Below, one piece after another: positions 1 through 64,000 of a stretch of DNA of 64,000 bases. The first letter of the stretch is position 1. Every line of letters starts with the position of its first letter. Source of the stretch: Echinarachnius parma. Its lineage: Eukaryota; Echinodermata; Echinoidea; Clypeasteroida; Echinarachniidae. The stretch is taken from NCBI GenBank assembly GCA_037951105.1, contig JBAMJV010001364.1, positions 124,001 to 188,000 on the forward strand, given 5' to 3'. The position numbers were made by a program, and so were the translations under genes. The notes beneath the pieces were generated by a model. The model had not been told where the DNA came from. It did no database searches and saw only the letters and a list, made by a program, of their open reading frames with translations.

Positions 1-133
1 ATAATTATAATGATAATAATAATAATAATAGTAATAATAATATTATTATTAATATTAATAATAATAATAACAATAATAATAATAATAATAATAACAATGA
101 TAATAATAGTAGTAATAATAATAATAATATCAT
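1..133. repeat. AAT trinucleotide microsatellite
   Basis: The window opens inside a long run of AAT/ATA triplets with scattered substitutions (AAC, AGT). No gene is visible here. The left end is cut by the window. Confidence 0.9.
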
Positions 134-257
134 ATTTATAACGCGAATATCACATATGTCTCAATGCACTGTTAGAAATTAAAAATACACCATGTAAAAG
201 GAAGGTTCAGCATACCATATTGCGTGGTACCAATTTTAAATAACAGAATACAGACTA

Positions 258-424
258 ACATACGAACATCTGCAAGAGATACAATCGATTGCAAGTTATA
301 ATTAGTTGTAAGTCATATCATGTGTTCTAAATGCGCGAATCTGATTGGTTGAAACGCGCAAAGTGTCTGACTTACAATCAATTGTAACTTACTATCTCTT
401 TCTGCAACGGGACCTTGAAGTGTA
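258..424. mobile_element. Short inverted-repeat element, family D copy 1
   Basis: The arms carry ATCGATTGCAAGTTA and TTACAATCAATTGTAA around a central segment with CGCGAATCTGATTGGTT. The same structure recurs at 43645-43820, and in interrupted form at 56318-58650. It is a small non-coding MITE-like element. The target duplication is unclear in this copy. Confidence 0.6.
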
Positions 425-465
425 GACATAAATTCAAAGATAATCTAAAAAATCATCTCTTCAAA

Positions 466-1013
466 CCCCGGGGGGGGGGGGCACTCATGTATAATGTAAG
501 ACGGGTATGTGCCGCTTAAAAGAACCCCTTTTTCACACTCAATCACAGCTCTAAAGATACCCGATTTTCAAAACTTTCCGCTCCATAGACCCTCGGAATG
601 ACTTGGCTAGGTAGTTGAGTAGCGACAATCCTTTATTCTTCTTCTAGTTTGGCTCCATAGACCCCCGGAATGACTTGGCTTTGTATTTGAGTAGCGCCAA
701 TTCCATTATTCTTCTCCTAGTTTGGCTCCTTAGACCACAATTTGAGCCTTTTTGAGGGTTTCCGTAGGTATTTGGAATCTCCGAGTCTATGTATTTTGTA
801 GTTTTAGTCTGCTCCTTAGACCCCTTAACTCCCCTTTCAGGGATTTTGTAGCTCCAAAGACCCTATATTTTGTGCGTTTAAGGGATTTTGTAGCTCCAAA
901 GACCCTATATTTTGTGCTTGTAGTTAGCTCTTCAGACCCCCATTTCAGAGTTCCGTGCGGCACACCCCCGTCAAAAAATAATTCGAGTGCCCCCCCCCCC
1001 CCCCCCCCCCGGG
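466..1013. mobile_element. Inverted-repeat element with poly-G/poly-C ends and internal tandem repeats
   Basis: The left end reads TTCAAACCCCGG, then a G-run and GCACTC. The right end is its mirror: GAGTGC, a run of more than 20 C, then GGGCTTCAAA. Inside are tandem repeats: a roughly 73 bp unit beginning GCTCCATAGACC at about 580 and 652, and a roughly 39 bp unit with GATTTTGTAGCTCCAAAGAC at about 842 and 881. Open frames here only translate these repeats. A related fragment lies at 54135-54370. Confidence 0.6.
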
Positions 1014-2003
1014 CTTCAAACAACATTATCAGTCATAGCTCAACCACTCTCTATGTCTTTACTTCGTATACTCTAATTTCCTTTTCTAAAGCGCTTAGAG
1101 GCTTGTTTGCATTAAGCGCTATATAAATTCGTCATATTATTATTATTATAAAGCGAAATAATGGAAATACTTCGATGTTGCCCGGAGTAGAGAGGCTTTT
1201 GCCAGGAAATGACAAGATTTTGCTCAAAATTGAACCCCCTTGACTGCAACCCCCTTGATCCCCCCCCCCCCCCCCCCCCTCTCTCTCTCTCACTCTCTCT
1301 CTCACCCTGTGTGACTCCTATGCATGCGATACAGGATTTTCACTTTCATTTCATGTTCATTTTGTTGCTATATGGACATGGAGGTACGTGCCCCTCGGAT
1401 GAAACGACGCAACTCATATATAGAGAGCGTGTCCTTAGTTCACGATCAAACACTGTCGACACTTTACAACATTTTATATCGCCTTTTTGCGTGTTTCATA
1501 TTGATATTATATGCTTGAAACAACAATAAGCATGATAAGCGGGATTACGTTCCGAAGATTGAAGGATACCTTGAACATAATAAAGGTTCATTCTTTCCTT
1601 CTGGCCGAAAGTCTTGCTTCGGGTTGGTGATACGTTATTCTCTGTAGATAATGTAGGTAGATATTGCAACCATCGGCGCATGGGTATTAAAACAAAGGAT
1701 ATTAGGGGATTCTCCCCGTCTCGCTGCCCGAAGACAAAATGATGATTAGGCGCGATAATGATACAATTTCTGCCCTAAAAATGATATTATCATTGTTCTT
1801 TTTCACTGAGGTAATGTACATAATTTATCATCATATTGCACGAAGGGAGGCGAACTCTGAATAGTGTAGGCTATCAGAATATATAGCTTGAATTTCTTCT
1901 TTATTCGAGGAAATGAGTATGTAAACATTATAAACCAGACCAGTTATCTTACGATTATGTATACAAACGGGGGACTATAGAGTGGTGAAGTGTGATGTCA
2001 TCA
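1014..2003. other. Non-coding interval with a C-run and CT microsatellite
   Basis: It contains a poly-C tract at about 1260-1279 followed by a CT/TCTC microsatellite to about 1306. I see no exon or recognisable repeat end in the remainder. Confidence 0.5.
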
Positions 2004-2373
2004 ATGATGTCATAAACATCTTTTTGGGGAATTTTCAAATTTGGACTTCATTTTCAGAAAGAGCATAACAAATAATGTCCAAATACCGAAAATCAATTAA
2101 ATAGGTTACGTATCGGCTGAGATATGCCCATCCGAATGATTTTTGTTGCCAATGGGCAATGCAGTGTTATAGTGCACTGGTTCATAACTTTATGAACCAG
2201 TGCACTATAACACTGATTGCCCATTGAAGTAAATTTCATTCGGATGGGCATATCTCAGCCAATACGTAATATATCCAATTGATGTTCGGTATTTGGACAT
2301 TATTATTGATGCTCTTACGGAAAATGGAGTTCAAATTAAAAAGTTCGAAAAAAGTGTTTTTATGACGTCATGG
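2004..2373. mobile_element. Long foldback (hairpin) element
   Basis: Two arms of about 180 bp are imperfect reverse complements and meet near 2190. Conserved pieces are TGAGATATGCCCATCCGAAT in the left arm with its complement in the right, and a central palindrome of GAACCAGTGCACTATAACAC. There is no coding capacity. It is a MITE or foldback element about 390 bp downstream of the GPCR exon 2 donor. Confidence 0.8.
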
Positions 2374-2637
2374 CTTCTGTACTCTTATATACTGTAAGTA
2401 AGTAATTTTGTTTTCACCCTTACATTTAATGAAGGGGCAGTCTATCATATGAAATCATTCATTTCTGCCTATCCCAAACACTTTCTCATATATTTCATAT
2501 GTATCTGTAATATCACTATTAATGTTGTCATGTTATTTCATTCAGTATTTGTATGTTTTAAATGGTTTTATGAAGAGTGTTAAATAGAATTTGGATTGAA
2601 TTGAATTAAATGCGTGCAACTAAATTGCATCAAGAGC

Positions 2638-2752
2638 TCATTCATTTACTGCAACGTCATTTGATTTCGAAGGACAGAGGGCGGTTCGAACCCTCGACCT
2701 TCTAACACCGCAAGCAATCACGCACTCACATGTTACAGACACTTCTATAAAA
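2638..2752 (-). repeat. Possible tRNA-derived SINE fragment
   Basis: Read on the minus strand there is a B-box-like GAGGGTTCGAACC, with weakly A-box-like sequence upstream. It directly follows the GPCR exon 2 donor in the intron. The A-box is poor, so this is tentative. Confidence 0.3.
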
Positions 2753-2759
2753 TACTTAC

Positions 2760-3007
2760 ATACTGCATGTAGACGACGAGCTTGCAGAGGAAATCGCCGA
2801 AGATCCACGACGGCAGCGCGAACTCGGACGCCGTGATCGGCGCGCACACGGCGAGGAACATCATGTCGCTGATGGCGTTGTTCATGATGAAGAAGTTGGT
2901 GACGCTCCGCATCGCCTTGTTGCGGGCGATGATGACGATGACGCACATGTTCCCGACGATGCCGACGACGGTGATGACTGCGAAGAACACGGGTACGATG
3001 ACGTAAC
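2760..3007 (-). CDS. Peptide GPCR (kisspeptin/galanin-receptor-like), coding exon 2
   Basis: This 248-base exon encodes TM1 to the start of TM3 of a class A GPCR. TM1 is hydrophobic with the GN pair in GIVGNMCV. The first intracellular loop is RNKAMRSVTN. TM2 has the conserved Asp in NNAISDMMFL. The first extracellular loop has PSWIFGDFLCK, with the family Trp and the Cys that normally forms the TM3-ECL2 disulfide. The acceptor is AG at 3009-3008 and the donor is GTAAGT at 2759-2754. Entry phase is 1, matching exon 1 at 4297-4474, and exit phase is 0. The loop and TM3 start resemble kisspeptin receptors; galanin or allatostatin-A receptors are the alternatives. I found no exon with the TM3 DRY motif, so the rest of the gene is outside the window or unrecognised. 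It would be a plasma-membrane neuropeptide receptor, with the ligand inferred only from family. Confidence 0.85.
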
Positions 3008-3272
3008 CTGAATGTAATAATATGATGAAGAGGCGAGACATTATTTTGTGGTGAAGGCTAAGACTCTGGTTTGTATTAAATTAGAGTATCCCATTATAAC
3101 ATCCATCCATATCGCTATGATTATATTGATATTATAATCACTAGAGAGAGGTTATATTTTGCGTTAAAGGGATTTAGGTTGATAAAATGTATATCTCTGT
3201 AATGCAATATGTCAAAGGTGTAATGTGAGATGAGCAAACACGCAAGGTACTATACGCTAACTCATTGCCATA

Positions 3273-4014
3273 CACTCTAAATTACAAGGATTTAAAATTA
3301 AATCTATTAGATTTACTTTTAAATCTTTCTTCGGCTGTGGTTAGGGACCAGCCGATCATGATTTAAAATAAATCTTTTGTTGGATTTAAAAAATATAAAT
3401 CCAGATAGATTAAAAATGAAGCCCTTTTGGATTTGTTTTATGTTAATCTTATTAGGCCCCAGGCGAGTTCATGGCATCCTAATTAATTATTCATAATCAG
3501 TGATGGAGGCCACAATTTTCAGTTTTTAGTTTACTGTGCATGATACATTTACTAAATAAAGCGCTACTCACCAATTATCATGGCAAAAGAAAAAATAGAA
3601 GACTAAGAGGGGATTCGAACCCGTGACATCGAGCGTGGAGGTCCACAGCGTGACCACTACGCTACGTAAATCGATGATGGAAAGAGTGGTCTCATTGTAA
3701 TCATATCCTTAACTCTAACCAAAACCGTAATCCTAGTTATGAATATTCATGAGTATAAAACTAAGAAAACTGAGCTTCAGAATACCGCAGTAGGTCACGT
3801 GTGAAATATCTCTGTTCTCATTCGTCAAATCTCCGATAACCTGGCGTTATTTTCCAATCCTTTGATGGATTGAAAATCACACCTTGGCCTTCGATTAACA
3901 ATTGCTTTCGCGCGACTTTTTAAGTCTCCATAGATTTACAAATAATCTAAGTGTATTTATATTTGTTTTAATCCAAGCTACGATTTAGATTTTAAATCCC
4001 TGTAATTTAGAGTG
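3273..4014. mobile_element. TA-flanked MITE in a GPCR intron
   Basis: The ends are inverted: CACTCTAAATTACA at the left and TGTAATTTAGAGTG at the right, continuing into GGATTTAAAAT-type sequence. TA dinucleotides flank both ends (3271-3272, 4015-4016), the Tc1/mariner-type duplication. It has no transposase, and a tRNA-derived segment lies inside. Confidence 0.75.
3605..3672 (-). repeat. tRNA-derived SINE-like segment
   Basis: On the minus strand, TAGCGTAGTGGTCACGC matches a pol III A box and GGGTTCGAATCCCC matches a B box at tRNA-like spacing. It lies inside a MITE and no clean acceptor stem was resolved, so a SINE head is likelier than a working tRNA. Confidence 0.55.
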
Positions 4015-4296
4015 TAACGTTGTACATAGTTGAAAGTCTCCCAAGGAGACTTTCAAATCCAAACAAATAGCGTGTAACGAAAGAGAAACAGTTTTTGGAA
4101 ACCCCAAACCGTGCGTCCATGGTAGTATGAATTCAACGAGGTGTTTAAAAATCGTTGGAATTCTAACAGTAAATTTTGCATATTGAGCAGGTAATCATGT
4201 CTTTATTTTAAACAAAATTCGTTATGAATAACAATGAATCATTGAGCGTATTCAAAACAATGACATTATTAATTTGACACTAACTGCCTTCCATAC

Positions 4297-4474
4297 CTGG
4301 GCCTCTGGTGTGAAGCAACGTCTGATTGCCGAGCAGCGACTCGATCAGGCCGCCGCAGTCCGAGTACTCGACCGAACTCGACAACGAGTAATCCGAATAG
4401 AAGTAATGTCCACATCCAACGAGACTGACCTCGCCGCCGTCGTTCACCATTTCCAACTCCTGCACTTCTTCCAT
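4297..4474 (-). CDS. Peptide GPCR, coding exon 1 (extracellular N-terminus)
   Basis: This exon encodes 59 residues plus one base (178 nt). The start is the first ATG after an in-frame TAA 21 bases upstream. It is an acidic extracellular tail with a possible N-glycosylation site (NQT, residues 50-52) and two Cys (21 and 40). There is no clear signal peptide, as is usual for class A receptors. The donor CCAG|GTATGG (GT at 4296-4295) gives phase 1. Joining to 3007 completes a Gly codon and leads straight into TM1 of exon 2. That phase match, more than similarity, links this variable tail to the receptor. Upstream lies a minisatellite. No TATA box or clear promoter was recognised. Confidence 0.75.
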
Positions 4475-5009
4475 GATCTCGTAATCGTAATCTTAATCGA
4501 CGTCGAGTTCGAATGAACAATTGATCGCTGTTGTATAATTATATTCTGCCAAGGTGCAGATTCTGATGTCGAACTTCCAACGATTACGGTTTGTGATACG
4601 AACTAATGCCGCAATAGTGAACGGTTTTAATGTTAATGTTTATGTCCATTAAAACTCATAGTCATGATAGTTACCCACAGCTGTTTTAATTTCAATATCG
4701 AAATGAAATTCAGATCCTAAAGAAAGACAGTCTATCTGTTAACGGCCGAAATGCAATCAACACATTTTGTAAATATCCGACGTTTGTAATTATCTTTGAT
4801 TATGCACCAATTGTTTCCATCAAATGAATGTTACTTTCCAAAGTGGAGACTCTCCATCAGTAATCACGTTGATGTATAGATAAAACTCCTGTTAAAAATA
4901 GTTTTAAAACCGTACCCTTATCATCATGATCATGCTATGAATATAATAATGAACGTCAGACCGAATGCGTGGAATCGCACGAAGAAGATGGGTATTGATA
5001 TCGGAAAAA
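4475..5009. other. Region upstream of the GPCR gene
   Basis: This AT-rich interval would carry the 5' UTR and promoter of the minus-strand receptor. I recognise no specific element. Confidence 0.4.
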
Positions 5010-5580
5010 AGGCAATGTTCTCCCAAGCTGAAATAACGATTTCACATTAATGTTTGACACTTCTTGTCACACTTACATTGACGATTATCCGCCACATCTC
5101 CCGATCACCTCGGGCTGAAAGTAGAGTTCGAACGAAATAAAGTTCGGATGTATCAATCGCTTCCCCCAAACTGAAATAATGATTTCACATAAAAAGTTTG
5201 ATACATCTTACAACAACAAAATTGATAATTATCCGCCGCATCTCCCCATCATTTCGAGTTGGAAGCAGAATTCGAAGAAGAAAAAATGTTATTTTCAATC
5301 GCTCTCCCAAACTGAAACAACAACAAATCACATAAAAGTGTTGTTGATACTTTATATAACAACAAAATTGATAATTATCCGCCACATGTCCCCATCATTT
5401 CGAGTTGAAAGCTGAGTTCGAAAAAGAAAATCAATCGCTCTCCCAAACTGAAATAACGATTTCTCATAAAAGTTTTGATACTTCTTATAACAACAAGACC
5501 GATGCTTATCCGCCACATCTCCCCATCATTTCGAGTTGAAGAAAGCAGAGTTCGAACGAAACAATGTTTCTAGTAAATAA
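5010..5580. repeat. Minisatellite, four to five units of about 131-146 bp
   Basis: The motif ATCCGCCACATCTCCC recurs with small changes at 5087, 5231, 5377 and 5508. Each copy is followed by CATCATTTCGAGTTG-like sequence and then CTCCCAAACTGAAATAA. Open frames across it only translate the repeat. It begins about 0.5 kb upstream of the GPCR start. Confidence 0.85.
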
Positions 5581-6675
5581 ATAGCGAGGACGCATCCTCG
5601 ACGTCCAAACAGTACTCACACGATCTTGCGTAATAATCGTTCGCACTTTCTTGTAACAAAACTGTCGAAACGAAAGTCGAGTTTGGATGAAATAACACAA
5701 AGCAAGATTTATTAACTGCCAAACAAAAAACACGAGCTCTCCGCATGAATCGCGCAGGTTTGCATGATAAGTGTTATCGTTCCTTGTTTGGATATATCGA
5801 AGTCTTGAAGGAATTTAGTTCACATTAATTTGTTGTCAGCGGTTGATTTGTTTTTTCCATCTCGACGCGGCGGTAGTTTTCGAATGAAAGACGATTACAA
5901 TCTACCTGAATTCTGTTTTTCACAAACTGCACACAAGCACACTTCGTCTTCGCATAATTATACATCCATTGATATACTGCAGTCTACATATCATCGAGAA
6001 AATGTTAATGGGGGTTTTTTTTTTTACTACATTCAAATGAAAATCGATTTTGAATACAAATCGCATCCAACCTGTCTAAGACGAGTGTATTCTGCCAACG
6101 ATAAATCTATCAAATCGCAATCACTGACTTGCATAACATAAATATCATTTCATACGAAATAATTACATCTGGAGAAAATATTTAGTCTTCTGAATAATTA
6201 TTCACCACCTTTATCCACCTCGAAAAGAGAAATAAATCGAGTCCAAATAAAAATATCATCCAAGAAGATTGCCCTTTACCAATGCGATGCGTCTACATGG
6301 AATCGCATCGCTGCAATCACCAACTGTTTTTGTTTGTATGTCTTCGAACGAATTGTTAACACGTCTTTTTATATTTTCTCCAGCGAGTATAATTACGGAT
6401 GTATATCTCGTTAAAACTTCGTATTGGTTGTCTTCCCGAGATGAAATAGCTCCTGGGTATTGATATTCCCGTACCATAGATAATACGCGCTTCCACCTGA
6501 GTGCAGTAAGTAACGGGTTAATTATATACGTACGTACGTTTACGTAATACTTGTTGCGCGTCGCACCGATCGAGTGGAGCTACAGTACGTAACTTTACGG
6601 CACACGCGTGCTCGCTGGTGTGACAGGGATAAGTGTCCAGTTAGGGATAATTGGCAGTGACGTCTTTCGGACAGT
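5581..6675. other. Interval without recognised features
   Basis: AT-rich sequence. Short open frames at 5830-6141 and 6256-6477 show no domain, splice support or compositional bias. No repeat structure was recognised. Confidence 0.4.
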
Positions 6676-6679
6676 TTAA

Positions 6680-7220
6680 AGGGATAGTTGAGTTCTGGTA
6701 AAGAGAGTACATTTTTTGTCAAACTGAATTCTAGTAAGCAAAACCTGCACCATTACATTACAAACTAATAGTTATAACTCCACCATGCTCAAAAGAAATA
6801 CAAAATTACAAATAACTAAGTATATAAAAAGCCTGTTATCATTCAAAAAGAGCCGTCAAAACTCAAGAGGGCGCTCTCTGAACACTCATCGGTTTCAACC
6901 ATTTGAAATAAAATTTTGTGAATGCGATGTTATGTTGAAATAGTGATTAGATAGAGAGATTATCAACCACTATTTAAAAACCACTTTTGTACATTTTTGA
7001 AAAGAGGAAGCATTTAAAAAAAATTGTATAATAATTGTGGGGCCCCACATTTATTACGAATGGTTATGTTTATGGATATTTCAGCCATTTCTGAACCGAT
7101 TTTGATCAAATAAAGTTCATTAAAATTGTATGCTCTTTCGAATTTGACACTCAGTTTTTCATTATCTCACGAAAAAATTATTTTGAGTAGCGCCCTCTAT
7201 ACCAAAACTCAACTATCCCT
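6680..7220. mobile_element. MITE family A, intact copy with TTAA duplication
   Basis: It starts AGGGATAGTTGAGTTCTGG and ends CCAAAACTCAACTATCCCT, near-perfect inverted termini flanked by TTAA at 6676-6679 and 7221-7224. TTAA targets are the piggyBac hallmark. Relatives lie at 8238-8260 plus 13608-14121, 22075-22603, 30065-30267, 34925-35127, 44712-45655 and 63973 onward. Non-coding. Confidence 0.85.
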
Positions 7221-7224
7221 TTAA

Positions 7225-8233
7225 AAATCCTATTTTTTCCGTTTTCGAGTCTTCATACACACGGAGACAGACATACACACTCAAACACACACATACAGAC
7301 ACACACACGTACATATTAGGACAATCATACTACACACTTAACTCATTCATGACGTCACACTGGCGCGGATGGCGTCACTCATACAACATAAACGGTTTTT
7401 TGTTTTTTTTAGTCAATAAAATGAACCTGAGTAAATAAAGATTGAACGAATATGCCACGAAACATTGCCTTTACACGTGACACACACACAAAACACACAC
7501 CTACGGATTGATTTTGAAAGATATCCTTTGATTTTGAATATGCCCTGGACGCATGGACACTTATCCCTGCCACACCGGTCGCATGTGCGCGACGAGGATA
7601 ATTACCGCTCGGTCGATCACTCTCAAAACACACACCTGATCGCCGCGCGCGATTCGCGCCTAATCAAGCCCCGATTGTTCGCGCTTCCGTGACGCGCCTC
7701 AGCGGCGCAGCTATGATGTGAGGGGGAGGGGGGCGGAGGGGGCCATATAGGGCAATTACCCCTCCCTCTCCTTATTCCTTGTAGAATTATTGCCTCCCTC
7801 TACTGTTCCCATATGTGACAAGTATACATAATTGTGTTAACACCGCCCTTAGAAGGGAATCTATTGCACCCCCCCCCCTATAACAACAACAAAAAAGATG
7901 CAGTCCAGTTTGCCTCTAGCATTGCCATTTTATGCCGCTCTACTTCTTCTCTAATCGGCCAATGTCCAATTATCAAAATTACCATTACAAAAAAAGAAGT
8001 GTAACATTGTTGCTAATTATGTATGCTAACTGTCAAATATTCCAGGGAAAAGAATACGGTCCGATTCATCAAAATTATGTTGCCACTGACTACGTACCTC
8101 GTTTTTCCTTGAGAAATGTGTCTTCTGATTTTACATTGTGTATGATCATGATTATTCTATTATAAATATGATTTCCATGATTAACGTACATAAATGAACA
8201 AAATAGTATTACATTATATTATACTATAGAACT
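7225..8233. other. Interval without recognised genes
   Basis: It contains a CA-rich patch at about 7255-7312 and short G- and C-runs (7720-7740, 7870-7878). Nothing coding was identified. Confidence 0.4.
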
Positions 8234-8237
8234 TTAA

Positions 8238-8260
8238 AGGGATAGTTGAGTTTTGGTAGA
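8238..8260. mobile_element. Left end of a family A MITE split by a larger transposon
   Basis: TTAA (8234-8237) is followed by AGGGATAGTTGAGTTTTGG and TAGA, then the sequence switches to the relic transposon at 8261. The MITE resumes at 13608 with GAGGGCGCT and ends at 14121. Confidence 0.75.
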
Positions 8261-9167
8261 TAGTCCATGGGCCCAGGCATATATTGGTACCATCTGAGGA
8301 AACTAAACTTTAGGGCTACTAAGTTATTGGTAGGGACTATATGATTATTTCAATATGTGATAACCGTTCCAGACGAGCAGCTTAGTGTATGTATTTTGCA
8401 TTTTTACCATTTTACCTATACTACACTAAATAGCATGTGTTTAAGCCTTAGGGGTCATGAATATCCAGTCACACATCTTGCAAAATTACACCACAATGCA
8501 CTTCTGATTCCAGATTGTCGTTTCATGGAGGACTTTCCTAAAGTCATGCGCATGGTTTGATACCAAATTTGAGCATATTGCATCTTCGGGTAATGCGTCA
8601 CACGTCGTTACAACGTGATACATAACATACGGACGTGAAATTTGTATACAGCGCGTATGTATAAAAGACAACTAAATTCTTAAAAATGAAGAATAGACTA
8701 TTTTTCGATCTTTAAACATGCAATATCCATTTTAGATATCTATTAAGAGCATTATATAATGAAACTAAGCATATAAATTAATAAACAATAAAACACATTA
8801 GCATTAAAAACATTGAAATACATAAGAATATGAGTTATAATTTGTTTAAATGTGGTTAAATTACTATAATCAAATAATACAAAATATATCCAAAAAATTA
8901 CAAAATGCTCATCCCGTGAATGAGATACCAGGGAGGAGGGAAGGGGGTGTTCAAAAGACCAGCCTTTCATCAATGTACTACAAACATAATTATAATCGAG
9001 GTCTCCCCAGCCAGTTTGGTGTGACTGTCTGTAGGCCTACATGAAACGTTTGAGGGCAATTTGAATTCATGGTCTAAAGGAGATATATCGTGAAAGTTGG
9101 TTCATGTTATAGATTGGCCCACATAAATGTCTCATATGACCGTTCTAGAAACACAACTTATAGTTGG

Positions 9168-10304
9168 CAGGGGCGTCGATCATGCGATTGCCCCCCCCCC
9201 CCTGCCCCCCCTGCCCCCCCCCCCCAATGAAAATATTGGGGGCGAACATATCATTTCGCCCCCCCCCCCCCCCCCCCCCATTAATCCTAAAAATGAGGAA
9301 GAAAAAAATCAAGTGATATAATGCCAAAGAGGGGAAAGACACATTTATCAATAATTTATCTTCAAAATAGCCGTTTGCTAGTTTTAAAAGGACTGTAAAT
9401 CTCTTTTTTGCCGCTTCGCGCGCATACAGTTTCTCATATTACAAGTTTCATTTGGGTTGCGGGAACTCACATGTGTTGGGCAGTGTTATTTCTCAAACGC
9501 ACACCTCAAACGAAGTTAATTAAACCCTCATCTATAGATAGCCCGCCGTCACAGAAAATAAAATAATCTGAAATATATCTTTCGGTCAATTCAGTCCATA
9601 TGCGCTGAATGCAAATCATATTGGAATATTATCATGTCCCCCCACATTTGAAAGTGGTGAAGATTGTCCCCATCCCTTTGTCATTATGTATGTTTGGTTC
9701 CATACTTATAATATATTTCATATTACGTGAAATTTCTGTCTCAGGTGTGCACCAAATCGCACAATTCACACCCAAAAATACAAAAGCTCCCTACTGTGGG
9801 AGGGGGACACCCCCTCCCACACCCAAGACACCCTCCCCCGCTCGGTCGCTTCGCTTCCTCGGAATGTCTCCCCTCCAGTTTTGAGAAGTTGTTGACGCCC
9901 TTGCTTAGTTTCATGGGAGCCAAATGCCCTAGACTATATCAATGGCTCTATGTAGTAATACAGGATCGCGTCGATCCATATCATGCAAGGCTCAAGCTTT
10001 CCTCGCTATGCCCTTTAAAAATACGTTGCGAGTATATGTTCACTATATACAATTTTATACCCACAATAGGAGTTGCAAATGTCTGAAATCTAAAAGCTTC
10101 TGGGGGCTCCGCCCCCTGGACCCCCATTATTGTCCCCAAATGTGGGTGCCAACCAAATCAGGTCTTTGAGCCATCAAGACACTTTCAATGAGCGCATAAT
10201 AAAACTTCTGGGCATGCCAATGTTGAGCTTTTAGGTCTCTCAGTGGTCACTCTGGACAATTTTCAAATTTTGCCCCCAATATCAAAAACGGATCAACGCC
10301 CCTG
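9168..10304. mobile_element. Non-autonomous hAT-type element
   Basis: The termini are CAGGGGCGTCGATC at the left and GATCAACGCCCCTG at the right. The flanks are identical 8 bp duplications ATAGTTGG (9160-9167, 10305-10312). An 8 bp duplication with CAGGGGCG-type ends is the hAT signature. The interior has long C-runs (9190-9280) and no transposase. It lies within the 8261-13604 element. Confidence 0.85.
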
Positions 10305-10979
10305 ATAGTTGGACGAGGTGCTGGAAGTCCACATGAAATGAAACTTGAAAAGCATCTACAAAAAACCCACCATAGGGAGCCATCTCTACAAAAAGATTTG
10401 AAAAGTATGCTCCCTCTATATGGTACATCTCCATTCATCCATGCCACACCATACACCTGATCAGAATCGTGTCATCAGGGATAAAGAGACATGCAATTTT
10501 GCTTCTGTGTTATGCGCTTTATAGAAATATTTCATTATTATTATTAAAGTGGTTGTAGTCAAAGCCAATGACAACCGAACTGTATAAAGACAGTGGTTGT
10601 TAATTCAATGTGTGCCATATGTCAATGGCCATCTCATATTAGGTGAAGAATTTGACGCAGTCATTAAATGGCACGCAAATCTATTGCTGAAATAATTTCT
10701 GTACTGATATCATACACCTTGAATGAACATACAATGTACACACCGTATACATGTACAATGAGGCCAGCCTGAAGTCTGCTGAACAGGAACAGTGAGCAAA
10801 AAGTATATGAAGTCAGTGGGAAAGATGCAGCGCCAGTATATCAAGCTACCAAAACAAACCTTTAGAGCTTACCCTGTGAAAGGTGGTGAGATTATGGACA
10901 GCTTGAACCTTAGTTTGGTCAAAGCCATCTGCACATTGGTGGTGGATAGAAAGAAAAGCGTATTGTTCTCACAGTGGGG

Positions 10980-11250
10980 TCTGCTATAGAGGTTCCTGTT
11001 GGCTTTGATCTACACAACAGGCACGAAGAGGCTGTTACAAGTGTCTTACTTTATACATTCTACAACAGAGTAGTTCGCATAGTCGACAGAGTAGTTATTC
11101 ATGCCAATGACACTGATGTCACAAGCACGTCTCACTGATCTCTCAGAGCTGTGGGTGAGGACAGTCCAGAATCGGCACATATCGACACTGCTGGTAAAAG
11201 AAACCCTGCCAATGCGATAACAGATAACATTATCACTTGAACACAAGAAT
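10980..11250 (+). pseudogene. Broken transposon-associated ORF, segment with the NDTDV motif
   Basis: Between frameshifts and stops this reads an acidic-Ala start (EAVTSVLLY) followed by RVVIHANDTDV. The pattern recalls a large uncharacterised transposon-linked protein family of marine invertebrates, in which an aspartate-rich DTDV motif precedes a GCDTVSAF motif. It is out of frame with the larger piece at 11924. The function is unknown. That recall is from memory and was not searched. Confidence 0.45.
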
Positions 11251-11715
11251 GGATGTGTACATCACCAAAGCAGACCAGTTTAAGGATTCCGATCTAGGAA
11301 ATTTAAGAGCTTAAAAGTTTTTGAACAACGAGTCGGCTCTCTTGAAGCTACTGCCTCCTATAGTGAGGACGCTTTTCTCCTTTGTTTCAAACGACCTCCT
11401 GACGCCATCATTCATAAGAATGCGCACATTCCCAAGCCAAGTATTCCATCATGTATAGAGTCTGGATAGTCATTCATTGATGGAAGTTCTAGTATCAACT
11501 ACACATCAAGCCTGGGCAAGGTGATATCATGTTGGCGGGTGCCAGATAACTGTTGCTATACATGAAGAAAGCGGTTCCATACTTTTGTAAAAGGACCACG
11601 GCTGTTCTTTCTGCTATCCGAAGGCAAACATCAGCCAAATTTGGTTTGGCACTAAGAGGAAAGCAGTCTTCCTACCACTTCACATATTGCCGGGTTCCTT
11701 GAACAGAGAACGCCC

Positions 11716-11902
11716 AATAGACCGTTTCTGTAATGCATGCAAATAATATGCGTATGACGTTGGCAAGCTGAACAATAGTAACTAGGTCCGGCAAGCTAAG
11801 TTTGCCGGAGCTTGCCGGACCTAGTTACTATTGTTTAGCTTGCCAAAGGGGAGTCTGATGTCATACGCATATTATTTGCATACATTACAGAAGCGGTCTA
11901 TT
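11716..11902. mobile_element. 187 bp foldback element
   Basis: The two arms are reverse complements from AATAGACCGTTTCTGTAATG to its mirror ending CAGAAGCGGTCTATT. The centre is near 11795, in GGTCCGGCAAGCT and its complement. It supplies the first codons of the open frame at 11831, so those codons are not part of the downstream protein family. Confidence 0.85.
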
Positions 11903-11923
11903 CCTACCCTATACTACATACAG

Positions 11924-12424
11924 ATGTCCCGACTGCCGCTCGACCACCCCAAGGTACATGCTCACTTCATGGAAGGTGGCTTCTCGGTTCAGATCGGCAC
12001 CACGAACCCATTCGGACGGATTCCCCTGGATCAGACGATCGAGGAGACTGTCAACAAAGACACACAGACACCTGGAGGAACGAAAGGATTCAGCCTGAAT
12101 CCAGGAGCTGTCACCATTTACTATCTGACGTCGGAGTACCGCAGAATGTACCTTGGGCACCTCAGGGATATGGTAGGTCGAAGTCACTCCCAGCTGAATC
12201 ATCCAGATCTGCAGTTACCTAGGATCCGGAGGGATGAGGCTGACATCCAATCCTTGGTGGATGTCATGGAGAATAGCTGGCTGGATCCACTGATTCCTGA
12301 TCAAGCACAGTTTGTCAGCTTGTCGACCGCTACTGTTGCTCCTCCTGATGTTGCCAATGACCTCCTCACGGCTCGCACGGTTGGAGAGGAAGTATACCAG
12401 GATTTCAAGAAGAAACACCTATAG
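11924..12424 (+). pseudogene. Transposon-associated protein fragment, uncharacterised family
   Basis: An open stretch of 166 codons reads from MSRLPLDHPKVHAHFMEGGF to a TAG. It resembles the segment of a widespread marine-invertebrate repeat protein that has a 'hFxxGxFxVxR...DxxIEQ...GG..G' pattern. Here the pieces are HFMEGGFSVQ, PLDQTIEET and PGGTKGFSLNPGA, followed by a C-terminal ANDLLTARTVGEEVYQDFKK. The open frame physically starts at 11831, but codons before 11924 derive from the foldback element. It lies inside the 5.3 kb relic and is followed by a frameshifted piece at 12511. Biochemical function is unknown, and family membership is by remembered pattern only. Confidence 0.55.
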
Positions 12425-12510
12425 ACAAATCCACCAACTGCACCATTCCATGACAAGATACGCAAACCCGCACGCGGTTCCTAGACATTGACAAGCTCGC
12501 TAGATCGATG

Positions 12511-12684
12511 GGAGGCAGTGTACGTGGTTGTGATACAGTTAGTGCCTTTGCACGCCGGGGAAAGATGGGCGCCTTGAAGCAAATGAAGCCGGATAATAAC
12601 TACCAAGGGGCCTTCAGTCACCTCGGTCATTCATGGGAAGTATCCACCGGGCTCTTTCAGAAGCTGCAAGAGGTCACCGTGTGA
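12511..12684 (+). pseudogene. Transposon-associated ORF fragment with GCDTVSAF motif
   Basis: This frame reads GCDTVSAFARRGKMGALKQM, then GAFSHLGHSWEV and LFQKLQEV before a TGA. The GCDTVSAF...GK signature is common in large repeat-encoded proteins of marine invertebrates. It lies downstream of the 11924-12424 piece after stops and in another frame, so the ORF is broken. The DTDV segment lies upstream of 11924, which looks out of order against full-length relatives as I recall them. Confidence 0.55.
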
Positions 12685-12699
12685 CATGTATGTGCCGTC

Positions 12700-13590
12700 T
12701 ACCAACACCACAAACTTCAATGAACTCTGACCACAATTAACTCTTCTATGCCAGACTGCACGTGCATTGCCAATAGCCTGAAGTGCACTGACATGTGCAG
12801 GTTGTGAACCTGCAGCAACCAGCCCGCTGATGTTGAGGAAGAGGTTGTAGACCTCGAGGACTCTGATGCTGATAACAGTGATGAAGACTAGACTACTGAT
12901 CCATGGTGTGAATGTTTGGGCACAGTCACAAGGACATTCATGGCTACAAAAAACAAAGTACATAAACATGCCATAGTAGCGTGGTGAAATTTGTGTTATC
13001 CATACATTTCACATTTTGGACGCTTGTTGGAACTAGGGTAGGGGAAGGGCAATGCCTATAGCTGTGCCGTGGTAAAAACTTGTAAAATGTTTATAAATGT
13101 TTTTCTCATACAACATGTGCATGTTGTAGGCTACTGCGGTTCAGTAGCACTACCCAGGGAACGTGTATGACAATATTATAAATTAAAATGTACATGTACT
13201 GAAAATCACTATAATCAGCAAGATTTTGATAGGCCCTATTGTTCACCCCTTTCTGCCATAAAACAAATTCTGCCTTCAGGAATTACATAATGGATTACTT
13301 GGATGGTATAAATAAAGCATTTCAGACATGTATTTGTGGTTTGTAGTTCATTCTGGCCCCATGTGGAAACAGGAAAAAAAAAGAAAAAAATTGCAAATTT
13401 TTTTGGGGCAAAATTTTGGCCAAAATGTCCCTATAATGCCACCATACATTCCATAGATGAAAACTACCAATAAGCTGCCAGTCTGAAATGGTTATCACAT
13501 CAAAATATGATCTATGTATATACACCAATTACAAAATCATAACTAGGATTAGTTTCCTGAGATGGTACCGACAAGTGAAATTTCTGGTCT
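12700..13590. other. 3' part of the relic transposon
   Basis: Degenerate sequence between the last coding fragment and the right inverted terminus. Right subterminal blocks that mirror 8290-8390 begin near 13470. No intact ORF. Confidence 0.5.
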
Positions 13591-13607
13591 GGGCCCATGG
13601 ACTAAGA

Positions 13608-14121
13608 GAGGGCGCTAGACTACTTATTTTTTTGTGAGGTAATGAAAAACTGAGTGTAAAATTTGAAAGAGCATAATATTTAAATAATAAAATCATCTTT
13701 GTTTGATCAAAATCGGTTCAGAGACGGTTGAAACATCCATAAATATAACAATTTGTAATAAAGCTGGGGCCCTAGGTTTATTAGAGAATTTTGAACCAGC
13801 CGTAAAAAATTCAAAAAAATGCTTCCTCTTTTCAAAAAGTTACAAAAAAGGTATTTAAATAGTTGTTGGTTATTTCTCTATCTAATCACTACTATTTCAA
13901 CAAAGCATCACATGCACAGTATTTTATTCAAAATGGTTAAAACCGATGAGTGTTTAGAGAGCGCCCTCTTACGTTTTAACGGCTCTTTTTGAATGATAAC
14001 ATGATCTTTACTACGTCATTTGTAATTTTGTGTTCCTTTCTAGTTATAACTATTAGTTTGTAATGTAATGATGCAGGTTTTGGTTACTAAAATTCAGTTT
14101 CACCAGAACTCAACTATCCCT
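13608..14121. mobile_element. Right part of the split family A MITE
   Basis: It resumes with GAGGGCGCTAGAC and ends CAACTATCCCT followed by TTAA (14122-14125). It contains the family body: GAGGTAATGAAAAACTGAGTG, AATCGGTTCAGAGACGG and GAGAGCGCCCTCTT. The same TTAA also flanks the next element. Confidence 0.8.
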
Positions 14122-14125
14122 TTAA

Positions 14126-14517
14126 AGTGATCCATTAACTTTATATTTTCACCCAAAGTAATGTTTTATACCAATTTCATTGTACGATTCTTGAGAATTT
14201 TATGCGAGAATTTCATAGAAAAGGAATAAAGTTTAACTAGTGAAAACAGAGACAATCAATGTATGATTTGATCCTAATCGTTCGCGTGAAGTATCCGAAT
14301 TCAGATACTATGGACGATTGAGTATCCGAATTCAGATACTCTTGACTACGGTCAGGAAACTGTCTATAGACGCTCTCAAAATGAATCTTAAATATATCCA
14401 TCATTATGGAGAAATTTAAGCAATCAAAACCCATTTCATTCTGTTATAAGCCAACAATTTATAAGGTACAAGAGCTGAGTGATTCTGGTTGAAATTGTAC
14501 AAAGTTAATGGATCACT
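14126..14517. mobile_element. MITE family F, copy 1
   Basis: The ends are AGTGATCCATTAAC and GTTAATGGATCACT, flanked by TTAA at 14122-14125 and 14518-14521. It abuts the family A copy and shares its TTAA. A second copy lies at 24343-24806. Non-coding. Confidence 0.85.
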
Positions 14518-14521
14518 TTAA

Positions 14522-16417
14522 AATGATAAAAAATGAACAAAGAAAATTGGGTTTCCCCGTGAATTGTCTTTGTTAACTTTTCATTTTTATAAAACGGCTC
14601 CGGTATATTCAGTAACGTGATTGGATAATACTGACCACGTAGGCATTGATTACTTTTCACCAACTGCACCACCGTGCCGATACTGCGCAACCACCGTGCC
14701 GATACCGCGCAACCATCGTGCCGAAGCTGTGTGCAACCCCGTGACGTCACAATGCTAATTGTTTACATAGTTCTACGAAGACAAACTTGCGAAAGTGAAG
14801 AAAAAAAAGATGTAAAATGCTTCGTTTTGTAAATTATCTGTTCTGTAGTAAATAAATCGTAGCAGTTTCGTAAATTATATGGTATGTGGTTTGATATTGG
14901 TAAGTTTTGGAATGGAAATGCATACAATTCTTTGATAATTCTCACTTTTATGGGAAAATCTTCGGCAATATCCCATCAACTGCATTTGATCTGCAGAGTC
15001 AAATTAAATAATGTTGCAAAAGCTGCAATTAAATTGTTATAAAATGTATGTAAATCAAATAAACTTAGATTAGGAATTTATCAAATAAAGTTATTAAGGA
15101 CGTGTCCCGCTTTTCCTATTGGGCCAAATCGATGATGTTGCGTAGAACTCTCGTTGGCGGCGCTATAGGGGGATAAACAATCGTGTTAACACAGGGTATA
15201 CAGTTGAGGATCTGAAATAGGAAAGGACATGTTGAGGGGGTACTCTTATCACTGTAATGACTGTTTGCTTTTTCTTTTTTTAGAAATTAAGGTTTCTAAA
15301 ACGGGATTCTAGAGCGTTCAAAGGTATGCAACTGAATAGTTGCAAGCTACGAAAAATCGGAGAAAGAAATGTTACCCGTTATGTTACCATTATAAATGTT
15401 TAAGCCCCCCCCCCCCTTGTAGCAACGCCGTCTGTACGCCAATGGTTTACAATGACGGGCAATCATTCCAAAATAATACATTGCCCCCCCCCCCCCCCCC
15501 CTCCCCTGCCCCTCTCTAGATTCTCGAGCTTTGTGGTCCAGAGGTTACGGTGTCTGGAAGGTATTCAGAAGAATGTGGGTCCGATACCCCAACAAAATGC
15601 GCTTGTGATATGTATTTTGTATTATTTATCGCGACTCAAACGAAACTGAATGTTTTAACCTATATACAGGTACAATAACAGCATATAAATGAGAACAAAA
15701 ATGGTGACATTCAAAAGGCAGGAACTTGAACCAACAGGTAAAATACCATTATATTATCTATAAAAAAAGAAAAATTTGACTTACAAACAATACATCATTC
15801 CACTATGTTCCGACCGTGGCTCTCAAACGAAAGGTTAGCATTTTCCCAAAGGAGGCGGCCATTTCTTAACTCCTGCAGTATCGGTGAGGCAAAATATGTA
15901 CAGCAGTTGGCACACACAATGTATAGTCTATGGGGGTTGACCGCCATATATCTGGTATGTGACGACTGTTTAGGACATTGCTCGACCATCTGTTTGCCTC
16001 TTCTATTGACGTCTCAGTGGAAATGGCGAAATAAAGAAAGCAGTATGATTCCATGAGTTGCAGACAACTTAATCTCACTAACGCAACAACAAAAAACAAA
16101 AAATACATTACAAAACAAAAACGCGGGGGATCACCGCGCGCGGAGATCTAGATAATTCAATCTAACTTTACTGTTGAACACGAACTTCAGTGCACATAAT
16201 CCCAAGAGATCTGAATACGTTCGAATTAGTATTCTACAGCAATTTGAATCGGAGTTCAAAATCACCTCCCTACGGCCGACGAGAAGGGTTGGTTACACGC
16301 CGTGGGAGTGGCTTAACCCTTCCATGCAGCAGTCATCGAGCAAATAACCCATAATGCATCTGTGCATTTACTGCATCGTCTGCACGCATGCTTTAAGTTC
16401 GCATGGTAAGACAATGG
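14522..16417. other. Interval with C-runs and a possible SINE, no gene seen
   Basis: It holds C-runs at about 15405-15416 and 15485-15502. At 15530-15600 the plus strand carries an A-box-like TGGTCCAGAGGTTACGG and a B-box-like GGGTCCGATACCCC, perhaps a decayed tRNA-derived SINE. Open frames near 15800-16100 have no recognisable content. Confidence 0.4.
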
Positions 16418-16421
16418 TTAA

Positions 16422-16771
16422 AGGGTACTATCAACATTGTCAAAATCCACACAAATGTTGAAGAACTCTAGCGGTTCTCACAACAATCATAACTCATCGA
16501 ATTTGTATTACCAAAAGAAGCATATAGAACATAGCTTGTTTCGGTTTTTCCAAATTTTTCTTTCGTAAAAAAAGATATGTATAATTGAAATGTTCGGATT
16601 TGAAATTATCTAGTGGAGGATTTCAAGTGTGCATAAAATCAGTGCAATGAGTAATAGTGAATATCACTTTGTATTTGTGCTCATTACTCTGTCATGTGAC
16701 ACTCATTTACCTTTTTTCGACCCTCCGTCAGTTTTGACAAATGTCAACTAGCAAAAAGTTACTAGATCCCT
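16422..16771. mobile_element. MITE family B, copy 1
   Basis: TTAA (16418-16421) is followed by AGGGTACTATCAAC. The right end is GTTACTAGATCCCT followed by TTAA (16772-16775). The body shares GTGAATATCACTTTG with the other family B copies. Confidence 0.75.
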
Positions 16772-16775
16772 TTAA

Positions 16776-19070
16776 GTGAGCTGTAAGTGATCTGTAAGAA
16801 ATGTCGCACGAACATCTTTATGACATGCAGGTCCGACGTGTGTCGAGTGCATAACAAAATATTACATCACATTTGGCCCTCAGGAATTGTTCCTGTGTCT
16901 TTGTCCTCGCATTCATTGTATTAAACAATATATTGTAACACGGCGGCACAATTTGCACAAAATGCAAAAATAAAGAATAAAAAACATTTGTAACAAAGAA
17001 GAACGCAGAGAGTCAAGACAAAATACTTATGAACTGACGATAGATTATTGAAACACAGAATTATTGCCAAAATCGTTGGAAATAAATCAATTAATGGCTT
17101 GTAAGTATGTATAGCATTTTACAAATAATATAAATATAGAACAGTGTCACTGTATAGTTATTAGTTGATAATGGAAATGTGTTTCTTTCCTCAGTATTTT
17201 GAAGAAGAGCATGGTGAGCTGGATTGATTTATGGAAGATTGGATCGATCTGTCTAATACTAAGCCAGGAAATGACGAAAGATTCGTATCACTAGCGATTA
17301 TTTAAACAAAACTGTTGAAAATCATCAACAAGATTTGAAAATAGTTGTGCAATTCATATAGACAAAAACATGTGTACACAAAAAACCATCACAATGTATA
17401 ATTATTCGTTGATAATTATAATTACATGTATTACAATTTCTTTCTTTCTTTCCTCGCACCTTTGAAGAAGAGCATGATGAATTGGAATGATTTATGGTAG
17501 ATTGGATCGATCTATCAGAATAATTGTATTTGCTGCCGGGAAGGAGATGCCCAGTGGCGTTTCCAGTACGCACGGGGGCGGAGACAAACGGCGTATATAG
17601 ACAGGCTAAACCCATGCAGTAGGGGGAGGGCGGCCAGGGGCGGGAGGGGGTGGGAGGGGGAGGGGGGGGGGGGGGGTAAAAGAATCTCCATAAAGGGGAA
17701 GAGTGTGCTACATAACAGGGTGTATTTGAAGAGATTCCACTTTTCAAAACAAAAGCAGGTTACTTTGTCCAACTTTGTACACATGCCTGAGGGAATGTGG
17801 AAATGGAACGTTCCTTATTTTGATTTTGATTGTGTAATTTGTCCTAAAGTTTTGATCTTTAAAGTGATATCATTATCTCAATTTGTATGGAAAGTGGATT
17901 TAGCGCCTGTTGGGACTAAGCTCCTCATTTGTTATTGTGTTGTTGTTGTTTTTCACAGCGAAGGCATCATGGGGATAGGAGTTAAATAGGAAGAATCCCC
18001 CTCCCCCCCCCCCCACCCCCCCCCCCCCCACCCCCACACTTGCCCAATTGTGTACACCACTTTTTTTCTTCTTTTTTTTAAGACCAATATATACAACATT
18101 TCAATACACTTTAAGGTTGGCATGCATGGGGATTTAACGTATATAGAGGGTGGTCTAACCATTCGTATCTATAATAGATATATGCTAGTTTCTTCGCACT
18201 ACATATAAAACACTTAGCACGTGTGTATTACACACCGGGCGCAAGGCGTTCGCAAGATGGCATACTGTGTGTAATTCCCGAATGCGAACCACCTTTAACG
18301 GCTGGAATTCACAAATGCGTCATAATGACGCTATTTTAAACCTTAATTTAGAACGTTGCTTTATAAAAATGTCATGTGTAAACCATTTCTTATTCACTGT
18401 CTTCTGAGAATAATATCTTATTGCCTAGTATATTGTGAGAATAAAATGTTTAATCCTGTGACAAAACAAATGAACGAAGATATTTTGCAAATGAGAGATG
18501 CACGTTAAAACCGTAGACATTTTAAACCGCCCTTGTGAATTCCCGTCTTAGGATCGGTCAAGAAACTGACACTCTCAAGTCACTGTGTACATACGTTATG
18601 AAATGTCAGAATAAACTAAACTAAACTAAACGAAGAGCAAAATGTACGTTCAACATTTTCACCGTTTCATGAACAGTTGAACACACTCAGACACCCGTTT
18701 ATTAGTGAGACCTTCAAAATGACAAAAAATAAAAAAAAACCTTCAGTTCACGAATAACATTTGAATGCACTTTTCTTAACAAAATTATCATCTCTAGAAG
18801 TGATCCACTTATCTAAGATTTTGAGCGCGGAAATCATTGGCAGAATCTTGTATGACATTTACGGTTACCTTTGGCAATCTAAGTGGTGTTTCAGTAAGAT
18901 TTTAAGTTGAGCTTATAAATGTAATTTACGCTTACACTTATAGAAAACCGCTAGTTGCTGGGTCAAATTGCAGCCAAGTTTTTAATTAAATTATCAATAT
19001 TTAATGTTTGTAAGTAGATTTAGACCTAGGCTATGTTTTTAGAGTATCATATCCTACAAGTCTATTTTAT
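16776..19070. other. Interval with G/C homopolymers, no gene seen
   Basis: It contains a G-run at about 17654-17677 and C-runs at about 17998-18035. A lone CAGTGGCGTTTCC at about 17551 resembles a hAT-type end, but I found no partner. Two nearly identical patches (about 17196-17260 and 17458-17520) share GAAGAGCATG and TTGGATCGATCT, suggesting a local duplication of about 260 bp spacing. No exon is supported. Confidence 0.4.
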
Positions 19071-19075
19071 TTTAT

Positions 19076-19463
19076 AGGGATCTACTAACTTTGTTGGCAA
19101 GTGCAAAAAGTGATGCGTGATTAATAAAAATGTGTATTGGTGTGATCTCATACCGTATGTCCACAAAGTAACGTGTGAACATTTCACGTTAATTTGATGT
19201 TTTTTGGCTGAGATATGAGCAAAAATGCAAAGTGATATTTTAAACTTATTGTACTTACTTCGTACATGGCATGAAATTATCCTGTAGATAATTTTATATC
19301 TGAATACTTCAATCGTAAATATCTTTTGAACGAAATGGAAATGTGAAAAACCAAAACCTGTCCCGTGCTTTTATTGCTAATATGAAAATGATAAGATATG
19401 AGAGAACAATGCACTAGAATTCCAAGTAAGTTTTCAGGATTTGGATAATGTTACTAAGTCCCT
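19076..19463. mobile_element. MITE family B, copy 2
   Basis: It begins AGGGATCTACTAACTTTG and ends GTTACTAAGTCCCT before TTAA (19464-19467). The left target has drifted to TTAT. The body includes the GTGATATTTTAAACTTATTG segment typical of the family. Confidence 0.75.
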
Positions 19464-19469
19464 TTAAGG

Positions 19470-20845
19470 CTATACAGAATAATGTCCTACCTTATTTCTA
19501 GTCTACCTTTACACTCAATTTCATCTTGAAAATAAATCTTTGTGAAACACGTACCCCTTGGACTGCGCTGTTTTATACGCTCCAACTTTATTACGCCCCC
19601 ACTTCATTACACCACGTTTTCACTTCACCTTTAATCCCGAGTAGGTTATGCGACACCGGTAGCCTACTAACTAGTTATAGGAAACATTATAATTATGACC
19701 TTCAGAGGGGTTTTGTGTTTCCTAAACGTACAGGGATTTCCCCGCCAGTTTTCTATTATCAATTCAACACGATCATGGTCTCGGATGCATGGCTACGGTC
19801 TCATGCCCGAATAATAAGCCAGTTCGTAATTAGACTATGGAGCTTGGGTGACGTCAGAGGGCGTAGTCCGATATTCCATCAACGGGCTATCAACGTACAG
19901 TAAAGTGTATGCTATCATGTCATTTTACCGGATAATTTTAGTTTGACAGCATAAAACAAACATTAGATGCATAAAATCAAAGTGGAAATTATACGAGCAG
20001 CTGCATAAACTCATAAAGAACACATTTGATGTAAAGTATATTCAAGAATTTACCGATTTTTCTCCATATCAACTTTCTTGTAATCATCTTTCTTGTGAAT
20101 GATCTAGGTGAATCATTCACACGCAATAATGCTGTACAAGGCGGGCGATAAGCATACCACCCATTCGTACAATGTACCGTTCAAAATTGAACGCTATGTT
20201 TTAGGACGCCATCGGCAAGGAAAACAGACGGGATATAATATTTCTTTCTACATGTTGCGCGGTCTTCAAAACAAGAAAGTCGGTAATCATTATCAATTTA
20301 CATAAATTGTGGATCACATAAACGAAATTTTGTTTGCATTTGCTAATAAATGGAGAGAGAAATCAGCCGGCAAAAACTGTTTTTGCGTTGGATAGTGCAG
20401 CAAGCGGAAGACGATAATCTCCGCACAATGATATGTACACTATTATGTACACCTATACGTGCGTGCTAGCCAGGCCAAGCAAGGCTCGGTGAAATTATTG
20501 ATCAATAAATATCATCATTACACATGAATAACACATCCTATCAAACCGGTTCTTGTTCTATGAAATAGTACATATTATGTTATTAACCTCTGATGTGGTG
20601 AATACAAAAACGATGGGCTTATTTTTATCCTGATCCAGATTTTAAAAACGTAAACAAATAATTCGCATTCAATTGCACGTGTGGCTCCTTAGATTCTCAC
20701 GATCGATGGAATATCAAACTACCCGGAAGTAAATACGCGCATGCGCAGATTGTAACTACGAACTGGCTTATTATCAATCCTGTCATTTTTTTTCCACAGT
20801 GACAAATAATTATTTTTGTATACCGATAGTTTTGTCGTGGTCGTA
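19470..20845. other. Interval without recognised features
   Basis: A 125-codon open frame at 19526-19903 and shorter ones at 20108-20305 lack domain signals and splice context. I found no repeat ends. Confidence 0.4.
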
Positions 20846-20850
20846 AATGG

Positions 20851-21042
20851 CAGTGGCGTAGCGTGGACGGACTGATTGGGGGGGGGGGGGGGGGGGGGTG
20901 GAGGCACGCACAATTATTGGGGGGCTACCTTATGTATTTCTTTTTTTCTTCTTCAAAAAATGTCCCCTTATGTTTCCTTATGTTTTTTATTATTTGGGGG
21001 GACGTGCCCCCCCCCCCCCCCCCTCCCGTCGCTACGCCACTG
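20851..21042. mobile_element. Small hAT-like MITE with G- and C-runs
   Basis: The termini are CAGTGGCGTAGCG and CGCTACGCCACTG. Inside are a G-run of about 20 (20878-20898) and a C-run of about 17 (21007-21023). The flanks, GTAAATGG and GTAGAGGT, are only partly alike, so the target duplication is decayed. Confidence 0.65.
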
Positions 21043-22070
21043 GTAGAGGTGGTGAAGAGAGTGTCTGACAGGATGATGTACTGTAAAGCACGGGCTATTG
21101 TTCGCATCTGCATTTCATATAAAAGATAACATGGAAATAGAAATTGGGAATTATGAGGGGCGATGATATTAACCCTATCAATGTCATCATCGCATATCCG
21201 AAAAGCACCAATATGAATATTTCCTGCTTAAGCCAGAATATAACACGAGTAATACCAATATGACATGTTTTTGCCTGAATAAGAAAAGGGTATTATGCCT
21301 CAAATGGCATATTGTTGCCCGAATTGCTGTTTGCAAAAAGTATTGGGGCTCCACCTCGGGCCCATGCCTCGATCGTACGCTTATGAGCATTCATGGTATA
21401 AAATAAAGCACCATTCTTTATTTTATTTTATTTTCCTTTAGGGTACATTTTCTCATCTAAACTCTATTCTTTTTCTCCAATTATAATTAATACTCTTTTT
21501 TTTTTAGAGGGGTTTTTGCTTTTTTAAAGTTCCTTTTATTAAAAGAGAAAACACAATGAGAGTAAATCGCCATGACGTGTTGCATTTTTATAGGAATATT
21601 ATTAAGTTATTTATTTACATTTTGTTATCAATATCATCATCAATAGTGAAGATGGCGCTGTAGAACGATGTTGTAACCATCACGAGAGCATGCCATACAA
21701 CTGCCATACAACTGCCAAGTGTGTTGCACCGTTCATTCTTTCTCCAGCCACTCCCTAATTATGTCGCCAGTCCAAGATACCGGTGGACGAGCTCTACCGC
21801 GTTTTCCTTTGATTGCTCCTTGCAATATTCGTGTATTAAAGGTAGTTCGGATTCGTGCGTCAGATGCGCGGCGCCATCTTGCAAACGCCCTGCGCACGGT
21901 GGGTAGTGCTCATTGGCTCAGTGTTGTGCAGTGCGCGCAAACTAGCCTAGTTCAAAATGGCGATCCGCTGTGTAGCATCCCCACGATTGACGCTCTTTAA
22001 CTCCCTCTGTTCTCCTAACGATGTGCTCAAAGAACTTTATTTTGCCTTTCATATTTCCCCTTATGATATG
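21043..22070. other. Interval without recognised genes
   Basis: AT-rich, with a more GC-balanced stretch at 21640-22000 that includes AAAGGTAGTTCGGATTCGTG at 21838. A similar GAATGCGAACCACCTTTAA lies inverted near 18285, so another short repeat end is likely. No exon is supported. Confidence 0.4.
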
Positions 22071-22074
22071 TTAG

Positions 22075-22603
22075 AGATAGTTTTGGTATAGAGGGCGCTG
22101 CACGAAGTCATTTTTTTGTGAGGTAATGAAAGACTGAGTGTCAAATTTGAAAGAGCATACAGAATAAATTTTATTTGAAAAAAATTGGTTCAACTGCTGA
22201 AATATCAATAAATATATTCGATCGGAATAAACATGATAAACTTGGGACCCCATAATTATTTGATGATTTAAGAAAAACAAAAAATTGCTTACACTTTTCA
22301 AAAATGTACAAAAGATGTTTATAAATAGTTTTTTGATGATCTCTCTATTAAATCATTATTTTAATAAAAAATCACATCACATTTTTAATTTAAAAATGGT
22401 TGAAAGCAATTAGTTTTTAGAAAGCGCCCTTTTGAGTTTTAACGGCTCTTTTTTATGATTACAGGCTTTTTACTTAGTCATTTGTAATTGTTCATACCTT
22501 TCGAGCATGGTGGAGCTATAACTATTAGTATGGTGCAGGTTTTGGTTCCTAAAATTCAGTTTAACCAAAACTGTACTCTCTTTACCAAAACTCAACTATC
22601 CCT
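22075..22603. mobile_element. MITE family A, copy 3
   Basis: The left end is worn (AGATAGTTTTGGTATAG), followed by GAGGGCGCTGCACGAAG. The right end CAAAACTCAACTATCCCT is followed by TTAA (22604-22607). The body matches the other copies. Confidence 0.75.
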
Positions 22604-22609
22604 TTAAGT

Positions 22610-24049
22610 ATGTATACCAATCTTGTTCAGAATCTAAACATTTGTCTTTCTATCTTTCCATAATACCAGGAATACCCTTGTGTAGTACATGTACCACATT
22701 TCAAAACTTTTTTTTTTTCAAACAATGGTCGAAATAGTTTCTCTGAGCTGGTACTATATAACAAGCTCCAAATAAAATAAGGACTTAGATAAACGTTAAT
22801 AGCAATTCAATACAAAGCATAACTAATGCCCTCAACATAAATAAATACTGTTATACAGAAGGTATTTAAAGCAAGGATAAACGAAGCATCGTGAATGTAT
22901 TCTACGAGTGAAAGACAACGTTAACAGGTGAGTTAATGGAGTATTTCCGGACCCCGATGAGCACACGTAGTCCCACGCGTAATTCTTCGTGTTGTCTCTA
23001 GGCCTGAATTATTTTGATGACGATCCAGAGAATTTCACTTCGTTTGCTCGGGGTTAGAAATATCCGACACCAAATTAAGCCTCTCAAGCGATATAATACA
23101 TAATAATCCCTAAACGAACTGCAATGTTAAGAAACAAATACAAGCGTATAGTAACTGCCTCCTAAATGAGGTACAATTTTAAAGATACTATCTTCCTTTG
23201 GGGTTTTTTCAGGCATCTTCAAGTTCAGAAACACATGCCACGAATTACAAAAATACCATGCGCATCTAATAGGTGCAATTTCAAATTTAACAGTAAATAA
23301 CGAATTCAAATGAGGCAATACAAACTAATTGCTTTAAAGTCTAACTCTCAGGTATCGTTTCCTGTCTATTCGGAATCTATGTTGTATTATGGGTTATTAC
23401 CTCACCTTTTACCAAGTTCGAGGAAAAATCGTCCTGTTATAAGCTCAGAGTAGAATAGTATGGTATGTAGTTCCTTAAAATATCAAATGATCGTAACGAC
23501 CTTTTATCATCTTAAGATCAAAATGACAATAATATAATACCACACAAGGGTATTTTCAAGTCCTACTCATCACGGTCGGGTCTAGCTCTTAAATAGTCTT
23601 TCATATGTGACGATTATCTCGCAACGTATTTCTTATGTCGCGAATTGTGGCTTGCAACAGGAGGATAGTACCTTTAACATGATAGAAGGGTAGAAAGACT
23701 CGAGAGAGCAGAAGGCCTCCCGTCAATTTGAACATGATCCGAGACATTTTATACGTTCTTTAGTTACGCCTTCGGCCACTACGCACGTACAGTGTCAAGA
23801 CCAACACGACACCCGACATGAGCGACATAATACCATCCTGAAGCGATGACAATTATTATCTTACATTACGTCGACGAAACTAATTTGGGTCTTTCGCTTA
23901 TAGTATACTTAGACCCCGTAATATGAGATTTCTTTGAGGGGCCCGTTTGACTTGCCATGCTTACATGCAGTGGGTTTATATTATAAAGCTATAAAACTTG
24001 CAAAATGAAACAATACGATGTAGATAATGTCAGTGGACATGCCCGAACC
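22610..24049. other. Interval without recognised features
   Basis: AT-rich, with no exon, RNA gene or repeat end recognised. Confidence 0.4.
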
Positions 24050-25210
24050 TCTGCAATAGTACCATTTTGTTCAAATGGGAAGGGCGTACATGGTTTTTAA
24101 TGATAGAGGTTGCTTCAAAAGACCTACTTATGAAGATATACAGAAACTTCCCGCGATTTCAGGCATAAGAGTTTGGGTTAGAAGTGCAAGTGGAAACATG
24201 CAATGCTTTCACGTTCGAACAAATAATCACATCGGGGTCACCATGGCGTTCCATTTTTCGAGGCAATGTGACATGCGGTATGCGTTTGTTCACAACTTGT
24301 AATTATTTGTACATTTCAAATGGGAAGGACGTATACATTTAAAGTGATCCCTGTAAAGTGTCAGATATTGCACAAAATGACTATATCAATATCATTGTAA
24401 AATACAATTGAACGATTTGTGAAAGTTTGAAAGAAAACGAACACTATTTACCTAGTGAAAAAAACGAATATTGAGTTCATATTTTTATCACCGAATACTG
24501 ATGGCCCGCCGTAGATTTGTCGCAGTAATAATCGTCCGTTCGGCCACTCCGCCGGCCCGGGTCCGTGATCGCGTGGCGCGCCGGCCGGGCGTGTTCAGCT
24601 ACGGCAATTGTACTTTTTACCAAAACCGTTGGGCAACGGTTATGAGATGATGAGTTTCAATGATAATTATCTTCATACTAAAGGGACATTTGAAAAAATA
24701 TAACCCTATTGTATTCTTCTCTTACCATAAGCTGAACAACACGGCAGAAGAGAACGAGGAAGCTCCAAGTAATTTTCGTGGAGTTAGACACTTTACTTGG
24801 ATCACTTTAATGAGTGAAGTTGTATTTATACAAGACCTACTTATGATGATATACAGAAACTTCCCGCAATTTCAGGCATAATAAGAGATTTGGTTAGAAG
24901 TGCAAGTGGAAACATACAATGCTTTCACGTTTGGACAAATGATCACATCGGGGTCACCATGGCGTTCGATTTTCCGAGGCAATGTGACATGCGGCATGCG
25001 TTTGTTCACAACTTGTAATTATGTGTACATTTCAAATAAGGAGGACGTACATTTAAAAATAGAGATTGCATCTAAAAACCTACCTATGATGATAATACAG
25101 AAACTTTCTGCGACAATAAGAGGTTGGGTTAGAAATGCAAGTGGAGACACACAATCCTTTCACGTTCGAACAAATAATCACATCGGGGTCACCATGGCGT
25201 TCCATTATTC
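24050..25210. repeat. Three-unit tandem repeat interrupted by a MITE and a LINE
   Basis: Units begin near 24050, 24815 and 25055. Each contains CATCGGGGTCACCATGGCGT, preceded by TTTCACGTT and followed in units 1 and 2 by CACAACTTGTAATTAT. Unit 1 is followed by the family F MITE (24343-24806). Unit 3 is cut at about 25205 and appears to resume at 27455 with CTTATAATTATTTGTAAACT after the LINE. Open frames at 24075 and 24900 only translate the repeat. Confidence 0.8.
24343..24806. mobile_element. MITE family F, copy 2
   Basis: The ends are AGTGATCC and GGATCACT, flanked by TTAA (24339-24342 and 24807-24810). It sits between tandem repeat units 1 and 2. A GC-rich patch (about 24540-24600) is in its interior. 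Non-coding. Confidence 0.8.
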
Positions 25211-27450
25211 TTCCATTAAGGCAACTTCTTCTTGCGTATGAGGCAGCGCAGCTTCTACGCAACATCACGCAAATTGTGTAGCCAATTAACACTGTCGGGG
25301 TCCAAGTTGTTTACATCTGGGTTTGGGTGGCCAGGTGGGCGAAGGATTGGGCACTCTTTAATGATGTGGGAGGCAGTCTGCTCGAGTGCTCCACATGTGC
25401 AAGCCGGAGAAGGTCTGAGCGGTGCATGTTGGCGTTAAACCTGCCGACCCCTGTGCGGAGCCTGTTGAGGGTGACCCAATCCTTTCGGGGTAGATCCGCG
25501 CCTGGTGGTAGTTTTGTGTTTGGGGTCACTCATGCGGTGAGGGTGTTGTGGGTGCCTTCCCGCAAGGTGTCAGCATGGCGACTGAACGGTCTGCGTGAAC
25601 GTAGGCGTTGGCGGCCCGGTTGTGTGTTCTGGGTGGTGCGGTGTAGAGGGTGTGTACGGTCTTGGAGGGCCTTGTTAACTAGTTGTTGAGTATAATGTTC
25701 TCTGCGGAGGGCGGGGGGTGCGATACCAGCGAGCACTGGTAAGAGGTCAGTTGGTGTGGGTCTGAGGCATCCTGTGATGATCCGCATAGTCTCGTTTATG
25801 GTGGTGTCCAATTTGGGAGTGTGTGAGCTGCGGCACCATGCAGGGGCAGCATACTCGGCAGCACTGTAGACTAGTGCGAGTGCGCCAGTACGAAGCGTGG
25901 GAGTTTTAGCACCCCAGGTGGTGCCCGCAAGGCGGCGGAGTAGGTTGTTCCTAGATGAAACTTTGGCTCAGAGTGAATCTAGGTGTGGTTTGAAGGTCAG
26001 CTGTCTGTCTAGCTTTACTCCAAGGTATGTAATTGGGGGTGGGGGTTTAGGGCAGTGGGTTCCCGTTGACTTTGACCGTGAGCTGGCGGTTTGCTTCTTT
26101 GGTTTTGAGGTGGAAGGCAGTTGCAGTTGTTTTTGCAGCGCTCAGCTTTAGTATCCAGGTCTTCAGGTAGTTCGCGATCTTAGCCATGTCAGATGTTAGG
26201 ACGTCTTCAATTTTTGACCAGATTTTGTCCGAGTGGAAGAGAGCAAGGTCGTCTGCGTAGCCGTACTGTCGTGCGGCAGTCTTGGGCATATCACTGATGT
26301 AAATGTTGAAGAGCGTTGGTGCCATGACTGAACCTTGGGGAGTCCGTTTCTGAGACGTCGGGGGCGACTGGACTGTCCGTCGCTGGTCTTCAGGACAAAG
26401 CTGCGGTTAGATAGGATGTTGGTAATAAATCCTACTAGGTGGCGGTCTGGTACCATCTGGAGGAGCTTCAGGGGGAGTTCCTGGTGCCACACGGTGTCGT
26501 CGGCTGCAGTTAGGTCGACCAGGATGGCACCAGCCTTGTGGCCTCTCTCAAAGCTGCTCTCGATGTCATTGGTGAGCAAGACTACTTGTTGGACGGTGCT
26601 GCGACCGTCAGGAAGTTGGGGGTCGACGATCGGTTCCAGCCGGGCTAGGAGGAGTCTTTCGAGTATGCAGAGGGATGCAGAGGAGAGAGATTGGTCTGTA
26701 GTTCTTGGGGTTGTCTAAGGGCTTGTTGGGCTTGGGTAATGCGATGATGGTTGCTTTGCGCCATATCTTGGGGATGGACTGGTGGGTGAGGCAGGATGAG
26801 AAAAGTAGGCGGAGCCATTCCAGACATTTTGGTCCGCAGTGCAGTAGGAACTCGGGAGGCAGGTTGTCTGGTCCTTGAGCCTTTCCACTTTTCAAATGTT
26901 TGATGGCAGTGGCGATCTCATCGGGAGTGAAGGGTGATGACAAGAGTCCATCCACTCCTGGGGCCTGCCAGAGTTTGGTGGTTTCTTGTTTGATGTGACG
27001 AGTGTGGTTCTTGTCTGCGTCTTTGAAGCGGCCGTTCTCGAGAAGCTGTTCCGCGATTGAGTTAGCGGTCACGGGGCATTGTTTGGCTTGGGACTTCTGC
27101 CGGTGAGGCGATTGAGCGTTTTCCAGGCCAGTCTGCTGGAGTGGGTGAAGTCGATTCCTAGAACTGTCTCCTCCCATCTCTCTCTGCGTTTGTTGTCTAG
27201 GCAGGCAGTTAGAAGGGTTGCCTTAGAGGCTGCTTCATCGCCGCGTTCGGCCTCGAGGAAGTCGTTGTAGAGGTCGTTACATTCATCGTCCCACGAGGGG
27301 ATGTAGCAGCGGCGGTGGCACGTGGGATGGAGCTCTTGGCTGCTGTGGTGAGGAGGTTGCGGAAGGATGTGTACGCTTGGTCCAGGTTAGAGGAGGATGG
27401 TAAGGGTAGGTTATCTACGTCTTGGCAACGATTACGTTGGTTATGCGGTT
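25211..27450 (-). pseudogene. 5'-truncated, frameshifted non-LTR retrotransposon (RT domain)
   Basis: Minus-strand coding pieces in shifting frames follow the order of a LINE ORF2. The linker with WDDECNDLYNDFLEAE lies near 27280. The fingers with GKAQGPDNLPPEFL and WRKATIIALPKPNKPLDNPK, then NYRPISLL, lie at about 26700-26900. The palm has LVDLTAADDTVWH at about 26500, and the catalytic YADDLALFHSD at about 26240. The C-terminal tail has [19 protein letters not shown] at about 25440-25500. Several frameshifts separate these blocks, and one block has an Ala-Asp-Asp in place of the usual Ala-Tyr-Asp. No upstream endonuclease is present, so it is 5'-truncated and dead. It is jockey-like by overall pattern, but the clade is uncertain. 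Its GC content is clearly above the flanks, and it splits a tandem repeat unit. Confidence 0.85.
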
Positions 27451-27493
27451 GCTCTTGACTTATAATTATTTGTAAACTTATAAAGTTTCACAA

Positions 27494-27507
27494 CAACATT
27501 TATCTTA
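27494..27507. repeat. Left 14 bp direct repeat flanking the composite insertion
   Basis: CAACATTTATCTTA recurs exactly at 28871-28884, immediately outside the array of about 460 bp units. This is consistent with a target-site duplication. Confidence 0.75.
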
Positions 27508-28870
27508 ATAGTAAATATATAATCCATTGCGGATATAGTATCGGAAATAATATCGCTAGTGATATTCGTTTGTCTCGCAATGTATGGTCAAACTAGGAAT
27601 CTAAAAGATCATGACGTTTCGTATGCCGCTGCAATAATTTGTCAAATGATATAATCTAATGTAGACAATCAGTTTTTATGCTCTACCGTAGCTCCAAAAC
27701 CCACAATCTCGCATAAGCGAGTGCGTTCCTGATAGGTCAAAAACGGACCGCGTCTATTGGCCGGTGCACACGGGCACTCAACCAATCAACGGAACACTGG
27801 TGCGGCCCGCCTGCCGAACCAGCGTACGATACGTCGCCATGACACTACCCCGACCAACCGGCCCCCAACGGCTGATCCCAACCCACGGTAGAACAGAGCC
27901 ACCTTCTTGCTACAACGCTCATATCTACGTATCAATTTCAGGGCAAGGCGCCCCTATGTTCAATCAATAATAGTAAATATATAATCCATTGCGGATATAG
28001 TATCGGAAATAATATCGCTAGTGATATTCGTTTGTCTCGCAATGTATGGTCAAACTAGGAATCTAAAAGATCATGACGTTTCGTATGCCGCTGCAATACT
28101 TTGTCAAATGATATAATCTAATGTAGACAATCGGTTTTTATGCTCTACCGTGGCTCCAAAACCCACAATCTCGCATAAGCGAGTGCGTTCCTGATAGGTC
28201 AAAAACGGACCGCGTCTATTGGCCGATCAACGGAACACTGGTGCGGCCCGCCTGCCGAACCAGCGTACGATACGTCGCCATGACACTACCCCGACCAACC
28301 GGCCCCCAACGGCTGATCCCAACCCACGGTAGAACAGAGCCACCTTCTTGCTACAACGCTCATATCTACGTATTAATTTCAGGGCAAGGCGCCTGTATGT
28401 TCAAACGTCATGATCTTTTAGATTCCTAGTTTGACCATACATTGCGAGACAAACGAATATCACTAGCGATATTATTTCCGATACTATATCCGCAATGGAT
28501 TATATATTTACTATTATTGATTGAACATACGGGCGCCTTGCCCTGAAATTGATACGTAGATATGAGCGTTGTAGCAAGAAGGTGGCTCTGTTCTACCGTG
28601 GGTTGGGATCAGCCGTTGGGGGCCGGTTGGTCGGGGTAGTGTCATGGCGACGTATTGTACGCTGGTTCGGCAGGCGGGCCGCACCAGTATTCCGTTGATT
28701 GGTTGAGTGCCCGTGTGCACCGGCCAATAGACGCGGTCCGTTTTTGACTTATCAGGAACGCACTCGCTTATGCGAGATTGTGGGTTTTGGAGCCACGGTA
28801 GAGCATACAAACCGATTGTCTACATTAGATTATATCATTTGACAAAGTATTGCAGCGGCATACGAAACGT
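27508..28870. mobile_element. Composite of three ~460 bp units, two direct and one inverted and permuted
   Basis: Unit a (27508-27969) and unit b (27970 to about 28406) are head to tail, each starting ATAGTAAATATATAATCC. Unit b lacks a 22 bp block present in a (about 27750-27772). Unit c (about 28407-28870) is inverted, full length, and opened at a different point: both its ends lie at the AAACGT site internal to a and b. The 14 bp direct repeats CAACATTTATCTTA bound the whole. No transposase or RT is present. Open frames through it (starting CRTSVRYVAMTLP) recur in every unit and show no known domain. Confidence 0.75.
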
Positions 28871-28884
28871 CAACATTTATCTTA
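28871..28884. repeat. Right 14 bp direct repeat flanking the composite insertion
   Basis: CAACATTTATCTTA, identical to 27494-27507. It also occurs in the second duplication copy at 33731-33744. Confidence 0.75.
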
Positions 28885-29111
28885 TTTTAACAACCGTAAA
28901 AGCTTCACAATAATATTACCATTTTGTTTTGTTTTAAGGTGATCTGTTAGCCAGATGCGCGTTTTTAAATCATATATACGGACAAATTAATACGGAAACA
29001 TTATACAATCATCATAAATATAAAACAAAATGATATGTGCTTGTATTATCAGCAAACATGAGCTCAAACACATATACGCAGACACACACATTTCTTCTTT
29101 AGTAAATCCCC

Positions 29112-29423
29112 GGGGGTGCTTCACAAAGATTTAAAGCTGAACTTAACTCTAAGTTGGACTTAACACTTATGGAAAGCCATCTGTAGCCTCGAAATAAAAC
29201 ACATTTTAAAAACAAAAAATGCAAGTATCCAAAACTTCCAACGAAAATGTATATCAATTATTTCAAGGCTCTTTGATAATAACATAATTAACTGATTTTT
29301 ATTAAACTCTATGCCTTTTAAAAAGAACTGTTTCAACAACTTTACAAAAAAACTAACGGCTTTCCATAAAAGTTAGGTCCAACTTAGAGTTAAGTTTAAC
29401 TTTGAATCTTGCGAAACACCCCC
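29112..29423. mobile_element. Hairpin MITE (copy 1)
   Basis: The left arm has GGGGGTGCTTCACAAAG and AACTTAACTCTAAGTTGG. The right arm mirrors it with CCAACTTAGAGTTAAGTT and CTTGCGAAACACCCCC. Arms are about 65 bp around a non-coding centre. The identical copy is at 33972-34283. Confidence 0.8.
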
Positions 29424-29808
29424 ATGCGTGAACGATGAGCAGAAAAGGCTGTACTGGACCAGCAAATGAGCATTCAATAAGTATGCGCAATTTCGTGATG
29501 AAATATTATTAATATGTTTGCATTATACGTATATATAATAAGCACAATTCAGATACATAAGTGTGATGTTCAAATATATGCATGCATACAAATCTTGTAC
29601 TTGAGCAGCTCTGCTCAAATATTCAACAATTCTAGTGTCCGTATAATTAGATTGATATATACACCTCGAAAAGATTATTGCATTTTGAAGAAGGGATTTT
29701 AATAACGCGAGCACTTTGAGTGTGTTCGTGTTTTTTTTTCAACATTTTATTTTATTCATTTAATGTTCATCTCTAACGAAATAATTATTGTCACAAGAGA
29801 AGTATAAT

Positions 29809-30055
29809 GGAATTTTTTTGTAAAGGATTGAAGTGTTAAGATGTTTAACTATCCACTGGATAGTCATAACCGTGTACAAAGTCAGTACAGTGATTTGGTG
29901 AATATCACTTTCAATTTTGTCTCATTACTCGGCCACATATAACGTCCATCTTACTTGAAAATTTCACTCAATACCCAGAGGACATAATAACAACAGCATA
30001 CATTTTATCAACCATCCATCACTTTTTGTACATGTCAACACAGTTACTAGATCCC
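29809..30055. mobile_element. Truncated MITE family B (copy in duplication 1)
   Basis: It has the family body (GTGAATATCACTTTCAAT) and the right end CAGTTACTAGATCCC. The left terminus is missing. The duplicate lies at 34669-34915. Confidence 0.55.
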
Positions 30056-30064
30056 ATTTAAATC

Positions 30065-30267
30065 ATCGAATAAATGTTGAATCCCACATTTATTCTGATC
30101 GGATATATTTTTTTGATATTTCAGCTGTTTCTGAACCAATTTTGATCAATTAAGTTTATTCTGTCATTAAAATTGTATGCTCTTTCAAACTTGACACTCA
30201 ATTTTTCATTACCTCACAAAAAAAAAAATTCTTAAAGCGCCCTCTTTACCACAACTCAACTATCCCT
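30065..30267. mobile_element. Truncated MITE family A (copy in duplication 1)
   Basis: Only the right part remains, ending CACAACTCAACTATCCCT before TTAA (30268-30271). The duplicate is at 34925-35127. Confidence 0.65.
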
Positions 30268-31539
30268 TTAATACATAAAGCGACTTCCTAAATGTGTGAT
30301 TTTCAAATGTATCATTATTATGACTTATGTTTAATAAGAAAGACTCGAAATCTTGGAAGAGATCCGTATATCTCCAAAACAATACCTTTATGTTAAACCC
30401 AATTATAATTGCGATTTATTTTCTTTAAAAAAACATACAATGAAATAATATTAAATATGATCAAAATTAATTTAAAGGACATTTCATGAATATATGGGTT
30501 TTTAATGGAAATTATTAAATTGGTAAAATCGAAAATAAAAAACCCATTGCCCGCGACTTTTATTCATATTACTCTTAATGGACATCTCGGGCGACGGGCG
30601 TTTATTCTGAATGGATTTTGATTTAAAAAAACGTTGTTTCGTTTTGTTATGAAAATGATGTGCTTGTATGGTTATTCATTCCTGTGCATCTCAAAAAAAC
30701 AGATCCATTATGTAGACATCAATATTTTTAAAAGCGCCCTCTAATTCAGAACTTACTATCACTATAAATATACCGTTTGTGGTAAGGACAAACTATGTAA
30801 TGGGCGAGATCAATGCCAACCGTCTGCTTGGCAAAAGAGCGCCCGCAAACGGCAAAATGATACGTAGTCTTTCAAGAAACTGTGGAGTTGGAACGCAAAA
30901 AAAAAAACGTCTCCTAAAACACAAACTGCTGTAAGGGTACACAGTCAAAACTTCCATAGTTTAAAAGGAATCTGTATACCGTAACTTTGTTGCTACATAC
31001 GAACACTGAACAAAATGTATATAAAAAGGAATTATTATAATTATACTGTATTCTGATATGCCAACCGAATGATGTGTGAAAGAAAGAGTCATAATAAATA
31101 AGTGGCATTTGGCCAAAATACCGTATTGAGCGAAAGTGCAAAGTGTTTTATTTGCTGATATGGTCATATGTTTGCACACAATCATGACAATTGAAACAAA
31201 TCCTCATTTTATTTTCGAATGAAATAAATAGATACCGCAATAACGGAAGGACACATTTTTACAAATTGATTCACAATTCTGAGACGGCGAAGCATGAACG
31301 AACATTAGAGTTGCAAGTAAGTTTGGTTGATAAAAATTTACTAGATCCCTTAATTTTATATAAGAAGCTGGTATCCTTTTTTGTTAAAACACTGAGAAAA
31401 TGTTACTACATTTTAGACACTTGGAGCTATCCGTGTTACGCAATCATCACGCATGACTTCTGTATGAAGTTTTGACGGGCAACATGTACTTACTACTGTT
31501 ACTAGTAAACTAAATTGACGGAATATTAATGACATATTA

Positions 31540-31800
31540 ATGGCAACCCGCCAAAGGGCGTGACTGAAACGAGACACATTAAGACTGATTGATGCGATTG
31601 GCTGGAAGTGTAACGAAAGACGAGCCAATCAGCGTTGACGTCGGGTTCATCGCGCTACGCGATTGGTCGATATAGCGGTGGCTGGGAATGTAGATTGATC
31701 CATTCTGCTCAGGAGGGGTGGTCGAAACTCGCCCACGCCAAAGGGTGGGTGTCAATCTAATAACAACGCACAGCGGGCAGTCAACAGGTACCGTGTTGAC
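31540..31800. promoter_or_regulatory. CCAAT-rich segment, possible promoter (copy 1)
   Basis: Several CCAAT boxes on both strands (GATTGGCTGG, GCCAATCAGCG, CGATTGGTCG) cluster with a CRE-like TGACGTC in a patch less AT-rich than its surroundings. This is typical of animal promoters, but no transcript start or TATA is identifiable. An identical copy lies at 36400-36660, about 1.6-1.8 kb upstream of the IGFBP-domain start codon. Assignment to that gene is a guess. Confidence 0.3.
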
Positions 31801-33971
31801 AAGCGAAAGCGACTCGACAAATTACCCGTGCAATTGTGGTCATTACCATCTACCAGACTTCTAGGTTACGCGCGACGCGGGTCGATTATTGGTCAGCGCT
31901 CACAGACGGAACAACATGAAACATTAAAACAATGTTATAATATTATTCAATTTTCTCCGTTATTCAATCGCGTTGGTGTACCGTTTTTGGCGGTTATTTG
32001 ATTTAGTGCGTGAGCAATGTTTGCCAACAATGGTTCTTGAGTTTACTCAGAACATGATAAAAGGCATGGACATTTCTCCTGGCGGGACATTCGTGCACTT
32101 AACTGACGTTGACGCAGGGGGAACAAAGCGCTGGTAAGAAAAGTTCGACGTTCTTGTGCCATCATCCCAGGCTTCAAAGAAAGTTAACAGTGGAAGAGGG
32201 AACATAAATGCCTCCAGCGTTCGAGAGAGCAAGAACATTTGGATATCGATCCGGAGATGAAATCAGATGTGCATGGAATTGGAAGTATAACTATTCAAGC
32301 GTTGTCAACCATATTAATTTCGTGCCGCGCGAAAATAGCAATTATATTTTACAAACCTGTCAATACTTCAAGAAGCTAGGAATATTTTCATTTTGGAACC
32401 CTGGTACTCCTTATTCTTGATTGTACATGTGGATTCTCCCAGATGATAGAAGTATTCTGACGATTTTCATCCGATAAATGCTGTGTTTCTTTCTTCCGTT
32501 TCTTCTTCTGTGGCAAGGAACTGACCACTGTCTAACTTGTCCAGCAGAAAGGTCTTACTGGCCAACTGACCTTCAGCAAAAAAACAAACAAACAAGCCGG
32601 ACAAAACATTGCCTTAATAATTGCGGTACTTCAGGAGTGTGGAATTGAAAATAATAATTGTGGGAACCTTCTTTCGAGATCTCAAATTTTCTTCTTTGTT
32701 CCGTTTCTTCATCAACTGACCGCTGACCATCGGTTGACCCAAGACCGTTGACCGATACAGAGAGAGAGAAAAACTCTACCTGACCGATTGATCAATTTCA
32801 GGGCAAGGCGCCCCTATGTTCAATCAATAATAGTAAATATATAATCCATTGCGGATATAGTATCGGAAATAATATCGCTAGTGATATTCGTTTGTCTCGC
32901 AATGTATGGTCAAACTAGGAATCTAAAAGATCATGACGTTTCGTATGCCGCTGCAATACTTTGTCAAATGATATAATCTAATGTAGACAATCGGTTTTTA
33001 TGCTCTACCGTGGCTCCAAAACCCACAATCTCGCATAAGCGAGTGCGTTCCTGATAGGTCAAAAACGGACCGCGTCTATTGGCCGATCAACGGAACACTG
33101 GTGCGGCCCGCCTGCCGAACCAGCGTACGATACGTCGCCATGACACTACCCCGACCAACCGGCCCCCAACGGCTGATCCCAACCCACGGTAGAACAGAGC
33201 CACCTTCTTGCTACAACGCTCATATCTACGTATTAATTTCAGGGCAAGGCGCCTGTATGTTCAAACGTCATGATCTTTTAGATTCCTAGTTTGACCATAC
33301 ATTGCGAGACAAACGAATATCACTAGCGATATTATTTCCGATACTATATCCGCAATGGATTATATATTTACTATTATTGATTGAACATACGGGCGCCTTG
33401 CCCTGAAATTGATACGTAGATATGAGCGTTGTAGCAAGAAGGTGGCTCTGTTCTACCGTGGGTTGGGATCAGCCGTTGGGGGCCGGTTGGTCGGGGTAGT
33501 GTCATGGCGACGTATTGTACGCTGGTTCGGCAGGCGGGCCGCACCAGTATTCCGTTGATTGGTTGAGTGCCCGTGTGCACCGGCCAATAGACGCGGTCCG
33601 TTTTTGACTTATCAGGAACGCACTCGCTTATGCGAGATTGTGGGTTTTGGAGCCACGGTAGAGCATACAAACCGATTGTCTACATTAGATTATATCATTT
33701 GACAAAGTATTGCAGCGGCATACGAAACGTCAACATTTATCTTATTTTAACAACCGTAAAAGCTCCACAATAATATTACCATTTTGTTTTGTTTTAAGGT
33801 GATCTGTTAGCCAGATGCGCGTTTTTAAATCATATATACGGACAAATTAATACGGAAACATTATACAATCATCATAAATATAAAACAAAATGATATGTGC
33901 TTGTATTATCAGCAAACATGAGCTCAAACACATATACGCAGACACACACATTTCTTCTTTAGTAAATCCCC

Positions 33972-34283
33972 GGGGGTGCTTCACAAAGATTTAAAGCTGA
34001 ACTTAACTCTAAGTTGGACTTAACACTTATGGAAAGCCATCTGTAGCCTCGAAATAAAACACATTTTAAAAACAAAAAATGCAAGTATCCAAAACTTCCA
34101 ACGAAAATGTATATCAATTATTTCAAGGCTCTTTGATAATAACATAATTAACTGATTTTTATTAAACTCTATGCCTTTTAAAAAGAACTGTTTCAACAAC
34201 TTTACAAAAAAACTAACGGCTTTCCATAAAAGTTAGGTCCAACTTAGAGTTAAGTTTAACTTTGAATCTTGCGAAACACCCCC
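33972..34283. mobile_element. Hairpin MITE (copy 2)
   Basis: Duplicate of 29112-29423 within the second 4860 bp unit. Confidence 0.8.
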
Positions 34284-36399
34284 ATGCGTGAACGATGAGC
34301 AGAAAAGGCTGTACTGGACCAGCAAATGAGCATTCAATAAGTATGCGCAATTTCGTGATGAAATATTATTAATATGTTTGCATTATACGTATATATAATA
34401 AGCACAATTCAGATACATAAGTGTGATGTTCAAATATATGCATGCATACAAATCTTGTACTTGAGCAGCTCCGCTCAAATATTCAACAATTCTAGTGTCC
34501 GTATAATTAGATTGATATATACACCTCGAAAAGATTATTGCATTTTGAAGAAGGGATTTTAATAACGCGAGCACTTTGAGTGTGTTCGTGTTTTTTTTTC
34601 AACATTTTATTTTATTCATTTAATGTTCATCTCTAACGAAATAATTATTGTCACAAGAGAAGTATAATGGAATTTTTTTGTAAAGGATTGAAGTGTTAAG
34701 ATGTTTAACTATCCACTGGATAGTCATAACCGTGTACAAAGTCAGTACAGTGATTTGGTGAATATCACTTTCAATTTTGTCTCATTACTCGGCCACATAT
34801 AACGTCCATCTTACTTGAAAATTTCACTCAATACCCAGAGGACATAATAACAACAGCATACATTTTATCAACCATCCATCACTTTTTGTACATGTCAACA
34901 CAGTTACTAGATCCCATTTAAATCATCGAATAAATGTTGAATCCCACATTTATTCTGATCGGATATATTTTTTTGATATTTCAGCTGTTTCTGAACCAAT
35001 TTTGATCAATTAAGTTTATTCTGTCATTAAAATTGTATGCTCTTTCAAACTTGACACTCAATTTTTCATTACCTCACAAAAAAAAAAATTCTTAAAGCGC
35101 CCTCTTTACCACAACTCAACTATCCCTTTAATACATAAAGCGACTTCCTAAATGTGTGATTTTCAAATGTATCATTATTATGACTTATGTTTAATAAGAA
35201 AGACTCGAAATCTTGGAAGAGATCCGTATATCTCCAAAACAATACCTTTATGTTAAACCCAATTATAATTGCGATTTATTTTCTTTAAAAAAACATACAG
35301 TGAAATAATATTAAATATGATCAAAATTAATTTAAAGGACATTTCATGAATATATGGGTTTTTAATGGAAATTATTAAATTGGTAAAATCGAAAATAAAA
35401 AACCCATTGCCCGCGACTTTTATTCATATTACTCTTAATGGACATCTCGGGCGACGGGCGTTTATTCTGAATGGATTTTGATTTAAAAAAACGTTGTTTC
35501 GTTTTGTTATGAAAATGATGTGCTTGTATGGTTATTCATTCCTGTGCATCTCAAAAAAACAGATCCATTATGTAGACATCAATATTTTTAAAAGCGCCCT
35601 CTAATTCAGAACTTACTATCACTATAAATATACCGTTTGTGGTAAGGACAAACTATGTAATGGGCGAGATCAATGCCAACCGTCTGCTTGGCAAAAGAGC
35701 GCCCGCAAACGGCAAAATGATACGTAGTCTTTCAAGAAACTGTGGAGTTGGAACGCAAAAAAAAAAACGTCTCCTAAAACACAAACTGCTGTAAGGGTAC
35801 ACAGTCAAAACTTCCATAGTTTAAAAGGAATCTGTATACCGTAACTTTGTTGCTACATACGAACACTGAACAAAATGTATATAAAAAGGAATTATTATAA
35901 TTATACTGTATTCTGATATGCCAACCGAATGATGTGTGAAAGAAAGAGTCATAATAAATAAGTGGCATTTGGCCAAAATACCGTATTGAGCGAAAGTGCA
36001 AAGTGTTTTATTTGCTGATATGGTCATATGTTTGCACACAATCATGACAATTGAAACAAATCCTCATTTTATTTTCGAATGAAATAAATAGATACCGCAA
36101 TAACGGAAGGACACATTTTTACAAATTGATTCACAATTCTGAGACGGCGAAGCATGAACGAACATTAGAGTTGCAAGTAAGTTTGGTTGATAAAAATTTA
36201 CTAGATCCCTTAATTTTATATAAGAAGCTGGTATCCTTTTTTGTTAAAACACTGAGAAAATGTTACTACATTTTAGACACTTGGAGCTATCCGTGTTACG
36301 CAATCATCACGCATGACTTCTGTATGAAGTTTTGACGGGCAACATGTACTTACTACTGTTACTAGTAAACTAAATTGACGGAATATTAATGACATATTA

Positions 36400-36660
36400 A
36401 TGGCAACCCGCCAAAGGGCGTGACTGAAACGAGACACATTAAGACTGATTGATGCGATTGGCTGGAAGTGTAACGAAAGACGAGCCAATCAGCGTTGACG
36501 TCGGGTTCATCGCGCTACGCGATTGGTCGATATAGCGGTGGCTGGGAATGTAGATTGATCCATTCTGCTCAGGAGGGGTGGTCGAAACTCGCCCACGCCA
36601 AAGGGTGGGTGTCAATCTAATAACAACGCACAGCGGGCAGTCAACAGGTACCGTGTTGAC
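36400..36660. promoter_or_regulatory. CCAAT-rich segment, possible promoter (copy 2)
   Basis: Duplicate of 31540-31800. It is the nearer copy to the plus-strand IGFBP-domain gene. The intervening 37300-38218 could contain 5' UTR or an untranslated first exon, but no splice signal was confirmed. Confidence 0.3.
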
Positions 36661-38218
36661 AAGCGAAAGCGACTCGACAAATTACCCGTGCAATTGTGGT
36701 CATTACCATCTACCAGACTTCTAGGTTACGCGCGACGCGGGTCGATTATTGGTCAGCGCTCACAGACGGAACAACATGAAACATTAAAACAATGTTATAA
36801 TATTATTCAATTTTCTCCGTTATTCAATCGCGTTGGTGTACCGTTTTTGGCGGTTATTTGATTTAGTGCGTGAGCAATGTTTGCCAACAATGGTTCTTGA
36901 GTTTACTCAGAACATGATAAAAGGCATGGACATTTCTCCTGGCGGGACATTCGTGCACTTAACTGACGTTGACGCAGGGGGAACAAAGCGCTGGTAAGAA
37001 AAGTTCGACGTTCTTGTGCCATCATCCCAGGCTTCAAAGAAAGTTAACAGTGGAAGAGGGAACATAAATGCCTCCAGCGTTCGAGAGAGCAAGAACATTT
37101 GGATATCGATCCGGAGATGAAATCAGATGTGCATGGAATTGGAAGTATAACTATTCAAGCGTTGTCAACCATATTAATTTCGTGCCGCGCGAAAATAGCA
37201 ATTATATTTTACAAACCTGTCAATACTTCAAGAAGCTAGGAATATTTTCATTTTGGAACCCTGGTACTCCTTATTCTTGATTGTACATGTGGATTCTCCC
37301 AGATGATAGAAGTATTCTGACGATTTTCATCCGATAAATGCTGTGTTTCTTTCTTCCGTTTCTTCTTCTGTGGCAAGGAACTGACCACTGTCTAACTTGT
37401 CCAGCAGAAAGGTCTTACTGGCCAACTGACCTTCAGCAAAAAAACAAACAAACAAGCCGGACAAAACATTGCCTTAATAATTGCGGTACTTCAGGAGTGT
37501 GGAATTGAAAATAATAATTGTGGGAACCTTCTTTCGAGATCTCAAATTTTCTTCTTTGTTCCGTTTCTTCATCAACTGACCGCTGACCATCGGTTGACCC
37601 AAGACCGTTGACCGATACAGAGAGAGAGAAAAACTCTACCTGACCGATTGACCGTTCTGTTTCAATATTGACTGAAACACACTTGTTTGAGTTGTACGGG
37701 GGAACGACTGCTGAAGAGTGTTTGAGTTTTGTCTGACAACTTAAACCTTGACCAAACAGAACGGAGAGAGAAAAGGCTACTCTATATTACTCACTTGGTC
37801 ACTCAACTCTCACTTCACTACGTCAATATTATGACGATCATGCCATCGAAATAATTAGGGACAGTTAATTACTTATGCAACAGGAGTTTTTAAAGTGCGC
37901 AATTCATTACAATTCAAGAGGAATATTTGAATTTCGCGAGGGATAAATCGGAAGAAATTATTTCACTTTCGCAAGGTATATTCGGAAGAAATTATTTCAC
38001 TTTTTCAAGCAAATTTGCGGATTTATTTGGGACGACTAGAGGAAATATGTTTGTATCGCATGCCAGCTAAAGAATATACAGAATATCCGACGGAGATAAT
38101 ATTTCATTTCTATCAAGTAAAGGTGCGAATTTAATTGAGGGTTGTAGTACAACTGAAGGGGATAATTTGATTGTGTTTTTAATATAGAAAATACTAATTT
38201 CGCAGCTCGTTTGCCACG

Positions 38219-38720
38219 ATGCATTATCCGGCCATGTGCGGACAGGGGGGCATTATCACCCCGGTGATCATACTATCGACATTCTCATCAATCCTAATTT
38301 CTCTGGTCGAATCGAGACAGACTCGAAATATCCGGGGACAACAACAAGCTGCAATTAATCTGGTCACCAGGGAGACCGAACTCCACAAACTCGAACTGAC
38401 CGAGGAGGAGCTCCTACAGGACCTGGAGAACCTGCACAAGATAGTACGGCGGGGCACCGAGGACCTCAGCCGCCTCAACTGCCCGCCGTGCGAGCGGCTG
38501 CACTGCAGCCCGAAGAAGTCGTCCAAGTTGAACTGCAAGGGAGAGATCACGCTGGGGGTGTGCAACTGCTGTCCGCGATGCGCCAAGGTCGAGGGCGAGA
38601 GTTGCGGGGGAAAATGGAACTATCTGGGGCGGTGCGAGACCGGGTTCGAGTGCGCGCCCGAGGCGGCGGGCGCGGTCGGGCAGCTACACAGCGCGCCGCA
38701 GGGGGTCTGCAGAAGAATAA
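38219..38720 (+). CDS. Secreted IGFBP-domain protein, first coding exon
   Basis: It encodes 167 residues plus one base before the donor AATAA|GTGAGT at 38721. Residues 11-30 are hydrophobic (signal peptide or anchor). Residues 51-85 are charged and leucine-rich, likely an amphipathic or coiled-coil stretch. Residues 88-164 form an IGFBP N-terminal domain with 12 cysteines (88, 91, 96, 106, 115, 117, 118, 121, 129, 139, 145, 164). They include CPPC and GVCNCCPRCAKVEGESCGG, the local form of the GCGCCxxC hallmark. Such domains bind insulin-like peptides or serve as modules in CRIM1, IGFBPL and Kazald-type proteins. The type cannot be told without later exons, which I did not find. The phase 1 exit is usual for a modular extracellular domain. 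Codons are strongly GC-rich against AT-rich flanks. Met6 is an alternative start. Confidence 0.85.
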
Positions 38721-39229
38721 GTGAGTACAGTTTTGTATACAGCTTGCCATGGTAGATGGTATCCCAACTTATTTGTAATGACATGCGACAATGGCATCGT
38801 TGGAGATTGGTGATGGATTATTTTGTTGTCATTACCCCGAATGGATGATAATTATTAGGGTCGATGGATTCGATTCCAATTCATTGGAATCGATCAACTG
38901 ATTATACTCCTCACCTTACAATGTAGGTCTACTCAAATTAATACAGTTTATCATGCAATATACGAACAAAACAAATACATAAATAAAGACAATATTTAGC
39001 TATAAACATAAAATAACTAAGAAGGTTTTTTGAAGTAATATGCATAATGTGAAACAAACAAAAACAATAATCATTCCATAATCGTATATTTTGCCTAATT
39101 TATAAAAAAAAACAAAAAACTCAATATTCATCAATTACCATTCATGATCATTATCATTCATGATTGGCTCTTGGAGGAGCGCATATAATTTTGCTACGCT
39201 AAAATCATTAGTGAAAATGAACAAAGAAC
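38721..39229. other. Start of an intron of the IGFBP-domain gene
   Basis: AT-rich intronic sequence after the donor. No further exon was recognised between here and 52673, which consists mainly of repeats. Confidence 0.5.
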
Positions 39230-39330
39230 ATTGTTGAGCTTCGCCGGGATTCGAACCCTATAGACCTCACAAAGCATGCTCAAGATTGCTAGACCGGTGC
39301 TTTAACCACTGAGCAACACATACCCTTTAC
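39230..39330 (-). repeat. tRNA-derived SINE-like element
   Basis: On the minus strand there is an A-box-like TTGCTCAGTGGTTAAAGCAC and a B-box GGGTTCGAATCCC. The following AACAAAGAACAT-type sequence is shared with the copies at about 50770. The A-to-B spacing is longer than in a short tRNA. It is a SINE head or a tRNA with a long variable arm, and no good acceptor stem was resolved. Confidence 0.6.
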
Positions 39331-39379
39331 ACTCAGAAATAAGGTACAAAATTACACCCTAATAAAGCTGCTACATTAA

Positions 39380-39757
39380 AGGGATCTAGTAACTTTGTTG
39401 ACATGTGCAAAAAGTGATGAGTGGTTGATACAATTAATATTGTTGTTATCTGATATGTCCACTGGGTGTTATGTGAAAATTTCAAGTTAAATGGACGTTA
39501 TATGGCCGAGTAATGAGCAAAAATGCAAAGTGATATTCACTAACTTATTGTATTCACTTTGTACACGGTTTCGACGGTCCAGTGGATAATTTAACATCTG
39601 AACACTTCAATCGTAAAGATCTTTTTAACGAAAGGGAAATTTGAAAAACCGAAACCTGTCCCATGCTTTTATTGTTAATACGAATACAACAAGATATGAG
39701 TGAACCGCTATAATTCCAATTGGATTTTGAGGATTTGGACAATGTTACTAAGTCCCT
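39380..39757. mobile_element. MITE family B, intact copy
   Basis: TTAA (39376-39379) is followed by AGGGATCTAGTAACTTTG. The right end AATGTTACTAAGTCCCT is followed by TTAA (39758-39761). This is the best-preserved member of the family in the window. Confidence 0.85.
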
Positions 39758-39761
39758 TTAA

Positions 39762-42170
39762 GGGTGCAAATTAGAACCTTTTTTTTTTATATCTTAGTGT
39801 GTTTGATGGTGGTTCTTTCCTCAAAACAACTTTTTAGTGCGATCCGGAGGTCTCAAGTTCGATTCCCATCAGCAAAGCCTAATATCGTTTGGTCATTTAA
39901 ATTCATTTAATTTATTTCAGGTCAGTTCCTCCTAAAAAAAAAGGATAAACGGTTATTTCAACGATTTTATTAGGAAAAAACATAAATCCACTATTTTTAC
40001 TTTCTTACAAAGAAGGACGCGTTAAATTAAATTATCTTTTATTTGATGTAATTTATCATCAGAGGAGTAAGTTTTAATTGTGTATAATGTTTGCACCCTT
40101 ATTTTATTTACGATTGAATTATGAAAACAGGTAATATATATTCGATTTATATAGCGCATAAATATGGTTGATCATCATCTCTAAGCACTTAACAATAATA
40201 GGTACTTAAACTTCATATTTTAATCCTATATAATTCCCCTTTGTTTGGCAGGGAAATAAATTAGATGTAATAGAGATACTTTAAAACGATTTTATGAATT
40301 TGTAATAATCAATTTGAATTGGAAACAGACTGAAAGACAGACACACTTGCACACAGATGTGCACATTTTATTTCACACACAGACACCCCCACACACATAC
40401 AAACACACACACACACAATGGTACAAACGAAGATTAACACATACGCGCACAGACATATTCCATTTTGTTACATCCTTTATTCATGTTGTTTGTAAGGGAA
40501 ACATAATTATGTATTGTTTTACATTAAAAACGACAGTGTAATTACATCGATAAAAGTTGGATTGACAACAGACTCACATTCATGTGTATACATACATACG
40601 AACATAAGAAATTATTTTAGAGTCGCACACTTTACACACGATTTCGTTCTCACACATAAACACCCAAACACACATCCACATCCACACAGACAAACAAACA
40701 AACAAACAAACACACAAACAGGCAAATACTAAAGCGAACGAATTGGTATGTAATGTATGTATTTGAAACAGACATAAACACACGCACATATACACTCACA
40801 AACAATGTGGGACAAATAAACAGACAAACAACTAATAAAGTACACGACTTACAACGTAATGAAAAAACGTAAACACACGCGCACATAGACACACCCACAT
40901 ACACACACACACATACACACACACACAAAAAAAACACACACACACACAAACAGACAACAAAGCGCTACAACTTGGAACGTGTACTTGTCCGCTCCGCTGA
41001 TCATAACGGATGCCTGGTCGTTTTGTTTACGGTCACCTAACAATCTACAATAAATCATGGGGGATTCTAACGAGAAAATGCAAGTTTATACCGTGTCAAC
41101 GGGGTGTAAATTAGAGTCAAGTTTACGCGCCAGTTCCTTCCCCTATACCGTGACACGCGTTTTGTTTAGCCTCATGCTGATTCACCATTATAAAGTGGGC
41201 TAGCCTTACTCGGTTGCGTTTTTAGTTTTCCACTACTTTCATTTAAATATCTGTGTCCAGATAAATTGACATGTTAACTCTCTTATAGTGCCAATTTAAA
41301 TGCAAGAATCCACTACGGCCAGTTATTTAGACATGTCATTATCCCCCATCACAATACAAATATTTAAGTCAAAGAATTATTAAATTCATAACACACAATC
41401 GTTAAACGTCGCCAAATATTGACGTGAGAAGCATAGACTAACACAAAATATAAGTGCATATAGAGTATTGGGTTTTTTTGTTTTTGTTTTGGAAATTTTC
41501 AGCGTGGAGACGATTGTTGGTTACAATAATATTCAGTTACACATTCATGTATTTGTTTTATTCGCTCTCGGCACAATTAGTACGATGCTAAACTGTTTTG
41601 TGGAACATTATTCACATATACCACATACTACTTTATTCCGGTTTGTACATTTCGTACGAATTTTGTGTGTATTTTCTATAGGTGTTAATGCAAATTATTC
41701 ATGCTTGTCATGGAGACCATATTATTTCATGATATATTTTAATACATTTTGTACAATTTCGTGTGTATGTTCTTACTGTTTGAAGGACACTTATTTTAAA
41801 AAAAGCCTGCATATTCCAGCTCGTATTCATTGTGTGATGCAAACAAAATTCTCAATCAGCCCGAATGTAAGGCTAATCCTAAATGTAGACGAAGATGCTA
41901 ATAACGCGCGAAGGGGAAGCGCGGAAGGAGGAATTTATTCCGTTCCAGTCGATTACACGATATGCCGATCGTACATCCGATCGATCACGCTTCCCCGTGA
42001 TCTCAGCACTCTCGTCTGATCGATGAACTTATATTTGGAATGCATAATTTATATTTGTTTTCTCGCCTCCGCCACTGAACGAGATGGATATTGGGAATGA
42101 GAAATGAATGACCTTGTCACCTCTGTCATAACAAACATATAAGTCGGTTCCTGCTTTGGAAGACAAATGC
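39762..42170. other. Interval rich in CA-type simple repeats
   Basis: CA-rich stretches lie at about 40330-40420, 40640-40720 (including ACAA repeats) and 40870-40960. A SINE-like B box, CAAGTTCGATTCCC, is at about 39853. A long open frame at 41468-42019 has no recognisable domain. Confidence 0.5.
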
Positions 42171-42185
42171 AGTCATTTCCATCTT

Positions 42186-42279
42186 AGATGATGATGATAA
42201 TGATGGTGAGGTTGATGATGATGGAGGTGATGATGATGAAGATGATGATGGAGGTGATGGTGACGATGATGAAGATGAC

Positions 42280-42345
<66 letters not shown>

Positions 42346-42346
42346 A

Positions 42347-42382
<36 letters not shown>

Positions 42383-42545
42383 GCGTTGATGATGATGACG
42401 ATGGTGGTGGTGTTGATGATGATGGTGTTGATGATGATGATGACGATGGTGGTGATGATGATGGTTGTGATGATGAGGAGAAGGAGGAGGATTATAATGG
42501 TGATGATGATGATGCTGATGACCATTCATTTCCAACAGCATTATC
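42186..42545. repeat. GAT trinucleotide microsatellite
   Basis: About 350 bp of mostly GAT triplets with scattered AAT, GGT and GTT interruptions. The open frames of over 100 codons on both strands (poly-His, poly-Met/Ile) are products of the repeat. Confidence 0.95.
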
Positions 42546-43640
42546 ATCATCGTCATTGTTTTGTTTTTTGTTTGTTTGTGTAATAGCTAGCTCTCAATTG
42601 CTTAGTAATTTACATATTTGTTTTAACAATACCATGTTATAACATTTGAAAATTGGGTCCCAAAAGTAGCACAAGCATTATCGTGTTACTGAAAGTGGAA
42701 CATGTAGGTGGCAGGTGTAGTATTGCTAAATTTGAAACTGTTTCAAAAGTTCAAAATGTTCCTTCGTGTGTGTCGCTTCAAAAATTAAATCTTGGTAATT
42801 TCGCTTTGGCCTTTATAGGTTGTTTTGCATTGTTCCGGGCGTAGGGGTTTTGTTAATTGTTCAATTATTCTTATGAAATTGATAACAAATAGTCATCATT
42901 CACAAAACATTGTAAAAGGCCACCTGAATTGCGAGCTGGTAACGAAATCGCGTGTTTTAATGTTTGCTAATGGCGAGCCATTTGAAACATCGAAATTCAA
43001 ACTGCGCTAAAGACTAGTGGCACATCCATGGTCACACCTGATGCGGGGGAATTCGAACGAATGGAAATAGGGGGGGGGGGGGGGGGGGGGTACCCATGAG
43101 GGGCAGCCAATAAATACATTCAAAATAGGGTTTGTATTTTATTCAATAAACGTCTCTTATGGGGATAGTGAGAAGGCAAGAATTACAAGAGGGGTGCAGG
43201 TGGGCAATAGTCCACCCCACCCCTCCATTGTAAGCTACACCAACAGTACACTGCAAAGTCCCCACCACTATTTGCTTTAGTATGATGTCAATCCATGTCA
43301 CAAACACATGGCCCGGCATGACATCATATCAACACCCAGGGACCTACCACATCGAATGTGACATCATCTGGGTCGCCATTATGATGTCATAGTAAGACAG
43401 AAACGAGGTCGCGATTATGACGTAGATAATTGCTCGGCGTTGGCATGGTTGGAGGGCAAATTAAACTAGTTAGCACGCAGCTCGCAGTCGCGGTGCGTGG
43501 GCATGTATGCCTAGTTTTAGCAGCCAGTGAAGATTTAAAGGGAGCTGGTCGCTTTCTCAAACATAAATTAAATATGTTTGTCCAAGGATTAACTCCTTGG
43601 TTTGTCTAAAATTTTAGGCATAACAATATAATGGTAGATA
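42546..43640. other. Interval without recognised genes
   Basis: It contains a G-run of about 22 at 43069-43091. No exon was recognised. Confidence 0.4.
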
Positions 43641-43644
43641 TCTG

Positions 43645-43820
43645 GGACCCGTTGTAGAAAGAGATCTTGCAATCGATTGTAAAGTTGCAATACATTTCAA
43701 GTCAGATCATGTGACTATTTAATGCGCAAATCTGATTGGTTCACACGCGCATATTTTCCGACTTGCAATTAATTGCAATTTTACAATCGATTGCAACTCG
43801 TTCTTCAACGAGACCCTGGA
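43645..43820. mobile_element. Short inverted-repeat element, family D copy 2
   Basis: The arms read GAAAGAGATCTTGCAATCGA and its mirror CGATTGCAACTCGTTCTTC, around CTGATTGGTTCACACGCGC. This is the clearest copy of the family also seen at 258-424, and split at 56318-58650. Confidence 0.75.
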
Positions 43821-44096
43821 GATATTACGAAGAGGGATAATATTCATGTTACAATAATCTTTGAAATATAAAGTTAAAACAAGTTAATCTAATTTTGCAA
43901 GCATTATTTTTTACAGAAAAAATGATTTCATGAACACCACAAATCATGAGCATAATTATACCTCCTCATTTTGTTTTCTCCAAACAACTGTTGTATTGTA
44001 GGTTTAATAAAGCATCATAGCTACCATTCATTCATGTAAAAGAAAGTCAACGCTTCCCAGCCTTTGCCTGGCATTGTTTATACCAATTTGCTTTAA

Positions 44097-44434
44097 ACAG
44101 ATCTAGTAACATTTTCCAAATCCAAAAGAAAATTCTTAGAACTCTATTATAGTGCTTATCTCATACCATGTTGTATTCGTGTTATTAATATAAACATGGA
44201 ACAGGTTTTGTTTTTTCGAATTTCTTTTGATTGAAGTGAGGATGCTTTTGAATTATCCATTGAATAGTTATAACTGTGTACGAAGTCAATGCAATGTGTA
44301 AACAAATGTCACTTAGCATTTTTACTCATAACTTGGCCATAATATGTCCATTTAGCGTGAATTTTCTAAAGTAGACATGAGATATCACAATTATATACAT
44401 TGCTTTCACATGTGAACACATTTACTAGGTCCCT
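44097..44434. mobile_element. MITE family B, copy 4
   Basis: TTAA (44093-44096) is followed by ACAGATCTAGTAAC. The right end TTACTAGGTCCCT is followed by TTAA (44435-44438). Confidence 0.75.
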
Positions 44435-44711
44435 TTAATTGGAGCTGCGTGGGCATAGACCGATATATTGCTACTTTTATCTACATTCATATCTAACTGT
44501 ATGTTATGATTATTGTATAGAGAAACGTTTAGCCATGTGTTCCGAATCAGGAATGTAACCTACATACCTGGATTAAATCAATTATGAACCGGTAGCACAC
44601 TATATTTACTTTGTATCACAATGTTCTTAGGGTCTTTCATGCGAGTGATTTATATTTAACCGCTTGATTAATATTTTGGACTACGCGGTCTACGTTCAGA
44701 ATAAAGCTTAA

Positions 44712-45655
44712 AGGGGTAGTTCAGTTTTGGTAGAGAGGGCGCTGCACAACACAATTTTCTTGTGAGGTAATGAACCACTGAGTGTCGAATTTGAAAGAAC
44801 ATGCAATTTTAATGACAGAATAAACTTTATTTGGTCAAAATCGGTTCAGAAATGGCTGAAATATCAATAAATATATCCGATCGTAATTAATTTGGGCCCC
44901 AAATTGATTCGATGATTTTAAAAAATAAAATAAAAATGCTTACACTTTTTCAAACATTTTCAAAAGCGGTTTTTAAATAGTTGTTGATGATCTCTTTATT
45001 TAATCATTATTTCAACAAAACATCACATGCATAATTTTGTCTGAAAAATGGTTGAAACCAATGCCTTTTTAGAGAGCGCACTCTTGTGTTTGAATGGCTC
45101 TTTTTGAATGATAACAGGCTTTTTACTTAGTCGTTTGTAATTTTGTATACCTTTCGAGCATGGTGGAGTTATAACTATTAGTTTGTAATGTTACTGTGCA
45201 GGTTTTGGTTACTAAAGTTCAGCCTTACCAGTATAGAGGGCGCTGCACGAAATAATTTTGCAGTGAGGTAATGAAAAACTGAGTGTAAAATTTGAAAGAG
45301 CATACAATTTTAATGGCAGAATAAATTTTATTTAATCAAAATCGGTTCAGAAACGGCTGAAATATCAATAAATATATCCGCTCGTAATAAATCTTTGGCC
45401 CAGATTTATTCGATGATTTGTTTACAAAAATGTAAAAAATGCCTACACTTTTTCAAACATTTTCAAGAGAGGTTTTTAAATAGTTGTTGATGATCTCTCT
45501 ATAATTTGTTATGAAAAATGGTTGAAATCAATGTATTTTAGAGAGCGCCCTCTAGAGTTGTAATGGCTCTTTTTTAATGATAACAGGCTTTTTAATTAGT
45601 CGTTTGTAATTGTCTATACCTTTCGAGCATGGTGGAGTTATAACTATTAGTTTCC
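44712..45655. mobile_element. Two family A MITEs head to tail
   Basis: TTAA (44708-44711) is followed by AGGGGTAGTTCAGTTTTGG, and the first copy runs to about 45230. A second body starts at about 45232 with AGTATAGAGGGCGCTGCACG and is cut near 45655 at TAACTATTAGTTT. They differ from each other and lie in the same orientation. Confidence 0.75.
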
Positions 45656-45770
45656 CAGCTAGCCACCTGAAGTTGGGCCGATGTCGGAATTTGGTTGCCG
45701 GATGTCGGCATATCGCCGTTGGCTCGAGGTTAAAATGTCCGCCAGCCCAACATCGTCACGACGTCATTTT

Positions 45771-45873
45771 TGTGATATATTGGCATAACGTCATTTCCGA
45801 CAATGGCCCAACATCATGTCATGAGATGATGTTGGGCCATTGTCGGAAAATGACGTTATGCCAATATATCACA
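45771..45873. repeat. Near-perfect ~100 bp palindrome
   Basis: The left arm has TGTGATATATTGGCATAACG and GACAATGGCCCAACATCAT, and the right arm mirrors them. Arms of about 47 bp meet at TGTCATGAG. A related half-copy of the GTTGGGC and GTCGG motifs lies just to the left (45670-45700), suggesting a larger decayed element. Confidence 0.85.
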
Positions 45874-46079
45874 ACTAGCTGTACCCGCGGAAATCCGCGG
45901 GTTTTTGTAAGAGAAAGACGATGATGACATAACGACACTTTAAAACTTTACTAAATATCCCACAGTCATCATTTAAATAGTAAGACAAAATAGACTCGGG
46001 CGATGACCCCACAACCCGTCGGGGCCCCGTCCAACGATATCCGGCAATGTATAACAACATCATGATGGTTTAGTATCCA

Positions 46080-46660
46080 TGCAAAGTTATTCAGTTATCC
46101 CCCATAATTTGTTCCGCTTGTATTAAAATAGATACAATAATATATGTTCGTGTTCTTGCTCATAAAGTAGCTTCGCAAGCTCCCCCCCCCCCCCCCCCCC
46201 CGTGGCTCCAATTGCCTGTATGACAAATAACCCGTCGTGTCCCCTACACGTTTCATATCATAAACTAAGTTCATTTGCATACTACATGAGCAGATACTTC
46301 CCCCATCCTTTCTACCCCCCACCCCCGATAATTTGTTCCACTTGTATCAAATTAGATACAGTACACTATGTTCGTGTTCTTGCTAGCTTCGCCGCTGCCC
46401 CCCCCCCCCCTTGTCTCCAATTGCCTGCATGACACATAACCCGTCGTGTCCCCTAAACAATTCATATCCAAACTAAGTTCTCCCGCGTATACATTTTTAA
46501 ATATTCTTGTGAAACCCGATGATATATTCCTTTGAAGGGAATATTAGCCGTCTATACATGGATTGCATAATAAATGAGCAGATACCTCCCCCGTCCATTC
46601 TACCCCCACCCAAACCCCCCCCCCCCCCACCCCCTCGGCGTCTCCTCTGGTACTGCATGG
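46080..46660. repeat. Degenerate tandem repeat with C-runs
   Basis: Two main units of about 220 bp share TAATTTGTTCC, GTTCGTGTTCTTGCT, a C-run, TCCAATTGCCTG and AACCCGTCGTGTCCCCTA. The C-runs are at about 46180-46201 and 46398-46410. A partial third unit follows, with a C-run at about 46615-46633. Confidence 0.75.
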
Positions 46661-47215
46661 TAGCTTCGTGGCTGACTTAATACATCTTACCACAAGCTGG
46701 CGCAATTATAGTATCGTGTACGGTAGGGCGAATGAGATAGTGACCAGAGACGATGGTCAGCAGGTCAGTGAGCTATGCAAATAAACTACGGTTCGGTGGG
46801 GGTAATTCGATGACTGCGCGACCTGTATACACGGCTGCACAGCCATTGCGCGTTGTATAACCGCAGCTAAATTGAAGTCGTCGCATTTTGTCGTCGATGC
46901 ACTTACAAACACGATGCCAATCGGCAATAGCGATCATTACCATACCATCCGCGTAATATAAATATTGATATTTATTAAAACCTGAGTAGTTTCGCAACCT
47001 GTTATATCTAAAACGTGACCCCCAGCTGTTCTCTTGTGATATCTATTAGTATATGTATGTCTGTGACTTCTAATGATGCACCAATGGTGTAGAAAAGACT
47101 AACACAGGATTTGGATAGATTAGGAATAGGAAGTTTACTGGATGAAAGACCCAGTCTGTCCGGGTACACGCTCATTAACAAGTTATATAGCTTACATAAC
47201 CAGCTACTGGCACAC
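46661..47215. other. Interval without recognised features
   Basis: No exon, RNA gene or repeat end recognised. Confidence 0.4.
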
Positions 47216-47219
47216 AGCA

Positions 47220-49027
47220 GGGCAATTCCAAGCAAACATTGACATAAGCACCCATTTTTCAAATTTGTCGAATCATAACATATTTGGTATCAAATTAAAG
47301 CTTAAAGATTAAACTATTCAGAAATGTATTTTGTTCAAAAAATTTGTTGGCGTAAACTATTATTTCATAGGAATTAATTAGCATAAATTAATTTTCAATT
47401 ATTTTCACAAAATATACTTGTAAATATTAAGCTTAAAAGAGCTGCAAAAATAGGTTTTCATAAAATTTTCTTTCAGTGTTGGTAAGAACATTACTTCAAT
47501 TTATCAGATAAATATCTATTTCGGCATTTTCGCTCTTTGTTCTGCTTCAGTGACTGTTTCATTTATAGTCATCTATATGTCACGCTGTTACCCTAAAAAC
47601 AGGTATTTTTAATATTTCTGGAAAAATATGAATGGGAATGAAATTATTTTTTGTTTCTTCTTCATTCACCCATAGGGCTATATTATGGATGCTAAATAGC
47701 AGCATTATCTTTTACCACTAATTAATCTAAGCAATATCAATTTGGTCACGCTGTTACTTTTTGGGTAACAGCGTGACGCAACCTACTTTTTTTTTGCAAT
47801 ATCTCAAGAATCGTTGGATGGATTCTGTTCAAACTTTGTACAAGACATGTATTCAGAGGTATGGATTATCTGATACATTTTGGGGCCATGAGGTCAAAGG
47901 TCAAAGGTCACAGCTAATTAATATGCAAAAAATATATTATTCTCAAGATATTTCAAGAATCCTTGAAGGATGACATGATAATTAATACTGGTATGCGTTC
48001 AGTGAAGTAGATGACCTGATTATAGAATTTGGTCATGTGGTCAAAGGTCAACAGGTCAAATTATTGTAGTTTATTTTTTATCTCACAAAAAAATGCCAGA
48101 ATTAATGTTAGAAAGAGTACTGTAGATAAAAGAAAATTCTATGAAAATGTTTGGAGGACAGGTCAAAGGTCACTCGGATAATAACCAATTCAAACACAAA
48201 AACTTACTGACATTGAAATCATGTTACATGAATCAAATCACTTGTAGATATGCACTGTGCCACATAAAATTAAACATTTGTATGCTAATTTGAGAAATAA
48301 GGTCAAAGGTCAGATGTCAAAGGTCTAATATTTCATTGTTGCAATTAAGTTTGTATTTTGGGTTTGATATTTGATGGTTCCTCAAACTAAATTCTGAAAA
48401 AGATGAGAATTTCAGTTTTGTCCAAAAACATTTTTTATCAATAGAGGGCGCTAGGCTGCAAATTTGTGTCATGCGAACCATCATTTCAGAGCATCTGGGT
48501 TATATTACCCATTCATCTAGTTCTGTATAGATTCTGGATGACTACATCAAAATTATATAATCTTATTCATCTCATCAATATCTCCCATATATAACATGTA
48601 CAATTCAGAGGTCACGCTGTTACCGTCACGCTGTTACCGTGCACAGATACGTTTATGATATCATATTTACTATGAACATTGGATTTTTTCTACTTTTTTT
48701 TTGGGATGTTCTAGCTTGATGTCTAGTACAAAGAATCAATGTGACAAAATTGCAAAATGTTCCTGTAGTTCACAGAGTTTGCTTAGTTTCTTACCATGTA
48801 AGAAACCCATGTCTTTTTGCCGTCACGCTGTTACCGCAGATATTGATATTCATAATTCATAATTTAGTGGGAATTTTGATTTTCTTTCCTATTGTAAATA
48901 ATTAGTAGGATAGTGGTAACAGATGCATATCAAAATTTGGTTCTGGACATTTTTATTTTGTGAGTTATTTAGACTTTCATCGTGAGAAACACCCTCCTAC
49001 CGTCACGCTGTTACCTTGGAATTGCCC
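47220..49027. mobile_element. Inverted-repeat element E1 with nuclear-receptor-like DR1 arrays
   Basis: The ends are GGGCAATTCCAAG and CTTGGAATTGCCC, flanked by AGCA (47216-47219 and 49028-49031). The interior has about six copies of GTCACGCTGTTACC or its complement, including a palindromic pair at 47747-47776. It also has four clusters of AGGTCA half-sites spaced by one base (47892, 48046, 48160, 48300). No transposase ORF. The inverted relative E2 is at 56585-58597. Confidence 0.85.
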
Positions 49028-49446
49028 AGCAGATCTAATATACAGCACTGTTGGTACAATTTTTGCATTAATTACTAATCTTACTATAAAACATCTTTCA
49101 TTCTTTCTACCATATATACAATGTAGTTCAAATAGGAACTAATATTACACAATATATATATATGAGTAAAAATTACATTTAATGCAAGCAAATCTAACAA
49201 ACTAATTAACTTTAACCAAGTTTATAGAAAGAAGGTTTTTGACCCACTCATATTCAGATCAACATGCACTCGTGATGCATTTGTTACAGATGTATTTTGG
49301 AAGTTATTTAAAATAAAAATGTTGTTGTTTTCTAGGAAGTAATGTTCATCAGGATACAAATTATGCTCAATGATTGAGCTATTTAAATTGCTCAATGTCC
49401 TGTCCTGTCCTGTGCCATCTTTAAACATGAATCATATGAAAATTAA

Positions 49447-49805
49447 AGGAACTTTGTAACATTGTCTAAATCCTCAAAACTTACTTGGAACTCTAGTTGT
49501 TCTATCATACCTTATGATATTCAATTAACAAAAAAAGCTCAGGACAGGTTTTGTTTATATTCAAATGTCCATTTCGTTCAAAAGATATTTACGATTGAAG
49601 TGTTCAGATGTTAAATTGTCTACGGGATAATTAGAGCCTTGTACAAAGTTAGTGCAAGGAGTTAGTGAATATCACTTTGCTTTTTTGCTCATATATCAGC
49701 CCAAAAAAATCAAATTAACATGAAATTGTCATATGTTACTCTGTGGACATATCGGATCACACCAATACATTTATTAATTATCACTCATCACTTTTTGCAC
49801 TTAAA
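49447..49805. mobile_element. MITE family B, worn copy
   Basis: TTAA (49443-49446) is followed by AGGAACTTTGTAACATTG and the family body (GTGAATATCACTTTGC). The right terminus has decayed after CATCACTTTTTGCAC. Confidence 0.6.
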
Positions 49806-49841
49806 TAAAAGCAATAAAGGCAATGAATCAAAGGTCTACAC

Positions 49842-50647
49842 CAGGGCTCGACACTCGCACTGGCCTGCTGGCAGTGGCGTAGACAGTTCCGTTCCGTTGC
49901 AAAGAGTCGAGACCAAGTACTTTCACGATTTACGAACCCGATACCGGAGATCTTTGACAATTTTTGGTCACGAGATCGGGCTTCAGTCGGTTGTGACCAG
50001 GTTTTAGTCGGGTTTTACACGGTCAAGCCCGCTTAAAAGTAGTTTCGAGACCAGCTAAAATGTGAAAAGGGGGGTTCAAACCCCCCCCCCCCCTTACAGC
50101 CATTTTTGGGTCAATGGGGGGGGGGGGGGTTGAACCGCCAACCCCCCCCCCCCCCCCCCCCCGGGTACGCCTATGCATACAACTAATGTTTTCTTTTTCA
50201 CTCGTATAGATACACACAAAAAAATATATCCTTCCCTAAAACCTGGGGGGGATGATTGTACATGTCATCCCCCCCACCTTGTGAGGTGGGGGGGATGCAT
50301 CCCCCTCATCCCCCCCGTTGTCTACGCCCCTGCCTGCTGGCCCAGGGCCAGTGAAATTGCACTTCGGGCCAGCAAAAATGTATAAAAGTCATATTTTGGT
50401 GGCCCGATCGGGCAAGCAGATTTTCAACCCTTCATTGACAAAATTAGACAAATCTTGTTTTCTTCCATGTCATGCTTCATCTATAATTACATGTTTGATC
50501 AGGAAAGAGTGATATTTTGAATAGTTTACTCATGAAATAAACATTTTGGGCCCGTAAATTTATCTTTCAGGCCACCAGAAAAGGGGAAGACATTATTTTA
50601 CTGGCCCAACCGGGCCAATGACCAAAAAGGTTAGTGTGGAGCCCCTG
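49842..50647. mobile_element. hAT-like element hosting another hAT MITE
   Basis: The termini are CAGGGCTCGACACT and AGTGTGGAGCCCCTG. The body has GGGCCAGTGAAATTGCAC and GGCCCAACCGGGCCAATG. No target duplication is preserved. It is interrupted by the element at 49872-50332. Confidence 0.6.
49872..50332. mobile_element. hAT MITE with 8 bp duplication and G/C-runs
   Basis: The termini are CAGTGGCGTAGACA and TGTCTACGCCCCTG. The 8 bp duplications CCTGCTGG are exact (49864-49871, 50333-50340). The inside has alternating C- and G-runs (50084-50162). It is related by its ends to 20851-21042 and 9168-10304. Confidence 0.85.
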
Positions 50648-50749
50648 CAGAGAGGGAGTATCAGTGACAATGGCTAAGGTTAGTTGGTCATATTCGCCAT
50701 CCCATCAGTGGTCCCTGGTGTGACAAAACGATTCTTCGATATCATATTT

Positions 50750-51250
50750 CAAACATAGGGAAATAAAATGAAAAATGAGCAAAGAAAATAGGGTTTCTCC
50801 AGAATTCGAACCCAAGACCTCCGGATGGCTAGACCCGTGCTATACCAGCTGAGCTATAGAAAGCCCTTATGCTATGTTCCTCCCTGAAGCCCCCTAGTTT
50901 TCAATGCTCGTGTTGGTAAGAAGCTATTATAAACCTGACACAAACCAGAAGGATTCAAAGTCAACTTAGGGTCTTAGCCTGGATATATGTTATCAAAGTC
51001 AGAAGTGAGGCAGCTTTTTGTATTAATTATTTCAAACATATAGGGAAATTGTCCGGAAATAACCAATAAAAATGAATTTTAGAGAGGAAAGAAATTACGG
51101 TTTCTCCAGGATTCATACCCGAGACCTCCAGATGGCAGACCAGTGCTCTACCAGCTGAGCTATTGAAACCCTGGTACTGTGTAAACTGCTAAAACTCCTT
51201 AGCTTTTCAATGCTCGAGTAGTCAGAAGCTATAGGAATAGAAATCAACTA
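50750..51250 (-). repeat. Two tandem tRNA-derived SINE-like units
   Basis: Unit 1 has TAGCTCAGCTGGTATAGCAC and GGGTTCGAATTC on the minus strand (about 50795-50870). Unit 2 has TAGCTCAGCTGGTAGAGCAC and a mutated B box GGGTATGAATCC (about 51105-51175). Both carry the same flank (TTTTCAATGCTCG, then AGAAGCTAT), so a unit of about 310 bp was duplicated. They are A/B-box-containing SINEs, not clean tRNA genes. Confidence 0.7.
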
Positions 51251-51354
51251 AGTTAGGGATTTGGGGGAGGGATCACTAAAGTGATGCAGCTTTTTTTGCA
51301 TTTAAATAATTTCATCTGCTTTTTTGTTGTCTTCTTTTGCCCCATCTACAGTCA

Positions 51355-51635
51355 CCCTTTAAAATTTTATTTTGTCTTTCTTTCTTTTTCATTCCGTTTC
51401 TTGTTTACATTTTCTTCTTTCCATTCTGCACAGTTCCTTTTCTGGCTTATTTAGTACTACACTTTATTTCTCATTTTTCTTTCTCTTTTCTTTGTTTTAT
51501 TTTTTCTCATTTTCCCAAATGAACACCTTCTTTTCTTTTGTGGAATTGTTTTCCTTTTCTTCCCCCCCCCCTTTTTCTTTGTGTTTCTTTTCTCGCACAC
51601 ACACACACACACATACACACATACACACATAGATA
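51355..51635. repeat. Polypyrimidine tract and CA microsatellite
   Basis: About 235 bp of nearly pure T/C on the plus strand is followed by CA repeats (about 51596-51630). The tract could adopt triplex (H-DNA) structure. Open frames here are repeat artefacts. Confidence 0.8.
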
Positions 51636-51639
51636 TCAT

Positions 51640-52673
51640 GAATGCAAAAATAATATTTCAACGACATTGGCATCACGTATATCAACAGGCTTTATGTTAT
51701 CTTGTTGATAGATGGCGCACTTTATAAACGTTTTCACAATTGCACAATACCAAGGAGCGTGCAACTGTCCAGACACTTACCAACATGACAAAGGCCAAGG
51801 ACTGTGGTCAGCTAAGCCCAGGTATAAGAGGCCCTATAAATGCCATATTTATCGGTCAAATCAAGAGAATAATTGTAAAGGTCTACCGTGTCAATACATG
51901 GAGGTCTATAATCAAACAACTTTTATGTTATTGATAATTCGTTGAGTAAACCATAATTCACTATAATGTAGCATATTAAAATAAAAAAAGATTAATTTTT
52001 TTATTTCTTATATTCCAGCATGCACGTCATCTCAAATGTATTTTGTGCAATCAATTAGTTCCCCCATATTTCATGTTATAAATGTTACAACTTGTTAATG
52101 ATTTATTATACATAATCATAATGTTATCTGACTTGTTCAAATAGGTATAAGTCATTGATTGGCTAACTTCAGTCATATATATCTGTTAACATATTTTATT
52201 AGTGCAGCGATATATCAATACAGGAGAATTTTCGTTTAGACCTATGCCATGGCAAACAATGAAAGCAATGCTTTTGAATGCAGGTGTTATATGCTACAAG
52301 AGAGATTGTATTATGACATCACAATGACTTGTACACATCACTTTGAAAAGCCACATTTTTGAATCGAGCTCAGCCTCAGAGAGGCACATTGATCATACTC
52401 ATAGAATATGTTACCTCGTGATGGCAATATTAATCTCCCCTCAATGAGATTTCAAATTCCTCAGAGAGAAACATTCTGTGATGTTCCCTCCATCCACCAC
52501 CAGTTAACATCTGTATATTGTATAATTGTTTATTATACTTCTGTATATTTCATATAATATATGGTTAGTTTATTTACTTGTTAAAAGAAAATCATTTGTG
52601 AAATATGAAAATTATACATTTAAAACATATAAATGATTGGTTTGGGTTAATTGTAGAGGTAGAATTAACTTAC
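51640..52673 (-). other. Probable intron 1 of the galactosyltransferase gene
   Basis: AT-rich sequence on the 3' side of the donor at 52673. No second exon with the expected family sequence was recognised here or farther left. Confidence 0.45.
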
Positions 52674-52906
52674 CAGAGAGAGATGCGATCTTTGGGATAG
52701 TTCAGATTCTCCAGGTAGGCAAAGAAGTATGGCAGTGTGTGAGCCTTGTTGCGAGCCAGGATCGGGATGAGTACTGTAGGCTTCTTACTTGAGACAGAGG
52801 CATCTCCAGCATTACCGGCTAAGATTTGAGGAACGAGGATTAACAGTGCACCAAACAGACACCCCATTAAATGCATCGTAAATGTAGAAAACCGTATTGT
52901 AGCCAT
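52674..52906 (-). CDS. Procollagen galactosyltransferase-like (GT25), first coding exon
   Basis: It encodes 77 residues plus two bases. Residues 1-30 are a signal peptide with a hydrophobic core ending LVPQILAG. Residues 42-77 (KKPTVLIPILARNKAHTLPY, then LENLNYPKDRISL) match the start of the GT25 domain of COLGALT1/COLGALT2/CERCAM, where the PTVL..LLARN.AH.LP motif opens the nucleotide-sugar fold. Family enzymes transfer galactose from UDP-galactose to hydroxylysine in procollagen within the ER. The donor CTCTG|GTAAGT (GT at 52673-52672) leaves phase 2. The catalytic exons are not visible in the window, so activity cannot be judged. The start codon lies 659 bp from that of the FAM124-like gene on the opposite strand. 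COLGALT is the best reading; CERCAM is the alternative. Confidence 0.85.
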
Positions 52907-53565
52907 TTCAGCACAGCACGTTTATAATTAATGATCTCCACACAGAATATAAGACGATAAATGTCACTCCAACATCGTTTGTTCGTGATTTCCAGTTGTA
53001 ACACACGGAGCTCGAGGCCGTCTGACTGCCACGCCGCGGTATTGGGGAGTACTTGCCTAGCCGGTACCGTTACCCGCTGATCAACAATCAGCTCGGTCAG
53101 ATTCCTTTGATTGCGTGTAAAATCCACGTATAATGCGGCAGGTGCGTGAGGCGAGAGGGGCTTTCCTCTACCCTCTCGCTCCGCAAAGGCTGGTCGAGTT
53201 TATTTAATGAAAAGGGGTGTTTTACTTTTTCGTACCAATGTAGTATAGATTTATTCGCAAGAAATGCCCAATATAAAAAAAAAGATCACTTTGAAATGTA
53301 TAAGTCAATAGTATACTTGTCTCTTGAGTCTCAAAATATGTCATGTTATAACAATTAATAACGATATTATAAATACAAATTTACCTAAACAACACAATGC
53401 ATTGAACCATTAGGGTACTAATTCCCGGTACAATCCCCGCAGTGCTAGAGTGAAGTTACACTCTAAAATGTACGTGTTATGCTAATTGATTATACCGTGT
53501 TATCACAATCTTATCTCATTTATTTTCACTTCCCCTTTCAACTTTGAGTCTTTAAATATCTAATA
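52907..53565. promoter_or_regulatory. Bidirectional promoter region
   Basis: This 659 bp separates two divergent start codons. The stretch at 52980-53130 is more GC-rich with several CpGs, including GCCACGCCGCGGTATTGGGG, whose complement has a CCAAT box. It would serve the minus-strand galactosyltransferase. The right part (53400-53565) is AT-rich, with a GATA-like CTTATCT near 53513 and no clear TATA before the FAM124-like ATG. Transcription starts cannot be placed. Confidence 0.45.
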
Positions 53566-53781
53566 ATGGCATCTTTTGGAGTGGTTGAGGACTGCGATGG
53601 AGTGTTCATAGAAGGAGGCCCAGCTGGATTTGACGAAGCAGATTATGCTCGAGCAATAATCAATCTGATCGTGACTTCCGACATTCCCCCTCGATATTTC
53701 CAAAACCGTATATTTTCACCACATTCACAAGACATGAGCAGCTTTCAGAAGATCAACCAGCCTGCATCCAGATACAGACTG
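53566..53781 (+). CDS. FAM124-like gene, coding exon 1
   Basis: It encodes 72 residues beginning MASFGVVEDCDG and ending ASRYRL, then the donor CTG|GTAAGG at 53782 in phase 0. There is no signal peptide or membrane segment. An upstream non-coding exon is possible. The exon joins in phase to 55114. This N-terminal part is not obviously similar to vertebrate FAM124 proteins; identity comes from exon 4. Confidence 0.7.
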
Positions 53782-55113
53782 GTAAGGATATAAAGGCGCG
53801 TGATTGTCAACATTGACGTGTAATTGGGTTTGTTTTGTAGTGGTATCAATTGTGTTAATTTTCATCACAAAACTACGATTGAATATAATTACAGGGCTAA
53901 AAAGTAGTTCTAACTAAGTAAAAAATAATACAAAACTAGATGAATGCTATATCAATTATCATGATGAATACGACTCGTATACGAGTATGATTATGAAGCT
54001 AATATAAGATCTACGGCATGATTAACAAAAAACAATGTTCACCTATTGTTATTACATTTTTTGTATAATTATGTTATATGTATGATTTATATTATAACAG
54101 ATTCTACATTTTCTTGTATAAACCTGACTTCGTGCTTCCTCCGGGCCGGGGGTCACTCTCATACAAAAATGCTACCCACCCGTGTCCATCAACCTCTGAA
54201 ATGGACCCTAACGTCAAAAACTTGTGCACCTGAAAAATGTACCCTTTTCTGTTTTATTTTCTAATGAGTGCTGAAAACCACCCCTTTTTAAAGGAAAATA
54301 TTGACGCCGCCGTATAGCTGAAAATGATACCCTTTCGACACCTTTTTTGGACGCGGGTGCGTAGCCAGTCATATGCCATTCCGATGTACACAGCAGTCAG
54401 TACGTGGAACAACCGTTGGATTCGAGACATACAACAAGCATTCAGTGATAAATGGACAATGCACAGTGACATGACCAAACATGATTTAGTTATGAATTGC
54501 AATATTGGATAAATTGTTGAATTTCTAACAAACTATATAATATATCATTATTCACGTGGTCATCATTCTCTACCAAAGAGCGCCAGCGACTTGGCATGCA
54601 TTACTAAAAGAACTGATGCTAGTATATATGCAATTTGATATAGCATTGGTTTTGTTAGTCATGTTGCTAAGTATATGGGCATGCACTGACGATCGACAAA
54701 TCTATCACTTTCATGGCCTTTTTGACATTATTATTGTTATTCTCACTGTCAGCATTCTAGCGATAGACGCAACCCATACACTCTGCCTGGGGAGGCAATA
54801 TAACACCGTAAGTCCGCAGTAAAAGTTACTTACGGAAAATCAGTTGACTTTGAATACAAAACACCAACATTTTCATACTTTGAGTGACATTTGTAGCCCT
54901 ATCAATACATTTAGGGCTACTATAATACTTTAACTCACCGATCTCGTGTGTCGCTATACATGTCATTCTATAATTACGGCGATTCAGGAGATTTTACAAC
55001 GCTTTCCATCACTTATCCTCGGGTCTTTCGCGGAACCTTTTTTCGAACTGAGATAAGCTGAATCAAAATTTGTAATTGATAAATAAACTTTAATTTCCTC
55101 ATTTACTCTTCAG
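53782..55113 (+). other. Intron 1 of the FAM124-like gene
   Basis: It contains a fragment of the poly-G element family (54135-54370, with GGGCCGGGGGTCACTC). It also contains a worn relative of the 55761-55920 hairpin (about 54550-54690). It ends with the acceptor TTTACTCTTCAG. Confidence 0.7.
54135..54370. mobile_element. Fragment of the poly-G/C inverted-repeat family
   Basis: CCGGGCCGGGGGTCACTC followed by short ACCC-rich phrases parallels the left end of 466-1013. The right end was not found. Confidence 0.4.
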
Positions 55114-55265
55114 CTTCACAGGGAGTGGGGAAAGAGCATGTCAGGAACCGTGGAGGGTGCGGGCATCATGGCACTGCTGACCCTAGATGACCTTACCCTG
55201 GATGAGAACAGAGCATTGAGTATCGCTCGAGCTGTCAACCATATGGTCAAATGTCAGTTCTTAAG
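55114..55265 (+). CDS. FAM124-like gene, coding exon 2
   Basis: It encodes residues 73-122 and two bases of residue 123. The acceptor CTCTTCAG ends at 55113, and the donor TTAAG|GTGAGA starts at 55266. The translation includes EGAGIMALLTLDDLTLDENR, then ALSIARAVNHMVKCQFL. The pattern 'hydrophobic strand followed by helix' fits the first lobe of the FAM124/glyoxalase-like fold. An alternative acceptor (TTCACAG, 7 bases downstream) would break the frame. Confidence 0.75.
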
Positions 55266-55340
55266 GTGAGAGAAAGGCTATGTTTTCTCTGTTGATCTTT
55301 TGATTAATTAATGATTTATAAATTGTGAAAATTATATTAA

Positions 55341-55756
55341 AGGGTACCACCGCCCCAACAAAATATTCTTATAAATGAAAGGTAACATCTTTAGTATTCC
55401 ATTCCATCAACAAGTTCACAAAAATATGTTTCCAGAAAGAAAAAAAAAATAATTGGAAAACGCATCACCATTCTAAAGCATGCGTTCATGGGTCTGCATG
55501 TACGAGACTACTTTGTCCAGAGCGAATGAATCGCCCGGGATTCTATTGTCTCCAAACGTACGCGTGCATAGCATTGCCGCACTCACAAATGTTTGGCCCG
55601 TACGGAACCAGGAAATAGTAGTGGTTCCGTTAGTGGTGGAAATGAATTGCTTTGTTTATGAATAACACAACCCTTTGCAAAATGTTGGGTATCTATTTGA
55701 TATCACAAAACGGTACCAAAACATATAATTATGAGTTCTTTGCCTGGTGGTCCCCT
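55341..55756. mobile_element. MITE family C in intron 2
   Basis: TTAA (55337-55340) is followed by AGGGTACCACCGCCCC. The right end reads CTGGTGGTCCCCTTTA. A related copy at 62010-62330 shares AATGAAAGGTAA, TAGTATTCCATTCCA-like and CAACCCTT. Non-coding. Confidence 0.7.
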
Positions 55757-55760
55757 TTAT

Positions 55761-55920
55761 ATACTATCAGCATTCTCTTCGAAGATGTGCCCACAACTTG
55801 GCATTCATGACTAAACGAACTAAAGAACTAAAGCGCTATAGAAATTGCATAGAGCATGGGTTCTTTTAGTCATGCATTCCAAGTCGTGGGCACGTCTTCG
55901 AAGAGAATATGCCATACTAT
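55761..55920. mobile_element. Hairpin element in intron 2
   Basis: The left arm has CATTCTCTTCGAAGATGTGC and the right arm has GCACGTCTTCGAAGAGAAT. Arms of about 55-60 bp enclose a short loop. Confidence 0.8.
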
Positions 55921-56176
55921 CAAATTAAACAATGAAGAAATTAACCATTTCTTTCGCAAAGTAACCAATTGAAATACAACATTTATGGCACATCTGCTAC
56001 CCTTCATGTTTTAGGTGCTTGATAAAGGGTAGCAGATCAATGCACCCGTACATTGTACAAATAGCGATTGTTTACTTTGCGATACAAATAGTTGTTGATT
56101 TCTACACTGTATTTCATACACAAATTGAAATTTATTGAAATTTCGTATAAATTTACTATTGTCATGCACAATACAG

Positions 56177-56298
56177 GTGGGATCAACAGTGCGTTTTGCT
56201 CTATCTAGCATCTACCTTGGAATACAAACAGCTTGGAGAACTATTTCTTGATGGAAAGCTTGATAACTTTGAAGGATCTAGAGTAATGCAACTAGAAG
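56177..56298 (+). CDS. FAM124-like gene, coding exon 3
   Basis: It completes residue 123 and encodes residues 124-163 plus one base. The acceptor CACAATACAG ends at 56176 and the donor TAGAAG|GTGAGA starts at 56299, leaving phase 1. The translation WDQQCVLLYLASTLEYKQLG continues the first lobe. Both junctions restore frame exactly with the neighbouring exons. Confidence 0.75.
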
Positions 56299-56385
56299 GT
56301 GAGATGTACCACATTTGGGCCCCGTTACAGAAAGAGTTGCAATCGATTGTAATAGGTGCATTTAATAGCAAGTCAGATTTATTTA

Positions 56386-56546
56386 GGGCCCTGTTTCATA
56401 AAACTTTTTAAATTTGTGTAACTGTCCAATTATGGTAACTACTATGGCAACAGCCAAATCAGCATCAAGCATTTTAGCTTTAACCATGGTAGTTACAATA
56501 ATATTAGACACTTACAACAATTGGAAAGTTTTATGAAACGGGGCCC
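56386..56546. mobile_element. Foldback element inserted in family D copy
   Basis: The ends GGGCCCTGTTTCATAAAAC and GTTTTATGAAACGGGGCCC are inverted. The inner arms also pair (GGTAACTACTATGG with CCATGGTAGTTAC). Confidence 0.8.
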
Positions 56547-56584
56547 AGGTGACTAAATGGGCAAATGTGATTTGTTCAAATACA

Positions 56585-58597
56585 GGGCAATTCCAAGCAA
56601 ACGCCGTGACGGTCAGAGGGTGTTTCTCACAATGAAAGTCCAAATAACTCATAAAATCTAAATATCTAGAACCAACTTTTTATATGCATCTGTAACCACT
56701 ATCCTACCAATAATTTACAATAGGCAAGAAAACCAAAATTCCCAATAAATTATTAATTATGAATATCAATATCTGCCGTAACGCCGTGACGGCAAAAAGA
56801 CATGGGTTTCTTACATGCTAAGAAACTAAGTAAACTCTGTGAACTACAGGAACATTTTGCCCTTTTGTCACATTGATTCTTTGTACTAGACATCAAGCTA
56901 GAACATCCAAATAAAAATGTAGAAAAAATCCAATGCTCATAGTAAATATGATATCATAAATGTATCTATGCACTGTAACGCCGTGACTGTAACGCTGTGA
57001 CCTCTGAATTGTACATGTTATATATATGGGAGATATTAAAGAGATGAATAATATGATATAATTTTAATGTAGTGATCAAGAATCAATAAAGAACTAGATG
57101 AATGGGTGATATAACCAAGATGCTAATAAATGATCATCCGCATGACACAAATTTGCAGCACAGCGCCCTCTATTGATCAAAAAAAAATTTAGGACATAAT
57201 TGAAATTCTTATCTATTTCAGAAGTTAGTTAATGGAACCATCAAATATTAAAACCAAAATACAAATACTTAAATGTAACAATGAAATATGAGACCTTTGA
57301 CATCTGACCTTTGACCTTGTTTCTCAAAATAACATACAAATGTTTAATTTTTGGTCTGCACAATGCATATTTGCAAGTGATTTGTTTCATGTAACATGAT
57401 TTCAGAGTTAGTAAATGTTTGTTTTTGAATTGGTAATTATCCGAGTGACCTTTGACCTGTGCCCCAAACAGTTTCAGAAAATTGTCTTTTACCTACAGTA
57501 CTCTTTCTAACATTGATTCTGGAACTTAATTGTGAGAACAAAAAAAAACAACAATATTTTGACCTGTTGACCTATGACCTCCCATGACCCCATTCCCTAA
57601 TCAGGTCATATACTTCACTGGATGCATACCAGTATTATTATGTTATCCTTCAAGGATTCTCAAACTATCTTGATAATAATATAATTTTTGCATATATTGT
57701 TAGCGTTGTGACCTTTGACCTTTGACCTCATGGACCAAAATCATATCCAATAATCCGTACCTCTAAATACATGGATTGTACAAAGTTTGAACGAAATCCA
57801 TCCAACGATTCTTGAGATATTGCAAAAAAAAGAACACTGATGTACAGATGCACATACAGGCAGACGGACATACAACCCATACACATACATGACTCGGGTA
57901 ACTTTGAGATGGAAACATTTTCAACTGACCCTATTCATATAATTATAGCATGAGCAATGCCCAAGCATACCTACAAAAAATATCTTACATATATGTAAGA
58001 TGTCTACTGTGTTATGTCAATGGGAATCCAGTAGGTAGCGTCACGGCGTTACACAAAACGTAACGCCGTGACCAAATTGATATTGATTATATTAATAAGT
58101 GGTAAAAGATAATGCTGCTATTCAGCATGCATATTATAGCACTATGGGCTAATACAGAGAAAACAAAAAATTATTTCATTCCCATTCATATTTTTCCAGA
58201 AATATTAAAAATATATGTTTTTAGTGTAACGCCGTGACATATTAATGATTGTAAATGAGACAGTCACTGAAGCGGAACGAAGAGCGAAAATGACGAAATT
58301 GATATTTATCTGAAAAATTGAAGCAATGATCCTATCAACACTGAAATAAAATTTTATGAAAACTCCTTTTCGCAGTTCTTTTATGCTTAATATTTAATTG
58401 AATGTTTTGTGAAAATAACTGAAAATTAATTTATGCTATATATTAACAATAAAATAATAGTTAACAATTTTTTTTTTCAAAAACAAAATACATTTTTGGA
58501 AAGTTCAATCTTTTAGCTTTCATTTGATACCAAATTTCTTATGGTACAACGAATTTGAAAAATCAGTGGTTATGTCAATGTTTGCTTGGAATTGCCC
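56585..58597. mobile_element. Inverted-repeat element E2 with DR1 arrays, in a FAM124-like intron
   Basis: The ends are GGGCAATTCCAAGC and GCTTGGAATTGCCC, with TACA duplications (56581-56584, 58598-58601). It is inverted and diverged relative to E1. It carries GTAACGCCGTGAC motifs at about 56603, 56779, 56978, 58036 (palindromic pair) and 58228. TGACCTTTGACCT-type DR1 clusters lie at about 57293, 57448, 57560 and 57707. No transposase is present. Confidence 0.85.
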
Positions 58598-58787
58598 TAC
58601 AGTGCTTTTTCTGACTTTCAATTAATTGCAACTCTTTCTGGTCTCATTTATTACTGGCATACCACTGCTATTTACCATACGTGTATAAAGAATAGATCTC
58701 TGTTTACTTTTTTTCAGATTATAAATGAATTTTAACATTCATATGTAGGCTTATATTTTCAAATGGGTATGAAAACATTTGCATATA

Positions 58788-59330
58788 GTGAGAAGACCAG
58801 AGACTTGGTTTTAATATCTTATTGGGTTAAGTGAAGATTATGCTAGACTAAGAATCTGCAGTTTAATGGTATCATGTGTATCATGTTTCTTTCCTGCTAC
58901 CCCGATCAATCCTCCCCCATGCATTTTGCTAGAGGTGTATGTCCCGAAGGACTAGACCCCAAGCCACTAACTAGTCACTAGTGACAAGACCAGAGACTTA
59001 ATTTTGGTATGAAATTCTTATTGCTTTAGTCACTGAAGATTGTAATTAGCAGTTTAACGGTTTGTGTAGTTTGTTTCCAGCTGCGACCCTGACCAATCTT
59101 TCCCCCTACAGTTGGCTAGAGGTGTATCTAAAAGACTAGACTCAAAGCCACTAACTATGGCAACAGTTTTATGAAGCAGGGCCCAGAGAATTAATTTTGG
59201 TGTGTATCATATGTTTGTTTGCCCGCTCCAGCTTTCACCCTGACCAACCCCCCTCCCAGTTTGCTAGAGGCATATGTCCCCAAGGATTTGACCCCAAGCC
59301 ACTAACTAGTGACAGACAAGACCTTATTAT
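58788..59330 (+). repeat. Three decayed copies of the exon 4 acceptor region
   Basis: Units at about 58788-58985, 58986-59170 and 59180-59330 each contain intron end, acceptor region and exon start. These correspond to GTTTGTTTCCAG, ACCCTGACCAA and GCTAGAGGTGTAT of the real junction at 59340-59450. Units 2 and 3 keep a plausible CAG acceptor and would read in the correct frame for 18-24 codons before a stop. Unit 1 has lost the AG. Confidence 0.8.
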
Positions 59331-59387
59331 TTATTGAAGATTGTAATCAGCAGTTTAACGGTTTGTGAATCATATGTTTGTTTCCAG

Positions 59388-60094
59388 CCGCCACCCTGAC
59401 CAACCCTCCTCGCAGTCTGCTGGAGGTTTACGTCCCCAAGGACCAGGGGGCGATGGCCAGAGGCATCACCTCCTCCTTCCTCGGATCCTTCTCTGGTGCC
59501 TTCACGCACGCCGTCATCATGGAGGATGAGAATGTGTCTACCACCGCCATCCCTAGCGATGCCGTCCCCTCACTCGGAGCGGTCCTGTTCTTCACTCCCA
59601 GGACTCAGGCCCTAGCGCTGCAGGCCCAAGCAGCCTTGTCCGCACTCCCCTGGAAGGAGAAGCCCCTTCCAGAGGAAGTGTCCAATGTAGAGTTCGGCAC
59701 CAAGCTGTTTGTGCACTCCGAGCAGGCGTTGCCCTTCTGGGGGGTGCGGACGGGCGCCCCGGACTCCGGCGTGAGGCTGTTGCTCTTAGTCCAGGACCCC
59801 AGTAAGTTTGACGCCATGAACGAGTTCTATCAGCAGTTCACCGGAGTGACCGCCCTCGAGAACAAGTCTGCATCCAGCGCTCTGCGGTGCAGTACCTACA
59901 CACTTTCGTCTCGCTGCGAGTTCATGCTAGCGCACTACCCCGGCCTCAAGCCGTATACACTGGACTCGTTAGCCATTGGTTTCCATATCAGAAACTTGAA
60001 TAAGGCGGCGGGAGCCGAGCGCCTGAATGATGACCACTGGATGACACGGGACCCAGAAGGCAATAGAGTTGCGCTCTTCTCCGTCAGACGATAA
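59388..60094 (+). CDS. FAM124-like protein, last coding exon
   Basis: The exon completes residue 164 and encodes residues 165-398. The acceptor GTTTGTTTCCAG ends at 59387 and the stop is TAA at 60092-60094. All three junctions keep frame, giving 398 residues; vertebrate FAM124A/B are somewhat longer. Landmarks of the FAM124 (glyoxalase-like) domain are PSLGAVLFF (224-232), LPFWGVR (278-284), RLLLLVQD and FDAMNEFYQ (292-311), LDSLAIGFHIR (354-364), and HWMTRDPEGNRVALF (380-394). The last resembles the 'W.T.D..GN...L' ending of the family. No metal-binding or enzymatic residues can be claimed; the cellular role of FAM124 is poorly defined. The protein is probably cytosolic or nuclear. Coding sequence is GC-rich against AT-rich flanks. 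Confidence 0.75.
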
Positions 60095-60685
60095 ATTATT
60101 TTGTTGGCAGCAGTACTTAACTATTTTTTTCTTTGACCAAAATCTTTCACTGAAGTTGGTGTTGATGAGAAAAATGTAAACCTATGATAGTTCATTAACC
60201 CATTCAAGACCGATTGATTTTGATATAACATGCATTCTCCATAGACCCCAGCCCGAGTAATTTCGAGGCCAGTCCTGAATGGGTTAATGTTGATATCCAT
60301 TTTAGCAATATTTATTGTTGACAGAACAGAAAGCCTTCGAATTAAATGTAATTTTTTTAGGAAGGACATTTTTGTTATCCTCTTAAGTTTTGTAGCATAT
60401 TCAGTATGTGGCCAATTTGTTCCAACTTAATAGATTTTCAATTTGACTTTGATGGATCGTTAAATATATTCCCCTTAATTGTGTCCTTCATTTGTTTTAA
60501 TTTGTAGATGCGGTATTAAGTATGAACAAATATAGTTTGGTTTTGGTTCTCGATTGTGACTATTTGTATTGAAAGTGATTTAACCTTAAATTGTTGACAT
60601 TCGTAGGAAGTAAAAAATGTTTAACAATGTAATTTATTGATAGAGTAGTACCTCTATAAATGTTTCAAACAATTGTAAACTTGTA
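60095..60685. other. 3' region of the FAM124-like gene
   Basis: It likely contains the 3' UTR. I saw no convincing AATAAA close to the stop. Confidence 0.4.
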
Positions 60686-60864
60686 CAGTGAAACCTCATT
60701 ATAACAAGCTCCTTGTGTCCAATGTATTCACCCCGTTATATCAGATATCTTGTTGAATCAGGGCTTAGAAACAATTAAATACATAGAACCTGGACAGGTC
60801 TGCAAAATTACCTGGCTATATCAAGTACCTTGTTATAGAAGCTCGTTATAAAGAGGTTCTACTG
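60686..60864. mobile_element. pogo/Tc1-like MITE, copy 1
   Basis: The ends CAGTGAAACCTCATTATAAC and GTTATAAAGAGGTTCTACTG are inverted and resemble the CAGTGGAACCTC termini of pogo-type elements. TA precedes it, but the right flank has drifted. Confidence 0.7.
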
Positions 60865-61287
60865 CATACCTATACCGTACTAACCGGCGTTAAGACTGCA
60901 TACTTTTTCCTTTTAAAAAAAGCGCAAAGTCGGGATGCGGCGTGTAAGCGGCGATAGTTAAAATTTGTCTTTTATCTTAGGCCCCAAACAACATATATAT
61001 GCATGCGTGGGACTAGAGTATACACTTGGATGTATTCTATTTTGTTAGAGAATCAATCATGCAAAAGTATATAAATTTAGTAATTTACCCATTCCGAGGC
61101 CTGTTATTCCTGCTGATATTTGCTTTATGCGGTATGCGGTATGCGGCCAATACGCAGCTGCAGCCTTTACGCCGGTCAGTACGGTAGTCTGATTTTTACG
61201 GCAGTGTGGCCTTAGAAATGATTGGGTCTGGTCTAACAATATACCTTCATGTTCATCATGTGATATCATATGAATTTTTTGTTAGTA

Positions 61288-61442
61288 CTGTGAAACCTCG
61301 TAATAACGAGCACCTCGGACCCGTTGAATGTACCTTGTTATTATGAGATACAGGTATCTTGCTGTATCAGGGCTGAAAAATAATGAAATACATAGAATGT
61401 GGACCTTGTTATAACAGAGTTTGTTATTAAGAGATTCCACTG
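61288..61442. mobile_element. pogo/Tc1-like MITE, copy 2
   Basis: The ends CTGTGAAACCTCGTAATAAC and GTTATTAAGAGATTCCACTG are flanked by TA on both sides (61286-61287, 61443-61444). It is the same family as 60686-60864. Confidence 0.75.
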
Positions 61443-61444
61443 TA

Positions 61445-62005
61445 TTATACAATTTGAAATAGTCTGGCAAACTTAATTTAATAAGTCAAATCTCCAGTCA
61501 TTTTTTGTGTGCAAATTGGCACCTCATTGTCTCCCTTATTAATTTTCTTACATTATATTTAAAAGATATTGAATTATTGATGTATATTTATTTGATTGGT
61601 TGCTTAGGTAGTCATTGAAATTGAAGTCTTCCATTTTCAGCCAAAGTAAATATTTGTTCCCTTTTAATACATGTATGTATTTAATCATTTTGAGATGTGC
61701 TAATAGGACACTTTAAGTTACTATGCATGTTCAAATACAAATGATGTCTGTTAACCAACTTATTATTACGATTTGGTGATTAAAGGCTGATTAAAGTTGT
61801 CTTTATTTCTTTAAAACAATTTTCTTAGCTCCAAGCTGTCTCAATATTCTTTGTATAACTCCATGACATGCATTTGTCTGTAAATATTTAATATTTTTTA
61901 ATGATTGATACGTTGTTTAAGGACTCAGTAAATAACAATATTTATTATAGAAAAGTGTACATATTAATGTAATGATCACTGAGACATACTGAATCCTGGC
62001 CCCTA
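61445..62005. other. Interval without recognised features
   Basis: AT-rich; no exon or RNA gene recognised. Confidence 0.4.
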
Positions 62006-62009
62006 TTAA

Positions 62010-62330
62010 AGGGAGCCAACACCCACAAATAATATTCTCTATTATGAAAGGTAATAGTTTTAGTAGTCCATTCCACCAACAAGTACAGACAAATAGGTTT
62101 CCAGACAAATTATATACTTACACAGTAATTGGAGAACTCATCACTATACTAAAGTATGTGTTCATGGGTTTGCAAAAGAAGACTATGAGGCCCCTGTTGG
62201 TTCTGTGTGGTTATATTAATTGTACCGTTTATGAATTACACAACCCTTCTTGCAAAGCGTTGGACATCTATTTAATATCAAACAACAGTACCAAAGAATA
62301 TAAGCCTGTGTTCTTTGCATGGTGATGGTT
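62010..62330. mobile_element. MITE family C, copy 2
   Basis: TTAA (62006-62009) is followed by AGGGAGCCAACACCC. The body matches 55341-55756. The right end is worn (CATGGTGATGGTTC). Confidence 0.6.
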
Positions 62331-63610
62331 CTTTGCATTCAAATAATGTATTAATGAGCATATTGCCACTCTACTTTGCCTGGTTACTAAGAATAATTAT
62401 GCTCAACTTAATGCGACACTTTCCAAGGACTTTTGGATCTACTGTAAAGGTTGTAATTGTCCCAAATGTTGTGCCCATTTTATGAAATTCTAAAACCTGC
62501 CCCAAAAATACATGATTTTCTTGTGCATAATTTGAAAGGGTTGAAAGTCGAAACCAGGAGGCAAACTTCTATTTGCAAGGATAATTTGTTTGCATTTTGG
62601 GGGCTTGTCTTTTTATAGGTCAGTACAACAAAAAATTGCACGAGAATACATATCGTTAACATTATTATCTATTACGAGATTTTGTTATAGTTTTTACATG
62701 TGTAGTGACTAAACTCATTTTGTATGTCTGGGGAAATTTAAAATGTACATTGTAATTATGTACATGTATAATATTGTTTTGTAACATACATGTGTAGTAT
62801 AGGTAAATAGTGCTTTATACACTAACTGATTTCTAAATAATCAGAATTAGATACTGTGTTAGTAAATAAACCATACATTTGATATGTTATTTTAATAACA
62901 TATTGTTAATCAATACATCGCATATTATACATCAATATAAAAAGGTTTGAAATCTATTTTGCCTAATATAATAAGCTTTACACTAGTATTACCCCCAATA
63001 TAGGCTAACAAATGAGCAAGGACCTTGGTTTGAAATTAGCGTATTATACACTAGATTTATATACAAATTATGCGAGATGCTATATGATTGGTACATGCAC
63101 TCTACCAAAGTTGTTACACTGGTGGGCACGTCAAGGCATTGTGTGATGTAACTCCAAAGCAATTATATTTACTATTTTTATTACATTTTTTCATTCAAAA
63201 TGTATTTCATTATTGCCGTAAGACACATGTGAAAATAAACTGCCTTGCAACAGTACATGCCAAGGACATTTGTACTGTTTTTGTCAGCGTATAAATTCCA
63301 ATTTTCACCGTTTTATGTTCTTATTCAATACTTGTGATCGTTAATTGTGTGTTTATTTAATGTTACTTCATGCCATGTTGTTTATGCTTGCTCGTATTTT
63401 TATGTTAACTTTAAGAATGTTTTTATATTCATGTTATTGGCAGGAGAGAAATACATTTTTTATTACGAATTGGAATTTGTTGTTCTAGCAGAGTATTTCC
63501 TCTTATTCTAAATTTTCTAGAAAACAGGATGTTGCACACAAAAACATTGTCACATATAAAGTAAATTTACAGTATGAGAATGGAACTGGACCTGCGAAAT
63601 TACCTCTATA
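62331..63610. other. Interval without recognised features
   Basis: AT-rich; short open frames only. AATAAA occurs near 62873 and 63236, but no gene end can be tied to them. Confidence 0.4.
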
Positions 63611-63611
63611 T

Positions 63612-63960
63612 TAGACCGTGGGCCGAACCGTGAAAATCGTCTTATTTCTTGACTTTCGTGCCTCACCTCTGGTATCTACCTGAATTTGGGCATGGGGGTA
63701 GTGAAAAAAAATCACTGAACACAAATTTAAATGTCGTCAAGCTCAAAAGATGCACTTTTTTTTTCTTCAAAAAGTGGAAAAAACTTGATTTTTGTTGTTG
63801 TACAACACTCTGAATAATAATCTGATGCTCCATTGAACCACTGCTTGACGAGTTTCGGAATGTTATTATATTATATTTATGCACAACATATGTAAAAATA
63901 AGATAGATATGCGAGGTGAGGCACGAAACAAACGAATTTCGACCGACGGCCCGTGGTCTA
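63612..63960. mobile_element. Inverted-repeat element
   Basis: The left end TAGACCGTGGGCCG and right end CGGCCCGTGGTCTA are inverted. The inner arms also pair (TTTCGTGCCTCACCTC with GAGGTGAGGCACGAAA). The duplication may be TA. Non-coding. Confidence 0.75.
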
Positions 63961-63972
63961 TATCAAGTTTAA

Positions 63973-64000
63973 AGGGGTAGTACAGTTTTAGTAAGGCTGA
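63973..64000. mobile_element. Start of another family A MITE, cut by the window
   Basis: TTAA (63969-63972) is followed by AGGGGTAGTACAGTTTTAG, matching the family A left terminus. Confidence 0.6.

Follow-up and report, generated by a model that had tools for sequence, protein, structure and literature searches.

A seven-site motif differing in step, and conserved DR1 clusters, in two copies of a nonautonomous DNA transposon family

Two diverged copies of a nonautonomous DNA transposon

Two related elements, E1 and E2, lie in the window, i.e. the whole 64-kb stretch of DNA that was analysed. Their limits and terminal features are as follows:

47220..49027, plus strand: E1, nonautonomous TIR element of 1808 bp (from ends, alignment and frame scan)
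47220..47232, plus strand: left TIR of E1, GGGCAATTCCAAG
49015..49027, minus strand: right TIR of E1, exact inverted GGGCAATTCCAAG
47216..47219, plus strand: left target-site duplication of E1, AGCA (or CAGCA, 47215-47219)
49028..49031, plus strand: right target-site duplication of E1, AGCA
56585..58597, minus strand: E2, the other member of the pair, of 2013 bp, with TGTA/TGTA on both sides
57832..58029, minus strand: 198-nt segment of E2 that is missing from E1 (from alignment)

The same 13-nt GGGCAATTCCAAG was found at both ends of both copies; E1 has a perfect copy of it at 47220 and a perfect inverted one at 49015, as expected from the proposal of an earlier sequence-only reading of this DNA that the element is bounded by TIRs. 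The flanks, AGCA/AGCA in E1 and TGTA/TGTA in E2, point to a 4-bp duplication, but since in both copies a C precedes the left duplication and also closes the right TIR, the duplication can equally be read as one of 5 bp (CAGCA, CTGTA), the ends then being unequal. Stop-to-stop frames reach at most 80 aa in E1 and 83 aa in E2, so that neither holds an intact transposase gene, and both combine TIRs, a flanking duplication and the lack of such a gene in the manner of nonautonomous cut-and-paste transposons. Pairwise alignment of E1 and E2 showed 1572 identical positions out of 1804 ungapped ones (87.1%). Because of the TIRs, the target-site duplications, the lack of a coding frame and the common body, both copies are assigned to one family of nonautonomous DNA transposons, in which they represent two diverged subfamilies, and that they form a transposon pair is nearly certain. 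The word CATTGACATAAC, which follows the left TIR of E2, is also located near the start of its 198-nt extra segment, and this segment may belong to an ancestral form that was longer.

Several superfamilies were compared with these ends. Kolobok of the TTAA type, whose defining feature is a TTAA target-site duplication according to passages of PMC9587614, was rejected, the duplications being AGCA and TGTA. For KolobokP, the same passages describe RR..YY ends, a TIR of 11-18 bp, solo repeats with duplications of 3-5 bp, no strong target preference and a presence in 7 animal phyla. E1 and E2 share the RR..YY ends, the TIR length and the size of the duplication, but differ from KolobokP in having neither a long coding frame nor the long direct repeats (about 450 or 660 bp) that those passages report at the termini; when the two terminal stretches of these sizes were compared within each copy, the matches were short, the longest of 37 nt, and KolobokP was also discarded. 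The same was done with Chapaev, given in an excerpt of PMC4079192 as ending in 5'-CAC and GTG-3', the ends being here GGGC and GCCC, and with CACTA (En/Spm), since E1 and E2 have neither the CACTA ends nor the 3-bp duplication stated in part of PMC2613891. In the case of Sola2, for which an excerpt of PMC3627910 gives a 4-bp, AT-rich (AWWT) duplication, the length fits, but AGCA and TGTA are not AWWT, a preference known from three described families.

Relatives of E1 and E2 were sought in viral and prokaryote contigs by pattern scans (ends, 13-bp motif, DR1 run and repeat unit), which gave 3 loci. blastn of E1 and E2 against these loci returned 29 matches of 12-25 nt (best E 0.028), which were taken as chance because they are short and weak; since the scanned collections consist of viruses and prokaryotes, absence there tells little on animals.

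As for the surroundings, the window looks like animal DNA. Pfam matches were obtained for four of ten submitted frames (50 frames are listed in the window), corresponding to a rhodopsin-type receptor, a reverse transcriptase, FAM124 and an IGFBP domain, the last just above the cut-off. The FAM124 match lies in an exon-like frame at 59369-60094, and a reverse transcriptase remnant at 26047-26406, on the minus strand. Between 27931 and 37651 a 4861-bp segment is present twice, head to tail, with 99.94% identity, which reflects either an artefact of the assembly or duplication in very recent times. Copies of a dispersed repeat, each about 500 bp long and around 70-81% identical, occupy 6672-7224, 13605-14129, 22079-22607 and 44708-45653, and at 42187-42521 the trinucleotide GAT is repeated in an array of about 112 units (81% matches).

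The 13-bp motif and the DR1 clusters

Among the long words of E1, the commonest is GTCACGCTGTTAC and not a DR1 sequence; it is present in 7 copies, 3 within 560 nt of the left end and 4 within 420 nt of the right end (element positions 360, 526, 546, 1392, 1406, 1603 and 1783 of 1808). E2 carries the same seven sites in matching places; five are exact GTCACGGCGTTAC, and sites 4 and 7 differ further:

47579..47591, plus strand: E1 site 1, GTCACGCTGTTAC
47745..47757, plus strand: E1 site 2, left arm of an inverted pair
47765..47777, minus strand: E1 site 3, right arm of the inverted pair
48611..48623, plus strand: E1 site 4, first of a head-to-tail pair
48625..48637, plus strand: E1 site 5, second of the head-to-tail pair with site 4
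48822..48834, plus strand: E1 site 6
49002..49014, plus strand: E1 site 7, abutting the right TIR
58226..58238, minus strand: E2 site 1, GTCACGGCGTTAC
58060..58072, minus strand: E2 site 2, GTCACGGCGTTAC
58040..58052, plus strand: E2 site 3, inverted partner of site 2, GTCACGGCGTTAC
56989..57001, minus strand: E2 site 4, GTCACAGCGTTAC
56975..56987, minus strand: E2 site 5, GTCACGGCGTTAC
56778..56790, minus strand: E2 site 6, GTCACGGCGTTAC
56598..56610, minus strand: E2 site 7, GTCACGGCGTTTG, abutting the right TIR

With seven sites per copy, six in one orientation and one in the other, this is a subterminal array of the kind seen in CACTA elements. Elsewhere in the 64-kb window there is no exact GTCACGNNGTTAC, and a single-mismatch site was found at 14733. 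The motif shows partial self-complementarity, involving 8 of 13 positions in its E1 version and 10 of 13 in that of E2, which would suit a dimeric protein.

When the two copies are compared site by site, the seven sites differ in lockstep at positions 7 and 8. The former is C in E1 and G in E2, and the latter T in E1 and C in E2, in both cases at 7/7 sites, while position 14 differs at six of the seven (to A four times, to G twice). Among the remaining eleven core positions only 3 of 77 cells differ, two of which belong to site 7 and the third to site 4. Around the sites, each of the positions -8 to -1 and 15 to 19 differs at 0 to 2 of the seven, and the flanks within 15 nt differ at 12 of 155 positions. 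Outside the sites, C to G or its complement occurs at a rate of 1.7% and T to C or its complement at 3.3%. Using the substitution rates found in the rest of the element and treating the sites as independent, the probability of the two-base change at all seven is near 10^-22.7, a post hoc figure, given that the motif was picked after seeing it, that serves only to exclude independent neutral change. As a control, every 8-nt word with at least four locations in E1 (n=16) was followed in E2: a common change was found in 7 of the 8 that touch the motif and in 0 of the 8 others, a contrast weakened by the fact that the motif words overlap one another and that 6 of the 8 other words are DR1 words. 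This seven-site motif differing in step is a stronger result than the DR1 arrays described below.

The DR1 clusters are located in the middle of E1, and four are present in matching places in E2:

47889..47912, plus strand: E1 cluster 1, three half-sites; 0 of 24 positions differ in E2
48034..48058, plus strand: E1 cluster 2, TGGTCAAAGGTCA then ACAGGTCA; 2 of 25 aligned positions differ, plus 2 gap columns
48158..48173, plus strand: E1 cluster 3; 0 of 16 differ
48299..48326, plus strand: E1 cluster 4, with ATGTCAAAGGTCT; 0 of 28 differ
57709..57728, minus strand: E2 cluster 1
57568..57580, minus strand: E2 cluster 2, AGGTCATAGGTCA
57446..57458, minus strand: E2 cluster 3
57291..57317, minus strand: E2 cluster 4

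The arrangement is that of a DR1 sequence, in which two directly repeated RGGTCA half-sites are separated by one base. The sequence-only reading had reported four such clusters in E1, and all four are real; exact AGGTCAAAGGTCA is found at 47891 and 47898 (overlapping, in a single run of three half-sites), at 48160 and at 48300. The second cluster had been placed at 48046, where there is no perfect site: it is located at 48038 and reads TGGTCAAAGGTCA, which has one mismatch, followed by ACAGGTCA. A description as four perfect DR1 sites was discarded because this cluster is mismatched and differently placed. The claim that the density of DR1 sequences exceeds chance was borne out, since there are 5 GGTCA-N2-GGTCA pairs in E1 and 5 in E2 versus means of 0.004 and 0.003, respectively, and a maximum of 1, in 1000 dinucleotide shuffles of each.

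That reading also asked if the DR1 clusters are more conserved than the rest of the element. In the one pair of copies compared they are, with differences at 2 of 93 aligned positions in the clusters versus 34 of 200 in their 25-nt flanks (Fisher p about 1e-4), so that the DR1 blocks look constrained; outside the 13-bp motifs, the element differs at 209 of 1706 positions. Circular shifts of the cluster set were as conserved in 2 of 1706 cases, counting the unshifted one, and placing the four blocks independently gave a p of 0.0024. Both the cluster limits, which were set from the half-sites, and the 13-bp motif were chosen with the alignment already in view, so these probabilities do not come from a blind test. 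The single pair E1/E2 indicates that the DR1 clusters were under constraint in the lineage that gave rise to both copies. They are not uniquely conserved, however, since six longer stretches outside them, starting at 47604, 47788, 48587, 48704, 48752 and 48795, are identical over 29-46 nt, and the longest identical runs covering DR1 clusters are of 28, 27 and 25 nt. The suggestion that these are functional receptor sites is partly supported, the conservation of the clusters speaking for it and the six longer runs against. The arrays are real, exceed chance and are preserved in two copies, which makes the receptor interpretation possible, although unproven.

Possible readers of the sites

Both comparisons, that of the motif and that of the DR1 clusters, are between two copies, E1 and E2; no third copy, autonomous relative or transposase came up in the sequences covered. 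The best evidence that the element offers for a putative protein partner is the 13-bp motif and not the DR1 arrays. The sites correspond one to one, with eleven positions kept and two differing in step, which must reflect common selection by one reader. Most likely, the seven sites would be recognition sites of a DNA-binding protein, a transposase or a helper, that could be supplied in trans by an autonomous relative. The specificity of this protein would have shifted in one of the subfamilies, and its sites would have shifted along with it, in step; a reader belonging to the element family would explain why a single new form is fixed at all sites. We consider it probable that a protein of the element family reads the 13-bp sites. 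The centrally located DR1 clusters would also have been kept by selection while the lineage was active, and as they stayed unchanged while the other motif differed, the simplest reading would be that of a conserved host factor, for which receptors of the RXR/HNF4/COUP-TF type are the obvious candidates. For a host receptor reading these clusters our support is tentative, and short of an even chance. Taken as a whole, the explanation in which an element-family protein reads the 13-bp sites and a host factor the conserved DR1 clusters is the one towards which the present comparison leans slightly.

Other explanations of the lockstep were weighed. It could have arisen without selection, through gene conversion or template switching between sites, or through CpG decay. 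Position 8 of E2 is indeed the C of a CpG, and decay (from E2 to E1) could cover this position, but not position 7, a transversion at 7/7 sites; moreover, the motif contains another CpG, which has stayed intact in 7/7 E1 sites. Exchange between sites, for its part, would have to reach 13-bp sites in both orientations and up to 1.4 kb apart, with mutually unlike flanks that show the few differences between copies given above, both within 15 nt and at each of the 13 nearest offsets. An origin without selection is in our opinion very improbable. The 13-bp sites might instead be targets of a host repressor, e.g. a zinc-finger protein, the difference between copies then being an escape; sequence-specific host repressors of transposons exist in other animals. 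Any loss of the motif would allow escape, yet all seven sites share one alternative at positions 7 and 8, and a repressor would explain loss but not convergence on one form, which makes this explanation improbable, if less so than the previous one.

With respect to the DR1 array, it could be a by-product of a degenerate repeat inside the element, whose units, about 140 nt long, would contain AGGTCA direct repeats by accident; no receptor would then take part, and the element's own protein would still read the 13-bp sites. Several data are in line with this: GGTCA is strongly biased by strand, with 13 versus 1 in E1 and 14 versus 2 in E2 (two in each copy, in E1 of its 13, overlap the 13-bp motif), the E1 clusters are spaced by 147, 122 and 140 nt, and for two pairs of clusters (1 with 2, and 2 with 4) the 140-nt upstream stretches gave a better alignment than any of 200 shuffles. 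In addition, all DR1 clusters have the same orientation, which receptors would not require, and the E1 clusters may have arisen in part as duplicates of a unit about 140 nt long. However, only 2 of the 6 upstream-unit pairs beat their shuffles, and a neutral repeat would not leave the clusters so much less changed than their flanks. We give this by-product explanation serious weight, albeit below even. A different option is that the half-sites constitute a second recognition sequence of the element's own machinery, and not of a host receptor. Such sites can be repeated, conserved and directional, and the half-sites are all three, but they lie in the middle of the element, far from both ends, and do not differ where the 13-bp motif does, so that we see this option as unlikely.

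Returning to an element-family reader for the motif and a host factor for the DR1 clusters, a stricter version would define two separate sets of sites, one close to the ends, self-read and rewritten in step each time the protein of the family shifts its specificity, and another in the centre, host-read and fixed; the DR1 array could not change because the nuclear receptors of the animal do not. This version appears rather doubtful. If true, the activity of the element would be coupled to the hormone or lipid state of the host, and subfamilies would cease to share machinery. As the sequence-only reading proposed, E1 might also disperse hormone-responsive sites, or use host receptors to control its own mobility.

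A joint change of specificity in a selfish element and its protein, involving many sites at once, is hard to observe, and in E1 and E2 seven sites can be compared one to one in subfamilies that are still 87% identical. Should more copies be discovered, together with the autonomous partner, one could read directly in which order sites and protein changed, and the DR1 array would test whether elements tune themselves to host receptors.

Comparison with known systems

The relation between E1 and E2 is of a known kind, described in plants, and six literal strings (the TIR, both forms of the motif and a DR1 run among them) had no occurrence in the open-licence papers covered, where no description of the family was found with them; a search there on the coevolution of binding sites gave 0 papers.

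For the DR1 clusters, a parallel exists in Alu, the retrotransposed repeat of primates. Passages of PMC3252374 report HNF4 sites in Alu repeats, with binding shown by ChIP and arrays, and an excerpt of PMC1785376 describes retinoid-receptor sites in them. Similarly, E1 and E2 are mobile elements with candidate nuclear-receptor sites, known here from sequence alone.

VANC-type proteins are encoded by the element itself and act against silencing by removing methylation at their target motifs. In Arabidopsis VANDAL elements, according to parts of PMC5735166, many short VANC target motifs are present in noncoding regions and differ between subfamilies, coevolution with the protein of the element has been proposed, and the motifs are often in tandem, the formation of tandem repeats being the proposed route of change. 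E1 and E2 likewise have a repeated short noncoding motif that differs between subfamilies. Unlike in VANDAL, however, only two of the seven sites are in tandem and the others lie in unlike flanks; with only one tandem pair among the seven, tandem amplification does not serve as an explanation here.

The closest precedent for the lockstep motif, as far as passages of PMC2613891 describe it, are the soybean CACTA elements. These passages indicate that plant CACTA elements (Spm/En, soybean Tgm1 and Tgmt*) carry a short motif in both orientations near both ends, distributed asymmetrically, that the subterminal motif of Spm/En is bound by a protein encoded by the element, and that the consensus motifs of two soybean subfamilies differ at 6 positions, for which coevolution with the binding protein was raised. 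E1 and E2 resemble them in that a short motif recurs close to either end, in both orientations and asymmetrically between ends. They differ from CACTA elements in their GGG..CCC ends, their 4- or 5-bp duplication and their animal-like DNA, and from the soybean subfamilies in that E1 and E2 differ from each other at two to three positions, within sites that have a one-to-one correspondence.
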